The position numbers were made by a program, and so were the translations under genes. A stretch of DNA of 64,000 nucleotides, from assembly GCA_030373505.1 (NCBI GenBank), contig JAUCYS010000004.1, positions 124,001-188,000 of the forward strand, written 5' to 3'. The DNA comes from Parasphingorhabdus sp. (GTDB taxonomy: Bacteria > Pseudomonadota > Alphaproteobacteria > Sphingomonadales > Sphingomonadaceae). Below, piece after piece: positions 1-64,000 of the stretch. The notes beneath the pieces were generated by a model. It was not told the DNA's origin. It saw only the letters and a list, made by a program, of their open reading frames with translations, and did not search any database. The first letter of the stretch is position 1. Each line of letters begins with the position of its first letter.

Positions 1-1083
1 AATCGCGACAAAGGCCCGCGCCACCGCCCGCAGATAGGACATCGCATTGCCATTGGCGGGCGAAAGCAGGGTCGAGGGCGGCTCCCATCCGGTCAGCGCC
101 GGATCGCCATTTTCCGCGCGCTGCTTCCAGTCGTTCCAGCAATGGGCATCGAACAGCTCGTAGGACAGCGAGAGGATCACCGAAAAACCCATGGCCTCGG
201 CGCGTGAAATCAGATCGCGATGCCACACCACCGTCGGCTGGTTGATCGCTGCAAATTCCTCACCCACCTGAGGCGCGGACAGGCTGACATAAAGCCCCTC
301 GCCGACCGTCTCCAGCCGGAAATAATGGCTCATGCCCAGATAATGGTTGATCGACCCGCGATAGCCCAGAGCCCGGACCGTCCGCAGCAGCCGTTCCGGC
401 GTCTGGTTGAAACTGTCATCATAAGCGGTGGCCATCGCCAGGCCATGTTCCGGCACCATGATATCGCCAATCTCAAGCACCGCGCCCTGGCCGTCGGTCC
501 GAATCTCGCTCATCTCGACCCAGCCGACCCTCGGCGTGGCAAAGCGCGTACCCATCCCGTCATAATCCGGCGGAATGATCGAGACAAACAGCCGGTCGAT
601 ATCCTCCGGAAACACCGGGTCGGCTTCGCCCGGTAACAGAAACCCGCCATCGAGCGCCGAAAATTCGATCGAAACCAGCGCATCCGTCGGCGTGCCGCTG
701 GCATAGTTCCACAGCCTTATATACCAGCTCTTGGGCTCGCCCGCCGCATCCCGGCCCTCGATCGTCAGCGTCGGCCCGTTGATCGCATCCAGCGGCATGA
801 TCCCGGAAGAGCGCCAGCGAAAGTGCCAGCTCAGCCGCGCATAGTCGCGCAATGTTTCATAGGCGAGCAGCGGATGATCCAGCCCGTCCTCGCTCTCCCA
901 GATCAGCCCGGCCAGCTCGTCGCTGTTATAGAAAACCGCATCCACCCGCAGCGCATCCGGTGCCGTCGTCACCACCGACGCCATCATCGGCCGCGGGAAA
1001 TTGATCGTCCAGAAACGCGGATCAAAGCGCTGAATGTAGCTGCTTTGCTGCCCCGTCCTTTTGTCCGCCAGCCAGAATCCCAT
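1..1083 (-). CDS. GTA/phage tail protein (position of RcGTA g12), partial, runs off left edge
   Basis: Open minus-strand frame from ATG at 1083 (MGFWLADKRTGQQSSYIQRFDPRFWTINFPRPMMASVVTTAPDALRVDAVFYNSDELAGLIWESEDG...) with no stop to position 1; absent from the ORF track because it is open at the edge; directly follows the tape measure gene. Confidence 0.85.
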   Translation of the reverse strand, partial: MGFWLADKRTGQQSSYIQRFDPRFWTINFPRPMMASVVTTAPDALRVDAVFYNSDELAGLIWESEDGLDHPLLAYETLRDYARLSWHFRWRSSGIMPLDAINGPTLTIEGRDAAGEPKSWYIRLWNYASGTPTDALVSIEFSALDGGFLLPGEADPVFPEDIDRLFVSIIPPDYDGMGTRFATPRVGWVEMSEIRTDGQGAVLEIGDIMVPEHGLAMATAYDDSFNQTPERLLRTVRALGYRGSINHYLGMSHYFRLETVGEGLYVSLSAPQVGEEFAAINQPTVVWHRDLISRAEAMGFSVILSLSYELFDAHCWNDWKQRAENGDPALTGWEPPSTLLSPANGNAMSYLRAVARAFVAI

Positions 1084-1084
1084 A

Positions 1085-1660
1085 TCAGCCCGCCTTTGCC
1101 GTCAGCGCCTGGCGCACCGCCCGCGCCATCTGCCGGCTGGAGCGCCGGATCTGCTCGGGCGCGCTGGCCTGGCCGTGATCGGAAATATGGATGGTCATCC
1201 GGATATTGGGGGCCATCGCGACCGGTGCGACCGGTTCGATCCGCCCGGCAGCGGTCGGCACAAAGACTTCCGGCCCCCGCTCGCCGACCCGATAGGCCCG
1301 CCCGCCGGTCACCGGTCCCCCGGTCGCTCGCCCCGGTGCCCCGGCAAAGGCGGACAGCAGCGAGGCACCAAGCTGCACGAGCCCGCCGCCGGAACCACCA
1401 AACAGGCTGTTCAGCCCGCTGTTGATTGAGGCCCGGGCGATATCATTCATTACCGACAGCGCCACCCGCCGCAAATCCTCGAAATCCAGCGACCCGCGCC
1501 GGATCGCCCGGCTCAGCGTATTTTCCAGCACCGATCCCGCCCGCTCCAGCCCCGAAGCAAAGGGACCATCCAGCTGCCCCTTCATCTCCGCCACATCCCT
1601 CGCAAAACCGGTGGTATCCGCGCGCACGCTGACCACCAGCCGTTCGATTTCCTCATCCAT
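1085..1660 (-). CDS. GTA tape measure protein (RcGTA g11-like, short), 191 aa
   Basis: ORF with C-terminal GRAYRVGERGPEVFVPTAAGRI typical of GTA/lambda-like tape measure C-termini; syntenic position. Confidence 0.85.
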   Translation of the reverse strand: MDEEIERLVVSVRADTTGFARDVAEMKGQLDGPFASGLERAGSVLENTLSRAIRRGSLDFEDLRRVALSVMNDIARASINSGLNSLFGGSGGGLVQLGASLLSAFAGAPGRATGGPVTGGRAYRVGERGPEVFVPTAAGRIEPVAPVAMAPNIRMTIHISDHGQASAPEQIRRSSRQMARAVRQALTAKAG

Positions 1661-1823
1661 CGGGAAAGGTCTCTTTCAGTTGTTTTAGTTGTTGCGCGTC
1701 CAGGGGGACAGCGGGTTGATGGTCCGCATCGCTGCCCGAGAAGGCCGCAAATATGGTCGCCAGCTCGGCGGGCGTCGCGCGCCAGAATCGATCGGGCGTC
1801 CAGCCAAGTGTCGCGGATAACAT
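1653..1823 (-). CDS. Phage tail assembly chaperone (GTA g10.1/rcc01693-like); N-terminus uncertain
   Basis: Motif LGWTPDRFWRATPAELATIFAAFSG; ORF extends upstream to 1997 only through a palindromic repeat; first internal ATG at 1823. Confidence 0.7.
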   Translation of the reverse strand: MLSATLGWTPDRFWRATPAELATIFAAFSGSDADHQPAVPLDAQQLKQLKETFPDG

Positions 1824-1857
1824 GCCGGCGAGTTTTTGTGTTGTGGTGGAGAAATCA

Positions 1858-1990
1858 CTGTGCCCCTGCGCAGGGCGCAGACGACGAAAGCTCCGGGGGA
1901 GCTTTCCAAAGTCGAGCGGCCCATCTCGAGAGCCATCGTCAACCCAACCAGCGGGAGATGGACTCCCGCCTTCGCGGGAGAACAGCTCGC
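1858..1990. repeat. Palindromic repeat family A (TGCCCCTGCGCAGGGCGCAG...GAGATGG...CGCGGG)
   Basis: Shares long blocks with 2738-2946, 6672-6808 (inverted) and 8094-8280. Confidence 0.85.
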
Positions 1991-1993
1991 CTC

Positions 1994-2317
1994 TCACCCC
2001 TCCCCCACCCCCGATAAAATCTGCCTGAGCAAAATCTTCAGCGCCGGCGTCACCCCCGCCAGCCCCAGCCGCATCATCCCTTCGCCCAACGCCTCCCGCG
2101 TCAGCACCTCCGGCCGCTCCCGCACCACATGCCAGAACAGGGTCACAATCTCCGCCAGCAACAGCCGGCCGCCAGCGGCCCGCTCGACCAGATCGAACAG
2201 GGACCCCAGTTCCTCTTCCGCCGCCACCAGCGCCGCAAAAGTGGGTCGCAGCACGATCCGCTTGCCGTCAATGACCAGCTCCGCTTCGCCGCGCAGCCGA
2301 TTGGCCGGCTCAGACAT
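1994..2317 (-). CDS. GTA gp10-family protein, 107 aa
   Basis: MSEPANRLRGEAELVIDGKRIVLRPTFAALVAAEEELGSLFDL..., typical of the GTA-gp10 family. Confidence 0.85.
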   Translation of the reverse strand: MSEPANRLRGEAELVIDGKRIVLRPTFAALVAAEEELGSLFDLVERAAGGRLLLAEIVTLFWHVVRERPEVLTREALGEGMMRLGLAGVTPALKILLRQILSGVGEG

Positions 2318-2717
2318 GGACCACCGGCCCCGAGCTTTCGAGGCTCAGCGTATAGCTCCGCTCGCCATTATAATCCCCGCTATAGTCCAGCCGGGCGACC
2401 AGAAAATCGCCCCGCATCCGCTCGCCGCCCTCGAAGCTCAGCTCGTAACTGTCGATGACCCCGCTGAGCGCATGATTCTTGATCCGCATCTCCGCCTCCG
2501 ACCCGGTAAACACCCCGGCCCCGGACACCGACACCGAGCGGATGCCCGCACCCGACAACAGTTCCCGCCAGCCGCCGCTGTCCTTGCTGGTGATCGCCAC
2601 CGGCTCGCCATTGACTGTCATCTGCGTCGTCCTCAGCCCCGCGACCGTGCTATACACCGCCGGACTGCCGCCATCGCCAATCTTCAGGAGAAAGGCGCTG
2701 CCTTTTTCTGCTGCCAT
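2310..2717 (-). CDS. GTA phage major tail protein (g9, TP901-1 type), 135 aa
   Basis: MAAEKGSAFLLKIGDGGSPAVYSTVAGLRTTQMTVNGEPVAITSKDSGGWRELLSGAGIRS; syntenic position. Confidence 0.88.
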   Translation of the reverse strand: MAAEKGSAFLLKIGDGGSPAVYSTVAGLRTTQMTVNGEPVAITSKDSGGWRELLSGAGIRSVSVSGAGVFTGSEAEMRIKNHALSGVIDSYELSFEGGERMRGDFLVARLDYSGDYNGERSYTLSLESSGPVVHV

Positions 2718-2737
2718 ATTCTGGTTCCTTTATGTTG

Positions 2738-2946
2738 TGAGTGCCCCTGCGCAGGGCGCAGGCGACGAAAGCTCCGGGGGAGCTTTCCAAAGCCGAGCGG
2801 GCCATCTCGTGCCAGACCCAAACCGGCGCCCAGAGTGCCCCCGCGAAGGCGGGGGCCCATCTCGTGCCACTTCGTCTGGGCACAAAATATCGGTTGCTCG
2901 CAGCCGCTGGTTCACGAGATGGGCCCCTGCCTTCGCAGGGGCACTA
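2738..2946. repeat. Palindromic repeat family A (composite, with extra CCCCCGCGAAGGCGGGGGCCC and CCCCTGCCTTCGCAGGGGC hairpins)
   Basis: Near-identical GTGCCCCTGCGCAGGGCGCAGGCGACGAAAGCTCCGGGGGAGCTTTCCAAAGCCGAGCGGGCCATCTCGTGCC block. Confidence 0.9.
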
Positions 2947-3414
2947 GTTTTTCAAAACCTTCGCCCGATACTCGACCAGCCCGCTCCACGACCCCGCCGC
3001 CCGCCGCAAAATCCGCGTCCGCCGAAAATCAAACGTAACAATCTGCCACCCCGCCGGATCCTCCAGCCCCGGTTCCAGCGCTTCTTCAACCAGCGCCATC
3101 ACCCGGTGCAACCGCGCCGCCGTCTCGCCATCATCATGGACCGTCAAGGCCAGACTCAGCTCCCGGCCAACCCCGCCCTTGTGGCTCCAGTCGAGCGAAG
3201 CCCCGGTGGCCAGCGCGATATAGGGAAATTTCGCCCGCGGTGGCGGGCCGTCGAATATCCCGCTGATCAGTTCCATCAGCGCCGCATGTGCCTGCAGCCG
3301 TGCCACCAGCTGCCGCTGCACCGCTTCCAGCGCCCCGCTCACCGGACCGCTCGCAGCAGAAAGGGAATATCGCGCAGGCTGCTGTCCGCCAGCAACCGCG
3401 TCTTCAGCCGCCAC
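2944..3414 (-). CDS. DUF3168 family protein (GTA g8); true start probably nearer 3350
   Basis: GALEAVQRQLVARLQAHAALMELISGIFDGPPPRAKFPYIALATGASLDWSHKG; syntenic. Confidence 0.82.
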   Translation of the reverse strand: MAAEDAVAGGQQPARYSLSAASGPVSGALEAVQRQLVARLQAHAALMELISGIFDGPPPRAKFPYIALATGASLDWSHKGGVGRELSLALTVHDDGETAARLHRVMALVEEALEPGLEDPAGWQIVTFDFRRTRILRRAAGSWSGLVEYRAKVLKN

Positions 3415-3560
3415 CCGGCCAGCACGATCCCCTCGCCGGTTTCGCTGATCCGCACATCACCCGGCAATTCCGCCGCCAGCACCGCCCCAATCTCGGCTTT
3501 GGCCCGCCCGACCCGCCGTTCAGCCAGCGCCTCGCCGCGCATCCGCAACCGCTCCATCAT
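3339..3560 (-). CDS. Small conserved GTA-cluster ORF between g7 and g8
   Basis: In-frame MMERLRMRGEALAERRVGRAKAEIGAVLAAELPGDVRISETGEGIVLAGWRLKTRLLADSSLRDIPFLLRAVR; overlaps both neighbours as in a tight operon. Confidence 0.6.
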   Translation of the reverse strand: MMERLRMRGEALAERRVGRAKAEIGAVLAAELPGDVRISETGEGIVLAGWRLKTRLLADSSLRDIPFLLRAVR

Positions 3561-3883
3561 CTTGTTTCCTCCGCCAGCAAAATGGTTTTCGGGATCAGCC
3601 GGTGCTCCAGAACCACGCTCGCTATGACCATCACGCGCCCGGTCCAGAGCAACCGGTCCCCCGGTCTGATCGCCTGCGTCTCCCGCAAGACAAAGCGCCA
3701 GCGCGGCATCGCCGATCGGCTCTCCGCCTCGCTCCCCCGGCCCCCATGCAGCGCCTCTGCCGCCGCCCAATATTCGCCGACCGTATCAAACTGCGCCTCC
3801 GCCGAACCCAGCGCATCGCGCTCAGCGCTCTGCCGCTCGATCACGATCCGCTCGCGCAGGACCCCTGAAAATTCCCGTCCCAT
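3557..3883 (-). CDS. Phage head-tail adaptor/joining protein (GTA g7)
   Basis: MGREFSGVLRERIVIERQSAERDALGSAEAQFDTVGEYWAAAEALHG..., head-closure family pattern; ATG at 3883 overlaps g6 stop. Confidence 0.8.
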   Translation of the reverse strand: MGREFSGVLRERIVIERQSAERDALGSAEAQFDTVGEYWAAAEALHGGRGSEAESRSAMPRWRFVLRETQAIRPGDRLLWTGRVMVIASVVLEHRLIPKTILLAEETR

Positions 3884-4428
3884 CACGCCACCCGCATTCG
3901 CCGGAACGGTCGCCACAGCGCGGTCACCGCTCGCGGCGGCCCGGCCACATCGACGCCATCGCGATTGGCATAAAGATAGCCCGCCAGCCGCACGATCCCC
4001 TGCCGCAGCCCCGCCGGCAGCCCGTCCCAGTCCGCCGCCAGCCCGCAACTATATTTCACCCGGATGCGCGACGCATCGCTCTCCTCGCGCAGCCGCACCC
4101 AGCCCAGCCCCTCGCTGTCGATATCGATGGCATAGCCATCCACACCCAGCAGCGCCGCAGTCCCGTCCGCCTCCACCGTCTCGAACGAGACAATCGCCTG
4201 CACCGGCAGCCGCTTCAGCTTCTGCCAGGCCTGCCACGCCGGCAGGATATCGGTCACCGTCCGCACGATCAGCATCTGGCCGACAAAATCCTCGCACAGG
4301 CCGGCAGCGCTGCGCAGAAACATATCAATCGCATCATCATCGGCATCATGGTCGATCCGCACAAAGGCCTTCACCTCGGCGATCAGCGCGGCCGGCAGGG
4401 CCGGCCAGTCTGCAAGGGGGAAGCTCAC
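3883..4428 (-). CDS. Phage gp6-like head-tail connector (GTA g6), 181 aa
   Basis: LIAEVKAFVRIDHDADDDAIDMFLRSAAGLCEDFVGQMLIVRTVTDILPAW; classic connector N-terminus. Confidence 0.88.
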   Translation of the reverse strand: MSFPLADWPALPAALIAEVKAFVRIDHDADDDAIDMFLRSAAGLCEDFVGQMLIVRTVTDILPAWQAWQKLKRLPVQAIVSFETVEADGTAALLGVDGYAIDIDSEGLGWVRLREESDASRIRVKYSCGLAADWDGLPAGLRQGIVRLAGYLYANRDGVDVAGPPRAVTALWRPFRRMRVA

Positions 4429-4533
4429 GGTCGCGGCATCCTTTCATTAAATTTTCAGGAAAGTTGCGCCCGTGCCGGCGGGAGAAGGGGAGCAACCGGC
4501 ACGGACGCGCTGCGCCGAAGCGCAGCAAGGGCT

Positions 4534-5700
4534 TCAGGAAGCGCTGAACTGCATCAGCTTGATCGCCTCCGAATTCATCAGCTGCCCGCCAACGCGCCGG
4601 GTCGCGTAAAAATGGACAAACGGCTTGTTGGTGAACGGATCGCGCAAAATATGCGTCGCCCGCCGCTCGGCGATCAGATAGCCGGCGCGAAAATTGCCAA
4701 AAGCGATCGCCAGGCTGTCCGCCGCGATATCGGGCATATCCTCCGCCTCGACCACCGGATAGCCAAGCAGGGTCGCCGGCTGCCCGCTGGCCAGCGACGG
4801 CTGCCACAGAAACGCGCCGTCGGCGGTCTTGAACTTGCGGATCTGGGCCAGCGTGGAGCTGTTCATCACAAAACTGGCGCCCTGCCGGTAGGCGGGCCGC
4901 AACGTGTGCACCAGATCGACCAGCACATCCGCCCCGGCAAAATCCCCCGATGCCCCGGACGGCACATATTGCAGCGACCCAAACGCCCGGACATCATCGC
5001 TCTCGTCGGTCACCGCCGCATTGAGAAAACCGCGCGGCTGGTTGACCCCCGAGCCACTGACAAAGGCCGCACCCTCCGCCCGGGCAAATTCCCGCGCGAT
5101 CTCGTCGGCCAGCCAGGCCTCCACGTCAAAAGCCGCATCATCCAGCATCGCCTGCGACGCCGCCGGATTGGCATAAAGCTCGCCGCTCGGCGGCGCGATC
5201 TCGTTAAAGTCCGGCGTATCGGTCTCCGGCCGCCCGGCGGTCTCGCTGACCCAGCCCGACGGCGTACCGCCAGTGGTAACCAGCTTGCGATAGCCAGCGG
5301 TTCCCGTCTGCACCACGGTCGCAATCGAGCGGATCGGCGAAATATCCTTCAGCGTCGCCCCGATCAGCGCATCAATTTCCTGCGGCACGGCAAAACCGCC
5401 CTCGGGACCCGATGCGCCGGAAAAGCTCTTCAGCTCGACCCCCGCCTGCTCGCCGCGCCGGAGATATCTGGTAACAAAATCCAGCGCAGCCGGCGAAGCC
5501 GGCATCGCCCCATCAAGAGCAGGCCGCGCCGCAATCTTGCCGATCGCATCGACCTGCCCCTTCAGACCGTCGACATCGCCCCGCAACGCGGCAATCGCCT
5601 GGCCATGCTGCTCCGTTTCCTCGGCGATCAGCACCGCATCAAAAGACGCTTCCAGCGGATCCGCCTTGGTTTCGAGTGGGTTTTCGGGAGAGCGTTCCAT
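4534..5700 (-). CDS. HK97-type major capsid protein (GTA g5), 388 aa
   Basis: N-terminal delta-domain-like coiled region then KSFSGASGPEGGFAVPQEIDALIGATLKDISPIRSIATVVQTG...; terminal GLYATRRVGGQLMNSEAI-type end. Confidence 0.95.
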   Translation of the reverse strand: MERSPENPLETKADPLEASFDAVLIAEETEQHGQAIAALRGDVDGLKGQVDAIGKIAARPALDGAMPASPAALDFVTRYLRRGEQAGVELKSFSGASGPEGGFAVPQEIDALIGATLKDISPIRSIATVVQTGTAGYRKLVTTGGTPSGWVSETAGRPETDTPDFNEIAPPSGELYANPAASQAMLDDAAFDVEAWLADEIAREFARAEGAAFVSGSGVNQPRGFLNAAVTDESDDVRAFGSLQYVPSGASGDFAGADVLVDLVHTLRPAYRQGASFVMNSSTLAQIRKFKTADGAFLWQPSLASGQPATLLGYPVVEAEDMPDIAADSLAIAFGNFRAGYLIAERRATHILRDPFTNKPFVHFYATRRVGGQLMNSEAIKLMQFSAS

Positions 5701-5745
5701 ATCATTCCTTTCCTTGAGTTATCTTCAATTCGAAAATGGGAATCA

Positions 5746-5803
5746 CACGAGGACACAAAGCCACGACGTCAGAGCCGACGCTTTGTGCCTTTGTGTCTTC
5801 GTG
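5746..5803. repeat. Palindromic repeat family D (CACGAGGACACAAAG...CTTTGTGTCTTCGTG)
   Basis: 15-nt arms with one mismatch in gap between capsid and protease genes. Confidence 0.75.
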
Positions 5804-5811
5804 CGATAAAA

Positions 5812-6225
5812 TTACGGCGCTTGAACCAGATGCACCCGCGCCAGATCCTGCATCGGCGCCGTCACCAGCGAAATCTCCGCCACATCCAGCTCCAGCAATT
5901 CGCGCGGGTCGGCACCCGCCGCCCGCTTCACCCGATAGCCAAAACTGAGCCCCTTCACCCCGGCACCGGCTAGCATGGACGCAGCCTCCCGCCCGGCCCG
6001 CGTCGCGGTGGAAACCGTCCCGATAACCCGCAACCCGCGCCGGTCCTCGCGCACCAGATCCACCTGCCCGATCCGCCGCAACGGATCATGCTGCCACAAT
6101 AGCGGTAGGGACTGCCCTTCCGGAAAAGCCCCAAAGGCCCCGCGCCGAATGATATCCCCGCCCCGGTCGATCCGGTCAAAAATCGCCGCATAACCAGCAA
6201 AGCGCAGGGTGTTCGGGGTCTCCAT
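5812..6225 (-). CDS. HK97 family prohead protease (GTA g4)
   Basis: METPNTLRFAGYAAIFDRIDRGGDIIRRGAFGAF...LLWQHDPLRRIGQ...; listed ORF extends to 6447 only through repeats, ATG at 6225 preferred. Confidence 0.9.
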   Translation of the reverse strand: METPNTLRFAGYAAIFDRIDRGGDIIRRGAFGAFPEGQSLPLLWQHDPLRRIGQVDLVREDRRGLRVIGTVSTATRAGREAASMLAGAGVKGLSFGYRVKRAAGADPRELLELDVAEISLVTAPMQDLARVHLVQAP

Positions 6226-6227
6226 TC

Positions 6228-6352
6228 GTGCTGAGCCTGTCGAAGCACCGCCCGGTGAGATGTCCGTTAGCCCTGAGCCTGTCGAAGGGCGCCTCCCGTC
6301 CGAGAGGCGTGGTTCGACAAGCTCACCACTAACGGAAGATCGCACCCCCCTC
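6228..6352. repeat. Palindromic repeat family C (GTGCTGAGCCTGTCGAAGCAC; CCCTGAGCCTGTCGAAGGG; inverted GGTTCGACAAGCTCACC)
   Basis: Two direct and one inverted copy of the GAGCCTGTCGAA core between g3.5 and protease. Confidence 0.85.
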
Positions 6353-6659
6353 ACGACACCAGATGCCCCAGCCCCAGCCGCATCGCGATCCCGACCAGCA
6401 GCAGCGCCAGCACGCTCCGCACCACCCAGCGGATCACCGCCTTCCACGCGCTCGCCTTGGCATCGCGCCAGGCGCGCAGCAGCTCGCGCAATTCATCGAT
6501 ATCGTCCTGCGCCGTCGGATCGGCCAGCCCCAGCCGGTCGAGCACCCGCGCCGCCCCGCTGTCCGTTGCCTCCTCGACAATCGCCCGCAGCGTCACCAGA
6601 TCAGCCCCATCACCCTCCGCCTGAGCGATCAGGCGAGCGAGCATTTCCTCATTGTTCAT
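6351..6659 (-). CDS. GTA g3.5-like small protein with C-terminal TM segment, 102 aa
   Basis: Position between portal and protease; C-terminus VVRSVLALLLVGIAMRLGLGHLVS. Confidence 0.6.
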   Translation of the reverse strand: MNNEEMLARLIAQAEGDGADLVTLRAIVEEATDSGAARVLDRLGLADPTAQDDIDELRELLRAWRDAKASAWKAVIRWVVRSVLALLLVGIAMRLGLGHLVS

Positions 6660-6671
6660 ATCATGTCCTTA

Positions 6672-6808
6672 TTGGGCACTGTGCTCCTGCGAAGGCAGGA
6701 GCCCATCTCCTGCATTCCGTTCAACCGCACTGGCACGAGATGGACCGCTCGACTTCAGAAAGCTTTGGGGAAGCTTTCTGAAGTCTGCGCCCTGCGCAGG
6801 GGAACAAA
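6672..6808. repeat. Palindromic repeat family A, inverted orientation
   Basis: TGCTCCTGCGAAGGCAGGAGC...GAGATGGACCGCTCGACTTCAGAAAGCTTTGGGGAAGCTTTCTGAAGTCTGCGCCCTGCGCAGGGG. Confidence 0.85.
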
Positions 6809-6816
6809 GCCGCTAA

Positions 6817-7953
6817 TCACACTCCCAGCATCGCCCGTTTCTCTTCTGGTGACAGAAAATCTGCCTCGCAGACCTGCTTCCACAGCCGCTCGCGATCCTC
6901 CGACAAAGCCGGGATCTGATCCCGGTCCACCGCTAGCGCGACCTCGGGCCACCAGCCCCGCAGCGCCTCCGCCAGCCCGGCCAATATCTTCCCCGCCAGC
7001 GGCAAGATCGTCAGCCGCCACAGCGCCCGGTTGGCCTCGCGATAATTGGCGTAACTATTGTCGCCGGGCAGCCCGAGCAGCATCGGCGGCACGCCAAAGG
7101 CCAAAGCAATCTCCCGCGCCGCCGCTTCCTTGAGCGCGACAAAATCCATATCCGCCGGGCTCAGGCTCATCGACTGCCATTTCAGCCCGCCCTCAAGCAG
7201 CATCGGCCGTCCCGCATTGCCCGACCCGGCAAAGCTCGCCTCCATCTCCGCCTTCAACCGGTCAAACTGCTCCCCGGTCAGCGCCGACCCTTCAACGCCG
7301 GGATCATAGACCAGCGCCCCCGATGGCCGCGCCGCATTGTCCAATATCGCCTTGTTCCACTTCGCTGCTGCATTGTGCACCGCCACCGCCTTCGCCGCGG
7401 CACCGAGACAGCCCAGCCCATAATGGTCATCGGTCGGATGAAAGGCCTTGATATGGATAATCGCCGCTCGCCCCGTCGCGTCCTGCGCGGCCAGGCGCGT
7501 GACATGCTCTCCGGCCCGGTAGATATAGGCCACCGGCCAGCCCTTGCCATCCGGCTCCACCGTCACCCGGTCCGGGCGCAGCGCATAAAGCTCATCCGGC
7601 CGGCCATCGCCGCCGCCGATAATCTGGACATAGCCATTGCCATGCAGCAGCAAATGCGCCGCGATCGTTTCCAGCAGCGACTGGCCAGCGCTGCTCGTCT
7701 GCACCAGCGCCGCCACCCGCTCGTCCACCGGCAACAGCGGCGCTCCGCCAACCCCCTCGGCAACAATCCGCACCGCGCGCTGGGCAATGGCATTCTCGAC
7801 ATAGGCTTCGCGCACCCGCCCCTCATATGAAAATGGCGCGTCCCCCGAAAGAGCCGCGCCACCATAAGTGCCGATATAGGACCGCCCCAAAGGGGGCCGC
7901 ACCGATCCACCCCCGCCCTTGAAGGCAAGCGCGATATTGTTCCACAATGTCAT
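6817..7953 (-). CDS. HK97 family portal protein (GTA g3)
   Basis: MTLWNNIALAFKGGGGSVRPPLGRSYIGTYGG...AFGVPPMLLGLPGDNSYANYREANRALWR; upstream 71 codons of the listed ORF are repeat-derived. Confidence 0.93.
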   Translation of the reverse strand: MTLWNNIALAFKGGGGSVRPPLGRSYIGTYGGAALSGDAPFSYEGRVREAYVENAIAQRAVRIVAEGVGGAPLLPVDERVAALVQTSSAGQSLLETIAAHLLLHGNGYVQIIGGGDGRPDELYALRPDRVTVEPDGKGWPVAYIYRAGEHVTRLAAQDATGRAAIIHIKAFHPTDDHYGLGCLGAAAKAVAVHNAAAKWNKAILDNAARPSGALVYDPGVEGSALTGEQFDRLKAEMEASFAGSGNAGRPMLLEGGLKWQSMSLSPADMDFVALKEAAAREIALAFGVPPMLLGLPGDNSYANYREANRALWRLTILPLAGKILAGLAEALRGWWPEVALAVDRDQIPALSEDRERLWKQVCEADFLSPEEKRAMLGV

Positions 7954-7977
7954 GTTATTTCCTTGGTTCCGCAAGAT

Positions 7978-8055
7978 TGTGCTCCGCACTTGATGCGGAG
8001 CCCTCTCGGCGTTCAGTTTCCAACCTCCAGAGCTCCGCATCAAGTGCGGAGCACA
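7978..8055. repeat. Palindromic repeat family B, perfect 23-bp inverted repeat
   Basis: TGTGCTCCGCACTTGATGCGGAG (7978-8000) / CTCCGCATCAAGTGCGGAGCACA (8033-8055). Confidence 0.9.
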
Positions 8056-8093
8056 TAAACGATTACGTTCCGCTAAAGCATCGCCGCCTGCCG

Positions 8094-8280
8094 TGCCCCT
8101 GCGCAGGGCGCAGGCGACGAAAGCTTCCCCAAAGCTTTCTAAAGCCGAGCGGCCCATCTCGTGCACCGGTTTAGCTGCGCCTGAGAAGTGGCGAGCGCCT
8201 GTCTCAAATCTTGGCGCAAACCAGCACCATTGCGAATGACGAGAAGCCTCGAGATGGGCCCCTGCCTGCGCAGGGGCACA
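8094..8280. repeat. Palindromic repeat family A
   Basis: GTGCCCCTGCGCAGGGCGCAGGCGACGAAAGCTTCCCCAAAGCTTTC...GAGATGGGCCCCTGCCTGCGCAGGGGCAC. Confidence 0.88.
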
Positions 8281-9669
8281 CTACCGCACCCTCGGCACCC
8301 GCTCTTTGCCCAACATCAGCTCGGTCAATGCCCACACCAGCGCATCCGCCCGGTCCGGCGACCGGCCCGGCCCGGCATAGCCACCGCCGATCAGCAACCC
8401 GCACAATTCGTCCTCGAGCTGCGGAAACGCACCAACATGATGCACCCGCCCATTCTCATACAGCGCCGCCACCGGTTCCGCTCGCGCGACCTTGCCGCGC
8501 GCCGCATGAACCAGCTTGACTGGCAGCGAAATCTTCGCCGCGTGCAGCACCGATTTCACCATCGCTCCGCCCTGATTGGCCTCGGCGATCACCCGGTCTG
8601 CGCCCCACAAATCCGCAGCCCGCGCCACCGCTCGCGCCCATATCTCCGGCCGCGCCTTTTCCACGCTGGCATCGGCCAGCACATAGGCCTCACCGTCCCG
8701 GCCCAGCCCCGCAACGACAATCCCGCAGGCATCTCCGTGCGCCGACGCCGGCGGATCGACCCCGATGACAATACGAACCAGGCCCTCCCCCCGTTCGTCT
8801 CGAGCGCAGTCGAGAGACCTCTTCGGACTGGCACCAGTGTCTCGACTCCGCTCGACACGAACGGCACCAACCCGGCACCCCTCAATCATCGCCCTGGTCC
8901 ATAACGCGCCTTCCAGATCCTCGATCAGCTCCCCGTCCAGCTCCTGCCGCCCCAGCCGGGTGCCGCCATAATCCGCCGCCATCGCGGTCAGAAACGCCAC
9001 CGGCAGATGCAGATCATTGTCATGCGTCCGCCCCCTGCTGATCACCACATCTTCGGCGCCGACCAGCTCCCGCACCAGCGCCACCGGTCGCGGCGTCGTG
9101 GTTGCCACGATCTGCGGCCGGAAGCCAAGGCGCAGGCCCATTTTCAGATTGTCCCAGGCCGCTTCCGCCTGCCCGCTATTGTTCATCCACTTGGCAATTT
9201 CGTCGCACCACGAGTGACTATGCTGGGGACCCCGCAAGCCCTCGGGTTCCGCTGCCGAATAAAGATGCGCCTGCGCGCCACTTGCCCAGCTCAGCCGCTT
9301 CAGCGACGGTTCCCAGACCGGCCGCTGCTTCGGCGGCGCGATCGACAGCAGACCGCTTTCGCCTTCGACCATCACCGTGCGGGTCTCGGCATAATTGGCT
9401 CCGACCAGAGCAAAGCGGGCGCTGCCATCGCTCTCGGCGATGCTGCGCACCCATTCCGCTCCGGCCCTAGTCTTGCCAAAGCCGCGCCCGGCCATGATCA
9501 GCCAGACCGACCAGTTGCCGTCCGGCGGCATTTGCTCCGGCCGTGCCCAGAACGGCCAGTGATGGAGAATGGCCCGCTGTTCCTGATCGCTCAGCGACGC
9601 GAAAAGCGCCTTGCGATGCCGCGGCTGCAAGCGGGCAATATATTCCGCGTCGCTGCCTTCATTCCTCAT
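8281..9669 (-). CDS. Terminase large subunit, GTA type (g2), 462 aa, with repeat-encoded insertion
   Basis: WLIMAGRGFGKTRAGAEWVRS (Walker A), VIGVDPPASAHGDACGIVVAGLG nuclease region. Confidence 0.95.
   Translation of the reverse strand: MRNEGSDAEYIARLQPRHRKALFASLSDQEQRAILHHWPFWARPEQMPPDGNWSVWLIMAGRGFGKTRAGAEWVRSIAESDGSARFALVGANYAETRTVMVEGESGLLSIAPPKQRPVWEPSLKRLSWASGAQAHLYSAAEPEGLRGPQHSHSWCDEIAKWMNNSGQAEAAWDNLKMGLRLGFRPQIVATTTPRPVALVRELVGAEDVVISRGRTHDNDLHLPVAFLTAMAADYGGTRLGRQELDGELIEDLEGALWTRAMIEGCRVGAVRVERSRDTGASPKRSLDCARDERGEGLVRIVIGVDPPASAHGDACGIVVAGLGRDGEAYVLADASVEKARPEIWARAVARAADLWGADRVIAEANQGGAMVKSVLHAAKISLPVKLVHAARGKVARAEPVAALYENGRVHHVGAFPQLEDELCGLLIGGGYAGPGRSPDRADALVWALTELMLGKERVPRVR
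8791..8864. repeat. Palindromic repeat family E inside terminase ORF
   Basis: CCGTTCGTCTCGAGCGCAGTCGAGAGAC...GTGTCTCGACTCCGCTCGACACGAACGG; encodes RSRDTGASPKRSLDCARDERG. Confidence 0.85.
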
Positions 9670-10135
9670 TATCGGAGACCGGTGGTGTTTCCTCCCGCTC
9701 CCGCCCGAGCAGCTTCGTCCGCATATCCGCCAGTTTCCTGTCGAGATCGGCGCGCACCTGCTCTGGGTTGATATCCTCCTCCGCCGCGCGGATCAGCGCG
9801 ACCATCTGCTTGTGGGCCAGCAGCAATTTGATCCCGACCCCGTCATTATAGTGTCTGACCGTCGCCACCTCTTTTCCATCGTGGAAAACGGGTTTCTCGA
9901 CGCCGTTGCGCGCGCGCTCGAGCATATCCATTTCGAGCAGCTCGTAGCCCGCCGCCAGCGAGCGCATCCATGCCCGAAAGAAATCCGGATCGCGCTCGCG
10001 CCACAGATAGACGGTCGATACCGCAACCCCGGCGACGGCTGCCGAATTCGCCACATGCGAACTGATCGCCAGCTCTTTCAGAAATTTCAGCTTGCGCCTG
10101 TCGTCAAATAATCCCCTGACTTCCGATTTTGCCAT
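9659..10135 (-). CDS. GTA small terminase-like protein (g1), 158 aa
   Basis: HTH-like AAVAGVAVSTVYLWRERDPDFFRAWMRS; first gene of GTA cluster, overlaps terminase start. Confidence 0.75.
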   Translation of the reverse strand: MAKSEVRGLFDDRRKLKFLKELAISSHVANSAAVAGVAVSTVYLWRERDPDFFRAWMRSLAAGYELLEMDMLERARNGVEKPVFHDGKEVATVRHYNDGVGIKLLLAHKQMVALIRAAEEDINPEQVRADLDRKLADMRTKLLGREREETPPVSDNEE

Positions 10136-10267
10136 AATTCACTCCGTACCGGATCGCCGCGAACCATCCGGACACAAAAAAGGGCCTGCCGGTGCGAACG
10201 GCCCCGCCTTCTCGGCTGGATCGTTCAGAGCCGGTCGGCCCGAATCACAATTTCGCGATGTTCCCGA

Positions 10268-10296
10268 TATGTACCTAAACAGCGTGACGATGTCAA
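10268..10296 (-). promoter_or_regulatory. Candidate sigma70 promoter of GTA cluster: TTGACA-N17-TACATA
   Basis: Minus strand TTGACA (10296-10291), 17-nt spacer, TACATA (10273-10268), ~130 bp upstream of the first GTA gene. Confidence 0.5.
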
Positions 10297-10307
10297 GATA
10301 TTTTTAC

Positions 10308-12101
10308 CTATTTGGTAAAATTTCCTGTTAGATCCATCGTCGGCAACACCTGTTCGCCGATATATTCCGCCGCCATTTCCGCCAGTTTCCGGCCCATATG
10401 CCAGTCCAGTATCTGCATATCCGGAATGATCGGCGGATTGACCAATATATCCTCGTCGCCGAGCATTTCCTTCGATGCCATCCGGCTTGCCACCACCATC
10501 GACCGCGACATGATTTCGACGATCGAGGGAAATTCCGCCTTGCGCTTGCGCCGCAGAATCACATCCCGCAGCAAGGGCCATCGCCCCCGGATATCGCCAT
10601 ATTGAACGTCCGTGCGCCAGACCTCGTGCGGATCGCCCAGCGACACCACGATATTCGGACCGGCCTTGATCCCGTGCATCACCTTGACCGGAACATTGTC
10701 GAGCACGCCGCCGTCGACCAGGATATTGCCCTCGCTGTCGATAAACGGCGGCAATATCGTCGGCAGCGAGCCCGACGCCCGGACGCATTCCCACAAGGGT
10801 CCCCGCCGGTGGATATGCAGGCCATTGGTCGACAGGTTGGTCGAGACACCGAAAAAATTGATCGGCTGATCGGCGATATCCCGGGTGCCATAGCGACTCC
10901 TCAGCTCGCTGTCGAACACCGTCGGGTCGAGCAGCGAATAGATTGGCAGGGTGAACCGCCGCATCGCCCTGGCATGAATGAACATCGCTTCCATCTGGTC
11001 GAGCACCTCGTCGACCGACAATCCCCTCGCAATCGCGCCGCCCATTGCTGCGCCGGCGCTGGCCCCGCCGATAAAATCGATCGGAATATCCGCCTGCCGC
11101 AGAGCCTTGATCACACCAAGATGCGCGCAGCCCAGCGCTCCGCCACCCGCCAGCACCACGCCCACCGCCCGGCCGGTCAGAAACCGGGCGACCTTGGTAA
11201 AATCCGCATCCTGATCGAGGGCGACATGATGGTGCAGCTTCGGCGCCCGCGGATCGATCCACTCGCCGCTGCGGCTGATCGGCTTGCTGGCATTGGTGCG
11301 GAGCAGCAGCAAGGTCCTTTGCGGCTCCGCGATCCAGCCCATCGCTGCCTCTTCCATGGCATTGGGCGCGGGGTCCATCTTGCCGGGCCGCCCCACCATG
11401 ACCAGCGCATCGGCGTTGCGGCAGACCATCTGCCCCCAGTCTTCCGATCCGCTGCCATCAATCAGGACATAAGCGCCCCTGGATTCCTGTTCCGCCAGCC
11501 ACGCCTGATATTCATGCGCGTCGGCGGCCTCGCTGGTCGACCGGTCGATCGGAACAACCGGCGTCGTGGGCCTGACCACCGCTTCAAAGGCCGCCGCCAG
11601 CCGGGCCAGAAAACCGTCCGGCATCTGGCTGTTGCCGGCGGGCAGCAGCGCAATCACCCGCGGATTTTTTGCCGTTTCGGACGCGGTCCGCGCGGTCGCC
11701 ACCGCCAGCCGGGCCGAGACCAGCTTCAGCATCGCCGCATTCAGCTCCGGATGGCGCAGGGCGATCGCGTCAAACGCATCCCGCGAGACTTCCAGCACAT
11801 GGGAATCGCGCGTCGCAATCACATCGGCGGTGCGCTTGCCACCAGCAAAAAACGCCAGCTCGCCCACCGCTTCGCCGGTCTCGATATGCGCGACAATACG
11901 GCTCTGGTTGATCACCACGCGGAAGCGACCGGACTCAACAAAATAGAGCGCATCGGCATCGTCGCCCTGGCGCACCAGCGCCTCGCCGCCAACAATCTGC
12001 CGCATGACGGAAACCGATTGCAACGCCTCCAATGCTTCCGGCGCCACCCCTTCAAACAGGGCGTGTCGGCACAGGTCCGGCTTTTCTGTTGGTTCCACCA
12101 C
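10308..12101 (-). CDS. Cyclic-nucleotide-binding domain plus patatin-like phospholipase, 597 aa
   Basis: N-terminal cNMP fold (LVRQGDDADALYFVESGRFRVV...GEAVGELAFFAGGKRTADVIA); patatin GGGALG, GASAG, DGG motifs. Confidence 0.92.
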   Translation of the reverse strand: MVEPTEKPDLCRHALFEGVAPEALEALQSVSVMRQIVGGEALVRQGDDADALYFVESGRFRVVINQSRIVAHIETGEAVGELAFFAGGKRTADVIATRDSHVLEVSRDAFDAIALRHPELNAAMLKLVSARLAVATARTASETAKNPRVIALLPAGNSQMPDGFLARLAAAFEAVVRPTTPVVPIDRSTSEAADAHEYQAWLAEQESRGAYVLIDGSGSEDWGQMVCRNADALVMVGRPGKMDPAPNAMEEAAMGWIAEPQRTLLLLRTNASKPISRSGEWIDPRAPKLHHHVALDQDADFTKVARFLTGRAVGVVLAGGGALGCAHLGVIKALRQADIPIDFIGGASAGAAMGGAIARGLSVDEVLDQMEAMFIHARAMRRFTLPIYSLLDPTVFDSELRSRYGTRDIADQPINFFGVSTNLSTNGLHIHRRGPLWECVRASGSLPTILPPFIDSEGNILVDGGVLDNVPVKVMHGIKAGPNIVVSLGDPHEVWRTDVQYGDIRGRWPLLRDVILRRKRKAEFPSIVEIMSRSMVVASRMASKEMLGDEDILVNPPIIPDMQILDWHMGRKLAEMAAEYIGEQVLPTMDLTGNFTK

Positions 12102-12161
12102 GCAAAACTCCCCGTTGGTGCGACCCGTCAGAGATTCTTATCCGGTCTTACCCCGCCACAA

Positions 12162-13244
12162 TCAAGGGTCCGCTTGTTCCATATGACATATCAGACCACG
12201 GCTCGGCGCAACCTCATTGGCCAACATCGCCAGATAGGCCGATTGCAGCGCTTCCGGTCCGGCGACCTCCTCAATCGTCAGATAGGCGCTGGCGCCTTTG
12301 ACAAAGGCAGCGAATTGCTCATCCACCCGCGCCCGAAACGCCGCCGGCCCGATCTCCTTGATCAGGCTTTCGGCTGCCGTCGGGGCAAAGAACAGTTCCG
12401 GCTTCGGCCCCTGCAGATCATTGGCGCCACCCCGCTCCTCGACATGGGTCGCACCAACCAGCGAACTGAACTTCAGATTATTGCCCCAATGTCGGTGAAT
12501 ATCCCCGAGCAGGGAGCCGTTACCGGCAAAATCGACCGAAACCGTCGCCCGGCCGGCATCGGCCGACGCCAGATCGTCATAGTCGAGCACCTCGTCATAC
12601 AGCCCGGTCCCTTCGACAAAGCCCTTGTTGCCCGCCGAGGTCAGGCCGATGCGCCGGATTTGCGGACTGAGATTTTTGGCAACCATCGCCAGCCCCAGAG
12701 CGGTTTTCGACGACGCACTGGTCATCACCAATGCCTCCGCCCCGAACCAGTCGTTCGACCGCATGAAATGCTCGATCAGGAAACTGGTGGTAAACAAGGG
12801 CTGAAAGATCGCCCGCTCCGCCTCATGCGCGCCCGCTTCCGTTCCCAGCCGCTGATACTGATTGTAGATGATCGCCAGCCCCTGGCGGTGCGCGGCCCCG
12901 TCGACAAAGCCGCCATCCTGCACATTCACCGGGGTCACCTGCAAATGGCTCGCCATCGGCAGATAGCCGTAGACCCGCTCGCCGACCGCGATATCCGGAT
13001 GGTCCGACGCCACCACCCGGGCAAAGCCCCAGACCGGAACGATGCCCCATTTGGCATCGCCGGTGGGGAAGAAATTCCAGTAGCCAAAGCCATCCCCGAC
13101 CACCGCATAGGTGATATTATTGGCGGTCAGCGCATATTTCTCGATTTCCAGCAGGATTTCGCCCGTTGCCAGAGCCGGCTGGTCGCTGTCGCGCCACTGC
13201 GTCCGCGCCAGATCATTCTTCTTCACCCACAGGCTCTGCATCAT
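12162..13244 (-). CDS. DUF2855 family protein
   Basis: MMQSLWVKKNDLARTQWRDSDQPALATGEILLEIEKYALTANNITYAVVGDGFGYWNFFP; typical DUF2855 N-terminus; start chosen at ATG 13244. Confidence 0.85.
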   Translation of the reverse strand: MMQSLWVKKNDLARTQWRDSDQPALATGEILLEIEKYALTANNITYAVVGDGFGYWNFFPTGDAKWGIVPVWGFARVVASDHPDIAVGERVYGYLPMASHLQVTPVNVQDGGFVDGAAHRQGLAIIYNQYQRLGTEAGAHEAERAIFQPLFTTSFLIEHFMRSNDWFGAEALVMTSASSKTALGLAMVAKNLSPQIRRIGLTSAGNKGFVEGTGLYDEVLDYDDLASADAGRATVSVDFAGNGSLLGDIHRHWGNNLKFSSLVGATHVEERGGANDLQGPKPELFFAPTAAESLIKEIGPAAFRARVDEQFAAFVKGASAYLTIEEVAGPEALQSAYLAMLANEVAPSRGLICHMEQADP

Positions 13245-13387
13245 CCTTGCTCCATCCGATTTTCCGGTTGCCGGACAGCATAAGCGCTCGCCGCCATTTG
13301 GCAAAAGCATTTGCCAAAAAGCGCTCGCCTGCTAATCCTGCCGCCAATGGAATATTGCGCGACCACGCGCCATCGGGGAGAATTTTT

Positions 13388-14944
13388 GTGAGTGCAGCAC
13401 CGGCTTCGGGTTTTGAGGCGGCGATCGTGCCGATCACCAATGTATCGGATTTCATCTGGGGCGGCACCTGGGAAGGCACCGAAATCCTCCCGATCCCGCC
13501 GATGGTGGTGTTCCTGCTCGGTGCCGGCATCTATTTCATGATCGGCCTGCGCGGCTATCCGCTGCTCCGCCTGTTTCCCGCTCTCGCTGGCCTGTTCAAA
13601 AAATCGTCGGACGAAGGCAAGGGCGAGATTTCTCCCTTCGCCGCGCTGTCGACGGCGCTGTCCGGCCAGGTCGGCACCGGCAATCTCGCCGGGGTTGCCA
13701 CCGCCATCACGCTCGGCGGCCCCGGCGCCATTTTCTGGATGTGGGTCACTGCCCTGTTCGGCATGGCGCTCGCCTTTGCCGAGGGCTCGCTGGCCGTTCG
13801 CTTCCGCGAACAGGCCGCTGACGGCACCTATCGCGGCGGCCCGATGAGCTACATCACCATCGGCCTCGGCCCGAAATGGACCTGGCTGGCGGTCCTGTTC
13901 TGCCTCGGCACGCTCTTCTCCGCGCTGGTTACCGGCAACGGCATCCAGGCCAACAGCCTCGGCGACAGCGCCAACGAACTGTTCGGCGTCGAGGAATGGA
14001 TCGGCGGCGCGGTCGCCGCGGTCGCCGTCTTCATCGTCATCATCGGCGGCATCAAGTCGATCGGCCGCGTCGCAGAAACGATCGTCCCCTGGATGGCCGG
14101 CGCCTATCTGCTGATGGCCTTGATCGCTCTCGTCATCAACATCCCCGACCTGCCGGAAACCTTCGGCCGCATCTTCGGCGGCGCCTTCAACGCCCAGTCG
14201 GCGAGCGGCGGCTTCCTCGGCGCAGCGATCATCATCGCGATCCGCGCCGGTGTTGCCCGCGGCCTGTTCTCCAACGAGGCGGGTCAGGGCTCGACCCCGA
14301 TCGCCCACGCCGTCGCCCAAACCAATGATCCGGCGGCGCAGGGCCGCTTTGCGATGATGGGCACCTTCATCGACACGGTAGTGATCTGCACCATGACCGC
14401 TCTGGTCATGCTCACCGTCGAGGGCAATTTCACCCATACGCTGGCCGATGGCACGGTGCAGGCAGTGAAACATGCCTGGCAGTCCGACCTCAACGGCTTC
14501 GCCATGACCTCCGGCGCCTTTGCCGCTGCCTTCCCCTTCCCGGTCCTCGGCATTCCGGTCGGCACGTTGATCGCCTCGGTGGCGCTGATCCTGTTCGTCT
14601 TCACCACCCTGCTCACCTGGAGCTATTATGGTGAGCGCGCGATCACCTATCTCTACGACCTGATCCCCGGATCAACCCTGACCGGCGAAAACCGGCTGCA
14701 TTTCGCATGGCGGATCCTGTGGTGCCTGGTGATCTTCGTCGGCTCCTTCGCTCCGCTCGAGCTGATCTGGCGTCTCGGCGACATTTCCAACGCGGTCATG
14801 ACCCTGCCCAATATCGTCGGCCTGCTGGCGCTGTCCGGCGTGGTCTTCGCGCTGGCGAAAGGCAACCGCTCCGCCGGCACCGACCATGGTCGTGAGACAC
14901 CGAAGGAACTGATGGAAGAAATCACCGGCGCACCGGGCCACTAG
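13388..14944 (+). CDS. Sodium:alanine symporter (AGCS) family protein
   Basis: GQVGTGNLAGVATAITLGGPGAIFWMWVTALFGMA, FSNEAGQGSTPIAHA motifs; GTG start at 13388 preferred. Confidence 0.93.
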   Translation: MSAAPASGFEAAIVPITNVSDFIWGGTWEGTEILPIPPMVVFLLGAGIYFMIGLRGYPLLRLFPALAGLFKKSSDEGKGEISPFAALSTALSGQVGTGNLAGVATAITLGGPGAIFWMWVTALFGMALAFAEGSLAVRFREQAADGTYRGGPMSYITIGLGPKWTWLAVLFCLGTLFSALVTGNGIQANSLGDSANELFGVEEWIGGAVAAVAVFIVIIGGIKSIGRVAETIVPWMAGAYLLMALIALVINIPDLPETFGRIFGGAFNAQSASGGFLGAAIIIAIRAGVARGLFSNEAGQGSTPIAHAVAQTNDPAAQGRFAMMGTFIDTVVICTMTALVMLTVEGNFTHTLADGTVQAVKHAWQSDLNGFAMTSGAFAAAFPFPVLGIPVGTLIASVALILFVFTTLLTWSYYGERAITYLYDLIPGSTLTGENRLHFAWRILWCLVIFVGSFAPLELIWRLGDISNAVMTLPNIVGLLALSGVVFALAKGNRSAGTDHGRETPKELMEEITGAPGH

Positions 14945-15125
14945 ATGGAAATTGTCACGACTCTCAGGCGCTCGGCGCACATTTTGCCCTGCTTTTCTTC
15001 CGCGCAATGGCCCGTTTCCGGCCCCGTACCGAGCGCAGTGAGGCAAGGCCGACCGGCCGCCGCGCCTTATTGGCGCGAAAGCCAAGGGCGCGGATGCGCC
15101 CGCCCGGCGACTGAGGTAAAATAAA

Positions 15126-15707
15126 ATGCTAAAACGCCTCTATGACTGGATGCTCGACAAGGCGGGTCATCCGCAGGCCAGCAAATGGCTCGCCGGGATC
15201 AGCTTTGCCGAATCCAGCTTCTTCCCGATTCCGCCCGACGTGATGCTCGCACCGATGTGCCTGGCGAAGCCAGAGCGGGCCTGGTGGTATGCGCTGGTCT
15301 GCACCATCGCCTCGGTACTGGGCTCGCTGCTCGGCTATGCCATCGGCTATTTTTTCTTCAAGACCGTCGGCCTGCCGATCCTCGACTTTTACGGCGTCAC
15401 CGAAAAATTCGATCTTTTTGCCCAGAGCTTCAACGAACAGGGCTGGGTGGTGGTTTTGCTTGCCGGCTTCACGCCGCTGCCGTTCAAGGTCATCACCATC
15501 GCCGCCGGCAGCACCGCAATGCCGCTGCAGATTCTGATCGGCGCCGCCATCCTGTCCCGCTCCGCCCGCTTCTTTCTGGTCGCGGCGCTGCTGCGCTTTT
15601 TCGGGCCGCCAATGAAAAACTGGATCGACCGCAATTTCGCGCTCGCAACCACTTTGGTCGGCATCCTGTTCGTTGGCGGTTTTGCCGCCGTCCGCTGGCT
15701 GCTATGA
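15126..15707 (+). CDS. YqaA/DedA-type membrane protein, 193 aa
   Basis: SFAESSFFPIPPDVMLAPMCLAKPERAWWYALVCTIASVLGSLLGYAIGYF. Confidence 0.88.
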   Translation: MLKRLYDWMLDKAGHPQASKWLAGISFAESSFFPIPPDVMLAPMCLAKPERAWWYALVCTIASVLGSLLGYAIGYFFFKTVGLPILDFYGVTEKFDLFAQSFNEQGWVVVLLAGFTPLPFKVITIAAGSTAMPLQILIGAAILSRSARFFLVAALLRFFGPPMKNWIDRNFALATTLVGILFVGGFAAVRWLL

Positions 15708-15781
15708 CAAGCAACAAATGCTATCAGCGCGGCAGCAATTTTTAAGTGGTCCAGCCACGGCGCATTTTCTAAAGGCGAATC

Positions 15782-17155
15782 ATGAGCACCAGACAGGTTT
15801 CAGACAGCAACGATCCTGTGATCGAGAATATCACCCAGCTGGTCGAGCCCATGGCCGGCGGCGAAAAGCCGAAGGATCGCTGGCGGATCGGCACCGAGCA
15901 CGAGAAATTCGTCTATTGTACGAACGATCACCATGCCCCCAGCTATGACGAGCCCGGCGGCATAAAAGACCTGCTGCTGGCGATGCGCGAATTCGGCTGG
16001 CAGCCGGTCGAGGAAGGCGGCAAGGTCATCGCCATGTCGGGCAGCGACGGCGCGATCAGTCTCGAGCCCGCCGGCCAGCTGGAATTGTCCGGCGCCCCGC
16101 TCGAAAATCTCCACGAGACCTGCAACGAAACCGGCCGCCATCTCCAGCAGGTGAAGGCGATCGGCCAGAAGACCGGCAAGGGCTTCCTCGGCATGGGCAT
16201 GTGGCCGGACAAGACCCGCGCCGAATTGCCGATCATGCCAAAGGGCCGCTACAAGATTATGCTGAACCATATGCCGCGCGTCGGCAATCTTGGCCTCGAC
16301 ATGATGCTGCGCACCTGCACCATTCAGGTCAATCTCGACTATGCCAGCGAGGCCGACATGGCCCAGAAATTCCGCGTCGGTCTGGCGCTGCAGCCGCTGG
16401 CCACCGCGCTGTTCGCCAATTCGCCCTTCACCGAGGGCAAGCCCAACGGCTACCAGAGCTTCCGCAGCCATATCTGGTCCGACACCGACCCGCACCGCAC
16501 CGGCATGCTGCCGTTCGTGTTCGAGGACGGCTTCGGCTACGAACGCTACGCCGAATATATGCTCGACGTGCCGATGTATTTCGTCTTCCGCGATGGCAAA
16601 TATATCGACGCCGCAGGCCTCAGCTTCCGCGATTTCCTCAAGGGCAATCTGTCGGTACTGCCGGGCGAGAAACCGACCATGTCCGACTGGACCGACCATC
16701 TCTCGACCGCCTTCCCCGAAGTGCGCCTGAAAAGCTTTCTCGAGATGCGCGGCGCCGACGGCGGCCCGTGGAACCGGATCTGCGCCCTGCCCGCTTTCTG
16801 GGTCGGCCTGCTCTACGACCAGACCGCGCTCGACGCTGCTTGGGACCGGGTCAAGCACTGGACCATGGAAGAACGCGAAGCCTTGCGCAACGCGGTGCCC
16901 GAGCAGGGCCTCGACACACCGCTGCCGCGCGGCGGCAAGCTCAACGATCTGGCAAAAGAGATTCTCGAAATATCCTCCGCCGGCCTCACCGCCCGCAACC
17001 GCCTCAACAGCAGCGGCGACAATGAAAGCGGCTTCCTCGACCCGCTCCGCGAAGTGGTCGCCAAGGGCAAGTCCCCGGCCGCCCAACTGCTCGACCGCTA
17101 CCACGGCGAATGGAACGGCGACGTCAGCCGCATCTACCAAGAAATGAGTTTCTGA
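15782..17155 (+). CDS. gshA: Glutamate-cysteine ligase, 457 aa
   Basis: GTEHEKFVY, GMGMWPDKTRAELPIMPKGRYKIM, NLDYASEADMAQKFRVGLALQPLATALFANSPF: plant/alphaproteobacterial GCL signature. Confidence 0.95.
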   Translation: MSTRQVSDSNDPVIENITQLVEPMAGGEKPKDRWRIGTEHEKFVYCTNDHHAPSYDEPGGIKDLLLAMREFGWQPVEEGGKVIAMSGSDGAISLEPAGQLELSGAPLENLHETCNETGRHLQQVKAIGQKTGKGFLGMGMWPDKTRAELPIMPKGRYKIMLNHMPRVGNLGLDMMLRTCTIQVNLDYASEADMAQKFRVGLALQPLATALFANSPFTEGKPNGYQSFRSHIWSDTDPHRTGMLPFVFEDGFGYERYAEYMLDVPMYFVFRDGKYIDAAGLSFRDFLKGNLSVLPGEKPTMSDWTDHLSTAFPEVRLKSFLEMRGADGGPWNRICALPAFWVGLLYDQTALDAAWDRVKHWTMEEREALRNAVPEQGLDTPLPRGGKLNDLAKEILEISSAGLTARNRLNSSGDNESGFLDPLREVVAKGKSPAAQLLDRYHGEWNGDVSRIYQEMSF

Positions 17156-17182
17156 AAAGAATAGCTGCACCGCACTAGGCTC

Positions 17183-17317
17183 TGTGCTCCGCGCTTGAAG
17201 CGGAGCCCCGGGAGGCAAGCGCCCTCTTTGTAGCATTGTGCTCCGCGCTCGACGCGGAGCCCCGGGAGGCAAGAGCGCACGCTGTAGCGCAGAGCTCCGC
17301 GTCAAGCGCAGAGCACA
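17183..17317. repeat. Palindromic repeat family B: two direct plus one inverted copy between gshA and dinB
   Basis: TGTGCTCCGCGCTTGAAGCGGAGCCCCGGGAGGCAAG; TGTGCTCCGCGCTCGACGCGGAGCCCCGGGAGGCAAG; CTCCGCGTCAAGCGCAGAGCACA. Confidence 0.9.
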
Positions 17318-17329
17318 CCCCTCCCCACC

Positions 17330-18439
17330 CTAAAAATCAAACGCCTGCTGTTCCACCGCACCCGGTTCCTCCTCATCCGAAGCCTCCGCCCCCTCCAGAT
17401 TGCCCAGCGTCAGCCCCAGCAACCGCACGCCGTTCTCCACCGGCATGATGCTCGCCAGCAGATCGCGGCCAATCCCTGCAAACTCATTCTTGTCCGCAAC
17501 ATAATGATCCACCGACTGCGACCGGGTCACCTGCCGGAAATCGGCATATTTGGCCTTCAGCGTCACCGTCCGCCCGCGCGCCTCGCATTTCTCGATGCTG
17601 GTCCAGACGATATCGATGATATGCTCCAGCGCATCCTGCAGCTCGGTATCGCTGACCAGATCATCGCTATAGGTTCGCTCGCCGCCGACCGACTTGCGAA
17701 TCCGGTGGGCCCGGACCTCGCGATGATCGACGCCGCGCGAGGCACGGAACAGATAGCCCGCCGACTTGCCGAAATGCTGGCGCAGAAATTCCTGTGACTG
17801 CGCCCGCAGGTCCGCCCCGGTATGTATATTCAGCTTCGCCATCCGCTCTGCCGTCTTCGGCCCCACGCCAAAGAAGCGCCGCACCGGCAGCTGCGCGACA
17901 AAATCCGCGCCCTGGTGCGGCTTGATCACGCAGATCCCGTCCGGCTTGTTCTGGTCGGAGGCGATCTTGGCGATAAATTTGTTATAGCTGACCCCGGCGC
18001 TAGCGGTGAGGCCGGTCTGCTTCCTGATCTCGGCGCGGATCATCTCGGCGATCCTTGTGGCATTGCCGATCCCCATCTTGTCCTGCGTCACATCGATATA
18101 GGCCTCGTCCAGCGACAGCGGCTCGACCAGATCGCTGTGCATCCGGAAAATCGCCCTGATCTGCTGCGACACCTCGCGATAGACCTCGAACCGGTGCTTG
18201 ACGAAAATCAGGTCGGGACAGCGGCGCTTGGCAGTGACCGACGGCATCGCCGAACGCACCCCGAACTTTCGCGCTTCATAGGAAGCCGCCGCGACCACGC
18301 CCCGTTTCGCGGAACCACCCACCGCCACCGGCTTGCCGCGCAGCTCGGGAAAATCCCGCTGCTCGACGCTGGCAAAAAAGGCATCCATATCGATATGGAT
18401 GATCTTGCGCTGCAGCAGATCGGGGGCGGAATCGGACAT
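17330..18439 (-). CDS. dinB: DNA polymerase IV, 369 aa
   Basis: KIIHIDMDAFFASVEQRDFPELRGKPVAVGG; SLDEAYIDVT; Y-family signature. Confidence 0.97.
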   Translation of the reverse strand: MSDSAPDLLQRKIIHIDMDAFFASVEQRDFPELRGKPVAVGGSAKRGVVAAASYEARKFGVRSAMPSVTAKRRCPDLIFVKHRFEVYREVSQQIRAIFRMHSDLVEPLSLDEAYIDVTQDKMGIGNATRIAEMIRAEIRKQTGLTASAGVSYNKFIAKIASDQNKPDGICVIKPHQGADFVAQLPVRRFFGVGPKTAERMAKLNIHTGADLRAQSQEFLRQHFGKSAGYLFRASRGVDHREVRAHRIRKSVGGERTYSDDLVSDTELQDALEHIIDIVWTSIEKCEARGRTVTLKAKYADFRQVTRSQSVDHYVADKNEFAGIGRDLLASIMPVENGVRLLGLTLGNLEGAEASDEEEPGAVEQQAFDF

Positions 18440-18478
18440 GATGCCAGTCTAGCGTCTGTTTCCCGGCTTGGGGAGAAA

Positions 18479-20038
18479 CTACATCTCTTCGCTGAGCGAT
18501 TTTCGATAGCTATCGATCAGATCAGGACCCGGATTGACCCGGATCGTTTCGGGGAAACTGGCCCGCATGCCACAACTCATAAACTCTTCGGCCTCGGGAT
18601 ATTTTCCATATTCCGGCTTGCCGCTCGCAAATATTTCCAGCCGGTCATCGAAAATCCGGAAAATCGGGATCGCCGGACCTTCCGACACCGGAATATACCA
18701 GCCCGATGCCTTGTCGAAATAGAGATGCGAGGCGGAAAGGCTGCACAGATGGGCATTGGCGCCAACGGCCCGCCCCCGGATCGTATAAAGGCCATCCTTG
18801 CCACGCTCGACCAGTATCTCGGTCATCGACGCCCCGGCCAGAACCGCTATTATTCGATCGAACAGCTCTGACTGTCGGACTGCAACAGGCAGCGGCAGGA
18901 CATCCTCGATGAACAGGGCCGATTCGCCCGGAGCCAGCCAGCTGCTTTCGCCGAGCAGGCCAAGCAGCTGGCCCTTGCGCAGATCATAGCTCTCCCGGAT
19001 GCAATCCGCGGGATAGTCCGCCGTCCCACAAAGGTTCCGCCGTTTCAGCCAGGCCAGCTGACTGGCCCCGACACCCGGATCAGCCGCCTTAGCTCGCTGA
19101 TAGAGCGCTGCGATATCCCGATCCGCCCGCCGCAAGTTGCTGGCATATTCGCCGCAAATCTCCCGCTCGACCTTGCTTGCCGCCTTCGCACAATCGAAAG
19201 AAGCCCCGTTTTCCAGCGCTGCCTGCCGCGCATTTTCGGTCAACAGCACCTCAGCTTCTTCAGGGCTGATCGGCACATCATTATCGCCCCCGCGCAGGAT
19301 GACGGGACCGCGAAATTCTGCCTCCGCCAGAAAGGGCAATTGGCCGGGGCCGATGATCGTTCGATCCAGAATTGCTCCGGCCAGTTGGACATCATAAAGA
19401 CCAAGACTGTGCAGGGTGGCGCCCGAAAAATCGGTGCCCTTCGCGCTGATCCCCTCGCCGCCCTGATAGACCGGACAGCCGTCCGGCACCGTGATTCCGC
19501 ACTCGAAGCGAAAACCGGTCATATTGGCATCATCGACATTCCAGCCCTCGACGCTGCCCTCGAACCAGCCCCCGTCGAAATGGCCATGAGAAAGATCGGC
19601 TCCCGCCGCCATCGTGTTTTTCAGCACCGCATCGCGAAACAGGACCCCCGGCATGGACGCACCGGCCATATTGGCGCCGGTCAGATCCGCTTTGATGAAA
19701 CCCGCGCCGGGTGCCTTCACCTGGCTGAAATTGGCGCCCGCCAGCTTGCTCTCTTCAAAACAGACACCGGACAGCGGAACATCGCCAAAATCCGAGTCCG
19801 AAAAATCGCCGCCCTTGATACGCGTGACACCCTCTGCCGGCTCGCCAATGGCTGCTGTCAGTTCGGAGAGCGACCGAATCCCTGTCCCGTCGATTTCCCG
19901 AATCGCCTCGCCGGAGCGCTCCTCTCCCCAGATATCGCCATAAGCTGCCCGGCAGCCCGGTTCGGCCGTTTCCGCATCCGCCGCGCTCGCCAGGCCCAGC
20001 ATCATAAAGGCCAATTGCCAGGGCAACCGTCTGTTCAT
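18479..20038 (-). CDS. Secreted pentapeptide-repeat protein with LprI-like (DUF1311) region
   Basis: Signal peptide MNRRLPWQLAFMMLGLASAADAE; repeats LAGANFSQVKAPGAGFIKADLTGANMAGASM; FDCAKAASKVEREICGEYASNLRRADRDIAALY. Confidence 0.8.
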   Translation of the reverse strand: MNRRLPWQLAFMMLGLASAADAETAEPGCRAAYGDIWGEERSGEAIREIDGTGIRSLSELTAAIGEPAEGVTRIKGGDFSDSDFGDVPLSGVCFEESKLAGANFSQVKAPGAGFIKADLTGANMAGASMPGVLFRDAVLKNTMAAGADLSHGHFDGGWFEGSVEGWNVDDANMTGFRFECGITVPDGCPVYQGGEGISAKGTDFSGATLHSLGLYDVQLAGAILDRTIIGPGQLPFLAEAEFRGPVILRGGDNDVPISPEEAEVLLTENARQAALENGASFDCAKAASKVEREICGEYASNLRRADRDIAALYQRAKAADPGVGASQLAWLKRRNLCGTADYPADCIRESYDLRKGQLLGLLGESSWLAPGESALFIEDVLPLPVAVRQSELFDRIIAVLAGASMTEILVERGKDGLYTIRGRAVGANAHLCSLSASHLYFDKASGWYIPVSEGPAIPIFRIFDDRLEIFASGKPEYGKYPEAEEFMSCGMRASFPETIRVNPGPDLIDSYRKSLSEEM

Positions 20039-20128
20039 CCGATATTTCCTCCCTGCACCGCCTCGCATTGCGTCCCGCTCGCCATTTAAACTATAGCCAC
20101 AACCGCCGGTTCTTGCCATAGGCCGCGC

Positions 20129-21382
20129 GTGCAAAGCAAAGCTCTCTCCTTCCCGATTGGCCGTGTTGAACTGATCATCATGATGGCCAGCCTGATGTCG
20201 CTCAATGCGCTGGCCATCGACATCATGTTGCCCGCGCTCGGGCTGATTTCGGACCATTTCGCCTTGCCCGAGGTCAATGACCGGCAATGGACGATCACCT
20301 CCTATATCTACGGCATGGCGATTGGCTCGATTCTCTACGGCTCGCTGGCCGATCGTTTCGGGCGCAGACCGGTGCTGCTGGTGACCATCGGCATCTATAC
20401 CGGATTCGGTATTCTCTGTGCTCTTGCCTGGGATTATGACCTGCTGCTGCTCGCCCGCTTCATCCAGGGGCTCTCGGCATCGGCCATGGGCGTGCTGGCC
20501 AACAGCATCATCCGCGATCGCTATGACGGCGATGCCATGGCCCGCGCGATGTCGACGATCATGATGATCTTCATGATCGTGCCGATTACCGCGCCGCTGC
20601 TCGGCCAGCTGGTCCTCCATGTTGCGCCGTGGAAGGCGATCTTTCTGGTGCTCTCCACCGCCGGTCTCGCCTGTTTCCTCTGGGTGATCACGCGGCTCCC
20701 GGAGACGCTCCATCCCGACAACAAGACGCCGATAGAGTTTAAATCGGTGACCGCTGCCTGGTATGGCGTCATTTTCAACCGCAACAGCTTTGGCCATGTC
20801 ATCGCCAGCGGCCTGATGATGGCCCCGCTGTTCGCCTATATCGCCTCGGCCCAGCAGATATTCTTCGATGTCTTCGGCGCCGGCGACATATTCGTCTATA
20901 TTTTCGCCCTGAATGCGGGAGCGATGTCGGTCGCCAGTTTCACCAATTCCCGCATCGTCATGCGCTTTGGTGCGCGCCGGGTGTCGCAGACCGCGCTGAT
21001 CTTCTTCATCCTCGTGTCGATGGTCCATTTCGGCCTCGCGGAGGCCGGATGGATCAACATCTGGTCCTTCACTGCCGTGCTGGTCCCCTCCATGGGCATG
21101 GTCGGCTTCACCGGCGCCAATTTCAGTTCGATCGCGATGCAGCCGTTCGGCCGGACAGCCGGCGTCGCATCCTCCTTCCAGAATTTCGCCCGGACCGGCA
21201 TTTCCTCGACTCTGGGGGCCGCCATCGGACTGCAGTTCAACGGCACGATCCTGCCGCTCGCCACCGGCTTTCTGGTCTGCGGCATCGCGGCGCTGGTCCT
21301 GATTTTCTGGGCGGAACGGGGCAAATTGTTCCGCCGCGTTCAGACTGGCGTAACCGCCAAGGATCTATTGCCGCAGGGCTGA
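20129..21382 (+). CDS. MFS multidrug efflux transporter (Bcr/CflA-like), 417 aa
   Basis: MLPALGLISDHF...YGSLADRFGRRPVLLVTIGIYTGFGILCALAWDYDLLLLARFIQGLSASAMGV. Confidence 0.9.
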   Translation: MQSKALSFPIGRVELIIMMASLMSLNALAIDIMLPALGLISDHFALPEVNDRQWTITSYIYGMAIGSILYGSLADRFGRRPVLLVTIGIYTGFGILCALAWDYDLLLLARFIQGLSASAMGVLANSIIRDRYDGDAMARAMSTIMMIFMIVPITAPLLGQLVLHVAPWKAIFLVLSTAGLACFLWVITRLPETLHPDNKTPIEFKSVTAAWYGVIFNRNSFGHVIASGLMMAPLFAYIASAQQIFFDVFGAGDIFVYIFALNAGAMSVASFTNSRIVMRFGARRVSQTALIFFILVSMVHFGLAEAGWINIWSFTAVLVPSMGMVGFTGANFSSIAMQPFGRTAGVASSFQNFARTGISSTLGAAIGLQFNGTILPLATGFLVCGIAALVLIFWAERGKLFRRVQTGVTAKDLLPQG

Positions 21383-21406
21383 CCCCTGCAGGACAAGGAC
21401 GATTCC

Positions 21407-21847
21407 ATGACCCTATCGATATCCCGCCCGATGAAACTGGCGCTCGCCCTGCTCCCGGCCGCGATGGCCTTTGCCGCGCCGGCGATGGCGGCGAACTCGA
21501 TCCTCGGCGACTGGGTCACCCAGGACCGCGACGCCATCGTCCGGATTGCAAAATGTGGCAAGACGGTCTGCGGCCGGATCCAGAAATTTCTGGTGACCCC
21601 GCCCAATGGCCAGGGCCAGAAGGATATCCACAATCCCGACAGGAAGCTGCGGGACCGCACGGTTCTCGGCATGGCCATCCTGACCGGCTTCACGCCCGAC
21701 GGCGATCTCTGGCGCGGCAAGGTCTATGATCCGAAAAGCGGCAAGACCTACCGCTCGGAAGTCAGCCTGCAGTCGGCGAACAAGCTGACGATGAAGGGCT
21801 GCATCCTGTTCATCTGCCAGGGCCAGAACTGGACTCGCGCGAAATAG
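21407..21847 (+). CDS. DUF2147 family protein, 146 aa
   Basis: SILGDWVTQDRDAIVRIAKCGKTVCGRIQKF...GNVYDPKSGKTYRSEVSL-type pattern; signal peptide. Confidence 0.88.
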   Translation: MTLSISRPMKLALALLPAAMAFAAPAMAANSILGDWVTQDRDAIVRIAKCGKTVCGRIQKFLVTPPNGQGQKDIHNPDRKLRDRTVLGMAILTGFTPDGDLWRGKVYDPKSGKTYRSEVSLQSANKLTMKGCILFICQGQNWTRAK

Positions 21848-22005
21848 GCGTTCCCCGGCGAAGGCCGGGGCCCATCTCCCGATATTGCCGCACAAAGCAA
21901 TCGAAACGATGTCCGCTGGTCTCAATGCTGGCGCGCTCAATACCTTGACTGTGCGCCGAAAGGCCACGAGATGGACCCCGGCCTGCGCCGGGGAGCAGAA
22001 ACCAT
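21848..22005. repeat. Family-A-like palindromic pair between DUF2147 gene and SO2930 cytochrome gene
   Basis: TTCCCCGGCGAAGGCCGGGGCCCATCTCC ... CGAGATGGACCCCGGCCTGCGCCGGGGAGCAG. Confidence 0.8.
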
Positions 22006-23024
22006 CAATTCTTCTTGACCATCTCTGCAATCCATTCTCGCAGCAGCGCCACGCCCTCCGCGTGCACCACCGTCCGCCCCACTTCCGGCATGCTGATCCC
22101 CGGCTCCAGACTGTTCAACCGGTAGATCATGATGCTGCCGTCCGGGTCGCCGGGCGCAATATCGAACGCGTGGGTGCCGCTGCCTCGCCCAGCCGCCACC
22201 GGCCGCTTGTTGACCCCGATGCGCACCGGCATGCTCTCCTCATAGGTCAGGAACAGGCCGGAGTTGCTCGCCGAGCCATTGATATTATGACAATGCGCGC
22301 AATTGACATCGAGATAGCCGCGCGCCCGGTCGTTCAGCGGCGCACTCGCCTCGCCCCATAGCGGCACGCGATAGTCAACCGCCGGCTCCCGGTCGATCAG
22401 GCCCAGCCGCGCAAATTCGGCCAGCTGCCCGTCCCGCGTCAGATTGCGCGCCTTCGGCCCGATCGGCGTCACTTCCCCCGACAGCGCATGGCATTCCTTG
22501 CACTGGTTCTTGTTCGGCACGCCATAATCGATCGACCGCTGCTTGCCCGACGGATCGGTGAAGGTCACCGGAATCCGCGCCCCCGCGACCTTCAGCACCG
22601 CCTCGGTCTGCGCCTCGTTCCAGACATAGGGCAGCGCCAGCCAGCCATCGGCCCGGTGCAGCAGCACTCTCGTCTCCAGCAGCCGCACCTTGCCATCCAT
22701 CTCATAACCGAAGCTCTTGATCAGCGCCGATCCCACCGGCAGATCGAGCAGCCCGTCGCCCCCGGCCTTCGCCTGCTCGCCTTCCGGCACATAGAGAAAA
22801 CGATATTTCTCCGCATAGTCGGAGAATAAGGGCATATTCAGCCGATAGGGCGTCACCCGCTCGTTCGGCTGCCAGCCCGATGCATCGCGGAAGAAATGAT
22901 AGTCCGACAGCAAGCGCGGCAGGCCGTCGGACAGGATCACCGCATCCGCAACCTGCTCCGGCGCACGGGCACCGGCCGAAAAGGCCAGCCCCAGAACAGC
23001 GCAGACGGACAGCAGCAGCCGCAT
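22005..23024 (-). CDS. SO2930 family diheme c-type cytochrome, 339 aa
   Basis: Signal peptide, CKECH and CAHCH haem motifs, LPRLLSDYHFFRDASGWQPNERVTPYRLNMPLFSDYA. Confidence 0.88.
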   Translation of the reverse strand: MRLLLSVCAVLGLAFSAGARAPEQVADAVILSDGLPRLLSDYHFFRDASGWQPNERVTPYRLNMPLFSDYAEKYRFLYVPEGEQAKAGGDGLLDLPVGSALIKSFGYEMDGKVRLLETRVLLHRADGWLALPYVWNEAQTEAVLKVAGARIPVTFTDPSGKQRSIDYGVPNKNQCKECHALSGEVTPIGPKARNLTRDGQLAEFARLGLIDREPAVDYRVPLWGEASAPLNDRARGYLDVNCAHCHNINGSASNSGLFLTYEESMPVRIGVNKRPVAAGRGSGTHAFDIAPGDPDGSIMIYRLNSLEPGISMPEVGRTVVHAEGVALLREWIAEMVKKN

Positions 23025-24217
23025 TATCGGACAGCATCCTCCATCGCCTGGGGCAGCGTCACCGGCTTCAGCTGCCGGCCGTCAAACGGTTCGCTCGCGC
23101 CCGCCACCAGCGCCGGCCTCGCTTCGGTCAGCGGCTGGCCCGGCTTGGTCAGCCCCATCGACAGCACCGGCACATCATCGCCGATCAGAATCTTTTCCCC
23201 CGTGCCATCCTCGATGATCGGCGGGATCGCGCCGCCAAAGGCAGCCTTCAGCTGATCCCCGCCCGGAAAGGCCGGCTTGTAGCCCGCACGGCCATGGTCA
23301 TTCTCGAATATCCGCACGCCGATCGGCTTGGGATTATAATTCGGGTCATTCTGCTCCTGGGTATAGGACACGATCAGGATATTGCCGGTGCCATTTTCCG
23401 CCAGCCGGTTGCCGAAAACCTCGACATCATAATGGGACATCACCATCACCCCCATGCCGGTCGGCACTTGCGCCACAATATTGCCTTCCGGCGCGAAATT
23501 GGGCGTATTGTTGTCGACCACGATATTGTCGAACACCCGCACATTGCGCCCGCCCTGTTTCGGGATATTGGGCAGGTCGAACACCAGGATGCCGCCGGTA
23601 TTGTTGACCGCGATATTGTTGTAGACATCCGCGCCGATGCTGTTCTCGATCTCGATCCCGGCGACATTGAACTTGGCCACATTATTGCGGACGATGATAT
23701 TCTCCGACTGGCCGACATAGATGCCGGCATCCGACGATCCGATCGCGGTGCAGCTGTCGACCAGCACATTCTTGCTCTCGACCGGATAGATCGCATAGGC
23801 GCCATTCTCGGCATGTGGCCCGCGCGTCCACTCCACCCTGATCTTGTAATAGACGATATCGTCGGCGCCCTTCGACTTGATGCCATCGCCCTTGCTGTCC
23901 TCGATCGCAAAATCGCGCAGCACGACATGATCCGAGGTAACCAGCAGCCCCTCGCCCGCCCCCAGCTGCCCGGCGAAATTGAGCACCGTCTGATCCATGC
24001 CGGCGCCGCGGATGGTGACATGATCGACATCGAGCGACAGGCCGTCGACCAGATCGAAGCGGCCGGCGCCCAGTTGCACGACATCCCCCGGCTCGGCCAG
24101 GATCAGCGCTTCCTGGAGCCGTTCTTGGGCATCGCTTCCGGGATCGACGGTGACGGTTTTGGCAAGGGCAGGAGCGCTCAGGCAAAGCGCGGTGGCAACC
24201 AACAGAGTGCGGATCAT
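23024..24217 (-). CDS. Parallel beta-helix domain protein (secreted), 397 aa
   Basis: Signal peptide; right-handed beta-helix pattern (GIYVGQSENIIVRNNVAKFNVAGIEIENSIGADVYNNIAVNNTGGILVFDLP); adjacent partner of SO2930-type cytochrome. Confidence 0.88.
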   Translation of the reverse strand: MIRTLLVATALCLSAPALAKTVTVDPGSDAQERLQEALILAEPGDVVQLGAGRFDLVDGLSLDVDHVTIRGAGMDQTVLNFAGQLGAGEGLLVTSDHVVLRDFAIEDSKGDGIKSKGADDIVYYKIRVEWTRGPHAENGAYAIYPVESKNVLVDSCTAIGSSDAGIYVGQSENIIVRNNVAKFNVAGIEIENSIGADVYNNIAVNNTGGILVFDLPNIPKQGGRNVRVFDNIVVDNNTPNFAPEGNIVAQVPTGMGVMVMSHYDVEVFGNRLAENGTGNILIVSYTQEQNDPNYNPKPIGVRIFENDHGRAGYKPAFPGGDQLKAAFGGAIPPIIEDGTGEKILIGDDVPVLSMGLTKPGQPLTEARPALVAGASEPFDGRQLKPVTLPQAMEDAVR

Positions 24218-24313
24218 ATCTCTCTCTCCTACAAGAACGAGAGATAATGCCGCAAAATCATGCCGATGCCAAGAGCATTGACATGGATGTCAATAGATCG
24301 GGCTGTAGCGCGA

Positions 24314-25009
24314 TCAGCCGCCTGACAGAATCCATTCCACCGCCGCGTCGGCGTGAATCTCGGTACTGTCGTAGATCGGCAGGATATTGGCCTTGGTGTC
24401 GACGATCAGGTCGAGCTCCGTGCAGGCCAGCACCACCGCCTCAATCTCCTGCTTGGCAATATTGGTGATATAGGTTTTCATCGTCCGCTCGGACTCGCGC
24501 TTGGGCTGATTGAACATCAGCTCCTCGTAAATGATCCGGTCGATCTCCTCCACCCGCTCCTCGTCCGGCGGTGAAAGCGAAATGCCCTTGCCGACCAGAC
24601 GCTTGCGATAGAAACCCTCGGTCATCACGTTGCGGGTGCCGACCAGCGTCGCCGACTTGATCCCGTCGGCCACCATCTTGTCGCCGACGCAATCCGCGAT
24701 ATGCAGGATCGGCACGCCGACCTCCGGCTGCACCCGGTCGTAGATCTTGTGCATCGCGTTCGAGCAGATCAGCACCGCCGTGGCGCCGCTCATCTCCAGC
24801 CGCTTGGCCGACCGGGTCATCAGCCCCGCCGCCGCGTCCCAGTCGTCATCCGACTGCAGCCGCGCATAGTCGCTGAAATTGACGCTCTCGATCAGCAGGT
24901 GCGGACTGTTGAAACCACCCAGCCGCTTTTGCACACTGCTGTTGATCCGCGTATAATAGCTGGCGGTCGATACCCAGCTCATCCCGCCAATCAGGCCCAA
25001 TTTCCGCAT
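24314..25009 (-). CDS. Aspartate/glutamate racemase family protein, 231 aa
   Basis: LGLIGGMSWVSTASYYTRIN...ICSNAMHKI...VLACTELDL. Confidence 0.92.
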   Translation of the reverse strand: MRKLGLIGGMSWVSTASYYTRINSSVQKRLGGFNSPHLLIESVNFSDYARLQSDDDWDAAAGLMTRSAKRLEMSGATAVLICSNAMHKIYDRVQPEVGVPILHIADCVGDKMVADGIKSATLVGTRNVMTEGFYRKRLVGKGISLSPPDEERVEEIDRIIYEELMFNQPKRESERTMKTYITNIAKQEIEAVVLACTELDLIVDTKANILPIYDSTEIHADAAVEWILSGG

Positions 25010-25046
25010 TATTGTTGATTTCCCTGAAAATATCCGAAGCCGGCGT

Positions 25047-26534
25047 CTAAAGCGCCTTTACAATTTCTTCGCACATTTTCTTCGCATCGGAAAGCAACAT
25101 CATCGTCTGGTCCATATAAAAGACCTCGTTGTCGACGCCGGCATAGCCGACACCGCCCATCGAACGCTTGACGAAGAAGATCGTCTTGGCCTTTTCAACA
25201 TCGAACACCGGCATCCCGTAGATCGGTGATCCCTTGTCGGTCTTCGCTGCCGGATTGACCACGTCATTGGCACCGATGATGAACGCGACATCCGCTTGGG
25301 CGAATTCGCTGTTGATATCCTCCAGCTCGAACACCTCGTCATAGGGCACATTGGCTTCGGCCAGCAGCACATTCATATGGCCCGGCATCCGCCCGGCGAC
25401 CGGATGGATCGCATATTTGACGTTGACGCCTTCTTCCTTCAGCATATCGGCCATTTCGCGGACCGCATGCTGGGCCTGCGCCACGGCCATGCCATAGCCC
25501 GGAATGATGATCACATTTTCCGCCTGCTTCATCATATAGGCCGCATCCTCGGCCGAGCCGCGCTTCCACGGACGGTCGATCTTGGCGGCGCCGTCGCTCG
25601 GCCCGCTCTCCGCGCCAAAGCCGCCGGCGATTACGCTGATGAAGCTCCGGTTCATCGCCTTGCACATGATATAGGACAGGATCGCACCGGACGAACCGAC
25701 CAGCGCACCGGTGATGATCATCGCCGTATTGCCCAGGGTAAAGCCCATCGCCGCTGCCGCCCAGCCGGAATAGCTGTTCAGCATCGACACCACCACCGGC
25801 ATGTCGGCGCCGCCGATCGGGATGATCAGCAGGAATCCGATCAGAAAGCTCAGCCCGACGATGGTCCAGAAGATCGCGCCCGTGCCAACGGTCGGCGCAA
25901 TCGCGAAATAGGCGGTCAGGCCGATGATCCCGGCGAGCACGCCAAGATTGATCACATGGCGCAACGGCAGCATGATCGGAGCGCCCGACATATTGCCGTT
26001 GAGCTTCAGGAAAGCGATCACCGATCCGGAGAAGGTGATTGCACCGATGGCCACGCCCAGCCCCAGTTCGACGCGGCTGACCGTCAGAATTTCACCCGTC
26101 GCATCGAGGATGCCAAAGGCGCCCGGATTGAGATAGGCAGCGATCCCGACCAGCACTGCGGCCAGTCCGACCAGACTGTGAAAGCCGGCCACCAGTTGCG
26201 GCATGTCGGTCATCGCGATCTTGCGCGCCGTGATAAAGCCGATGCCGCCGCCGATCAGGATCGCGACACCGATTTCTGGCAGGCTGGCGATGCTGTGCGT
26301 CACCAGAGTGGTGCCGACGGCGATCAGCATGCCGACCATGCCATAGCGGTTGCCCGCCCGGCTGGTTTCCGGCGAGGACAGACCGCGGAGCGCCAGAATG
26401 AACAATATGCCGGCCACCAGATAGGCAGCGGCAACCCAGGGGTTCACCGGCTCCCCGGAAGCGGCCAGCGCCGGCGTGACCGGCAGCAAAAGCGCAGCTG
26501 CGAAAGGCGCGGCACGAACAAAAAGAGCACCCAT
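25047..26534 (-). CDS. pntB: NAD(P) transhydrogenase subunit beta
   Basis: IPIGGADMPVVVSMLNSYSGWAAAAMGFTLGN; IIIPGYGMAVAQAQHAVREM; ATG at 26534. Confidence 0.96.
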   Translation of the reverse strand: MGALFVRAAPFAAALLLPVTPALAASGEPVNPWVAAAYLVAGILFILALRGLSSPETSRAGNRYGMVGMLIAVGTTLVTHSIASLPEIGVAILIGGGIGFITARKIAMTDMPQLVAGFHSLVGLAAVLVGIAAYLNPGAFGILDATGEILTVSRVELGLGVAIGAITFSGSVIAFLKLNGNMSGAPIMLPLRHVINLGVLAGIIGLTAYFAIAPTVGTGAIFWTIVGLSFLIGFLLIIPIGGADMPVVVSMLNSYSGWAAAAMGFTLGNTAMIITGALVGSSGAILSYIMCKAMNRSFISVIAGGFGAESGPSDGAAKIDRPWKRGSAEDAAYMMKQAENVIIIPGYGMAVAQAQHAVREMADMLKEEGVNVKYAIHPVAGRMPGHMNVLLAEANVPYDEVFELEDINSEFAQADVAFIIGANDVVNPAAKTDKGSPIYGMPVFDVEKAKTIFFVKRSMGGVGYAGVDNEVFYMDQTMMLLSDAKKMCEEIVKAL

Positions 26535-26830
26535 TATTTGCGCTCCTTTTTCTTGTACATCGCGAGCATCCGCTCGGTCACGGCAAAGCCGCCGAAAATA
26601 TTCACGCTCGCCAGCACCACGCCGACCAGACCCAGCCACTTGGCCGCCTGCCCGCCATCCGCCTGCGCGCCTGCCGCCGCTGCAATCAGCGCCCCGACGA
26701 TGATCACCGAACTGATCGCATTGGTCACCGCCATCAGCGGCGTGTGCAGGGCCGGCGTCACCGACCAGACCACATAATAGCCGACAAAACAGGCCATCAC
26801 GAAAATCGAAAGAATTGATATAAAATCCAT
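26534..26830 (-). CDS. NAD(P) transhydrogenase subunit alpha, TM part (alpha-2)
   Basis: MACFVGYYVVWSVTPALHTPLMAVTNAISSVIIVGALIAAA. Confidence 0.95.
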   Translation of the reverse strand: MDFISILSIFVMACFVGYYVVWSVTPALHTPLMAVTNAISSVIIVGALIAAAAGAQADGGQAAKWLGLVGVVLASVNIFGGFAVTERMLAMYKKKERK

Positions 26831-26839
26831 TGCTACCCC

Positions 26840-27982
26840 CTAGTTCGCCAGAAGGCGCTCATTCACGACCTTGCCATCTCTGGTCAGCCTTATGCCGATC
26901 GTCACTTCGTCGTCATCGGGAAGCACCGGCCGTTTTGCCTCTTCGTCCCAATAGGCGGAGAGGAAATTGTACAGGTTGCGCGCGAACAGCGCGGAGCTGT
27001 CCGCTGCCATCATCGCCGGAATATTGCTTGCGCCGATAATCTTGACGCCATGTTTCTCGACCACCTGACCGGCAACCGCGCCCTCGACATTGCCGCCCTG
27101 TTCGGCGGCGAGATCGACGATCACGCTGCCCGTCCGCATCGTCGCAATCTGCGCGTCCGAAATCAGCCGCGGCGCCGCGCGCCCCGGGATCAGGGCGGTG
27201 GTGATGACGATATCCTGCTTGGCGATATGGCTGGACACCAGCTCGGCCTGGGCCTTCTGATATTCCTCGCTCATCTCGGTGGCATAGCCGCCCGAGCCTT
27301 CGCCCTCGATGCCTTCGACCGATTCCACGAAGATCGGTTTCGCGCCGAGCGACTGAATCTGTTCCTTGGTGGCGCTGCGCACGTCGGTCGCGCTGACCTG
27401 CGCGCCCAGCCGGCGCGCCGTGGCAATCGCCTGCAGGCCGGCTACGCCGACCCCCATGACAAAACAGCGCGCGGCCGAGACCGTGCCCGCTGCGGTCATC
27501 ATCATCGGAAACACCCGGCCATATTCGTTGGCCGCCAGCAGCACCGCCTTGTAGCCGGACAGGTTGGATTGCGAGGAAAGAATATCCATCGATTGCGCGC
27601 GGGTGATCCGCGGCATGAATTCCATCGCCAGCGCATCGATGCCAAGCTTGGCATAGTCATCCACGCGCTTGCGCTCGCCGAACGGATTGAGGCTGGCGAT
27701 CAGCCAGGCCCCTTTCTTGATGCCCTTCAATGATTGCGGATCGGGACCCTGAACTGCCAGCACGATGTCGGCATCCTTCAGCACTGCCTGCCGCGTGCCC
27801 ATAGTCGCGCCCATCTCCTGATAATCGGCATCGGCGACGGAAGCGGACACACCCGCGCCCTTTTCGACGGCCATGGTGGCCCCGAGAGCGACGAACTTCT
27901 TGACCGTTTCCGGCGACGCGCTCACGCGCGCCTCGCCGTTGGCGAGTTCCTTCAGTACCGCAATTTTCACACTTGATTCCAA
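26840..27982 (-). CDS. pntA: NAD(P) transhydrogenase subunit alpha, NAD-binding part (alpha-1)
   Basis: KIAVLKELANGEARVSASPETVKKFVALGA...VMGVGVAGLQAIATARRLGAQVSATDVR. Confidence 0.95.
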   Translation of the reverse strand: MESSVKIAVLKELANGEARVSASPETVKKFVALGATMAVEKGAGVSASVADADYQEMGATMGTRQAVLKDADIVLAVQGPDPQSLKGIKKGAWLIASLNPFGERKRVDDYAKLGIDALAMEFMPRITRAQSMDILSSQSNLSGYKAVLLAANEYGRVFPMMMTAAGTVSAARCFVMGVGVAGLQAIATARRLGAQVSATDVRSATKEQIQSLGAKPIFVESVEGIEGEGSGGYATEMSEEYQKAQAELVSSHIAKQDIVITTALIPGRAAPRLISDAQIATMRTGSVIVDLAAEQGGNVEGAVAGQVVEKHGVKIIGASNIPAMMAADSSALFARNLYNFLSAYWDEEAKRPVLPDDDEVTIGIRLTRDGKVVNERLLAN

Positions 27983-27986
27983 TCCG

Positions 27987-28109
27987 TTAGGAAATGAGAA
28001 CGACCACCAATGTTACCACAACAGCCGCCGCAATGGTGCCGACCTTGAGCATCGACAGAAATTTCGCGTAGGTATCCTGGGCTGTGCCCAAATTATTATT
28101 CGCAGTCAT
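27987..28109 (-). CDS. aa3-type cytochrome c oxidase subunit IV, 40 aa (missed by ORF track length cutoff)
   Basis: Translation MTANNNLGTAQDTYAKFLSMLKVGTIAAAVVVTLVVVLIS*; directly upstream of pntA. Confidence 0.85.
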   Translation of the reverse strand: MTANNNLGTAQDTYAKFLSMLKVGTIAAAVVVTLVVVLIS

Positions 28110-28277
28110 GATATCCCCATGTTTAATTGCAAAACCGGCGCGAGGTGTAACCCTATATTACCGACGGCTCAAGCCTTACCCACCCACAATTTGGATAGAA
28201 TTTTTATCGCTCCTTTAATCGGCTCTTTACCGATTGCCGCTATGGAAATGCTTCATTCTGGGACAATCGGGACAACA

Positions 28278-29705
28278 ATGGCACAAAACGGCACAAAATT
28301 ACTGCTGCTGATCGATGACGAGCCAGCGCAGTGTCGGCTGATTTCGGCACTGGCCTCGCGGGCGGGTTTCCGCACGATCTATGCGCGCGACGCGGAAACC
28401 GCGATTGCCACGCTCGGCACGCAGGACGGGATGATGCTCGACGCAATCATTCTTGACCACTGGGTGCCAGGCTCGGAGGCCACCGACCTGATTATAGAAC
28501 TGAAGGCTCGCCGCCCTGCCCTGCCGATCCTGATGCTCACCGCCGTCGGATCGATTGCCGAAGCCGTCGACGCTGTTCGCGCCGGTGCCACCGACTATCT
28601 GATCAAGCCGGTCGCCCCGGAACGCATGCTGAAGGCGCTGAACGCCGCTGTCGAATCCTCAAAGGATGACGGCGAACTGCGTCCGCTCAGCGAAAAAATC
28701 TCGGTGCCCCTGGCATTTGAAGAGATCGTGGGAGCGGCTCCCGCCTTCCGCGCAGCGCTGGCGATCGCCGCCAAGGCCGCGCGCGCACGGGTGCCGGTGC
28801 TGATCGAAGGCGAAGGCGGCGTGGGCAAGGAAGTCATTGCCGATGCCATCCACGCTGCCAGCCCGCGATCAAAATTGCCGATGCTGAAGCTGAATTGTGG
28901 CGCAATTACCGGAAATTTGCTCGATTCGATCCTTTTTGGTCATGAAAAGGGAGCTTTTACCGGCGCGTTTGACCGCAAGATCGGTCTGCTCCAGCAGGCC
29001 GAGGGCGGCACGATCTTCCTCGACGAGATCGACCGGATTCCGCCGGAAACCCAGGTCCGGCTTCTCCGCTTCCTGAAACATTCCGATATCCAGCCGCTGG
29101 GCAGCCCGAACAGTTTCCAGCTCGACGTCCGGATCATCGCCGCGACCAACCGCAAGCTGCAACGGGAAGTCGAAAACGACAATTTCCGCGAAGATCTCTA
29201 TTATCAGATGAACGTGGTGCAGCTCACAATCCCGCCGCTGCGCGACCGCACCGGCGACATTCCAGCCCTGGCCCGCCATTTCCTCGCGCGGCTTGCGCTG
29301 CAGCCCGGCCTGCGCAGCCTGGGCATCACCGACGAGGCGCTGAACCTGCTGCGCAGCTATCGCTGGCCGGGCAATGTCCGGCAGTTGCAGAGCGTGTTGT
29401 TCCGCGCCGCCGTCATGTGCGACCATAATGCGCTGAGTTGCGATGAATTTCCCCAGATCGCTTCCTTTGTTGCCGAATCCGGCAACGCCAGCCCGCATCT
29501 GACCAACAGTCCCGAAGGGATCGGCATCACCCTCTATTGCGAGGATGGCAATCTGCGGCCGCTGGAAGATATCGAGGCCGATGTCATCCGCCTTGCCATC
29601 GGCCATTATCGGGGCCGGATGACCGAAGTCGCCCGGCGGCTCGGCATCGGACGCTCGACGCTCTATCGCAAGCTCGCGGATCTCGGCATCGATAACGCGG
29701 CATAG
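28278..29705 (+). CDS. Sigma-54-dependent response regulator (REC-AAA+-Fis HTH)
   Basis: Receiver LLLIDDEP...AIILDHW...LTAVG; FGHEKGAFTGAF (GAFTGA loop); C-terminal MTEVARRLGIGRSTLYRKLADLGID. Confidence 0.93.
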   Translation: MAQNGTKLLLLIDDEPAQCRLISALASRAGFRTIYARDAETAIATLGTQDGMMLDAIILDHWVPGSEATDLIIELKARRPALPILMLTAVGSIAEAVDAVRAGATDYLIKPVAPERMLKALNAAVESSKDDGELRPLSEKISVPLAFEEIVGAAPAFRAALAIAAKAARARVPVLIEGEGGVGKEVIADAIHAASPRSKLPMLKLNCGAITGNLLDSILFGHEKGAFTGAFDRKIGLLQQAEGGTIFLDEIDRIPPETQVRLLRFLKHSDIQPLGSPNSFQLDVRIIAATNRKLQREVENDNFREDLYYQMNVVQLTIPPLRDRTGDIPALARHFLARLALQPGLRSLGITDEALNLLRSYRWPGNVRQLQSVLFRAAVMCDHNALSCDEFPQIASFVAESGNASPHLTNSPEGIGITLYCEDGNLRPLEDIEADVIRLAIGHYRGRMTEVARRLGIGRSTLYRKLADLGIDNAA

Positions 29706-29710
29706 TTCAC

Positions 29711-29753
29711 GGGCCTGTTGGATTTGACATTTTCGGCCAAATCCAACAGGCCC
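29711..29753. terminator. Perfect 16-bp inverted repeat (stem-loop) after sigma-54 regulator
   Basis: GGGCCTGTTGGATTTG-acattttcggc-CAAATCCAACAGGCCC. Confidence 0.6.
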
Positions 29754-29838
29754 GCGCCCGCCCCGGTCCAGCCCGAATCCCGCTTCAATCCAACATGCCC
29801 ATTGATGTTTCCCGCCGCTGGCCTTAAGTCTCGGCGAT

Positions 29839-30444
29839 ATGAAAAACATGCTTCCAGTTCTTCCATTCGGTGCCGCCCTGTCGCTTGCACTGCTCCTTTC
29901 GGCCTGCGGAAAACAGGAAGCGGTCGGCGATGTGCCATCGAGCGAGGAACTCGCTCGCCAGGCCGATGCTGCAACCCAGGCGATCCGCGACCAGGCCGCT
30001 GCAGCAGAAGGCAATGGCGAGAAGGCCCCGGTCGATCTCACCAGCATGGAAAGCTACACCAACGCCTTGCGCGGCTACACGATCATGGTGCCCAGCGGCT
30101 GGGCGGTGGATGAATCCGCCAGCGACGACAATGGCCGGGTCTACACAGAGACGCTGAGCGGCACCAAACTGGCCGTAAGCTGGGTGGAAAATCGCGAGGA
30201 CATGGCCTGGCTCAAGGCAGTCGAGCGGGTCGAGGACGGCAATGAAGCCATGACCGGCGAGGCCGTCGGCCAGAATGAATATCGCGCCTCCGGCACCCTG
30301 ACCAATGGTTTGAAATCCCGCCAGCGCTTGCTGCGCAAGCCCGACGGCACGATGGTCCAGGCGGAAGTCACCTATGCGGACGACCAGGCCAAGTCAGCCG
30401 AGCCGCTGGCCACAACCATTCTGGACAGCCTGACGCTGCAATAG
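29839..30444 (+). CDS. Putative lipoprotein, 201 aa
   Basis: Lipobox ALLLSACGKQEA; no clear homologue recognised. Confidence 0.75.
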   Translation: MKNMLPVLPFGAALSLALLLSACGKQEAVGDVPSSEELARQADAATQAIRDQAAAAEGNGEKAPVDLTSMESYTNALRGYTIMVPSGWAVDESASDDNGRVYTETLSGTKLAVSWVENREDMAWLKAVERVEDGNEAMTGEAVGQNEYRASGTLTNGLKSRQRLLRKPDGTMVQAEVTYADDQAKSAEPLATTILDSLTLQ

Positions 30445-30450
30445 CGCAAA

Positions 30451-31824
30451 TTAGCGGTTGAGCTTGGCGTCCAGAAAGCTCGGCATCGGGCCGTTCCAGC
30501 CGTCGTCGATATCATTGTCATCCCGAACAACCGGCGGCTTTTCGTCCCGGGTCTTTGTGGAGCGCGCCGGCTTCTTCGGCCGATCTTCTTGCTGCGGCCG
30601 CTCGGATGCCTCGTCCTTGCGTGGCGCGCGCGCCTTGGCCGGCTTCGCCTTAGCCTCGTCCGTCGTTGCCGGAGCGGGCTTCGCAGCCGGCTTCGCGCCA
30701 GCCTTGGCCGGCCGCTCCTTGCGGAGAGGAATTTTCATGCCGGTCAGCTTTTCGATGCTCTCGACATGCTCCGCATCGCTGCGGGTGATGAAGGTAATGG
30801 CAACGCCGGTAGCGCCTGCGCGCCCGGTCCGGCCGATCCGGTGAATATAGTCGTCCGGATGCCAGGGAATATCATAATTGATAACATGGCTGACGCCCTT
30901 GATATCCAGCCCGCGCGCCGCAACATCGGACGCGCACAATATGTTGATTTCGCCCGACTTGAACCGGTCGAGTTCTGCCAGACGCGAGCTCTGGTCCATG
31001 TCGCCATGAATCTGCCCGGCATCGAAGCCGTCCTTGCGCAGGCTCTCGCAAAGATCACGGACTTCGGTCTTGCGATTGCAGAAGATGATCGCGGTTTCGA
31101 CGCCTTCATTGTCCAGCAGGTCAACGATCAGCTTGCGCTTGGCCTTCGGAGCAACTTCGATCAGCGACTGGTCGATCGAAGTATTGGCCGTCGCCGGACG
31201 CGATACCTCTATATATTTGGGATTGTTGAGGAACTGGTCCGACAATTTCTTGATCGGCGGCGGCATCGTCGCCGAAAACAGCATCGTCTGACGCGTCGCC
31301 GGCAATTTCGAACAGATCGATTCGATATCGGGAATGAAGCCCATGTCGAGCATCCGGTCCGCTTCGTCGATGACCAGCAGTTCGCAGCCCGACATCAATA
31401 TCCGGCCGCGGTCGAACAGGTCCATCAGCCGTCCGGGCGTGGCGATCAGCACATCAACGCCCTTTTCCAGCGCCTTGATCTGGTCGCCCATTGACACGCC
31501 GCCAATCAGCAGCGCCATGCTGAGATTGTGGTTCTTGCCATATTTCTCGAAATTTTCTGCAACCTGGGCCGCCAGTTCGCGGGTCGGCTCGAGGATCAGC
31601 GAACGCGGCATCCGCGCACGCGACCGGCCATGCGCCAGAATGTCGATCATCGGCAACACGAAGCTTGCCGTTTTGCCCGTGCCCGTCTGGGCGATGCCGA
31701 TGATATCTTTCATCATCAATACGGATGGGATGGCTTGCGCCTGAATTGGCGTCGGTTCGTCATAGCCAGCCTCGGCTACGGATTTCAACAGTTCTTCAGA
31801 CAGGCCGAGATCGGCAAATTTCAT
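30451..31824 (-). CDS. DEAD/DEAH-box RNA helicase, 457 aa
   Basis: IAQTGTGKTASFVLP, DEADRMLDMGF, SAT, HRIGRTGRAG motifs; basic C-terminal tail. Confidence 0.96.
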   Translation of the reverse strand: MKFADLGLSEELLKSVAEAGYDEPTPIQAQAIPSVLMMKDIIGIAQTGTGKTASFVLPMIDILAHGRSRARMPRSLILEPTRELAAQVAENFEKYGKNHNLSMALLIGGVSMGDQIKALEKGVDVLIATPGRLMDLFDRGRILMSGCELLVIDEADRMLDMGFIPDIESICSKLPATRQTMLFSATMPPPIKKLSDQFLNNPKYIEVSRPATANTSIDQSLIEVAPKAKRKLIVDLLDNEGVETAIIFCNRKTEVRDLCESLRKDGFDAGQIHGDMDQSSRLAELDRFKSGEINILCASDVAARGLDIKGVSHVINYDIPWHPDDYIHRIGRTGRAGATGVAITFITRSDAEHVESIEKLTGMKIPLRKERPAKAGAKPAAKPAPATTDEAKAKPAKARAPRKDEASERPQQEDRPKKPARSTKTRDEKPPVVRDDNDIDDGWNGPMPSFLDAKLNR

Positions 31825-31931
31825 AGTGGTTCCGGAAAAATATAGGATGCACCCTGCATCCTGTCTTAGCCTCTTGGACTCCGGCGGGCAATGATCGCAT
31901 ATCCCGGATTTGTCAAGCTTTCTCGCTTGAT

Positions 31932-32435
31932 CTAGCGTTCAGGGACAAGTTCTCGAAATCGTTCAATCTCGCATTTGGCCCCGGTACGCGAATGCAGGAT
32001 ATCGCGGCCTGCACACATTTTGCCATCATCGGTTTTCTCAACATAGAAACCGGAGTAGAAGCTGCGCGCCTGGCACGTCTCCTCAAGCTGCGCCCTTATT
32101 CTCTTGCGGTCCCTGGTTACCAGATCGAGATAGCGATCCGCAAACATCTGCACGCCCAGTATGTTGTTCATCGGCAGGCATTTGCCGATCTTCTTCTCGC
32201 GATAGGTCTCCCGCGCAGTGTCCGGAAACAAGTCTGTCATCGGTGCCAGGGAAGAGGGTCGCCGGCGAGGTACCCGGATAATCACCCGCTTTTCGATTCG
32301 GACCTGGGCATAGACCAGCGGGCGCTCCGGCACGTAGGACCTGGTCGCTTCCTCCGGCGAGATATTCACCGGTTGCATCTCGCGCATGTCTGGTACCGAG
32401 AGCAGCAATATTGCTGTAAGTGAGAGGCTCACCAT
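31932..32435 (-). CDS. Hypothetical protein, 167 aa
   Basis: Long ORF with N-terminal hydrophobic segment (MVSLSLTAILLLSV). Confidence 0.6.
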   Translation of the reverse strand: MVSLSLTAILLLSVPDMREMQPVNISPEEATRSYVPERPLVYAQVRIEKRVIIRVPRRRPSSLAPMTDLFPDTARETYREKKIGKCLPMNNILGVQMFADRYLDLVTRDRKRIRAQLEETCQARSFYSGFYVEKTDDGKMCAGRDILHSRTGAKCEIERFRELVPER

Positions 32436-32591
32436 AATCCTTTAACTAACCCTTGCCTTCGCTATATCAACTGTGATTGAATATTCCATGAACTGGGAAG
32501 TCGGCCTCAGCCGCTCTCTCGAAATAGCTGACCTGTCGCTGCGTCACCCGAATGGTGGTTTTGCGGACAGATATCACCACTGCGCAGGAAC

Positions 32592-34046
32592 ATGAATATG
32601 CCCGACACAGCAAAATGGTTGGAACAGATGCGATCGGCCGTGGGGGCGAAAGGCTTCACTACCACGGTTGAAGACATGGTGCCCTGGCTGACCGACTGGC
32701 GCGGGCGCTATACCGGCGCGGCAGCGGCCATGGTTTCTCCGGCAAGCACAGAGGAAACCGCCGCGATCGTAAGGATCGCCAACGAAAATGCCGTGTCCAT
32801 CGTGCCACAAGGGGGCAATAGCGGCATGGTCGGCGGGGCAACCCCTGATACCAGCGGGCAATCGATCATCCTGTCCCTGCGCCGCATGAACCAAATCCGC
32901 GCGATCCGTTCGGACGACCAGTTAGTGGTGTGCGATGCCGGTGTAATCCTGCAGAATCTGCACGAAGCCCTGGCCGCCGATGGCCAGAGATTCCCGCTGA
33001 CTCTGGGCGGCAAGGGTTCGGCCACGGTGGGGGGACTTGTTTCCACAAATGCCGGCGGCACCCAGGTACTGCGTCACGGCACGATGCGCTCCCTGGTGGC
33101 TGGCATCGAAGCCGTGCTGCCCGATGGCAGCATCTACGAAGGACTCTCCGCCCTGAAAAAAGACAATCGGGGCTATGATTTGAAACAATTGTTCATAGGC
33201 GGAGAAGGCACGCTCGGCATTGTCACGGCAGCGACCTTGAAAACCGTACCGGCACTGGTCGATCGCTGTGTGGCCTGGGTGGCGGTTGGCAGCACCGACG
33301 CTGCCTATCAACTGTTCCGCTTTCTCAATGGACGGGTTCCCCAATCGTTGGAAGGCTTTGAGATCATTCCCCAAACCTGTCTGGAATCGGTGTTGCGCCA
33401 CATATCTGGCACCCGCCCACCGCTTGCTGGCGGGCATCCTTGGCATGTGCTGGTCGAAATCGTGCGTGATCAACCGGATACACCAGATCCGAAATCAATC
33501 ATGGAGCATCTCCTTGCCGATGCCTTGGAACGAAGCCTTATCGAAGACGCAACGCTTGCGGCGAGCGAACAGCAAGCCGAGGATTTCTGGAAAATTCGCG
33601 AATCGATTGCCGAAGCGGAGCGCGCCAACGGGCCGGCTCTCCAGCATGACATAAGTGTTCCCGTTCACGGCATGGCCCGGTTTATTGACGAGGCATCGCC
33701 AGTGATCGAAGCCAAATTTCCCGGCACGAAAGTTGCTGCCTTCGGCCACATGGGAGACGGCAACGTGCATTTCCACGTCAAGGCTCCGGAAGGGGTGGAA
33801 GCCCAGCAATGGATGCGGGAATCTGCGAAACAGATAACACCCCTGGTCCACGACCTCGTCATTGCGGCGGGAGGCTCCATTTCGGCAGAGCATGGAATCG
33901 GGCAGAACAAGCGCGCCGAACTGGAGCGCCTGTCCTCCGGCGCGCGCCTTTCGATGCTGCGCGCGATAAAGATGGCGATAGACCCGGGGAATATTATGAA
34001 CCCGGGCAAACTCGTTCCCCTTGCGTCCGGTCAGTCAGGCTCTTAA
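32592..34046 (+). CDS. FAD-binding oxidase/dehydrogenase (GlcD/D-2-hydroxyglutarate dehydrogenase-like), 484 aa
   Basis: IVPQGGNSGMVGGATPD, FAD_binding_4-type; GHMGDGNVHFHV; SAEHGIGQNKRAEL. Confidence 0.93.
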   Translation: MNMPDTAKWLEQMRSAVGAKGFTTTVEDMVPWLTDWRGRYTGAAAAMVSPASTEETAAIVRIANENAVSIVPQGGNSGMVGGATPDTSGQSIILSLRRMNQIRAIRSDDQLVVCDAGVILQNLHEALAADGQRFPLTLGGKGSATVGGLVSTNAGGTQVLRHGTMRSLVAGIEAVLPDGSIYEGLSALKKDNRGYDLKQLFIGGEGTLGIVTAATLKTVPALVDRCVAWVAVGSTDAAYQLFRFLNGRVPQSLEGFEIIPQTCLESVLRHISGTRPPLAGGHPWHVLVEIVRDQPDTPDPKSIMEHLLADALERSLIEDATLAASEQQAEDFWKIRESIAEAERANGPALQHDISVPVHGMARFIDEASPVIEAKFPGTKVAAFGHMGDGNVHFHVKAPEGVEAQQWMRESAKQITPLVHDLVIAAGGSISAEHGIGQNKRAELERLSSGARLSMLRAIKMAIDPGNIMNPGKLVPLASGQSGS

Positions 34047-34098
34047 AGCGCAAAATAACTATTTCGGTCTCAACTGTAATTTTTCGGAGAATTTAATC

Positions 34099-34884
34099 AT
34101 GGCGAGCACGCCGCAAGCACAAGCCCTACCCATGTTCTACAAGGACCTGATTCCGCTCAATTCAAAGGAACATACGAACTGGAAGGTCAAACCGCTCGAC
34201 AACGCGTCTTTCATGCAAGCACAACATGCAATTCCCATCACTTCCGATGAATTCATGAATGCTTCACGCAGCTACCCGATTGTGTTTTCTGTTGGTGAAA
34301 ATAGCATTCCCCTGATTCTAATGGGGCTGAACGAAGGTGTGAACACGTTCATGAACGACGAAGGACAGTTCAACGAACCTGCTTATGTGCCCGCCTATGT
34401 TCGACGCTATCCTTTCATGCTGGCAAAGTTGCGTCCCGATGCCGAAGAACTCTCCTTATGCTTCGACCCGACCACAACGGGAGTCGGCGAGTTCGAGGAA
34501 GGTGATGCCTTGTTTGAAAACGACCAGCCAACGGAAACCACCAAAAACATCCTCAATTTCTGCGAACAGTTTGAACAGGCTGGCCAGCGCACCGGTCAGT
34601 TTGTCCAGGAACTTGAAAAAATGGGCTTGTTGATGGATGGCGAAGTTTCGATCCAGCAAACCGGCGTTGAAAAACCCTTCATCTACCGTGGCTTCAAGAT
34701 GGTCGACGAAGAGAAATTGCGCGACATGCGCGGTGACGAGCTCCGCAAGATCAACCAGAACGGAATATTGCCGCTGATTTATGCCCATCTTTTCTCGCTG
34801 CAATTGATGCGCGATGTATTCGCGAGGCAGGTGAGCGCCGGCAAGATGCCACAAGTCACGGAAGCCCCTTCCGTACAGATTTGA
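34099..34884 (+). CDS. SapC family protein
   Basis: LPMFYKDLIPLNSKEHTNWKVKP...FMNASRSYPIVFS...VPAYVRRYPFMLA; ATG at 34099. Confidence 0.9.
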   Translation: MASTPQAQALPMFYKDLIPLNSKEHTNWKVKPLDNASFMQAQHAIPITSDEFMNASRSYPIVFSVGENSIPLILMGLNEGVNTFMNDEGQFNEPAYVPAYVRRYPFMLAKLRPDAEELSLCFDPTTTGVGEFEEGDALFENDQPTETTKNILNFCEQFEQAGQRTGQFVQELEKMGLLMDGEVSIQQTGVEKPFIYRGFKMVDEEKLRDMRGDELRKINQNGILPLIYAHLFSLQLMRDVFARQVSAGKMPQVTEAPSVQI

Positions 34885-34952
34885 GCCGTTCGCCCGGTCC
34901 TTCTGTCCGAATCGACCGAAGCTGACAAATCGGATCGATATTTTTCCTAAAC

Positions 34953-35093
34953 GGGGCTTGCAACTCTTCGGGACAAGCCCCACATAGCGTTTGTATCGGT
35001 CTGCATCCCCCGATCGGATCGGTACCGGCATTCCTCTGGAATGCCACCTCCCTGAACCTTGGCCACCTCGCCGCATCGGCGAGGTGGTTTTTT
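34953..35093 (+). ncRNA. Candidate intergenic/3'UTR-derived small RNA with three stem-loops and intrinsic terminator
   Basis: GGGGCTTG-N13-CAAGCCCC; GGCATTCC-TCT-GGAATGCC; then ACCTCCCTG single strand; terminator stem plus T6. Confidence 0.45.
35063..35093 (+). terminator. Rho-independent terminator
   Basis: CCACCTCGCCG-CAT-CGGCGAGGTGG-TTTTTT. Confidence 0.85.
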
Positions 35094-35105
35094 ATTGGGC
35101 GACCA

Positions 35106-36023
35106 TCATTCCGCTGCTTCAAGCTGGTCGCGGCCCGTCAGCTGCTCCGCCAGCATAAGGCAGCAATTTCGGATCATATCCGCGATCGACTGGACAGCTG
35201 CAACCGGCTCGCATAATTTCTCATCGAGATACAGCGCCCGGTCCACCTCGAGCTGGAATGCATGAATATTGCGTGCAGGCTCACCGTGCCGCTCCAGAAT
35301 ATAGCCGCCGGAATAGGGATGGTTTGTCTGAACATGATGCCCCTGTAACCGGAAATGAATCCCAGCCAGCTCGGCATAGCGCGATTCGCAGCTCCGCCCG
35401 AACCGGTCCCCGATCACAAACCCGATCTGGCGCCGATTTTCATCCTGCACCGGTGGCATACTGTGTAGATCCAGCAGCAGCGCAGAACCATGCGCGGAGC
35501 GTATCTGCTCAAGCAAATGAGCCACCATCAGGTGATAGGGCTCATGATCCTTGTCGATTCGGTCGATGATATGCTGATGTTGCCATTTTTCCCGCCACAA
35601 ATTGCCCGCGCCATGCAACCGGCGTGGCACTATCCCCAGACCACCCCGCACTTTTTTGCTGATATGGGGCGCCTGAGTCGCGTCCATGCCTACCACCATA
35701 TCCGGATCGATTTCCGTCCGGCTGCGATTGAGGTCGATCCATGCTCTCGGCTTGCGGGCAATGATCGCGGGAAGTCCCGACGCAATGGCCGATGCCGCCA
35801 GCCGATCGGCATAGCGGTCCTCCAGTCGCAGGAGGTGGGACGGGGACACATTGAGGTTGGCGAGCAGTTCCGGCGGATAATCGCGGCCGCAATGAGGCAC
35901 GCTCACCAGCACCGGAAAGTTGAGCGCCGTCACGTTGGAAAGGCTATAGGCGGGTGCCACGGGCAAGCTTGGACCGGCAATCGGATTAGCCATGTTTTCC
36001 CCCGAAAAAATAAGACTCTTCAT
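35106..36023 (-). CDS. N-formylglutamate amidohydrolase, 305 aa
   Basis: VSVPHCGRDYPPELLANLNVSPSHLLRLEDRYADRLA; LLLDLHSMPPV; TNHPYSGGYI. Confidence 0.92.
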   Translation of the reverse strand: MKSLIFSGENMANPIAGPSLPVAPAYSLSNVTALNFPVLVSVPHCGRDYPPELLANLNVSPSHLLRLEDRYADRLAASAIASGLPAIIARKPRAWIDLNRSRTEIDPDMVVGMDATQAPHISKKVRGGLGIVPRRLHGAGNLWREKWQHQHIIDRIDKDHEPYHLMVAHLLEQIRSAHGSALLLDLHSMPPVQDENRRQIGFVIGDRFGRSCESRYAELAGIHFRLQGHHVQTNHPYSGGYILERHGEPARNIHAFQLEVDRALYLDEKLCEPVAAVQSIADMIRNCCLMLAEQLTGRDQLEAAE

Positions 36024-36131
36024 TCAAAAAAATCGCGCGATTCGGGAAAAAATTAACCGATTTGCACTTATATACCGCCCTCGGCATAAGGGCCGGTCTG
36101 TATTCAGGCATTATCGGGAAGGTGCGACAAA

Positions 36132-36509
36132 ATGATCAGGATTCTCCTCGCGGAAGATGAACAGGCGATGCGTGAGCATCTTACACGCGCACTTGAGAAA
36201 GCCAACTATGAAGTTGTCGCGGTCGACCGGGGTACTGCGGCTGTCCCGTTGCTCGATACGCAGAAATTTGATCTGCTGCTAACCGACATCGTGATGCCGG
36301 AGATGGATGGGATAGAGCTCGCCCAGCATTGCGCGACGGTCTGCCCCGACACTCAGGTCATGTTTATCACCGGCTTTTCCGGCGTAACATTGCGCGCGGG
36401 AGAGTCTGTTCCCAAGGCCAAAATATTGTCCAAGCCCTTTCATTTGCGTGATCTGGTTCTGGAGGTCGACCGGCTGTTCGAGCCCGACAGCATCAGCGAC
36501 CTGAATTAA
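36132..36509 (+). CDS. cpdR: CpdR-like single-domain response regulator, 125 aa
   Basis: RILLAEDEQAMREHLTRALEKANYEVVAVDRGTAA...DLLLTDIVMPEMDGIELA...MFITGFSGV; neighbour of N-formylglutamate amidohydrolase and tRNA-Val as in other alphaproteobacteria. Confidence 0.88.
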   Translation: MIRILLAEDEQAMREHLTRALEKANYEVVAVDRGTAAVPLLDTQKFDLLLTDIVMPEMDGIELAQHCATVCPDTQVMFITGFSGVTLRAGESVPKAKILSKPFHLRDLVLEVDRLFEPDSISDLN

Positions 36510-36552
36510 GTCTTGCGCCAGCCGAAGCGGCTGGCTAGACGGCCTCCAGCGT

Positions 36553-36627
36553 GGGCGTATAGCTCAGTGGTAGAGCACTTCGTTGACATCGAAGGGGTCG
36601 GGAGTTCAACTCTCTCTACGCCCACCA
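36553..36627 (+). tRNA. tRNA-Val (anticodon GAC), CCA encoded
   Basis: GGGCGTATAGCTCAGTGGTAGAGC-ACTTCGTTGACATCGAAGG-GGTCGGGAGTTCAACTCTCTCTACGCCCACCA; acceptor GGGCGTA/TACGCCC. Confidence 0.95.
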
Positions 36628-36641
36628 TTTTCCGGATATTT

Positions 36642-37682
36642 TCAGGCGGCAAGAGCTACGCCATTGCCGCTGTCCCGGCTAGGCGGATGGCCATACCAGC
36701 ACGTGTATGCACGGGTAAAAGCACTCAATTCGCTGTAACCCAGTTTCGCGGATATTTCGGAAAGATTGCGGGTCCCTTCCAGAAAATAGAGCTGACAGGT
36801 ATCGCGTCGCACCTGCTCGAGCAGCTGCCGGTAGGAAAGGCCCTCGGCCACCAATTTCCGCCGCAATGTCCGTTCCGCCATGCCGAAAGTTACCGCAGCG
36901 GCGTCCAGGCTGAGGCCGGACTTGTCGAGCAGATATAGAAGATATTCATAGGTGAGTTTCGCGAGATTTTGCCGTTCGAACCTGTTGCGCGAAAAAAAGG
37001 CTTCTTGCTGACGGGCTGCCTTCAAAATCGCCGGATTATAGCTCTCTATTGGCCTGCTCATGACCCGGTGATGATATTCGAGATAGGTGGATGGCTCGTT
37101 GAAGTGGCAGGCAATAGCGGGGGTCTCGGAACCGGCTTCGGGAAATCCCCTGAATCCTTCTGGGCGGGGATGGGCAAAATGCACCGCCTTCACGGTTTTG
37201 AAACGCCCTTCTGCCAACCGCTCACCGCAATGATAGACCAAACCCAGCAGGATGTGCACGAGATCGGGCGAGACTGGTTCGTCATGGTTCCAGACCAGAC
37301 GGTCGCCGGATGACAGCGGCATCAGCTTCACAATCGGCCGGCCTCCGCCCAGCTGTTGTTCCGCAACCAGCTGGACCAGCGCGTCACCGAAACTGGGTTG
37401 GAAAAAGGCCGTATATCCCAGATCGGAAAACCCCCGCGGCACCATTTGCTCGCTGATCGCACAATGAACATCGGCGCGGTTCAGCTCCTCCTGAGCCGCT
37501 GCGCAGAGGCGGGCAATCGAATCATCCCCCACCTGATAACCAGGATCGCGCAATTCGGATTCGGAGCATCGCAGGGCGCTCAGGAGCATCGGCTTGCGGG
37601 CCTCAAGAGCATGGCAGCCGAGATAGGCGCGGTACAGAAACTGGGCCGATATCTTGAAACCTGTGGATGCCGGATAGTCCAT
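36642..37682 (-). CDS. AraC-family transcriptional regulator, 346 aa
   Basis: C-terminal DAAAVTFGMAERTLRRKLVAEGLSYRQLLEQVRRDTCQLYFLEGTRNLSEISAKLGYSELSAFTRAYTCWYGHPPS. Confidence 0.92.
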   Translation of the reverse strand: MDYPASTGFKISAQFLYRAYLGCHALEARKPMLLSALRCSESELRDPGYQVGDDSIARLCAAAQEELNRADVHCAISEQMVPRGFSDLGYTAFFQPSFGDALVQLVAEQQLGGGRPIVKLMPLSSGDRLVWNHDEPVSPDLVHILLGLVYHCGERLAEGRFKTVKAVHFAHPRPEGFRGFPEAGSETPAIACHFNEPSTYLEYHHRVMSRPIESYNPAILKAARQQEAFFSRNRFERQNLAKLTYEYLLYLLDKSGLSLDAAAVTFGMAERTLRRKLVAEGLSYRQLLEQVRRDTCQLYFLEGTRNLSEISAKLGYSELSAFTRAYTCWYGHPPSRDSGNGVALAA

Positions 37683-37741
37683 GAGACCAAGCTAGGAGCG
37701 GAGATGGATGACGCTCAACTGGCTTTCGACAAGGATGTAAA

Positions 37742-37766
37742 ATCGACGACGAAAATGTCGATTATA
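37742..37766 (-). terminator. Stem-loop downstream of fabH / upstream of araC-type gene
   Basis: AATCGAC-N9-GTCGATT; weak T-tract, could instead be regulatory. Confidence 0.3.
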
Positions 37767-37793
37767 GTTAATTTTACAAGAAAGCGGTCAAAT

Positions 37794-38765
37794 TCAGTAC
37801 CGAATGACCGATGCGCCCCATGTAAATCCGCCGCCCATCGCTTCGAGAACCAGCAAGTCCCCTGGCTTGATTCGGCCATCGCGAACAGCGGTGTCGAGCG
37901 CGAGAGGGACAGAGGCCGCCGACGTATTGGCGTGCAGATCGACTGTCTTGATCACCTTTTCCGGTGCAAGATTGAGCTTTTTCGCGGTCGCGTCCAATAT
38001 CCGTGCATTGGCCTGATGCGGCACGACCCACGAGACATTTTCAATCAATTCCCCTGCTTCTTCCAGCACTTCCTTCAGCACCGACGACAGGTTCACGACA
38101 GCATGGCGAAAAACCTCGCGGCCTTTCATGCGCAGCTTGCCGACCGTTCCGGTCGTGCCCGCACCGCCATCGACATATAGCAGCTGATTATGCGCGCCGT
38201 CCGCATGCAAACGGGTGGCAAGGATTCCCCTCTCCCCCTGCTCCGCAGCAAGTACCACCGCACCGGCGCCATCGCCAAAGAGGACGCAGGTTCCCCGGTC
38301 CTCCCAATCCAATATGCGGCTGAATGTCTCCGCACCGATCACCAGCGCATTTTGCGCGCTTCCGGCGCGAATCATGCTGTCGGCTACGGAAAGCGCATAG
38401 AGAAAGCCCGAGCAGACCGCTGCTACATCAAAAGCTACGCAGCCATTGCAGCCCAGCGCATCCTGAACAATCGTCGCGGTTGCCGGAAATGTCTGGTCGG
38501 GCGTCGCGGTTGCGACAATGATCAGATCGATATCGGCGCTGCTGAAACCCGCTGCCTGCATGGCTTTTTGCGCTGCCTCGATAGCAAGGCTCGACGTCGT
38601 TTCGTCATCCTCTGCGATATGGCGGAACCGGATTCCCGTGCGCTCGACGATCCATTCGTCTGTCGTGTCGACCCGCTTGGCCAGATCAGCGTTGGACACA
38701 CGGGTTCGCGGCAATGCCGAGCCGGTTCCCTTGATTACGGCCCGCTTGACAGCTGCACCGCTCAT
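37794..38765 (-). CDS. fabH: Beta-ketoacyl-ACP synthase III, 323 aa
   Basis: [60 protein letters not shown] active Cys; VPHQANARI. Confidence 0.97.
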
Positions 38766-39811
38766 TTCGCCACCTCGGCGACCGGGGCTGCTTCGCTGAT
38801 TTTTTTCAGATCTTCGCTGATACGCTCCAAAATACTATCCTCAACCAGCCGAGCGGCAACTTCCACGGCATTGGCAACGCCTTTGGCATCCGCGCTGCCG
38901 TGACTCTTTACCACCACACCATTCAGCCCCAGAAATACAGCGCCGTTGTGATTATTGGGATCAAGCTGGTCGCGCAACATCTCCGTTGCGGGCCGGGATA
39001 TCAGAAACCCGATTTTCGACCGCAGACTGCTCAGGAAGCTGCGTTTCAGCAGGTCAGTGACAAATCGCGCGGTTCCTTCCAGCGCCTTGAGCGCGACATT
39101 GCCGGAAAATCCGTCGGTCACGATCACATCAACCTCGCCGGTCGATATCTTGTCCGCTTCGGTAAATCCGAGAAAATCCATATGCAGTCCACCCGCCCCC
39201 TTGAGGGTCGCCGCGGCTTCCTGGATGGTACCGGTGCCTTTTGCTTCTTCCGTCCCGATATTCAGCAGCTTTACCTTGGGCCGGTCAAAACCGTGCATGA
39301 TCCGGCTGTAGGCAGCGCCCATAACGGCGAACTGCACCAGGTTCCGGCTATTGCATTCGGTATTGGCACCTAGGTCCAGCATGACCACATCGGTGTCTTT
39401 CATCGTCGGAAGCAATGCCGACAAGGCGGGGCGGTCGATGCCCGGCATGGTGCGCAAGGCGAGCTTGGCGATAGCCATCAGCGCGCCGGTATTGCCGGCG
39501 CTCACCGCCGCGCTGACCTCGCCTGATTTTACCGCGTTAACGGCCATCCCCATGGATGTGGTCTTGGAATTGCGCAGCGCCTGTCCCGGCTTGTCGTCGC
39601 CGGACACAACGTCAGGAGCATGCAGGATTTCAGATGCCGCACTGAGATTGGGATGATTCTTGAGCGCTTCTTTTATCTGCGTTTCATCGCCGACGAAAAG
39701 AAACTGAAAACCGGCATGCCGGTGCCGTGCGAGCGCCGCACCGGCAACCATGACGCGCGGGCCTTCATCTCCGCCCATCGCATCAATCGCGATTCGCGGC
39801 CTCATTCCCAC
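38762..39811 (-). CDS. plsX: Phosphate acyltransferase PlsX, 349 aa
   Basis: [49 protein letters not shown]. Confidence 0.97.
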
Positions 39812-39857
39812 CGGTTATTCCCCTTGATTGCGCGTAAGAAGCCCAGAGACTAGCCGA

Positions 39858-40037
39858 TTAAAGATCAGCGGCCAAGACTTCACGGCCATTATAATGGCCA
39901 CAGGCTCCGCACAGATGGTGCGGGCGCTTCAATTCGCCACAATTCGGGCATTCCTGATAGGCTTCGACTTTCAAAGCATCATGAGACCGGCGCATACCGC
40001 GTTTGGACGGCGTAGTTTTTCTTTTAGGTACAGCCAT
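39858..40037 (-). CDS. rpmF: 50S ribosomal protein L32, 59 aa (missed by ORF track)
   Basis: [59 protein letters not shown]. Confidence 0.97.
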
Positions 40038-40249
40038 TGCTAAGCCTGTTCTTTACATTAAAAATTACATAGCATGTTCAATATGCCAATCAGCCAAGTT
40101 AATCAAACCAGTCCCTGTTGTTGCAGAGAATCGCTTGGTCTTGGTTCAGCAGATTGCACGCGAAGTGGCGCGTATAATCATTTTCCTGTGCGTTGCAAGC
40201 ATTGTGCCTCTATAGCCGGTCGATAATTTTCATATATTTGAGGTGGACG

Positions 40250-40645
40250 ATGATTTTACCGATAAGTTTGACGGTGGCCGGGGCTGCCGCGCTGATAAAT
40301 ATCTGGCTGATGATCCGCGTGACACAGGTCCGGACCAGTGAAAAAATCAGCATAGGCGACGGCGGCAATGAAAAGGTCATACGGCGAACGCGCGCCCACA
40401 GCAACTATATCGAAAGCGCGCCGTTCGTGCTGATTCTGGTCGCCGCGATCGAGCTCGCAAGCGCGACCTCGCCGATATGGCTATGGATCATCAGCGGCAT
40501 CTATCTGCTTGGCCGGGTGGCCCATGGCGTCGGCATGGATGGCGGGAAATTTGGCAAGGGGCGGATGATCGGAACGATCATCACGCTGCTGACACTTCTG
40601 GCTCTAGGAATCTACGCGATCACCATTCCCTATCTGCAGGGATAA
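40250..40645 (+). CDS. MAPEG family membrane protein
   Basis: RTRAHSNYIESAPFVLILVAAIEL...GRVAHGVGM; ATG at 40250. Confidence 0.88.
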   Translation: MILPISLTVAGAAALINIWLMIRVTQVRTSEKISIGDGGNEKVIRRTRAHSNYIESAPFVLILVAAIELASATSPIWLWIISGIYLLGRVAHGVGMDGGKFGKGRMIGTIITLLTLLALGIYAITIPYLQG

Positions 40646-40696
40646 ATTTTCCCGCTCCGACAGACAGCTTGCCTGTCTTTGCGATCGCCGGGATAT

Positions 40697-41263
40697 TCAC
40701 TGTGCCGGTAATGTGTCCGGGCGCAGATAGGCGAACATATGCGGTATATAATCCGCTTTGCCGAGTTCAACCTTGTGGTTTCGCAAGATGGCATAAGCGA
40801 TCATCAGGTGAAAATAAAATTGGGGCAGCACCCAGTCGCGCGCATATTGCTCGGCGGTCAGATCGAAAATCATGCCGTTCGGCAAGGCATGCGCGATCAT
40901 TCTTTCCGGCTCTCCGTCGAGCGCAGCCGGCCCTACGCCGTCGAGCAGCGCCAGGGTCTCCTCAATCCGCGTTCGCGCAGACGCCAGCGAACCGGGCCGG
41001 TCACCCGCGTTACGCCCTTCATCGAGCAGCTCGGCCAGAGAGGCCGGAAAAGCCTCTCCGCGCAGCCGGTATACGGCTTCATGCGCCTGCACGCAGGCAA
41101 ATCGAACCTGTGTTGCCAAGGGAAACATGTCCGGCGCAAGGCGAGCGGCCAGCAGCGACTCTGCTTCCGCTGACGGCAATTGCGCCTCCGCCTTGTCCAG
41201 CCAGCCGGAAAGCGTCTTCAGCATCTGTGTATAAGTGGGCACGAGCAGCTGGGTTAAGGACAT
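40697..41263 (-). CDS. DUF1993 family protein, 188 aa
   Basis: MSLTQLLVPTYTQMLKTLSGWLDKAEA...FYFHLMIAYAILRNHKVELGKADYIPHM. Confidence 0.88.
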   Translation of the reverse strand: MSLTQLLVPTYTQMLKTLSGWLDKAEAQLPSAEAESLLAARLAPDMFPLATQVRFACVQAHEAVYRLRGEAFPASLAELLDEGRNAGDRPGSLASARTRIEETLALLDGVGPAALDGEPERMIAHALPNGMIFDLTAEQYARDWVLPQFYFHLMIAYAILRNHKVELGKADYIPHMFAYLRPDTLPAQ

Positions 41264-41304
41264 GTTTCGGTTCTTCCTTGTAAATCTGATTTTGACGACG
41301 GGAA

Positions 41305-41967
41305 CTAGCGCGCGGCCAGAACATCATCCGCAACAAAGGCGTTGGTCTTGCGCTCGTAGCCGAATTGGCTGGTCGGACCGTGACCGGGAATAAAGGTCAC
41401 ATCGTCGCCCAGCGGCCATAGCTTCTGGGTAATCGCATTGATCAAATCCTGATGGTTGCCGCGCGGAAAATCGGTGCGGCCGATCGATCCCTGGAACAAC
41501 ACATCGCCGACCACGGCAAGCCTTGAGGGCTGATGGTAGAAGATCACATGGCCCGGTGTATGGCCGGGGCAGTGGATCACATCGAGCACCAGATCGCCAA
41601 CCGTCACCTGGTCCCCATCCTTCAGCCAGCGGTCCGGCTCGAAGCTCTTGGCAGTCATGCCGAAACGCGCGCCATCGCCTTCCAGCTGGTCGATCCAGAA
41701 CCGGTCATCCTCGTGCGGCCCTTCGATCGGAATACCCAATTCCTCGGCCAGCATCCCCGCCTGACCACAGTGGTCCAGATGACCATGGGTAAGAATGATC
41801 TTCTCGAGATCAACTCCATGCTCCTCAACCGCAGCCTTGAGCCGTGACAGATCGCCACCCGGATCGCTGAGCGCAGCCTTGTTGGTCTTGGTGCACCACA
41901 GAAGCGTGCAATTTTGCTGGAGCGGGGTAACCGGAATAATCACGGCTTTTAGGGGTGCATCTGTCAT
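41305..41967 (-). CDS. MBL-fold metallo-hydrolase
   Basis: ILTHGHLDHCGQAG; GHTPGHVIFYHQ; VGDVLFQGSIGRTDFPRGN. Confidence 0.92.
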   Translation of the reverse strand: MTDAPLKAVIIPVTPLQQNCTLLWCTKTNKAALSDPGGDLSRLKAAVEEHGVDLEKIILTHGHLDHCGQAGMLAEELGIPIEGPHEDDRFWIDQLEGDGARFGMTAKSFEPDRWLKDGDQVTVGDLVLDVIHCPGHTPGHVIFYHQPSRLAVVGDVLFQGSIGRTDFPRGNHQDLINAITQKLWPLGDDVTFIPGHGPTSQFGYERKTNAFVADDVLAAR

Positions 41968-42022
41968 AAGGGCTATTTGGTGGCAATAATCCAAAGTTGC
42001 AAGCCGCGTCTTGGCAATCCGG

Positions 42023-42676
42023 TTACAGCCGTCGCCCCGTCCAGACCACTCGGCCGATGATATTCACATTGTCGGCACTGACATCGTCCCAGTCGGGATA
42101 TTGCGGATTGTCGCTCCGTATCGAAAGCTTTCCGGACGGGCCCATGGCGACCCGCTTGACCAGAAGCACATCATCCATGCGCAGCACATATATGCCGTCG
42201 CGCAACGGTCGGGAAGCGGCCCCGTGATCGACCATGATGTCATCTCCATCGCCCAGAGTCGGAGCCATGGAGTCGCCATCGACCACAATCAGCGACAGAT
42301 CGGCCGGATCGGCACCCAGCCGCCGGATCCATCTGGGGGCAAAGCCCATCGATTCAGCATATTCGTCGTCCGCAAGCGATCCGGGACCGGCGGACGCGCC
42401 GACCTGCAATTGCCGGATTCGGAGCAGGCCATCTGGTCTCTCGCGCTTCTTTCGCGAAAATTCGCGGATGGCCGGCGCACCAAGCAGGCGCTCATCCACC
42501 CCGTAAAATTCGGCTAGTCGGCGACGGTCATCCTCATCCAGCTTCTTCGGCGAACCGCGCCGGATATATTGCTGGATATAGGCAGGATTTTTGCCAAGCA
42601 TTTTCGAGATCGCAGCGAAATCATGTCCGTTTTCACGGATCAGCTTCTCCAGATGGGTGCGCGGGTCATCGGTCAC
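42023..42676 (-). CDS. S24-family repressor (CI/LexA-like; HTH plus peptidase domain), GTG start, 217 aa
   Basis: N-terminal HTH region DFAAISKMLGKNPAYIQQYIRRG; ...GASAGPGS... (Ala-Gly); VDGDSMAPTLGDGD (Ser) and LLVKRVAM (Lys). Confidence 0.88.
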   Translation of the reverse strand: MTDDPRTHLEKLIRENGHDFAAISKMLGKNPAYIQQYIRRGSPKKLDEDDRRRLAEFYGVDERLLGAPAIREFSRKKRERPDGLLRIRQLQVGASAGPGSLADDEYAESMGFAPRWIRRLGADPADLSLIVVDGDSMAPTLGDGDDIMVDHGAASRPLRDGIYVLRMDDVLLVKRVAMGPSGKLSIRSDNPQYPDWDDVSADNVNIIGRVVWTGRRL

Positions 42677-42714
42677 AATTCCCTCTCTTTAGTCATATTG
42701 GCTGAAACTATCAA

Positions 42715-42767
42715 TAGGATTTTTCCTAGACATGTAGGAAATTTCATCTCAAATAGGAATTTCCCTA
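42715..42767. promoter_or_regulatory. Array of three operator-like palindromes, consensus TAGGA-N4-TCCTA
   Basis: TAGGA-TTTT-TCCTA (42715-42728), TAGGA-AATT-TCATC (42735-42748), TAGGA-ATTT-CCCTA (42754-42767), period 19-20 bp, in the gap between S24 repressor and divergent small ORF. Confidence 0.7.
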
Positions 42768-42805
42768 TTCAATGAGTCGTAGGACGACCAGCAGCGAGAA
42801 GGAGA

Positions 42806-43000
42806 TTGCCCATGCCATTGTTGCGAAAAATCGAGATATTCCTGAAGGAAACGAACATGGCATGGACAAGGTTCGGGCGGCTTGCCGTCCGCGATCCGCG
42901 CTTTGTTCAGGACCTGCGCAATGGTCGCGAGCCCGGGAAGACAGTTTCGGAACGGGTGGAACGCTTCATCAGCCTGTGGCGTGCTGATCATGTCAACTGA
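42806..43000 (+). CDS. Small putative HTH (Cro-like) protein, 64 aa
   Basis: MPMPLLRKIEIFLKETNMAWTRFGRLAVRDPRFVQDLRNGREPGKTVSERVERFISLW resembles lambda-repressor-like HTH; divergent from S24 repressor. Confidence 0.65.
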   Translation: MPMPLLRKIEIFLKETNMAWTRFGRLAVRDPRFVQDLRNGREPGKTVSERVERFISLWRADHVN

Positions 43001-43328
43001 GCTCAAAGGACGGACGGTTGTTCGACAATGGCCGGGCTCCGCGATTGCCAGCCAGATAAGAGCCCTTACCCGGAGCCGCGCCAGCGTCCGGTTTTACCGC
43101 GAACGCACCTGGGCTAGCGTCACCTTCTCGGGAATACGCTATGGCTTCTCTATTGAATATCCAGATACCGCCGATGCGGAAGCGCTGCGGAAATTGGCCC
43201 GTGCTCTACCCGAACACGAATTTGCCCTCCCCGGCTATTTTGTGGCCGATGCCGTGATCACGGATCAGTCGGCTTTGCGATTGACCCTCGACATCCTGAT
43301 AATCGCAGATCCGGTTAAGCCATCCTGA
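42990..43328 (+). CDS. Hypothetical protein translationally overlapping the small HTH ORF, 112 aa
   Basis: ATG 42990 overlaps upstream stop at 42998-43000; MSTELKGRTVVRQWPGSAIASQIRALTRSRASVRFYRERTW... Confidence 0.6.
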   Translation: MSTELKGRTVVRQWPGSAIASQIRALTRSRASVRFYRERTWASVTFSGIRYGFSIEYPDTADAEALRKLARALPEHEFALPGYFVADAVITDQSALRLTLDILIIADPVKPS

Positions 43329-43331
43329 CTA

Positions 43332-44405
43332 TCAGCGCTGGGCGGTCATTTTTTCCAAAGTGCCGAGCGCGGCCTTCAAGGCCGCATCCATATCGGCATG
43401 CCTTGCCTGTGAACTGTCCTTTTCGACCTTCTCAACAGACCGCAGTGACGGGATGGCGACCGGAGCAGGCGCGGGCGACATATCCGGAACGGGATTGCTG
43501 TTTTCCGGATCTGGCGCGGATTTCTTTGCCGGTGCAGGTGAGGCCCGTTCGCGCATTTGCAAAGCGTCCAGGCGAGCCAGTCCGGCTTCCAGCCGGTCGG
43601 CCAGCTGGGCAAGCGACAAACCCGACAGATCCGCGCGGACTGTGACCGGCTTTTCTTCCGCTTCTGCATTTGCCGAACGATACTCAACCGCCTGTCCCTG
43701 CAAGCCCGATTGTGGTTCTGCGTCGCGGACCGGCGGCTCGGCGGGCGCTGCCTGCTGCACGACCGGTGCTGCCGACGGCGCTTCTTCTGTCCTCATTATT
43801 GGCTCGTCAAAGCGCTTGACTGTTTCTGCAAGCGGCATGCCCAGATCGGAAGAGGCAAAGATGGGCTGGCGGGCGGGCGCGTCCGGATGACGGTCCGCCG
43901 CCCGGATGTTGGGAAGATCTTTCAGTTCAAGTACCTGCCCATGCGATTTTTTTGGCTTTTTGAGAAATCTGGTCAGGGACTTTGCCGAGAAATTCAACTT
44001 CGGACCGGCAAAGCCTGCTTTCTCCTTTTGCTCCTGATCGGCAGATTCCGCAGTCAGGTTTTTCCGAATTGCCAAGCTCATATCGGAGCCTCCTTCATTT
44101 GATTTGGTTTTGTGATTGAGGAACAAATATAGCGCCGATGCGGATATCATGCCCGCCGCCACAGCGATCAGGCCGCGTGCGGTATTTCCGAGAGGCGGAG
44201 CGGCGGCCGGAACGATTTCAGACAGGCCAGTCGCTCCCACGATATTTTCAAGATAGACATGCGGCAGGGTCGCGATCACAAGCGCTGCCGCAATACCGCC
44301 TGCGACAGCCATGACCGGTTGTTTGAACCGCGCGAAATCCTGCTCTATTTGATCCACATTCTTCTCCAACGTCTCAGGCTGCACGCTCGAACGATTTGCG
44401 CGCAA
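43332..44405 (-). CDS. Hypothetical membrane-anchored protein, Ala/Pro-rich
   Basis: Two hydrophobic segments near N-terminus (VMAVAGGIAAALVIATLPHVYL; GLIAVAAGMISASALYLFL); low-complexity C-terminal half. Confidence 0.65.
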   Translation of the reverse strand: MRANRSSVQPETLEKNVDQIEQDFARFKQPVMAVAGGIAAALVIATLPHVYLENIVGATGLSEIVPAAAPPLGNTARGLIAVAAGMISASALYLFLNHKTKSNEGGSDMSLAIRKNLTAESADQEQKEKAGFAGPKLNFSAKSLTRFLKKPKKSHGQVLELKDLPNIRAADRHPDAPARQPIFASSDLGMPLAETVKRFDEPIMRTEEAPSAAPVVQQAAPAEPPVRDAEPQSGLQGQAVEYRSANAEAEEKPVTVRADLSGLSLAQLADRLEAGLARLDALQMRERASPAPAKKSAPDPENSNPVPDMSPAPAPVAIPSLRSVEKVEKDSSQARHADMDAALKAALGTLEKMTAQR

Positions 44406-45606
44406 TCAACCTTTGGTAAACAGGAGCATAACGCAAAATGTTTGACGACCAGTTACGATCCGCCTCGACAAATTTCCGTGCTGTTTCAATAGTTTGAGAC
44501 CAGGACGCTCGATTTTCGAGCAGGCTGGCCAATTTTGCGGCGATTTTCCCCGGATCGCCGGCAGGGAACAAGGTGCCGGTCACACCATCCTCAATCAGTT
44601 CCCGGTGTCCCCCGACATCCGACGCGGCCACCAGCCTGCCTTGCGCCATTGCTTCAAGAGGCTTCAGCGGTGTTACAAGATCGGTAAGCCGCATCGACTT
44701 GCGGGGATAGACCATGATATTCATCAGACCATAATAGCGCTCAACTTCGCCATGTGGCACGCGACCGGTAAATGTTACCGCACTCTCGATGCCAAGCCGT
44801 TCGACTTGGTTCTGCAATGCAGCTTCCATCGGCCCGCCGCCAACCAGCAGCAAATGCACCTCCGGATGGGAAGCCAGCAATATCGGCATCGCTGCAATCA
44901 GATCATCCAGCCCTTCATAATCATAATAGCTGCCGATGAATCCGAGAACCGATTTTCCCGTCAATCCCAGTTCGGCCAGAAGCCGATCATCTCGCGCTGG
45001 CGGCTGACCGAACAGATCCAGGTCAACACCATTGGGAGATATGGTGATTTTTTCGCGCTTCACGCCGCGGCTGATCAGATCGGACTGCAGGCCCTCGCAG
45101 ATTACCGCCACCGCATCGGCACCATTGATGACATGATTCTCCAGTTGCCGGGTCAGCCAGTAACGCGGGCTGTTTTCCCTGCCAGTGCCGTTACCGACCG
45201 CAGCATCTTCCCAAAAGGCCCGAATTTCATAGACCAGCGGCAGCCCGCTTTTCTCTGCCGCACGCAAAGCTGCCAGCCCATTGAGGGCCGGCGAGTGAGC
45301 GTGCAAAATGTCTGGCTTCCAGTCGTGGATGACTTGCTGGATTCGCTCGGCCAGAACCGCAATTTCCCGCCATTCGCGTACCGGGGACGGCCCCTGAACC
45401 TGAGCGAGGGTCCGATAGAAACACAGGCCGTCAGCCTCTTCCATGGTCTGTTTCGCGATATAGCCATGCTGATTCTGACGCACTCCGGTGACACCGGCCA
45501 CCGTCAATCCGCTGGCAATTTGCGCCTTCATGATTGCCCGGGTGCGAAAGCAATAGCCGCTGTGCAGAGGCAAGCTGTGATCGAGTATGTGAAGAATCCG
45601 TGTCAT
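44374..45606 (-). CDS. Exosortase-A-system-associated family 1/4 glycosyltransferase, 410 aa
   Basis: MTRILHILDHSLPLHSGYCFRTRAIMKAQIASGLTVAGVTGVRQ signature; GT4 PRKSMRLTDLVTPLKPLEAMAQGRLVAASDVGGH. Confidence 0.88.
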   Translation of the reverse strand: MTRILHILDHSLPLHSGYCFRTRAIMKAQIASGLTVAGVTGVRQNQHGYIAKQTMEEADGLCFYRTLAQVQGPSPVREWREIAVLAERIQQVIHDWKPDILHAHSPALNGLAALRAAEKSGLPLVYEIRAFWEDAAVGNGTGRENSPRYWLTRQLENHVINGADAVAVICEGLQSDLISRGVKREKITISPNGVDLDLFGQPPARDDRLLAELGLTGKSVLGFIGSYYDYEGLDDLIAAMPILLASHPEVHLLLVGGGPMEAALQNQVERLGIESAVTFTGRVPHGEVERYYGLMNIMVYPRKSMRLTDLVTPLKPLEAMAQGRLVAASDVGGHRELIEDGVTGTLFPAGDPGKIAAKLASLLENRASWSQTIETARKFVEADRNWSSNILRYAPVYQRLIARKSFERAA

Positions 45607-45715
45607 GGCTCAAAGTCTTGGCAAAAAAGGATTAACGTCCCGTCAACCCAAAGCCTGTATCGGGCGATGATAGAAGAGCGCGTTTTCGCCGCTCGTGCCG
45701 GGATGAATGGGGCAA

Positions 45716-45883
45716 ATGGTAGATAATTTTTCTATCTTGTTAACGCATGGGCTGTTGCTGATCGCGGCGTGGCGCCTCATGCATCGCGACGATCTGGATA
45801 AGGAAGCCCCCCCCGAACCCGACCATGAACCCGCCAGTTTCGTGAAACCATCTTCCCCCGCCGGACTGCGGCGCGATGCGTGA
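45716..45883 (+). CDS. Small ORF (55 aa) overlapping start of O-glycosylation ligase-like gene
   Basis: MVDNFSILLTHGLLLIAAWRLMHRDDLDKEAPPEPDHEPASFVKPSSPAGLRRDA*; stop overlaps next ATG. Confidence 0.5.
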   Translation: MVDNFSILLTHGLLLIAAWRLMHRDDLDKEAPPEPDHEPASFVKPSSPAGLRRDA

Positions 45884-47288
45884 TCTCTTCTTTGTCGGCT
45901 ATCTGGTCGCCCTGCTACTAATCGCTTTCAAGCGGCCTTTCCTTTTCACGCTGATCTACGCCTATATCGATATCGTCGCTCCGCAGCGACTCAGCTATTT
46001 CATGCTCAACTCGATCCCGCTGTCGCTGGTCGTCTTTGCACTGGCTCTGCTCGGCTATTTGATTGCAGACACCAAGAAAGACAGCCGCTTTTCCTTCCGT
46101 CAGGCGATGATGATATTGTTGCTTGCCTATTGCGGATATACCACCGTGCAAGCGGAGGTCCCGGCTGCGGCACTGGAAAAATGGGATTGGGTGTGGAAGG
46201 CCCTGGTTTTCGCCATCTTCCTGCCTCTTACACTCAGGACCAGGTTGCGGCTGGAAGCACTGGCACTGTTCATGGTGCTATGCGCGGGCACACTCATCAT
46301 TACCGGCGGAATCAAGACACTGGCGTCCGGCGGCGGCTATGGTGTGCTGGTGCTGCTGGTGGACAATAACAGCGGCCTCTATGAAGGATCGATAATCTCG
46401 ACGGTGGCCATCTGCATCATTCCGCTGATCCTCTGGCTCTCTCATCACGGAACCATTTTCCCGCCCGACTGGCGCGTCAAGCTGTTCGCTTATGGACTGA
46501 TCTTCTCCGCCCTGCTGATCCCGATCGGAACCCAGGCGCGGACCGGCCTTGTCTGCATCGGGGTCTGGGCCGTTCTGCAATTGCGCTTTGTCCGCTATCG
46601 GATGATTTACGCCGGATTGGCAGTGGCAATCGGCATCCTGTCGATTCCGTTGCTGCCCCAAAGTTTCACCGAACGGATGGGAACGATTGAAAATTACAAG
46701 GCGGACCAGTCGGCGTCGACCCGGCTTGCGGTCTGGCAGTGGACATGGGATTATGCGAAGCAGCATCCCTTGGGCGGCGGCTTTGACGTCTACCGAATCA
46801 ACAAGCTGACCTATGAACTGTCGGAAGTGGACGTCAGCCAATATGAGGAATGGGGTATCGACCCCGATGATGTCGACGCCCGGCTGGTGGAAGACGAGGC
46901 ACGGGCTTTTCACAGCAGCTATTTCGAAATGCTTGGCGAACAGGGCTATCCCGGTCTGATCCTCTGGCTGATGATCCATGTCGGAGGGCTATGGCGGATG
47001 GAGCTGTTGCGACGGCGATATTCGAAATCGCAGAAGCAGGACGAACAATGGGTCGCTCCGCTCGCCATAGCCCTGCAAAATGGCCACGTCATCTTCCTCG
47101 TCGGTGCCATGTTCGTCGGAATCGCCTATCAACCCTTCGTTTATATGCTGGTGGCGCTGCAAATAGGTCTCGACACCTATATGGCACGACGGTCGGCAGA
47201 GGCCCGGCAGCTTCCGATCGCCAAAAATTTGACCGGCGGAGCGCAACCAAATACTTTGCCGCAATCGCGCCGACCCTTTGCAAATTGA
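45876..47288 (+). CDS. Putative O-glycosylation ligase, exosortase-A-associated (Wzy/O-antigen-ligase-like), 470 aa
   Basis: MRDLFFVGYLVALLLIAFKRPFLFTLIYAYIDIVAPQRLSYFMLNSIPLSLVVF...; polytopic; adjacent GT. Confidence 0.88.
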   Translation: MRDLFFVGYLVALLLIAFKRPFLFTLIYAYIDIVAPQRLSYFMLNSIPLSLVVFALALLGYLIADTKKDSRFSFRQAMMILLLAYCGYTTVQAEVPAAALEKWDWVWKALVFAIFLPLTLRTRLRLEALALFMVLCAGTLIITGGIKTLASGGGYGVLVLLVDNNSGLYEGSIISTVAICIIPLILWLSHHGTIFPPDWRVKLFAYGLIFSALLIPIGTQARTGLVCIGVWAVLQLRFVRYRMIYAGLAVAIGILSIPLLPQSFTERMGTIENYKADQSASTRLAVWQWTWDYAKQHPLGGGFDVYRINKLTYELSEVDVSQYEEWGIDPDDVDARLVEDEARAFHSSYFEMLGEQGYPGLILWLMIHVGGLWRMELLRRRYSKSQKQDEQWVAPLAIALQNGHVIFLVGAMFVGIAYQPFVYMLVALQIGLDTYMARRSAEARQLPIAKNLTGGAQPNTLPQSRRPFAN

Positions 47289-47323
47289 ATGGCGCTTTCC
47301 GCCTTGCACAGTAGAAGCGGTGC

Positions 47324-48304
47324 ATGGCGCTCACTGTAACTGTCACCGTCGAACGATGGCCTGTTGCTGGCTCTTTCATCATCAGCCGGGGTGCAAAAAC
47401 CCATGTCGATGTTGTTCTGTGCGTCCTATCTGACGGGTCGGTCACCGGACGGGCGGAAGCGACACCCATCTATTATGAAGGCGAGAGCGCGGAAGAATGC
47501 GCGGACCAAATAAGGCAATTTGTTGCCGAGCATCCAAAGCTCGATCGGACGCTGTTGCTTCAGAAAATGCCCCGCGGAGCGGCGCGCAACGCCGTCGACT
47601 GCGCACTGTGGGATCTGGAATGCCGGAAAAAGAATATTGCCTTGTGGCAGCTGGCTCTCCTGCCGGAACCGGCCGCAACCGTATCGGCCCTTACCATTTC
47701 GCTCGGCACCCCCTCCCTGATGGAAAGCCATGCCCGTCAGGCCGCAACCGATGGCTACACGCTGCTGAAACTGAAACTGGCCGGGGACAATGATCATGAG
47801 CGGGTCGCCGCCGTCCATCGCGGTGCGCCAGCCGCTCGCCTGATCGTCGATGCCAATGAAAGCTGGAACGATCTCGACATCGCCGCCGAAGCCGCGCATC
47901 TCGCGCAATATTCCGTCGAACTGATTGAGCAACCGGTCAGCGCGGGCCATGACCATCTGCTGAGTGGTGTGAAATCGCCGGTTCCGCTTTGCGCCGACGA
48001 AAGCTGTCACACCAGCGCCGACATCGAGAAAATCGCGCCTTATTACGATGCCGTAAACATCAAGCTCGACAAGGCAGGTGGTCTGACCGAGGCGATCGCC
48101 ATGGCGCGGGCGGCACAGGCAATGGACCTGAGCATCATGGTCGGCTGCATGCTCTCGACCTCGCTGGGCATCCGCCCGGCCTTCGCCCTGGCCCAGATGG
48201 CGCAATGGGTTGATCTCGACGGCCCCTTGCTGTTGGCAAAGGACCGCAATCACGCCTTCCGGTTTGAACCAGGTAGAATCTTGCCTGCGGACGAAGCGAA
48301 TTAG
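47324..48304 (+). CDS. Dipeptide (L-Ala-D/L-Glu) epimerase-like enolase superfamily protein, 326 aa
   Basis: YTLLKLKLAGDNDHERVAAVHRGAPAARLIVDANESWND; ELIEQPVSAG; CADESCHT; NIKLDKAGGLTEA. Confidence 0.9.
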   Translation: MALTVTVTVERWPVAGSFIISRGAKTHVDVVLCVLSDGSVTGRAEATPIYYEGESAEECADQIRQFVAEHPKLDRTLLLQKMPRGAARNAVDCALWDLECRKKNIALWQLALLPEPAATVSALTISLGTPSLMESHARQAATDGYTLLKLKLAGDNDHERVAAVHRGAPAARLIVDANESWNDLDIAAEAAHLAQYSVELIEQPVSAGHDHLLSGVKSPVPLCADESCHTSADIEKIAPYYDAVNIKLDKAGGLTEAIAMARAAQAMDLSIMVGCMLSTSLGIRPAFALAQMAQWVDLDGPLLLAKDRNHAFRFEPGRILPADEAN

Positions 48305-48313
48305 CCGTGCGGC

Positions 48314-48607
48314 CTAGATGCCGTCCATATATTCGATGACCGGAGCCGCCGCCATGCACGGTGCCAGCTTCGGACCGGCCGCGCGAAAATGATCCGACTT
48401 GCCATGCGCATCCAGCGCTGCCTGATCGACGTAGCGCTCCAGCACTTTATATTGTTGAGGATTGTCCTTGCACCGGAAGACCGAGTAAAATTCGTTGCCC
48501 GGCTCGTTGGCCCGAACGGCTGCCATCAATTCGGAAAAAATGGCTTCAAAATCGGCATTCTTGCCTTCGGCCACAGTTAGTGTCGCGATTACGCCCACGG
48601 TTGCCAT
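48314..48607 (-). CDS. Antibiotic biosynthesis monooxygenase (ABM)/putative quinol monooxygenase, 97 aa
   Basis: MATVGVIATLTVAEGKNADFEAIFSELMAAVRANEPGNEFYSVFRCKDNPQQYKVLERYVDQAALDAHGKSDHF. Confidence 0.88.
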   Translation of the reverse strand: MATVGVIATLTVAEGKNADFEAIFSELMAAVRANEPGNEFYSVFRCKDNPQQYKVLERYVDQAALDAHGKSDHFRAAGPKLAPCMAAAPVIEYMDGI

Positions 48608-48623
48608 GATATCGTCTCCCATT

Positions 48624-48655
48624 AAAAAAGGGCCGGCGGTTTTCCGCCGACCCTT
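48624..48655 (-). terminator. Rho-independent terminator of thiolase gene
   Basis: Minus strand GGGTCGGCGG-AAAA-CCGCCGGCCC-TTTTTT. Confidence 0.85.
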
Positions 48656-48668
48656 AATATTTCCGCTA

Positions 48669-49847
48669 TCAGAAAATCTCGAACAGTCCGGCAGCGCCCT
48701 GTCCGCCACCGATGCACATGGTGACGACGGCATATTTTGCCCCGCGACGCTTGCCCTCGATCAGGGCATGGCCGGTACAACGTGCTCCGGTCATGCCATA
48801 CGGATGGCCAATCGAAATCGAGCCCCCGTTGACGTTCAAAAGCTCGTCGGGAATGCCCAGCTTCTGCTGACAGTAAAGCACCTGCACGGCAAAGGCTTCG
48901 TTCAGTTCCCAAAGGCCGATATCGTCCATTTTCAGGTCAAAGCGCTCGAGCAATTTGGGGATCGCGAAAACCGGACCAATACCCATTTCATCAGGCTTGG
49001 TGCCAGCGACGGCCATCCCGACATAGCGACCCAAGGGATTAAGCCCGGCTTTTTCTGCTGCTTTGGCTTCCATCACAACGCAGGCTGCAGATCCGTCGGA
49101 GAGCTGCGAGGCATTGCCTGCGGTTACAATATTGTCGGGTCCGAGAACCGGCTTGAGCGACTGCAGGCCTTCAAGCGTGGTCGAAGGACGGTTGCCTTCA
49201 TCCTTGCTGATCGTAACCTCGACGTGGGAAATCTCCTTTGTTTCCTTGTCCTGCACGCCCATCGTGGTGGTCACTTCGACAATTTCGTCATCGAAGCGGC
49301 CGGCTTCCTGCGCGGCGGCAGTGCGCATCTGGGACTGCAGCGCATATTCGTCGCACGCTTCGCGGCTGATGCCATAACGCTCGCCTACCACTTCCGCAGT
49401 CTGCAGCATCGGCATGTAGATGTCGTCATGCATTTTCATCAGTTCGCGATCCGGCTGGACCCGCATTTCCGCTGTCTGCACGGTCGAGATCGACTCCTGC
49501 CCGCCGCCGACGACGATGTTCATCCGGTCGAGCGTTACCTGTTTGGAAGCGGTGGCAATCGCCATCAGGCCGGAGGAACATTGCCGGTCGATCGTCATGC
49601 CGGGCACTTCGATCGGGAAGCCAGCGCGCAGGGCAACCTGGCGGGCGAGATTGCCTGCCTGCGAACCCTGCTGCAACGCGCTGCCCCATACGACATCGTC
49701 GATCATGCCGGGATCAATGCCCGCTCTTTCGACCGCTGCTTTCGCAGAATAATGGCCCAGCGTCGCACCGGTCGTCGTGTTGAAGGCACCCTTGTAGGCG
49801 CGGCCTATGGGTGTGCGGGCGGTGGAAACGATGACTGCGTCACGCAT
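48669..49847 (-). CDS. Acetyl-CoA C-acyltransferase (thiolase), 392 aa
   Basis: [50 protein letters not shown]. Confidence 0.95.
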
Positions 49848-49957
49848 GTAGATATTCCTTTATGATTGATATCGGATTCGAACTTTGGCGCTATTGTCCC
49901 CGTTAACCACGCAATTAACAAGGGATTTTTTCAGGACCCTGCTGCCGCTACGGCACG

Positions 49958-51124
49958 CTAGTCCTTGCTGGCGAGCGCCCCGAAACCGCCTTCTGGATAA
50001 GGCAAGATCATCTCGCCATCGGGGGCCGCGGTGAAAGTGGTCTGTGTGGGATAGGCAAATTCCAGACCCGCTTCATTAAAGGCCTGCAATATCGCGAGCC
50101 CGATCCGGTGACGGCCCTCATAGACCACATCATAGTCGCTGCTCATGATATCGAAATCGAGCTCGAAATTGATCGAACTGTCGCCGAATCCGACAAAGCC
50201 CGACCGGATGAACACCGCCTCGTTTTCTTCCACGATCTTCTTGAGCAGACCCGGAATCCGTCGCGCCTCATCCGGTTTGGTCTGATAAATGACGCCGATG
50301 CCGAAGCGCGTCCGCCGCCTCGCCAGGCGAGTCATATTGACGATTTCCTTGCCCAGCAGATTGGTATTGGAAATGATGATTTCCTCACCGGTGATCGCCC
50401 GCAACCGCGTACTTTTGAGGCCGATTTTCTCAATCGTTCCCACCGTCGTATCGTAGCTGATCGTCTCGCCGCGTCGGAACGGCTTGTCGAAAATGATCGA
50501 CAGGGCCGCGAACAGATCGGAGAAAATGCCCTGGGCCGCCAGACCGATAGCGATACCGCCGACTCCCAGACCGGCGATCAGGCCGGTCACATCCACACCC
50601 AGATTGTCCAGGATCATGATGGCAGCGACGGCAAAAACCACGAAAGTAACCAGCAGACGGATGAGCGTCATCGCGTTTTCCAGCGTCTCATGCTGATCCG
50701 GGTCCTGCGAGGTCCGGCGGACGATCAGTCCGAGAATGACTTCCCGCAGCCAGAAGGCAACTTGCAACACCGCCGAAATCGTGAACAATATGTGCACCAC
50801 CCGGTCAACGCTCGACGGGGCGCTGGCAAAATTCACGACCAGCTCCGCAGATACCATGAGCATGAAAAATTTGCTGGTACGGGCAATGGTCTTGCCCAGG
50901 ATCGCCCGATAGCCTGTCAGGTCGTCGTTGTTCCGCACATATCGCGCGGCCAAACGCTTGATTGCCCCGAGCAGGAAGAAGATTGCGGTACCTATGGCAA
51001 CTGCGAGAAGAAGTTCCATATAATGGTTCGAAAGCCACGTTGCCCCGTCGCTGATCAGTCGCTGAACAGATGCACCGATATCCGGCATTGCGGGCGAGGA
51101 GGCTGTATCAGATGTTTTTGTCAT
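49958..51124 (-). CDS. Mechanosensitive ion channel (MscS) family, 388 aa
   Basis: LGVGGIAIGLAAQGIFSDLFAALSIIFDKPFRRGETISYDTTVGTIEKIGLKSTRLRAITGEEIIISN. Confidence 0.94.
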   Translation of the reverse strand: MTKTSDTASSPAMPDIGASVQRLISDGATWLSNHYMELLLAVAIGTAIFFLLGAIKRLAARYVRNNDDLTGYRAILGKTIARTSKFFMLMVSAELVVNFASAPSSVDRVVHILFTISAVLQVAFWLREVILGLIVRRTSQDPDQHETLENAMTLIRLLVTFVVFAVAAIMILDNLGVDVTGLIAGLGVGGIAIGLAAQGIFSDLFAALSIIFDKPFRRGETISYDTTVGTIEKIGLKSTRLRAITGEEIIISNTNLLGKEIVNMTRLARRRTRFGIGVIYQTKPDEARRIPGLLKKIVEENEAVFIRSGFVGFGDSSINFELDFDIMSSDYDVVYEGRHRIGLAILQAFNEAGLEFAYPTQTTFTAAPDGEMILPYPEGGFGALASKD

Positions 51125-51183
51125 AGCGCTTCAGCTAAGATGAAGTGCGGGCAATAACAACCCGTGGGATGCAATCTTCACCG

Positions 51184-51954
51184 TCACCGCTGATCGCCCG
51201 TGCCTGCACGGGCACCGATGAGAAATTCCACATTGCCCTTGGGGCCGGTAATAGGGCTTTCCGTAACCCCCATGATGTTGCAGCCGCTTGCGATCAGCCA
51301 GTCTCTGACTTTGTCACAGGCCGCCTGGCGAACCGCTTCATCGCGGACAACGCCCCCTTTACCGACATCGCTGCGTTCCGCCTCAAATTGTGGTTTCACC
51401 AGCGCCACCAGTATCGCGCCTGGCTTGGCAAACTCCAGCGGTCGTTCCAGCACCTTGACCAGCGAGATGAAACTGGCGTCGCATACGATGATGTCGACTT
51501 TTTCCGGAATATGCTGTTCGGTCAGGATTCGGGCGCTGGTCTGCTCGTGCACCACAACCCGCTCGTCCTGGCGCAGCTTCCACGCCAGCTGGTTGGTGCC
51601 GCTATCCACTGCGTAGACTTTCTTCGCCCCGCCCTGGAGCAATACGTCGGTAAAGCCCCCCGTGCTGCTGCCGACATCCATCGCGGTCATCCCGGCGACA
51701 TCTATCGCGAAATGACGCAGCGCATGGTCCAGCTTGATACCGCCGCGCGACACCCAGGGATGGTCTTTGCCTTTGAGTTCAATCGCTGCATCGCTGGCAA
51801 TCTTGTGACCCGGCTTGTCGATTTTCTTTCCCGCCACGCTCACCAGGCCCGCCATGATATAGGCCTGCGCCTTGGCGCGGCTTTCGGCGAGGCCGCGATC
51901 CGCCAACAGCTGGTCAACGCGTTGCTTCGCGACTTTGGGTTCTGAACTGGACAT
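51184..51954 (-). CDS. tlyA: TlyA family rRNA (cytidine-2'-O)-methyltransferase, 256 aa
   Basis: RVDQLLADRGLAESRAKAQAYIMAGLVSVAGKKIDKPG; DVGSSTGGFTDVLLQGGAKKVYAVD. Confidence 0.94.
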   Translation of the reverse strand: MSSSEPKVAKQRVDQLLADRGLAESRAKAQAYIMAGLVSVAGKKIDKPGHKIASDAAIELKGKDHPWVSRGGIKLDHALRHFAIDVAGMTAMDVGSSTGGFTDVLLQGGAKKVYAVDSGTNQLAWKLRQDERVVVHEQTSARILTEQHIPEKVDIIVCDASFISLVKVLERPLEFAKPGAILVALVKPQFEAERSDVGKGGVVRDEAVRQAACDKVRDWLIASGCNIMGVTESPITGPKGNVEFLIGARAGTGDQR

Positions 51955-52004
51955 CGGAAATGAGGACTAGCCTAGCCCGATCCTTTTGGCCATATTCCTT
52001 GGCT

Positions 52005-52544
52005 ATGAGAATCATTGCTATCCCTCGCCTCCTTCCCTTCGCGCTGCTTGCTCTCGCAGGTTGCTCGACTGCGATCCCTGAACCGGCTCCAGCTCCCGAG
52101 CCCATCAAACCTGTCGCAGCCCCCGCGCCAGCACCAGCCCCGCTTTCGGACAACTGGATTGACTGGCCGATCACCCCTGGTACTTGGACATACCGTGAGG
52201 ATGGCCGTGGCTCGCTGGCGCTTTTCGGCGAAATCGGAAAAGATGCGGTATTCATCATCCGCTGCGATCAATCGCGTCGGCAATTGTTCCTCTCCCGCGC
52301 CGGTGCGGTTGGAAACGGGGCCACCATGCTATTGCGGGCCAGCGCCGGGCAGGCATCCTATCCAGCGACCAACAGTGGCGGAACGCCCGCCTATGCCGCG
52401 ATCTCGGTATCTCCCGGCGACCTCATGATGGACCGTATCGCCTATAGCCGCGGCCGCTTTGCGGTTGAAACCAGCGGCCTGCGCTCGCTCGCAATCCCCG
52501 CTTGGCCGGAATTCAGTCGTGTGGTGGAAGATTGTCGCCGGTAA
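52005..52544 (+). CDS. Putative lipoprotein
   Basis: MRIIAIPRLLPFALLALAGCSTAIPEPAPAPEP lipobox LAGC. Confidence 0.78.
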   Translation: MRIIAIPRLLPFALLALAGCSTAIPEPAPAPEPIKPVAAPAPAPAPLSDNWIDWPITPGTWTYREDGRGSLALFGEIGKDAVFIIRCDQSRRQLFLSRAGAVGNGATMLLRASAGQASYPATNSGGTPAYAAISVSPGDLMMDRIAYSRGRFAVETSGLRSLAIPAWPEFSRVVEDCRR

Positions 52545-52661
52545 TCCGATGCCTATCAGGCCGGAACGCGCAATTGTGACAGCAAAATAAATAATTTCAA
52601 GTCTTGTTCACGAGTCGGATTTGATTCACACCACAAGGGTCGAACAGCGGAGAGAAGTTCA

Positions 52662-52766
52662 ATGCAACAGTTCGTATTTCATTCACAAGCGAAAGGAGGT
52701 GGTCCGATGTCTCATGGTTCAGCACAGGGGTCGGAAAAATCCGTTCGGGGGGCATATCTGATCTAG
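52662..52766 (+). CDS. Candidate 34-aa mini-ORF with internal ATG preceded by AAAGGAGGTGGTCCG
   Basis: MQQFVFHSQAKGGGPMSHGSAQGSEKSVRGAYLI*; near-perfect SD at 52693-52703 upstream of in-frame ATG 52707. Confidence 0.4.
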   Translation: MQQFVFHSQAKGGGPMSHGSAQGSEKSVRGAYLI

Positions 52767-52814
52767 AAATCAGGCAACCCGGCAGCGGCACTTCCTACCG
52801 CTGACCCATGTTCA

Positions 52815-52850
52815 GAGGCTGTTGGTCCTTCGGGACCAGCAGCCTCTTTT
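52815..52850 (+). terminator. Rho-independent terminator with UUCG tetraloop
   Basis: GAGGCTGTTGGTCC-TTCG-GGACCAGCAGCCTC-TTTT (one G-U). Confidence 0.85.
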
Positions 52851-53329
52851 CATTTCGCGCGGTCAGAATTTTCTAGATATTCCTCCCGGATCATGAAATC
52901 GCGAATACCGATCCGCACTTCGCGGAAGAATTGGATCAGGGCCACCGAAAGCAAAAGCACGGCGGTGATGAAAGCGCCTGCCACAACTTCTGCCAGCAGC
53001 GGGTAGCTGGTCAGACCCATGACAAATAACAAGCCGATCAGAATACAGACCACAATGGCGCTAACGACGCTGAAATAGATGGCGCTGTTCACATATTTGA
53101 TCCGCAACTGCAGATCCCGCAATTCGTTGACGCATAAAATATGCTCCGCTCCCTCGGTTTCGAGAAAGCGATTTTGCATGAGCCGGGAGCGGTCAATGAT
53201 CCGGGCCAGCCTGCCGGTAAAAATATTGAGCATGCTTCCCATGGCAACCAGCAAAAAGGCCGGTGCCATGGCGATTTGCAATACGGTTACGATATCCGCC
53301 TTCGCGAGATCCGACAGCACCGGTATCAT
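52850..53329 (-). CDS. DUF2721 family membrane protein, 159 aa
   Basis: LVAMGSMLNIFTGRLARIIDRSRLMQNRF; TM segments. Confidence 0.88.
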   Translation of the reverse strand: MIPVLSDLAKADIVTVLQIAMAPAFLLVAMGSMLNIFTGRLARIIDRSRLMQNRFLETEGAEHILCVNELRDLQLRIKYVNSAIYFSVVSAIVVCILIGLLFVMGLTSYPLLAEVVAGAFITAVLLLSVALIQFFREVRIGIRDFMIREEYLENSDRAK

Positions 53330-54102
53330 GTCTTCATCCTGATTCGCACGGTCAGGCCTTTCGCCGGTTTCTCGTCCCAGACCGCCAGGTCAAACCGTTC
53401 CGCATCGGCCCTGGCGCGGTCGAGCACGGCGTTCGGCACGTCGGCGCTGGCAAAAATCTGGTCGGCGCGGCCCAGCAGGCGGGCTTGCCGCAAGGTGAGA
53501 TCATCCGGATCCGCGCTGGTCAGCAGCATATCCTCAACTTCGGAGAGGTCCTTTGCGAAACGCATGGCCAGCCAGGTTTCGAGATTGGATGACGAGTTTT
53601 CCGACAAAACATCAACAACGCCGCCAGGGTCCAGGGCCGCATCAATGGCCTTGCGACGCTCGGAGCCTTCAGGCCAGATCTGCTTGATCCGTTCCCGCGC
53701 AGCAGAAAGGCCGCTGGCGAGACTGCCGAGATTCCCCGGTATCAGTTGTTCCAGCCGCTGACGCAGCGACTTCGCAAGACCTGCGGAGGCTCCACCGGTG
53801 CCGATGGCGATCAGAACCGGATCGCGGTCGACAAGCGCCGGTGTCGTATAATCGCACAAGGCAGACCGGTCGACGGCATTGACCAGAAGGCCTCGCGCCT
53901 TGAGCCGCTTGACTGCAGCCAGTGCTTCCTCATCATCCTCAAGGGCAACCACCGCAAGCACAGCGTCCGAAGCAGCTTCATCATCGACGATCACGGCGCC
54001 AGCGCGCTCGTACAGCCGCCGCTTCGCATCCGCCATTTCTCCAGTGCCTAGCAATATGACCTTTCGCCCGGAAAGATTCACAAAGATCGGCAGCTGATTC
54101 AT
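53326..54102 (-). CDS. Precorrin-2 dehydrogenase/sirohydrochlorin ferrochelatase (siroheme synthase N-domain), 258 aa
   Basis: LPIFVNLSGRKVILLGTGEMADAKRRLYERAGAVIV; IGTGGASAGLAKSLRQRLEQLIP. Confidence 0.93.
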   Translation of the reverse strand: MNQLPIFVNLSGRKVILLGTGEMADAKRRLYERAGAVIVDDEAASDAVLAVVALEDDEEALAAVKRLKARGLLVNAVDRSALCDYTTPALVDRDPVLIAIGTGGASAGLAKSLRQRLEQLIPGNLGSLASGLSAARERIKQIWPEGSERRKAIDAALDPGGVVDVLSENSSSNLETWLAMRFAKDLSEVEDMLLTSADPDDLTLRQARLLGRADQIFASADVPNAVLDRARADAERFDLAVWDEKPAKGLTVRIRMKT

Positions 54103-55358
54103 TTCAGCCAGTCGGGCACATGTTCGGCCGCCATGATCGTTGCCGGCTCGATCCGGTCGGCAACCACCGCATAGCGATCGCCATCGACCAGCACCTCCGG
54201 CACCAGAGGCCGGCTGTTATAGGTATTCGCCATGGTTGCGCCATAGGCGCCGGCGGTACGAAATATGCCGAGATCATCCGTCTGCACTCGATCAACCACC
54301 CGCTCCTTGGCGAAAATATCGCTGCTTTCGCAAATTGGGCCGACGATCGATGCCACCATGGTCTCGCCGCTTGGCTCCACGGCCTCAAAATCATGCCATG
54401 CGTCATAAATGGCTGGCCGCATCAAATCGTTCATCGCTGCGTCAACGATCACAAAATCGCTGTCCAGGCCGGGTTTGATCCGGATCACCTTGGTGATCAT
54501 GACACCGCTATTGCCGGCGATGACCCGGCCGGGTTCGAACATCAGGGTCACGTCCCACCCCTGCGTCACCCTCGCAACCATCGCGCCATATTCCGCAGGA
54601 CTAGGCGGATTGTCCTCCGGCTTGTAGGGCACGCCAAGGCCGCCACCCAGATCGACATGCGTGATGACATGTCCCGCGCTGCGCAACTGCGTCACCAGTT
54701 CACCCATTCTTGCATAGCATTTTTCAAGCGGGTCAAGCCGCTGCAACTGGCTGCCGATATGGACGGCCACCCCGCGCAGGTTCAGTCCCTCGAATTTCGC
54801 AAGACGGGCATAAATATCCGGCGCGACATCAATCGCGACTCCGAATTTATTTTCCTTCTTGCCGGTTGAAATCTTCGCATGGGTTCCCGCATCGACATCG
54901 GGATTGACCCGCAGCGTTGCGGACGCCTTCACGCCCCGGGCGGCTGCTATCTCCGCCAGCATCTCGCCTTCTTCTTCCGATTCGAGATTGAACTGCCCGA
55001 TGCCCTTGTCGAGGCCGAGCGCCAGTTCCTCGCGACTTTTGCCAACTCCGGAAAAGACGATGTCTTCCGCCTTCATTCCCGCCGCCAGCGCCCGCTGCAA
55101 TTCACCGCCGGAGACAACATCAGCGCCATAGCCCTGATTGGCCAGAATCCGCAGGACCGCCAGATTGGGATTCGCCTTGACCGCGAATGCGAGGTGAATT
55201 TTACCGGCATCCTTCAGGCCTTCCCGAAAGACGCGCGCGTGGCGCTCGAGCGTCGCCCGGGAATAGACATACACCGGCGTGCCGACTTCTTTCGCGATTT
55301 GCGACAAAGGAATATCTTCCGCGTGCAAAACACCATTTTTAAGCTGGAAATGGTCCAA
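54099..55358 (-). CDS. lysA: Diaminopimelate decarboxylase, 419 aa
   Basis: HLAFAVKANPNLAVLRILANQGYGADVVSGGELQRALAAGM; GPICESSDIFAKER; GAYGATMANTYNSR. Confidence 0.97.
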   Translation of the reverse strand: MDHFQLKNGVLHAEDIPLSQIAKEVGTPVYVYSRATLERHARVFREGLKDAGKIHLAFAVKANPNLAVLRILANQGYGADVVSGGELQRALAAGMKAEDIVFSGVGKSREELALGLDKGIGQFNLESEEEGEMLAEIAAARGVKASATLRVNPDVDAGTHAKISTGKKENKFGVAIDVAPDIYARLAKFEGLNLRGVAVHIGSQLQRLDPLEKCYARMGELVTQLRSAGHVITHVDLGGGLGVPYKPEDNPPSPAEYGAMVARVTQGWDVTLMFEPGRVIAGNSGVMITKVIRIKPGLDSDFVIVDAAMNDLMRPAIYDAWHDFEAVEPSGETMVASIVGPICESSDIFAKERVVDRVQTDDLGIFRTAGAYGATMANTYNSRPLVPEVLVDGDRYAVVADRIEPATIMAAEHVPDWLK

Positions 55359-55389
55359 AATCTTGTACTTTCAAACGGTTGGAACGGGA

Positions 55390-55641
55390 TTAGCCAGGGG
55401 GCGGCAGGTCAAATTCGTCATTCTGACGTTTTTCCGAGCGGCGAAGCAGTTCGTCGCTGCGCTCCGGTTTTGCCTGGCTTGATGGGACCAGCAGCTCTTC
55501 TCCGCTGGGCGCTTTCATTTCGCCATAGACGGGTGGAGGCAGCGCTTCACCCTTTGCGGGCTGCAAGGCACCACGGTTGCCGCATGCGGCGAGCATCACC
55601 GTCACACCGGCCAGCAGCAGGATCGAAGGAATTTTCTTCAT
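55390..55641 (-). CDS. Small LptM-like lipoprotein, 83 aa
   Basis: LLLAGVTVMLAACGNRGALQPAKGEALPP; located between argH and lysA as in many proteobacteria. Confidence 0.85.
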   Translation of the reverse strand: MKKIPSILLLAGVTVMLAACGNRGALQPAKGEALPPPVYGEMKAPSGEELLVPSSQAKPERSDELLRRSEKRQNDEFDLPPPG

Positions 55642-55642
55642 T

Positions 55643-57019
55643 TCAGCTCTCCAAGCCCAACGCTTTTTGTGCCCTGGCGATCTGAACCCTTACCTGATCC
55701 GGCGCGGTCCCGCCATAGCTGGAGCGGCTTGCCACCGAAGCGTCGACACTGAGTACGCTGAACACATCGGAACCGATGCGCTTGTCAATCGCCTGAAACT
55801 GTTCAAGCGTCAGATCGGCCAAACTGCAATTCTGTTGCTCCGCCAGAGCCACCACCGCGCCTGTGATATGATGCGCCTCGCGAAACGGCAGTTTCGCTTC
55901 CCGCACCAGCCAGTCGGCAAAATCGGTCGCGGTGGAATAGCCTGATTCCGCCAGCGCGCGCATCCGCTGGCCGCTGAATTCCACTTCCGCGACCATGCCG
56001 GCCATGGCCGCGATCGACAGGCCAAGCAGATCATGGGCTTCGAATACGGGGGGCTTGTCGTCCTGCATGTCCTTGGAATAGGCGAGCGGCAGCCCTTTCA
56101 TGGTGATCACCAGCGCATTCATCGCGCCGGCGATGCGCCCGCAATGGCCGCGCACCAGTTCGGCGGCGTCCGGATTGCGCTTCTGTGGCATGATTGAGGA
56201 GCCGGTTGAAAAACTGTCCGGCAATTTGATGAAACCGAACGGCTGGCTCGCCCAGATGACGAATTCCTCGGCCAGACGCGAGAGATGCAGGCTGCACTGG
56301 GTTGCAGCCATCAAATAGTCGAGAGCGAAATCCCGGTCCGAAACCGAATCCAGGCTGTTGGCGGTCGGGCCATCAAAGCCCAGCGCCGATGCTGTATTCT
56401 CACGATCAATCGGGAATCCGGTTCCTGCCAGTGCGGCGGCACCGAGCGGCGACTCGTTCATCCGTCGCCTTGCATCGGCGAAGCGAGAACGATCGCGCCG
56501 GATCATCTCATAATAAGCCATGAGATGATGACCGAGGCTCACCGGCTGGGCCGACTGCAGATGGGTAAAGCCCGGCATGATTGTGTCGGCATGCTCCTCC
56601 GCACGCGCGACCAGCGCCTTCTGCAGGGCCGCCAGAGCGCTCTCTGCCATATCCATGGCATCGCGCACCCATAGCCGGAAATCGGTCGCGACCTGGTCAT
56701 TGCGCGAGCGGGCAGTATGCAACCGTCCCGCCGCTGGCCCGACAATCTCCGAAAGACGCGCTTCCACATGCATGTGGATGTCTTCCAGATCAAGATTTTC
56801 GGTTATTCCGTCCGCTTCATATTCCTGGGCAATCTGGTTCAGACCGTTGATAATTTGTGTCGCATCTTCCGCCTCGACAATCTCCTGCTCCGCCAGCATG
56901 GCCACATGAGCCAGGCTAGCGCGGATGTCGTGCCGCCATAATTTCTTGTCGAAAGGTATTGAGGCGTTTATCTCGCGCATGATTGATGAAGGGCCATCGG
57001 CAAATCTGCCGCCCCACAT
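55643..57019 (-). CDS. argH: Argininosuccinate lyase
   Basis: [54 protein letters not shown]. Confidence 0.97.
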
Positions 57020-57047
57020 GACATTGGAATTTTTCGTGACTTTAGTG

Positions 57048-57635
57048 ATGCGTACCGTCCTGTCGATGATGCTGTTGGTGGGCCTAGGGGCCTGCGATAG
57101 AGACTCCGGCGAAGCGGGGCAAGAATTTGCTGACAGCAAGCCTCAGGAAGATGGCGAGACGATCGAGAGCGGCAAGGGCATGGTCGGCAAGCTGGACATT
57201 TCCCAGCGCGGCACGGCGATGGTCGACACGCCCTTCCAGGCCCCAGACGGCAGCGCGGTACGATTGCGCGACTTCACCGGCAAGCCGTTGCTGGTCAACA
57301 TCTGGGCGACATGGTGCGCGCCTTGCATTGTCGAAATGCCGATGCTGGACAAACTGGCCGCGCGGGAAAAAGACCGGCTCAAGGTACTGGTCGTGTCTCA
57401 GGACATCCAGGGCGCCGAGAAGGTTGCCCCGTTTTTCGAACGCGGCAATTTTCAGGAACTGGAACCCTATGTTGACCCGGAAAATGGTTTGAGCTTCGGC
57501 TTCGGGTCGGGCCTGATGCCGACCACCGTGCTCTATGACGCGCAGGGCAAGGAAGTCTGGCGAGTGATCGGGGCCATGGACTGGGATGGCGCCAAGGCTG
57601 CCGCACTGCTGGAAGATACGCTGACGAAGGGCTGA
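57048..57635 (+). CDS. TlpA-family thioredoxin-like lipoprotein
   Basis: [24 protein letters not shown] lipobox; [21 protein letters not shown] (CAPC). Confidence 0.92.
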
Positions 57636-57835
57636 ACAACGCCTTTCCGGTCCGCTCCGCTGGTGGAGCCCAAATGGACTGGCACGAATGGTTTGGCCTG
57701 GCGATGCCCGGGCTGGCTCTGCTTCGATTGCCATGAGGTTGGTTGGGCACAGAGCGGCCCGCGTAATCGCGCTATTCCATTTCGGCTGAAGCGAATGAAC
57801 GCTGCATACCAACTCCGAACTCTGCGTCGGAATGG

Positions 57836-57911
<76 letters not shown>

Positions 57912-58103
57912 CATGACCAGATGCTTGGTAGCATCATTGGGCTAGGCGAGCGCCATTGCCAAATCATCGTGCCTTTGGCAAGCCTATTTGCGTTTCTATC
58001 CCAACAAGTTGTTCCGCAGCAAATTTTCCACCCGCTTCTGACATGACCTTCAGCCTATTAACCAGAATCCAAGCTGACTCCGCGATTCGCCAGTTATGCC
58101 TCG

Positions 58104-58112
58104 TTATCCACA
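58104..58112 (+). promoter_or_regulatory. Consensus DnaA box TTATCCACA upstream of dnaA
   Basis: Exact match to TTATNCACA 340 bp upstream of dnaA start. Confidence 0.6.
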
Positions 58113-58304
58113 GCATATAATTCTTTCTTTACAATACTTTACAAAGATATTTAGAAAAATCCGGGGCTTGCCGCTGTCAATCGAAATATTTCATTTTTTT
58201 TACACTGCGGCGCTTGATCGACTCACTCCGACGGGCTTACTAGAGAGGCTCGGCTGGTGGCTACGATTGCAATATCCGAGCCTAATTTGAAAATATAGAT
58301 GACC

Positions 58305-58324
58305 GTTGAAAACGTGTTTTCAAC
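58305..58324. promoter_or_regulatory. Palindrome GTTGAAAAC-GT-GTTTTCAAC upstream of dnaA
   Basis: Perfect 9-bp inverted repeat, 2-bp centre, ~120 bp upstream of dnaA. Confidence 0.55.
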
Positions 58325-58445
58325 ATCAGATCGGTTGTGCCTGATTCATTCCCATGGCTGGGGGTAAGGCAGAGCCACTTAAATCTAGGTCTGCGGTCAA
58401 TTGTCGGTGTTGTAATCGGGCGCCAAACTGGGAAGTTGTCGGGGG

Positions 58446-59879
58446 ATGTTTGTGAACGAAAAAATAGAAGACCGGAATGACAGGCTGTCAGTGAGCAGGC
58501 CTGCTTCCGGAGAGATTGTTACGTCATCCGACCTGGAAACCATCTGGATCAAAATCTGTGCTGGCCTTCGCCGCGATCTGGGTGCCCAGATTTTCGGCCA
58601 GTGGATCAAGCCGATCAAATTGTCCGCCTTTGATTCGAATACAGGTTTGCTGCAGCTCGAACTGCCCTCCGAATTCGCTGCCGCCTGGGTGCGGGATCGC
58701 TATGCCGAGCGCTTGTCGCTGGCTTGGAAAGCCCATCACTCGGCGGTAAATCAGCTTGTATTTCAGGCCCAGTCTGGTTCCGCCAAGATTGTGCCGATGG
58801 CGCATAGCAATGACTCTGCTCTGCAATCGGCAACGACTCTTCCCGAAAGCAAGTTTCGTCTGGACCTTGATCCACGGATGACGTTCGACCAGTTTATTGC
58901 CGGACATTCCAACGTGCTGGCCCTCAATGCCGCCCAGCGCACGGCCGCGGCAGACAAGCCGCTGTTCAGCCCGCTCTACCTCCAGTCCTCGACCGGACAG
59001 GGCAAGACGCACTTGATGCACGCGATCGGCCACGCCTTTCGTGAGGAATTTCCCTCCGCGACCATCATCTACATGTCGGCCGAACGGTTCATGATCGAAT
59101 TTGTTTCCGCGATGCGGCGCAACGAGGGCATGGAATTCAAGGCATCCCTGCGCGAAGCCGACCTGTTGATGATTGATGATATCCAGTTCATCGTCGGCAA
59201 GAATTCTACCCAGGAAGAATTTCTCCACACGGTCGATTCGCTGATCAGCCAAGGCAAGCGCGTGGTGGTGGCAGCAGACCGTCCACCGCAAGCACTGGAT
59301 GGTGTCGACCAGCGCCTGCTCTCGCGCCTGTCCATGGGTCTGGTGGCCGACATACAGTCCGCCGGTCTTGAACTGCGCCGCGACATTCTCCAGCATCGCC
59401 TGGCAACAATGCCGCACCAGCATGTCTCGGAAGAGGTCGTCGATTTTCTCGCCCGCACGATCAGCCGCAATTTGCGTGAACTGGAAGGCGGTCTCAACAA
59501 GCTGCTGGCCTATGCCCAACTGACCGGACGCGAGATCAGCCGGGAATTGGCCGAAGAGCAGTTGTCCGACATATTGAGCGCCTGCCGCCGCCGGATCACG
59601 ATCGACGAAATCCAGCGCACGGTCTGCGAATATTATCGACTCGACCGCAACGAGATGTCATCCAAGCGCCGCGCCCGTGCCGTCGCCCGTCCGCGACAGG
59701 TTGCCATGTATCTGGCAAAGGTGATGACGCCTCGCAGCTATCCCGAGATCGGCCGGAAATTCGGCGGACGTGACCACAGCACGGTGATCCATGCCGTCAA
59801 GCTGGTCGAGCATCTGCGCGGCGAGGACAGTGAAATGGACAATGATGTCCGGATGCTGCTCCGCCAGCTTGAAAGCTGA
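58446..59879 (+). CDS. dnaA: Chromosomal replication initiator DnaA, 477 aa
   Basis: FSPLYLQSSTGQGKTHLMHAIGHAF; DLLMIDDIQFIVGKNSTQEEFLHT; GGRDHSTVIHAVKLVEHL. Confidence 0.97.
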   Translation: MFVNEKIEDRNDRLSVSRPASGEIVTSSDLETIWIKICAGLRRDLGAQIFGQWIKPIKLSAFDSNTGLLQLELPSEFAAAWVRDRYAERLSLAWKAHHSAVNQLVFQAQSGSAKIVPMAHSNDSALQSATTLPESKFRLDLDPRMTFDQFIAGHSNVLALNAAQRTAAADKPLFSPLYLQSSTGQGKTHLMHAIGHAFREEFPSATIIYMSAERFMIEFVSAMRRNEGMEFKASLREADLLMIDDIQFIVGKNSTQEEFLHTVDSLISQGKRVVVAADRPPQALDGVDQRLLSRLSMGLVADIQSAGLELRRDILQHRLATMPHQHVSEEVVDFLARTISRNLRELEGGLNKLLAYAQLTGREISRELAEEQLSDILSACRRRITIDEIQRTVCEYYRLDRNEMSSKRRARAVARPRQVAMYLAKVMTPRSYPEIGRKFGGRDHSTVIHAVKLVEHLRGEDSEMDNDVRMLLRQLES

Positions 59880-59899
59880 TTGGCGGAGCAGCGCCTGGC

Positions 59900-60559
59900 T
59901 TATTTTTGCTCGGGAGCGACCGAAATCCTGACCCGCTCGCCGCTGTTGCCTGGAAAGTCGGTAAACATGGCTTCGACCAGGTTCGGCACAAGATAGGTCA
60001 GGTTCTTTGAACGCGACAATGCTTCTGCCTTGCCCTCAAACAGACGCTCACCATCAACTGCCCGGTCTATCTTCATATCCAGTTCGGTCGTGTACACGGT
60101 AAAGCTGCGGACACCGTTATAGCCGGAAAAGGCCGGCCCGCCGAACAGGAACGGGTCGTGGAATCCATAGAGATAGCGATGGCGGCCATAATATCCGCCG
60201 AATCGACCGGTGGGATAGAAGGGGTCATAATCGGCCACCACTTTTTCCCGGCCCTTGTCGATGTCATAATCCATTCTGACAATCAGCTCCGCTGCCGCGG
60301 GGTCGGCGCTTCGGCGGTAGCCAAGATCCATCATACGCTGTTCGACCAGCGACGCATATTGCCCGAACTCCAGGCCGCCCGCCAGCTCGGGATCATCAGC
60401 CACGACCGCAAAGCTTTGGCCAGTTGTGTCCGGAAGAGCGACGAAGCGCTGCACGTCGGCACGGAAGGGAGTGGCGCAGGCTGCCAGAGTCAGCACGGCA
60501 AGCGGTGCGAGCAGCGGAAGCCCCTTTCGTGTGATTCTAAATTTGTCCAAAATACTCAT
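59900..60559 (-). CDS. DUF4136 family lipoprotein, 219 aa
   Basis: Lipobox LTLAACATPFRADVQRFVALP; MDYDIDKGREKVVADYDPFY. Confidence 0.85.
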   Translation of the reverse strand: MSILDKFRITRKGLPLLAPLAVLTLAACATPFRADVQRFVALPDTTGQSFAVVADDPELAGGLEFGQYASLVEQRMMDLGYRRSADPAAAELIVRMDYDIDKGREKVVADYDPFYPTGRFGGYYGRHRYLYGFHDPFLFGGPAFSGYNGVRSFTVYTTELDMKIDRAVDGERLFEGKAEALSRSKNLTYLVPNLVEAMFTDFPGNSGERVRISVAPEQK

Positions 60560-60787
60560 CTTTTATCCTTCAGATTACTCAGTAACTTTACCTGTATGAT
60601 AAAGGAGGCGTGCTGAACCGGCTTTGAACAGCGACGAATTGATCCTTCCGACCAACCTGCACCCTATAACGGCGCCTGCACAAGCAAAATCCGGCATCAA
60701 GGACAGGGCGCTCGCATGATATCGCAACGTTCCGCTCCCCAACTCAGTCGAATAGTGGAGCAATCGAACAGACAGCAGACAAAAGAA

Positions 60788-60815
60788 AACCCGCCACAAT
60801 CGGGCGGGTTTTTCT
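60788..60815. terminator. Bidirectional intrinsic terminator after rpsT
   Basis: AACCCGCC-acaatcg-GGCGGGTT-TTTCT (also T-rich on minus strand). Confidence 0.8.
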
Positions 60816-60835
60816 GTTCAGGTCTGAAAAGCCGA

Positions 60836-61105
60836 TTAAGCGGTTTGCAGCGCGGCAACCCGTTTTGTCAGGCGGCTGAATTTCCGCGAAGCGGTATTCT
60901 TGTGATACAGACCCTTGCTGACACCACGAGCCAGTTCAGGCTGTACTGCTTTCAATGCCGCTGCTGCGACGTCCTTGTCGCCAGCCTCGACGGCTGCATC
61001 GACGGCCTTGATCTTGGTGCGGATCTGGCTCAGGCGATTTTTGTTAATCGCGGTGCGGCGCGTGTTGCGACGGATACGTTTTTTTGCTTGCGGCGTATTA
61101 GCCAT
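60836..61105 (-). CDS. rpsT: 30S ribosomal protein S20, 89 aa
   Basis: [43 protein letters not shown]. Confidence 0.97.
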
Positions 61106-61217
61106 GAAAAACCCTCAAAATCTGAAATTAAATGCCGGGACGTTGCGTACCGCTACCGGCTCAAGACGGCGGCCAATAGCGTGACAGCCGATTCTCGTCA
61201 ATAGCTTAGTGAGCCGC

Positions 61218-62030
61218 TTATTTCTGGCATCGCGAACAGTAAAAGGTTGACCGTCCGCTGTCGACTCGCCGCTGCACCAGCGCACCGCATTGGCAGGCCT
61301 CCCCTTCGCGGCCATATACCAGCCAGTCCTTCGCGAAATAGCCCAGTTCTCCGCTAGGTTGCACGAAATCCCTCAGCGAGGACCCTCCGGCAGCGATGGC
61401 GGCGATCAGCACTCGCTTGATCGTGTCAACCAGCCGCTGATAGCGGGGCTTCGAGATCGCGCCGCCCTGCGCCCGCGGCGATATACCGGCCATATGAAGC
61501 GCCTCGCAGACATATATATTGCCCAGCCCCGCGACTATCCGCTGGTCGAGCAGCAGCTGCTTGATTGGCGCCTTGCGATCCCTGGTAGCAATTTTCAGAT
61601 ATTCTCCGGTAAAATCGTCTCCCAGCGGCTCCGGTCCCATCAATATAAAAGGTCTGTAATTGGCGAGGTCGGCAGTGCGCACAATATCCAGAGAGCCGAA
61701 TCGCCGCGGGTCGTTGAGCGCCAGCCGATGGCCCGATTCGGTTTCGAGCAGCAGATGGTCGTGTTTCTCGATTTCCTCGGGATCGATCCGCCAGCGACCG
61801 GACATGCCGAGATGGAAAATCATCATGTCGCCGCGATCGGTCTCGACCAGCCCATATTTTGCGCGCCTGCCCAAGGAGGTCACCACCGCACCGGTCATGC
61901 GTTGCCTTAAATCGACCGGAATGGGCCAGCGCAGATCCGCTCGCCGAGGCTCGACCAGAGTCAGCCGCTGCCCTTCGAGCACCGGGCGCAACCCGGCAAC
62001 GGTCGTTTCCACTTCTGGCAGCTCAGGCAT
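61218..62030 (-). CDS. mutM: Formamidopyrimidine-DNA glycosylase, 270 aa
   Basis: MPELPEVETTVAGLRPVLEGQRL; C-terminal zinc finger CQCGALVQRRVDSGRSTFYCSRCQ. Confidence 0.97.
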   Translation of the reverse strand: MPELPEVETTVAGLRPVLEGQRLTLVEPRRADLRWPIPVDLRQRMTGAVVTSLGRRAKYGLVETDRGDMMIFHLGMSGRWRIDPEEIEKHDHLLLETESGHRLALNDPRRFGSLDIVRTADLANYRPFILMGPEPLGDDFTGEYLKIATRDRKAPIKQLLLDQRIVAGLGNIYVCEALHMAGISPRAQGGAISKPRYQRLVDTIKRVLIAAIAAGGSSLRDFVQPSGELGYFAKDWLVYGREGEACQCGALVQRRVDSGRSTFYCSRCQK

Positions 62031-62135
62031 GATGGTCCTAATCCCTTACGGTCCAATGGGCAGCTACAGAGTGATTGCAGTGCTGCCAAGGCTCGTCTAC
62101 TTGGGTTGCCAAAGAAAAATCAGCACAGGCAAGAA

Positions 62136-62876
62136 ATGGCTATCGAAAGCAAAACCGTCTCCTTCGGCTATCAAGAGGTCGACGAGAGCGAGAAGACCGG
62201 CAAGGTCGGCGCGGTCTTTTCGAGCGTTGCCTCGAAATATGACGTGATGAACGACGCGATGAGCGCCGGCACTCACCGTCTTTGGAAGGACCGCTTCGTC
62301 CGCCGGGTCAAGCCGCGTGCGGGCGAGAATATTCTGGATATGGCCGGTGGTACCGGCGATATTGCCTTTCGCATGGTCGACAGCGGCGCCTATATCACTG
62401 TCGCGGACATCAATGCGGAAATGCTGGCTGAGGGCGTCGATCGGGCGCTGGTGAAAGACGAGACACGGCTGGTCTGGAGCCAGCAAAATGCCGAGGAACT
62501 GAACTTCCCCGACGCCCATTTTGATGCCTATACGATTGTCTTCGGCATCCGCAATGTCACCCATATCGACAAGGCACTGGCCGAAGCGCACCGCGTCCTC
62601 AAATATGGCGGCCGGTTCTATTGCATGGAATTTTCCCAGACCAAATGGCCGGGGTTCGACAAGGTCTACGAAACCTATTCCCACAAGATCCTGCCCAAGG
62701 TCGGCAAGATGGTCGCGAACGACGAGGCCAGCTACCGCTATCTTGCCGAATCGATCGCAAAATTTCCGCCGATGGAAAAATTTCGCACGATGATCGAGGC
62801 CGCCGGGTTCAGCCAGACGACGGTTGAGCCAATGATGGGCGGCCTGGTCGCTATTCACAGCGGCTGGAAAATCTGA
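62136..62876 (+). CDS. ubiE: Ubiquinone/menaquinone biosynthesis methyltransferase
   Basis: VFSSVASKYDVMNDAMSAGTHRLWKDRFV; ILDMAGGTGDIAFRM; FGIRNVTHIDKAL. Confidence 0.96.
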   Translation: MAIESKTVSFGYQEVDESEKTGKVGAVFSSVASKYDVMNDAMSAGTHRLWKDRFVRRVKPRAGENILDMAGGTGDIAFRMVDSGAYITVADINAEMLAEGVDRALVKDETRLVWSQQNAEELNFPDAHFDAYTIVFGIRNVTHIDKALAEAHRVLKYGGRFYCMEFSQTKWPGFDKVYETYSHKILPKVGKMVANDEASYRYLAESIAKFPPMEKFRTMIEAAGFSQTTVEPMMGGLVAIHSGWKI

Positions 62877-62889
62877 GCAGCCACCAGGG

Positions 62890-64000
62890 ATGACCAGCAA
62901 TCGTACCCATATCTTCCGCTTGCTCAAATGGGGCCGCACGCTTGCCAAACATGGTGCGCTGCGCGATCTCGAGAAGCACAAGGCGACACCACCGCAAGTG
63001 CGGCGTCTTTTCCGTATCGCGCGGATCGGGACGTTCCAGCCGAAAGAGCCGAATTATTCCGCAGCGCTGCAGGCGATCGGGCCGGCGGCGATCAAGCTGG
63101 GCCAGACGCTGGCCACCCGTCCCGACGTCATCGGCGAAGCGGCAGCGCGCGATCTGCTGCAACTGCAGGACAGCCTGCCGCCCGTTCCTTTTGCGCAGAT
63201 TCGCGACGAGATCGAACTCAGTCTCGGCAAGTCGCTGGACGAACTGTACAGCCATATCGACCCCGATCCGGTCGGAGCCGCCTCCATCGCCCAAGTCCAT
63301 CGGGCGACCACGCTGGAAGGCAAGGATGTGGCGGTCAAGGTGCTGCGTCCCGGCATCATCAAGAAATTCAGCCAGGATATTGAAACCTATGAATGGGCCG
63401 CCGCCCATCTCGAGGCTCTGGGGGGCGAGGCGAAACGTCTGCGTCCGCAATTGGTCATTGCCAATTTCCGTCGCTGGACGATGCGCGAGCTGGATCTGCG
63501 ACGCGAAGCGGCCAGCGCTTCGGAACTGGCCGAGCATATGGCCCAGGTCGACCAGTACGAGATTCCCGCGATTGACTGGGACCGGACCTCGGGCCGGGTG
63601 CTGACGCTCGACTGGGTCGACGGCATCAAGATTTCCAACCGCGAGGCGCTGGTCGCGGCCGGTCATGATCTGGACGCGATCGCCAATCGGCTGGTGCACA
63701 CGTTCCTCAAGCAGGCGATCGAGGCCGGCTATTTCCACGCCGACATGCACCAGGGCAATCTTTTCGTCAAAGCCGACGGCACGATCGTCGCTATCGATTT
63801 CGGCATCATGGGGCGGATCAACAAAAAGGCCCGCGTCTGGCTGGCGGAAATTCTTTACGGCCTGACCACCGGCAACTACCGGCGCGTCGCCGAAATTCAT
63901 TTTGAAGCCCAATATGTGCCGGACCATCACAGCATGGAGGATTTCGCTACGGCGCTGCGCGCAGTCGGCGAGCCGATGCGTGGCAAGCCGGTCAGCGAAC
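62890..64000 (+). CDS. ubiB: ABC1-family ubiquinone biosynthesis kinase-like protein UbiB, partial at right edge
   Basis: ATG 62890: MTSNRTHIFRLLKWGRTLAKHGALRDLEK...AAIKLGQTLATRPDVIG...AAASIAQVHRA-type, GYFHADMHQGNLFV...IDFGIMGRI; open to window end, so absent from ORF track. Confidence 0.95.
   Translation, partial: MTSNRTHIFRLLKWGRTLAKHGALRDLEKHKATPPQVRRLFRIARIGTFQPKEPNYSAALQAIGPAAIKLGQTLATRPDVIGEAAARDLLQLQDSLPPVPFAQIRDEIELSLGKSLDELYSHIDPDPVGAASIAQVHRATTLEGKDVAVKVLRPGIIKKFSQDIETYEWAAAHLEALGGEAKRLRPQLVIANFRRWTMRELDLRREAASASELAEHMAQVDQYEIPAIDWDRTSGRVLTLDWVDGIKISNREALVAAGHDLDAIANRLVHTFLKQAIEAGYFHADMHQGNLFVKADGTIVAIDFGIMGRINKKARVWLAEILYGLTTGNYRRVAEIHFEAQYVPDHHSMEDFATALRAVGEPMRGKPVSE

Follow-up and report, generated by a model that had tools for sequence, protein, structure and literature searches.

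The locus described here raises the question of whether a virus decision circuit has been retained by a bacterial host without its virus. It lies in a window (the whole stretch of DNA analyzed) of 64,000 nucleotides from Parasphingorhabdus sp., family Sphingomonadaceae (assembly GCA_030373505.1, contig JAUCYS010000004.1, positions 124,001 to 188,000, forward strand). In the ORF list of this window, the gene of an S24-family repressor (S24) is divergent from an overlapping pair of genes encoding a small helix-turn-helix (HTH) protein, SM, and a third protein, TH (Table 1).

Divergent S24 and SM genes outside a prophage

A preliminary description of this DNA had compared the locus to the CI/Cro switch of lambda and had placed it outside any recognizable prophage, and both statements are borne out. 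We found a divergent S24 protein with an HTH and cleavage residues, a small Cro-like HTH protein, and a conserved array of multiple operator sites. The flanking ORFs are chromosomal, encoding an MBL-fold hydrolase, a DUF1993 protein, and a member of the O-antigen ligase family, and their inspection revealed no prophage with integrase and structural genes around the module. The nearest phage-type genes seen form a GTA-type cluster about 33 kb from the module, at the left end of the window (1 to 9700), with a PF11367 tail gene at 2956 to 3312 and, as judged by eye, a terminase-like ORF at 8284 to 9669.

The S24 protein matches Pfam PF00717 (3e-18) and PHROG 4, transcriptional repressor (6e-40), and carries the active-site residues that had been read from its sequence, at A96-G97, S136, and K174. 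Of 34 S24 homologues, 33 keep these Ala-Gly, Ser, and Lys cleavage residues, and the remaining one is a fragment. The spacing of the start codon led us to consider a leaderless S24 transcript, which we do not claim.

All three ORFs of the preliminary description are present, with two of their sizes mended. SM has 62 amino acids instead of 64, starting at an ATG (42812) that follows AAGGAG and is kept in relatives, where the ORF list gives TTG at 42806. TH, read from an ATG that overlaps the SM stop codon, has 112 amino acids instead of the 148 of the mechanical ORF.

The HTH proposed for the small ORF is supported by its AlphaFold model, which predicts four helices in an XRE-type fold (pLDDT 91). 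Foldseek neighbors of this model include SinR, HipB, P22 c2, and 434 (E values 0.5 to 2.6, TM 0.6 to 0.7); the individual E values are weak, but the neighbors agree in kind. No Pfam, NCBIfam, or PHROGs family matches SM, its similarity to the S24 HTH by profile is weak (hhalign P 0.023 in one comparison, probability 2%), and PDB sequence searches with S24, SM, and TH returned nothing useful. SM is probably the Cro-like counterpart of S24, acting on the same operator array. Relatives of SM are found in other Alphaproteobacteria, several of them divergent from S24 genes. Tandem SM domains within a single protein also occur there (loci L070, L074, L077, L080, and L085), and the genes of three of these proteins (L077, L080, and L085) adjoin an S24 gene.

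Table 1. Features of the S24-SM-TH module, in window coordinates
Feature	Position	Strand	Basis or remark
S24-family repressor, CI/LexA-like, with N-terminal HTH and C-terminal Peptidase_S24	42023..42676	-	Pfam, PHROG
Operator site 1, TAGGATTTTTCCTA	42715..42728	+	Exact TAGGA-N4-TCCTA
Operator core plus preceding T	42723-42739		Near-invariant intergenic sequence TTCCTAGACAWGTAGGA
Operator core, TCCTAGACATGTAGGA (TCCTAGACAWGTAGGA)	42724..42739		Nearly invariant in family, about one per genome
Predicted SM-TH promoter (-35 TAGACA at 42727-42732, 17-bp spacer, -10-like hexamer at 42750-42755)	42727..42755	+	Inferred from column profile
Operator site 2, left half only (TAGGAAATTTCATC)	42735..42748	+	Two mismatches
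Operator site 3, TAGGAATTTCCCTA	42754..42767	+	One mismatch; where some other genera have a LexA box
GANTC site, GAGTC within TGAGTCG	42774..42778		Sequence match to CcrM methylation site
SM, 62-aa Cro-like XRE-fold HTH protein	42812..43000	+	AlphaFold, Foldseek, conserved family A2
TH, 112 aa, putative output gene of the switch	42990..43328	+	Alignment A1, model, phage homologues

A near-invariant operator core across the family

Three operator sites of the form TAGGA-N4-TCCTA had been read between the divergent genes. The array itself stands: three TAGGA-N4-TCCTA-like sites fall within 53 bp, such matches are not enriched window-wide (10 seen, 8.4 expected), and the exact site at 42715 has no second copy in the 3.1-Mb genome. 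The operator reading had been staked on conserved TAGGA repeats in orthologous loci, and the intergenic array is strongly conserved in relatives. The parse into three sites can be refined: the near-invariant core joins the right half of site 1 to the left half of site 2, making TCCTA-N6-TAGGA the most conserved unit, and the middle site is a half-site here, without its right half in the window's genus.

The core is present in 308 of 401 mutually related, and hence not independent, genomes, with a single match in all but 7 of these, and it was found at the S24-SM-TH locus wherever checked. In genera without a core match, the operators may have diverged, as in genus g2. A search with TH found this protein in 313 of the same 401 Sphingomonadaceae genomes. 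All 30 loci fetched have S24, one of them only a fragment of it, and all except two have SM; in nearly every locus examined, the S24-SM-TH set is complete. In locus L210 (genome G259), S24 and the operator are kept and the SM frame ends after about 19 codons.

The 12 genomes compared closely have one strong operator match each, and a second operator copy was seen in only a few relatives, before other genes. A regulon of this repressor that includes the GTA promoter, as had been suggested, is unsupported because this genome has a single strong operator. A TAGGA site with one mismatch in front of gcrA was also rejected, being unconserved in relatives and within chance expectation.

The closest known systems are the lambdoid CI/Cro regions with 434- and P22-like operators, which share with the module a self-cleaving repressor divergent from a small HTH protein, as well as 14-bp dyads about 20 bp apart in a multi-site array over the rightward promoter. 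In contrast to these regions, the module is chromosomal, occurs nearly once per genome across the family without phage genes around it, and adds a conserved GANTC, a LexA box in some genera, and a phage-related output gene. No described equivalent of the module was found in the literature searched.

Promoter, LexA box, and GANTC element

We aligned 70 distinct segments on the core, all from related species and not independent samples. The resulting column profile predicts an SM-TH promoter whose -35 hexamer, TAGACA, sits inside the operator core. An A at core position +27 (window 42751), conserved at 1.6 bits over the 70 segments, corresponds to position 2 of a -10 hexamer placed 17 bp from TAGACA.

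The motif GAAC-N7-GAAC is found in 14 of the 70 segments, compared to 0 to 2 for other spacings and a shuffle mean of 0.09. It is the other strand of GTTC-N7-GTTC, the LexA box of Caulobacter (PMC9578287, PMC12700426). The same motif precedes a UvrA-like ORF both in this genome and in genome G250 (L139 and L158), and the LexA-type box of the G250 module was recovered in a whole-genome site search too. The LexA box is absent from the window's promoter, and the window's genus, without a LexA box of its own, has a third TAGGA site instead. This third site is found in 18 of the 70 segments, the window among them, and never together with the LexA box in the same segment (0 of 70; hypergeometric 0.009, with kinship ignored). 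There has apparently been an evolutionary exchange at one promoter position between the repressor's own operator and a LexA box. With the alphaproteobacterial LexA/SOS regulon, the module shares the box at its promoter in these 14 relatives and the logic of damage control; it differs by the third S24-type site of the window's genus and by having a second cleavable repressor on top. At the level of sequence, the SOS link proposed in the preliminary description is supported by the cleavage residues in 33 of 34 homologues and by the LexA boxes that some relatives carry at this promoter.

GANTC is found in 67 of the 70 segments on the SM side, where 9.3 would be expected from same-length windows of the same loci and 29.6 from dinucleotide shuffles. 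All four bases occur at its middle position (G 29, T 29, A 25, C 12), and its flanks are conserved, with C and G around 63 of 94 sites and CGANTCG in 52 of 70 segments. The TGAGTCG of the window fits YGAKTCG, the extended GcrA motif (PMC7987155). With the GcrA-CcrM promoters of Caulobacter and Brevundimonas, the module has in common a conserved GANTC in extended form and a genome that codes for GcrA and a CcrM-type RAMA-domain protein. Most S24-SM loci outside the family are without GANTC. The conserved site may tie the promoter to CcrM methylation and hence to the cell cycle. However, GcrA targets have GANTC at the -10/-35 position, whereas the site of the module lies downstream of the predicted start, at about +12, which makes a factor other than CcrM/GcrA possible. 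Another protein that binds the CGANTCG palindrome would explain both this location and the conservation of flanks beyond GANTC. We regard such a binder as the lesser possibility, since the middle base is free, as that of a methylation site would be, and the element matches a published extended GcrA motif.

TH, the putative output protein

The preliminary description had recognized no function for the third ORF, a view that can now be refined, since the family of TH also occurs in prophages. TH carries the motifs WASxTFxGxRH and EFxxPGxxVAD (alignment A1), and its model (pLDDT 88) has an alpha-beta-beta-alpha-beta-beta fold. It falls into no Pfam, NCBIfam, or PHROGs family and has no experimentally known relative. 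As neither TH nor SM matches a family, the output of a widespread damage-type switch appears unstudied in the libraries and literature searched. The best structural neighbors of TH are phage tail proteins, the monocin cap and Listeria antigen B (Foldseek E values 2.7e-4 and 3.7e-4). A role as tail terminator was considered from the matches to this fold (monocin cap, DUF3168/PF11367) and the similar order of elements, but was rejected for want of sequence-profile support: TH has no Pfam match, PF11367 included, and hhalign against 22 PF11367 members gave probabilities of 0.2 to 0.4%.

Outside Sphingomonadaceae, TH was not convincingly detected apart from viral contigs, 11 of which encode it. 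Most of these copies are directly upstream of, and overlap, a Mu Gam-like gene (PF07352), with HNH and terminase genes coming next; on one contig, SM, a 56-aa ORF, TH, and Gam are in one operon. Unlike these cassettes of sphingomonad prophages, the chromosomal module is without Gam. Where the order is stated, every named host in the best 80 TH loci belongs to Sphingomonadales, and in a TH tree, which is unrooted and weakly supported, the phage copies nest within the chromosomal diversity. The prophage neighborhood beside Mu Gam-like genes leads us to a tentative and rather doubtful guess that what TH acts on during damage is DNA ends, recombination, or some other function of the host. In genus g71, a TAG codon lies inside TH in two genomes (G194:C2:355509-355820 and G139:C17:96954-97271).

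A probable domesticated switch and its alternatives

From the architecture, conservation, motifs, and phage links seen in the sequences, we infer a course of binding, cleavage, and methylation-dependent expression. The module is probably a domesticated phage-type CI/Cro switch, in which cleavage of S24 derepresses SM-TH and to which LexA has been added in some genera. In an unstressed cell, S24 would occupy TAGGA/TCCTA half-sites within reach of, and overlapping, the predicted promoter of SM-TH and keep this promoter off, with SM as the Cro partner, probably on the same array. Cleavage in the S24 family is RecA-dependent; upon DNA damage, active RecA would stimulate S24 self-cleavage at Ala96-Gly97, and the promoter would open for SM and TH to be made together. 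A LexA box at the same place would add direct SOS control in some genera, its place being taken by the third TAGGA site in the window's genus, and CcrM methylation at the GANTC slightly downstream may influence promoter activity. Such a switch would exemplify a virus decision circuit kept by nearly all members of a major family of environmental bacteria, in which it may link DNA damage directly to cell-cycle methylation. That the module is a core methylation-gated DNA-damage switch, in which a bistable decision on TH production is taken jointly by the cleavage of S24, by CcrM methylation at GANTC, and in some genera by LexA, we consider unlikely.

Also unlikely is an ordinary autoregulated S24/XRE stress regulator without bistability, in which S24 represses SM-TH and SM only fine-tunes. 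An operator that is nearly unique in each genome would suit such a regulator, as would the weak similarity between the SM and S24 HTH domains, with SM placed at the same sites by deduction. However, the divergent pair and the multi-site array match the CI/Cro design, and half-sites of the same array recur in phage-like and conjugative copies.

Copies of the elements elsewhere

The phage-like copy is on a Bradyrhizobium plasmid with phage-type genes, where S24 is divergent from SM and TAGGA half-sites are present. In genome G091, a second S24-SM pair (L165, 9342 to 14468) has the operator, a LexA box, and GATTC and lies between MobF-relaxase/coupling-protein-like and CBASS-like genes (cyclase-, E1/E2-, and JAB-like; by eye). 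This CBASS-like neighborhood, the small output protein under damage control, and the prophage homologues of TH next to Gam could all point to a three-part toxin-antitoxin-like or defense unit, with TH toxic to cell or phage and S24/SM in control, but we find this very unlikely for a near-universal core gene that is not patchy and for TH and SM proteins without a match in Pfam or NCBIfam. It is hardly credible that an old prophage has left a decaying, now functionless immunity region here, as phage-type regulators, prophage homologues of TH, the interrupted SM of L210 beside its S24 and operator, and the TAG codons in two g71 genomes might suggest. Decay would not preserve at least 15 of 16 core bases across hundreds of genomes, and most of the family has the module, its operator near-invariant, its cleavage residues intact, and its promoter changed in lineage-specific ways.

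The module also has promoter elements that recur apart from it. In genus g34, the operator, LexA box, and GANTC are repeated before an unlinked and unrelated gene of 92 to 100 aa (MGEPVYRASPGC...CPACDIRCAILAGEA; loci L209, L212, L215, L217, and L218), and the recurrence of this composite before a different small gene argues that its elements work together. At a further second locus, L214 (G009 C2), the core precedes the gene of a 172-aa protein and is accompanied by a degenerate LexA-like box.
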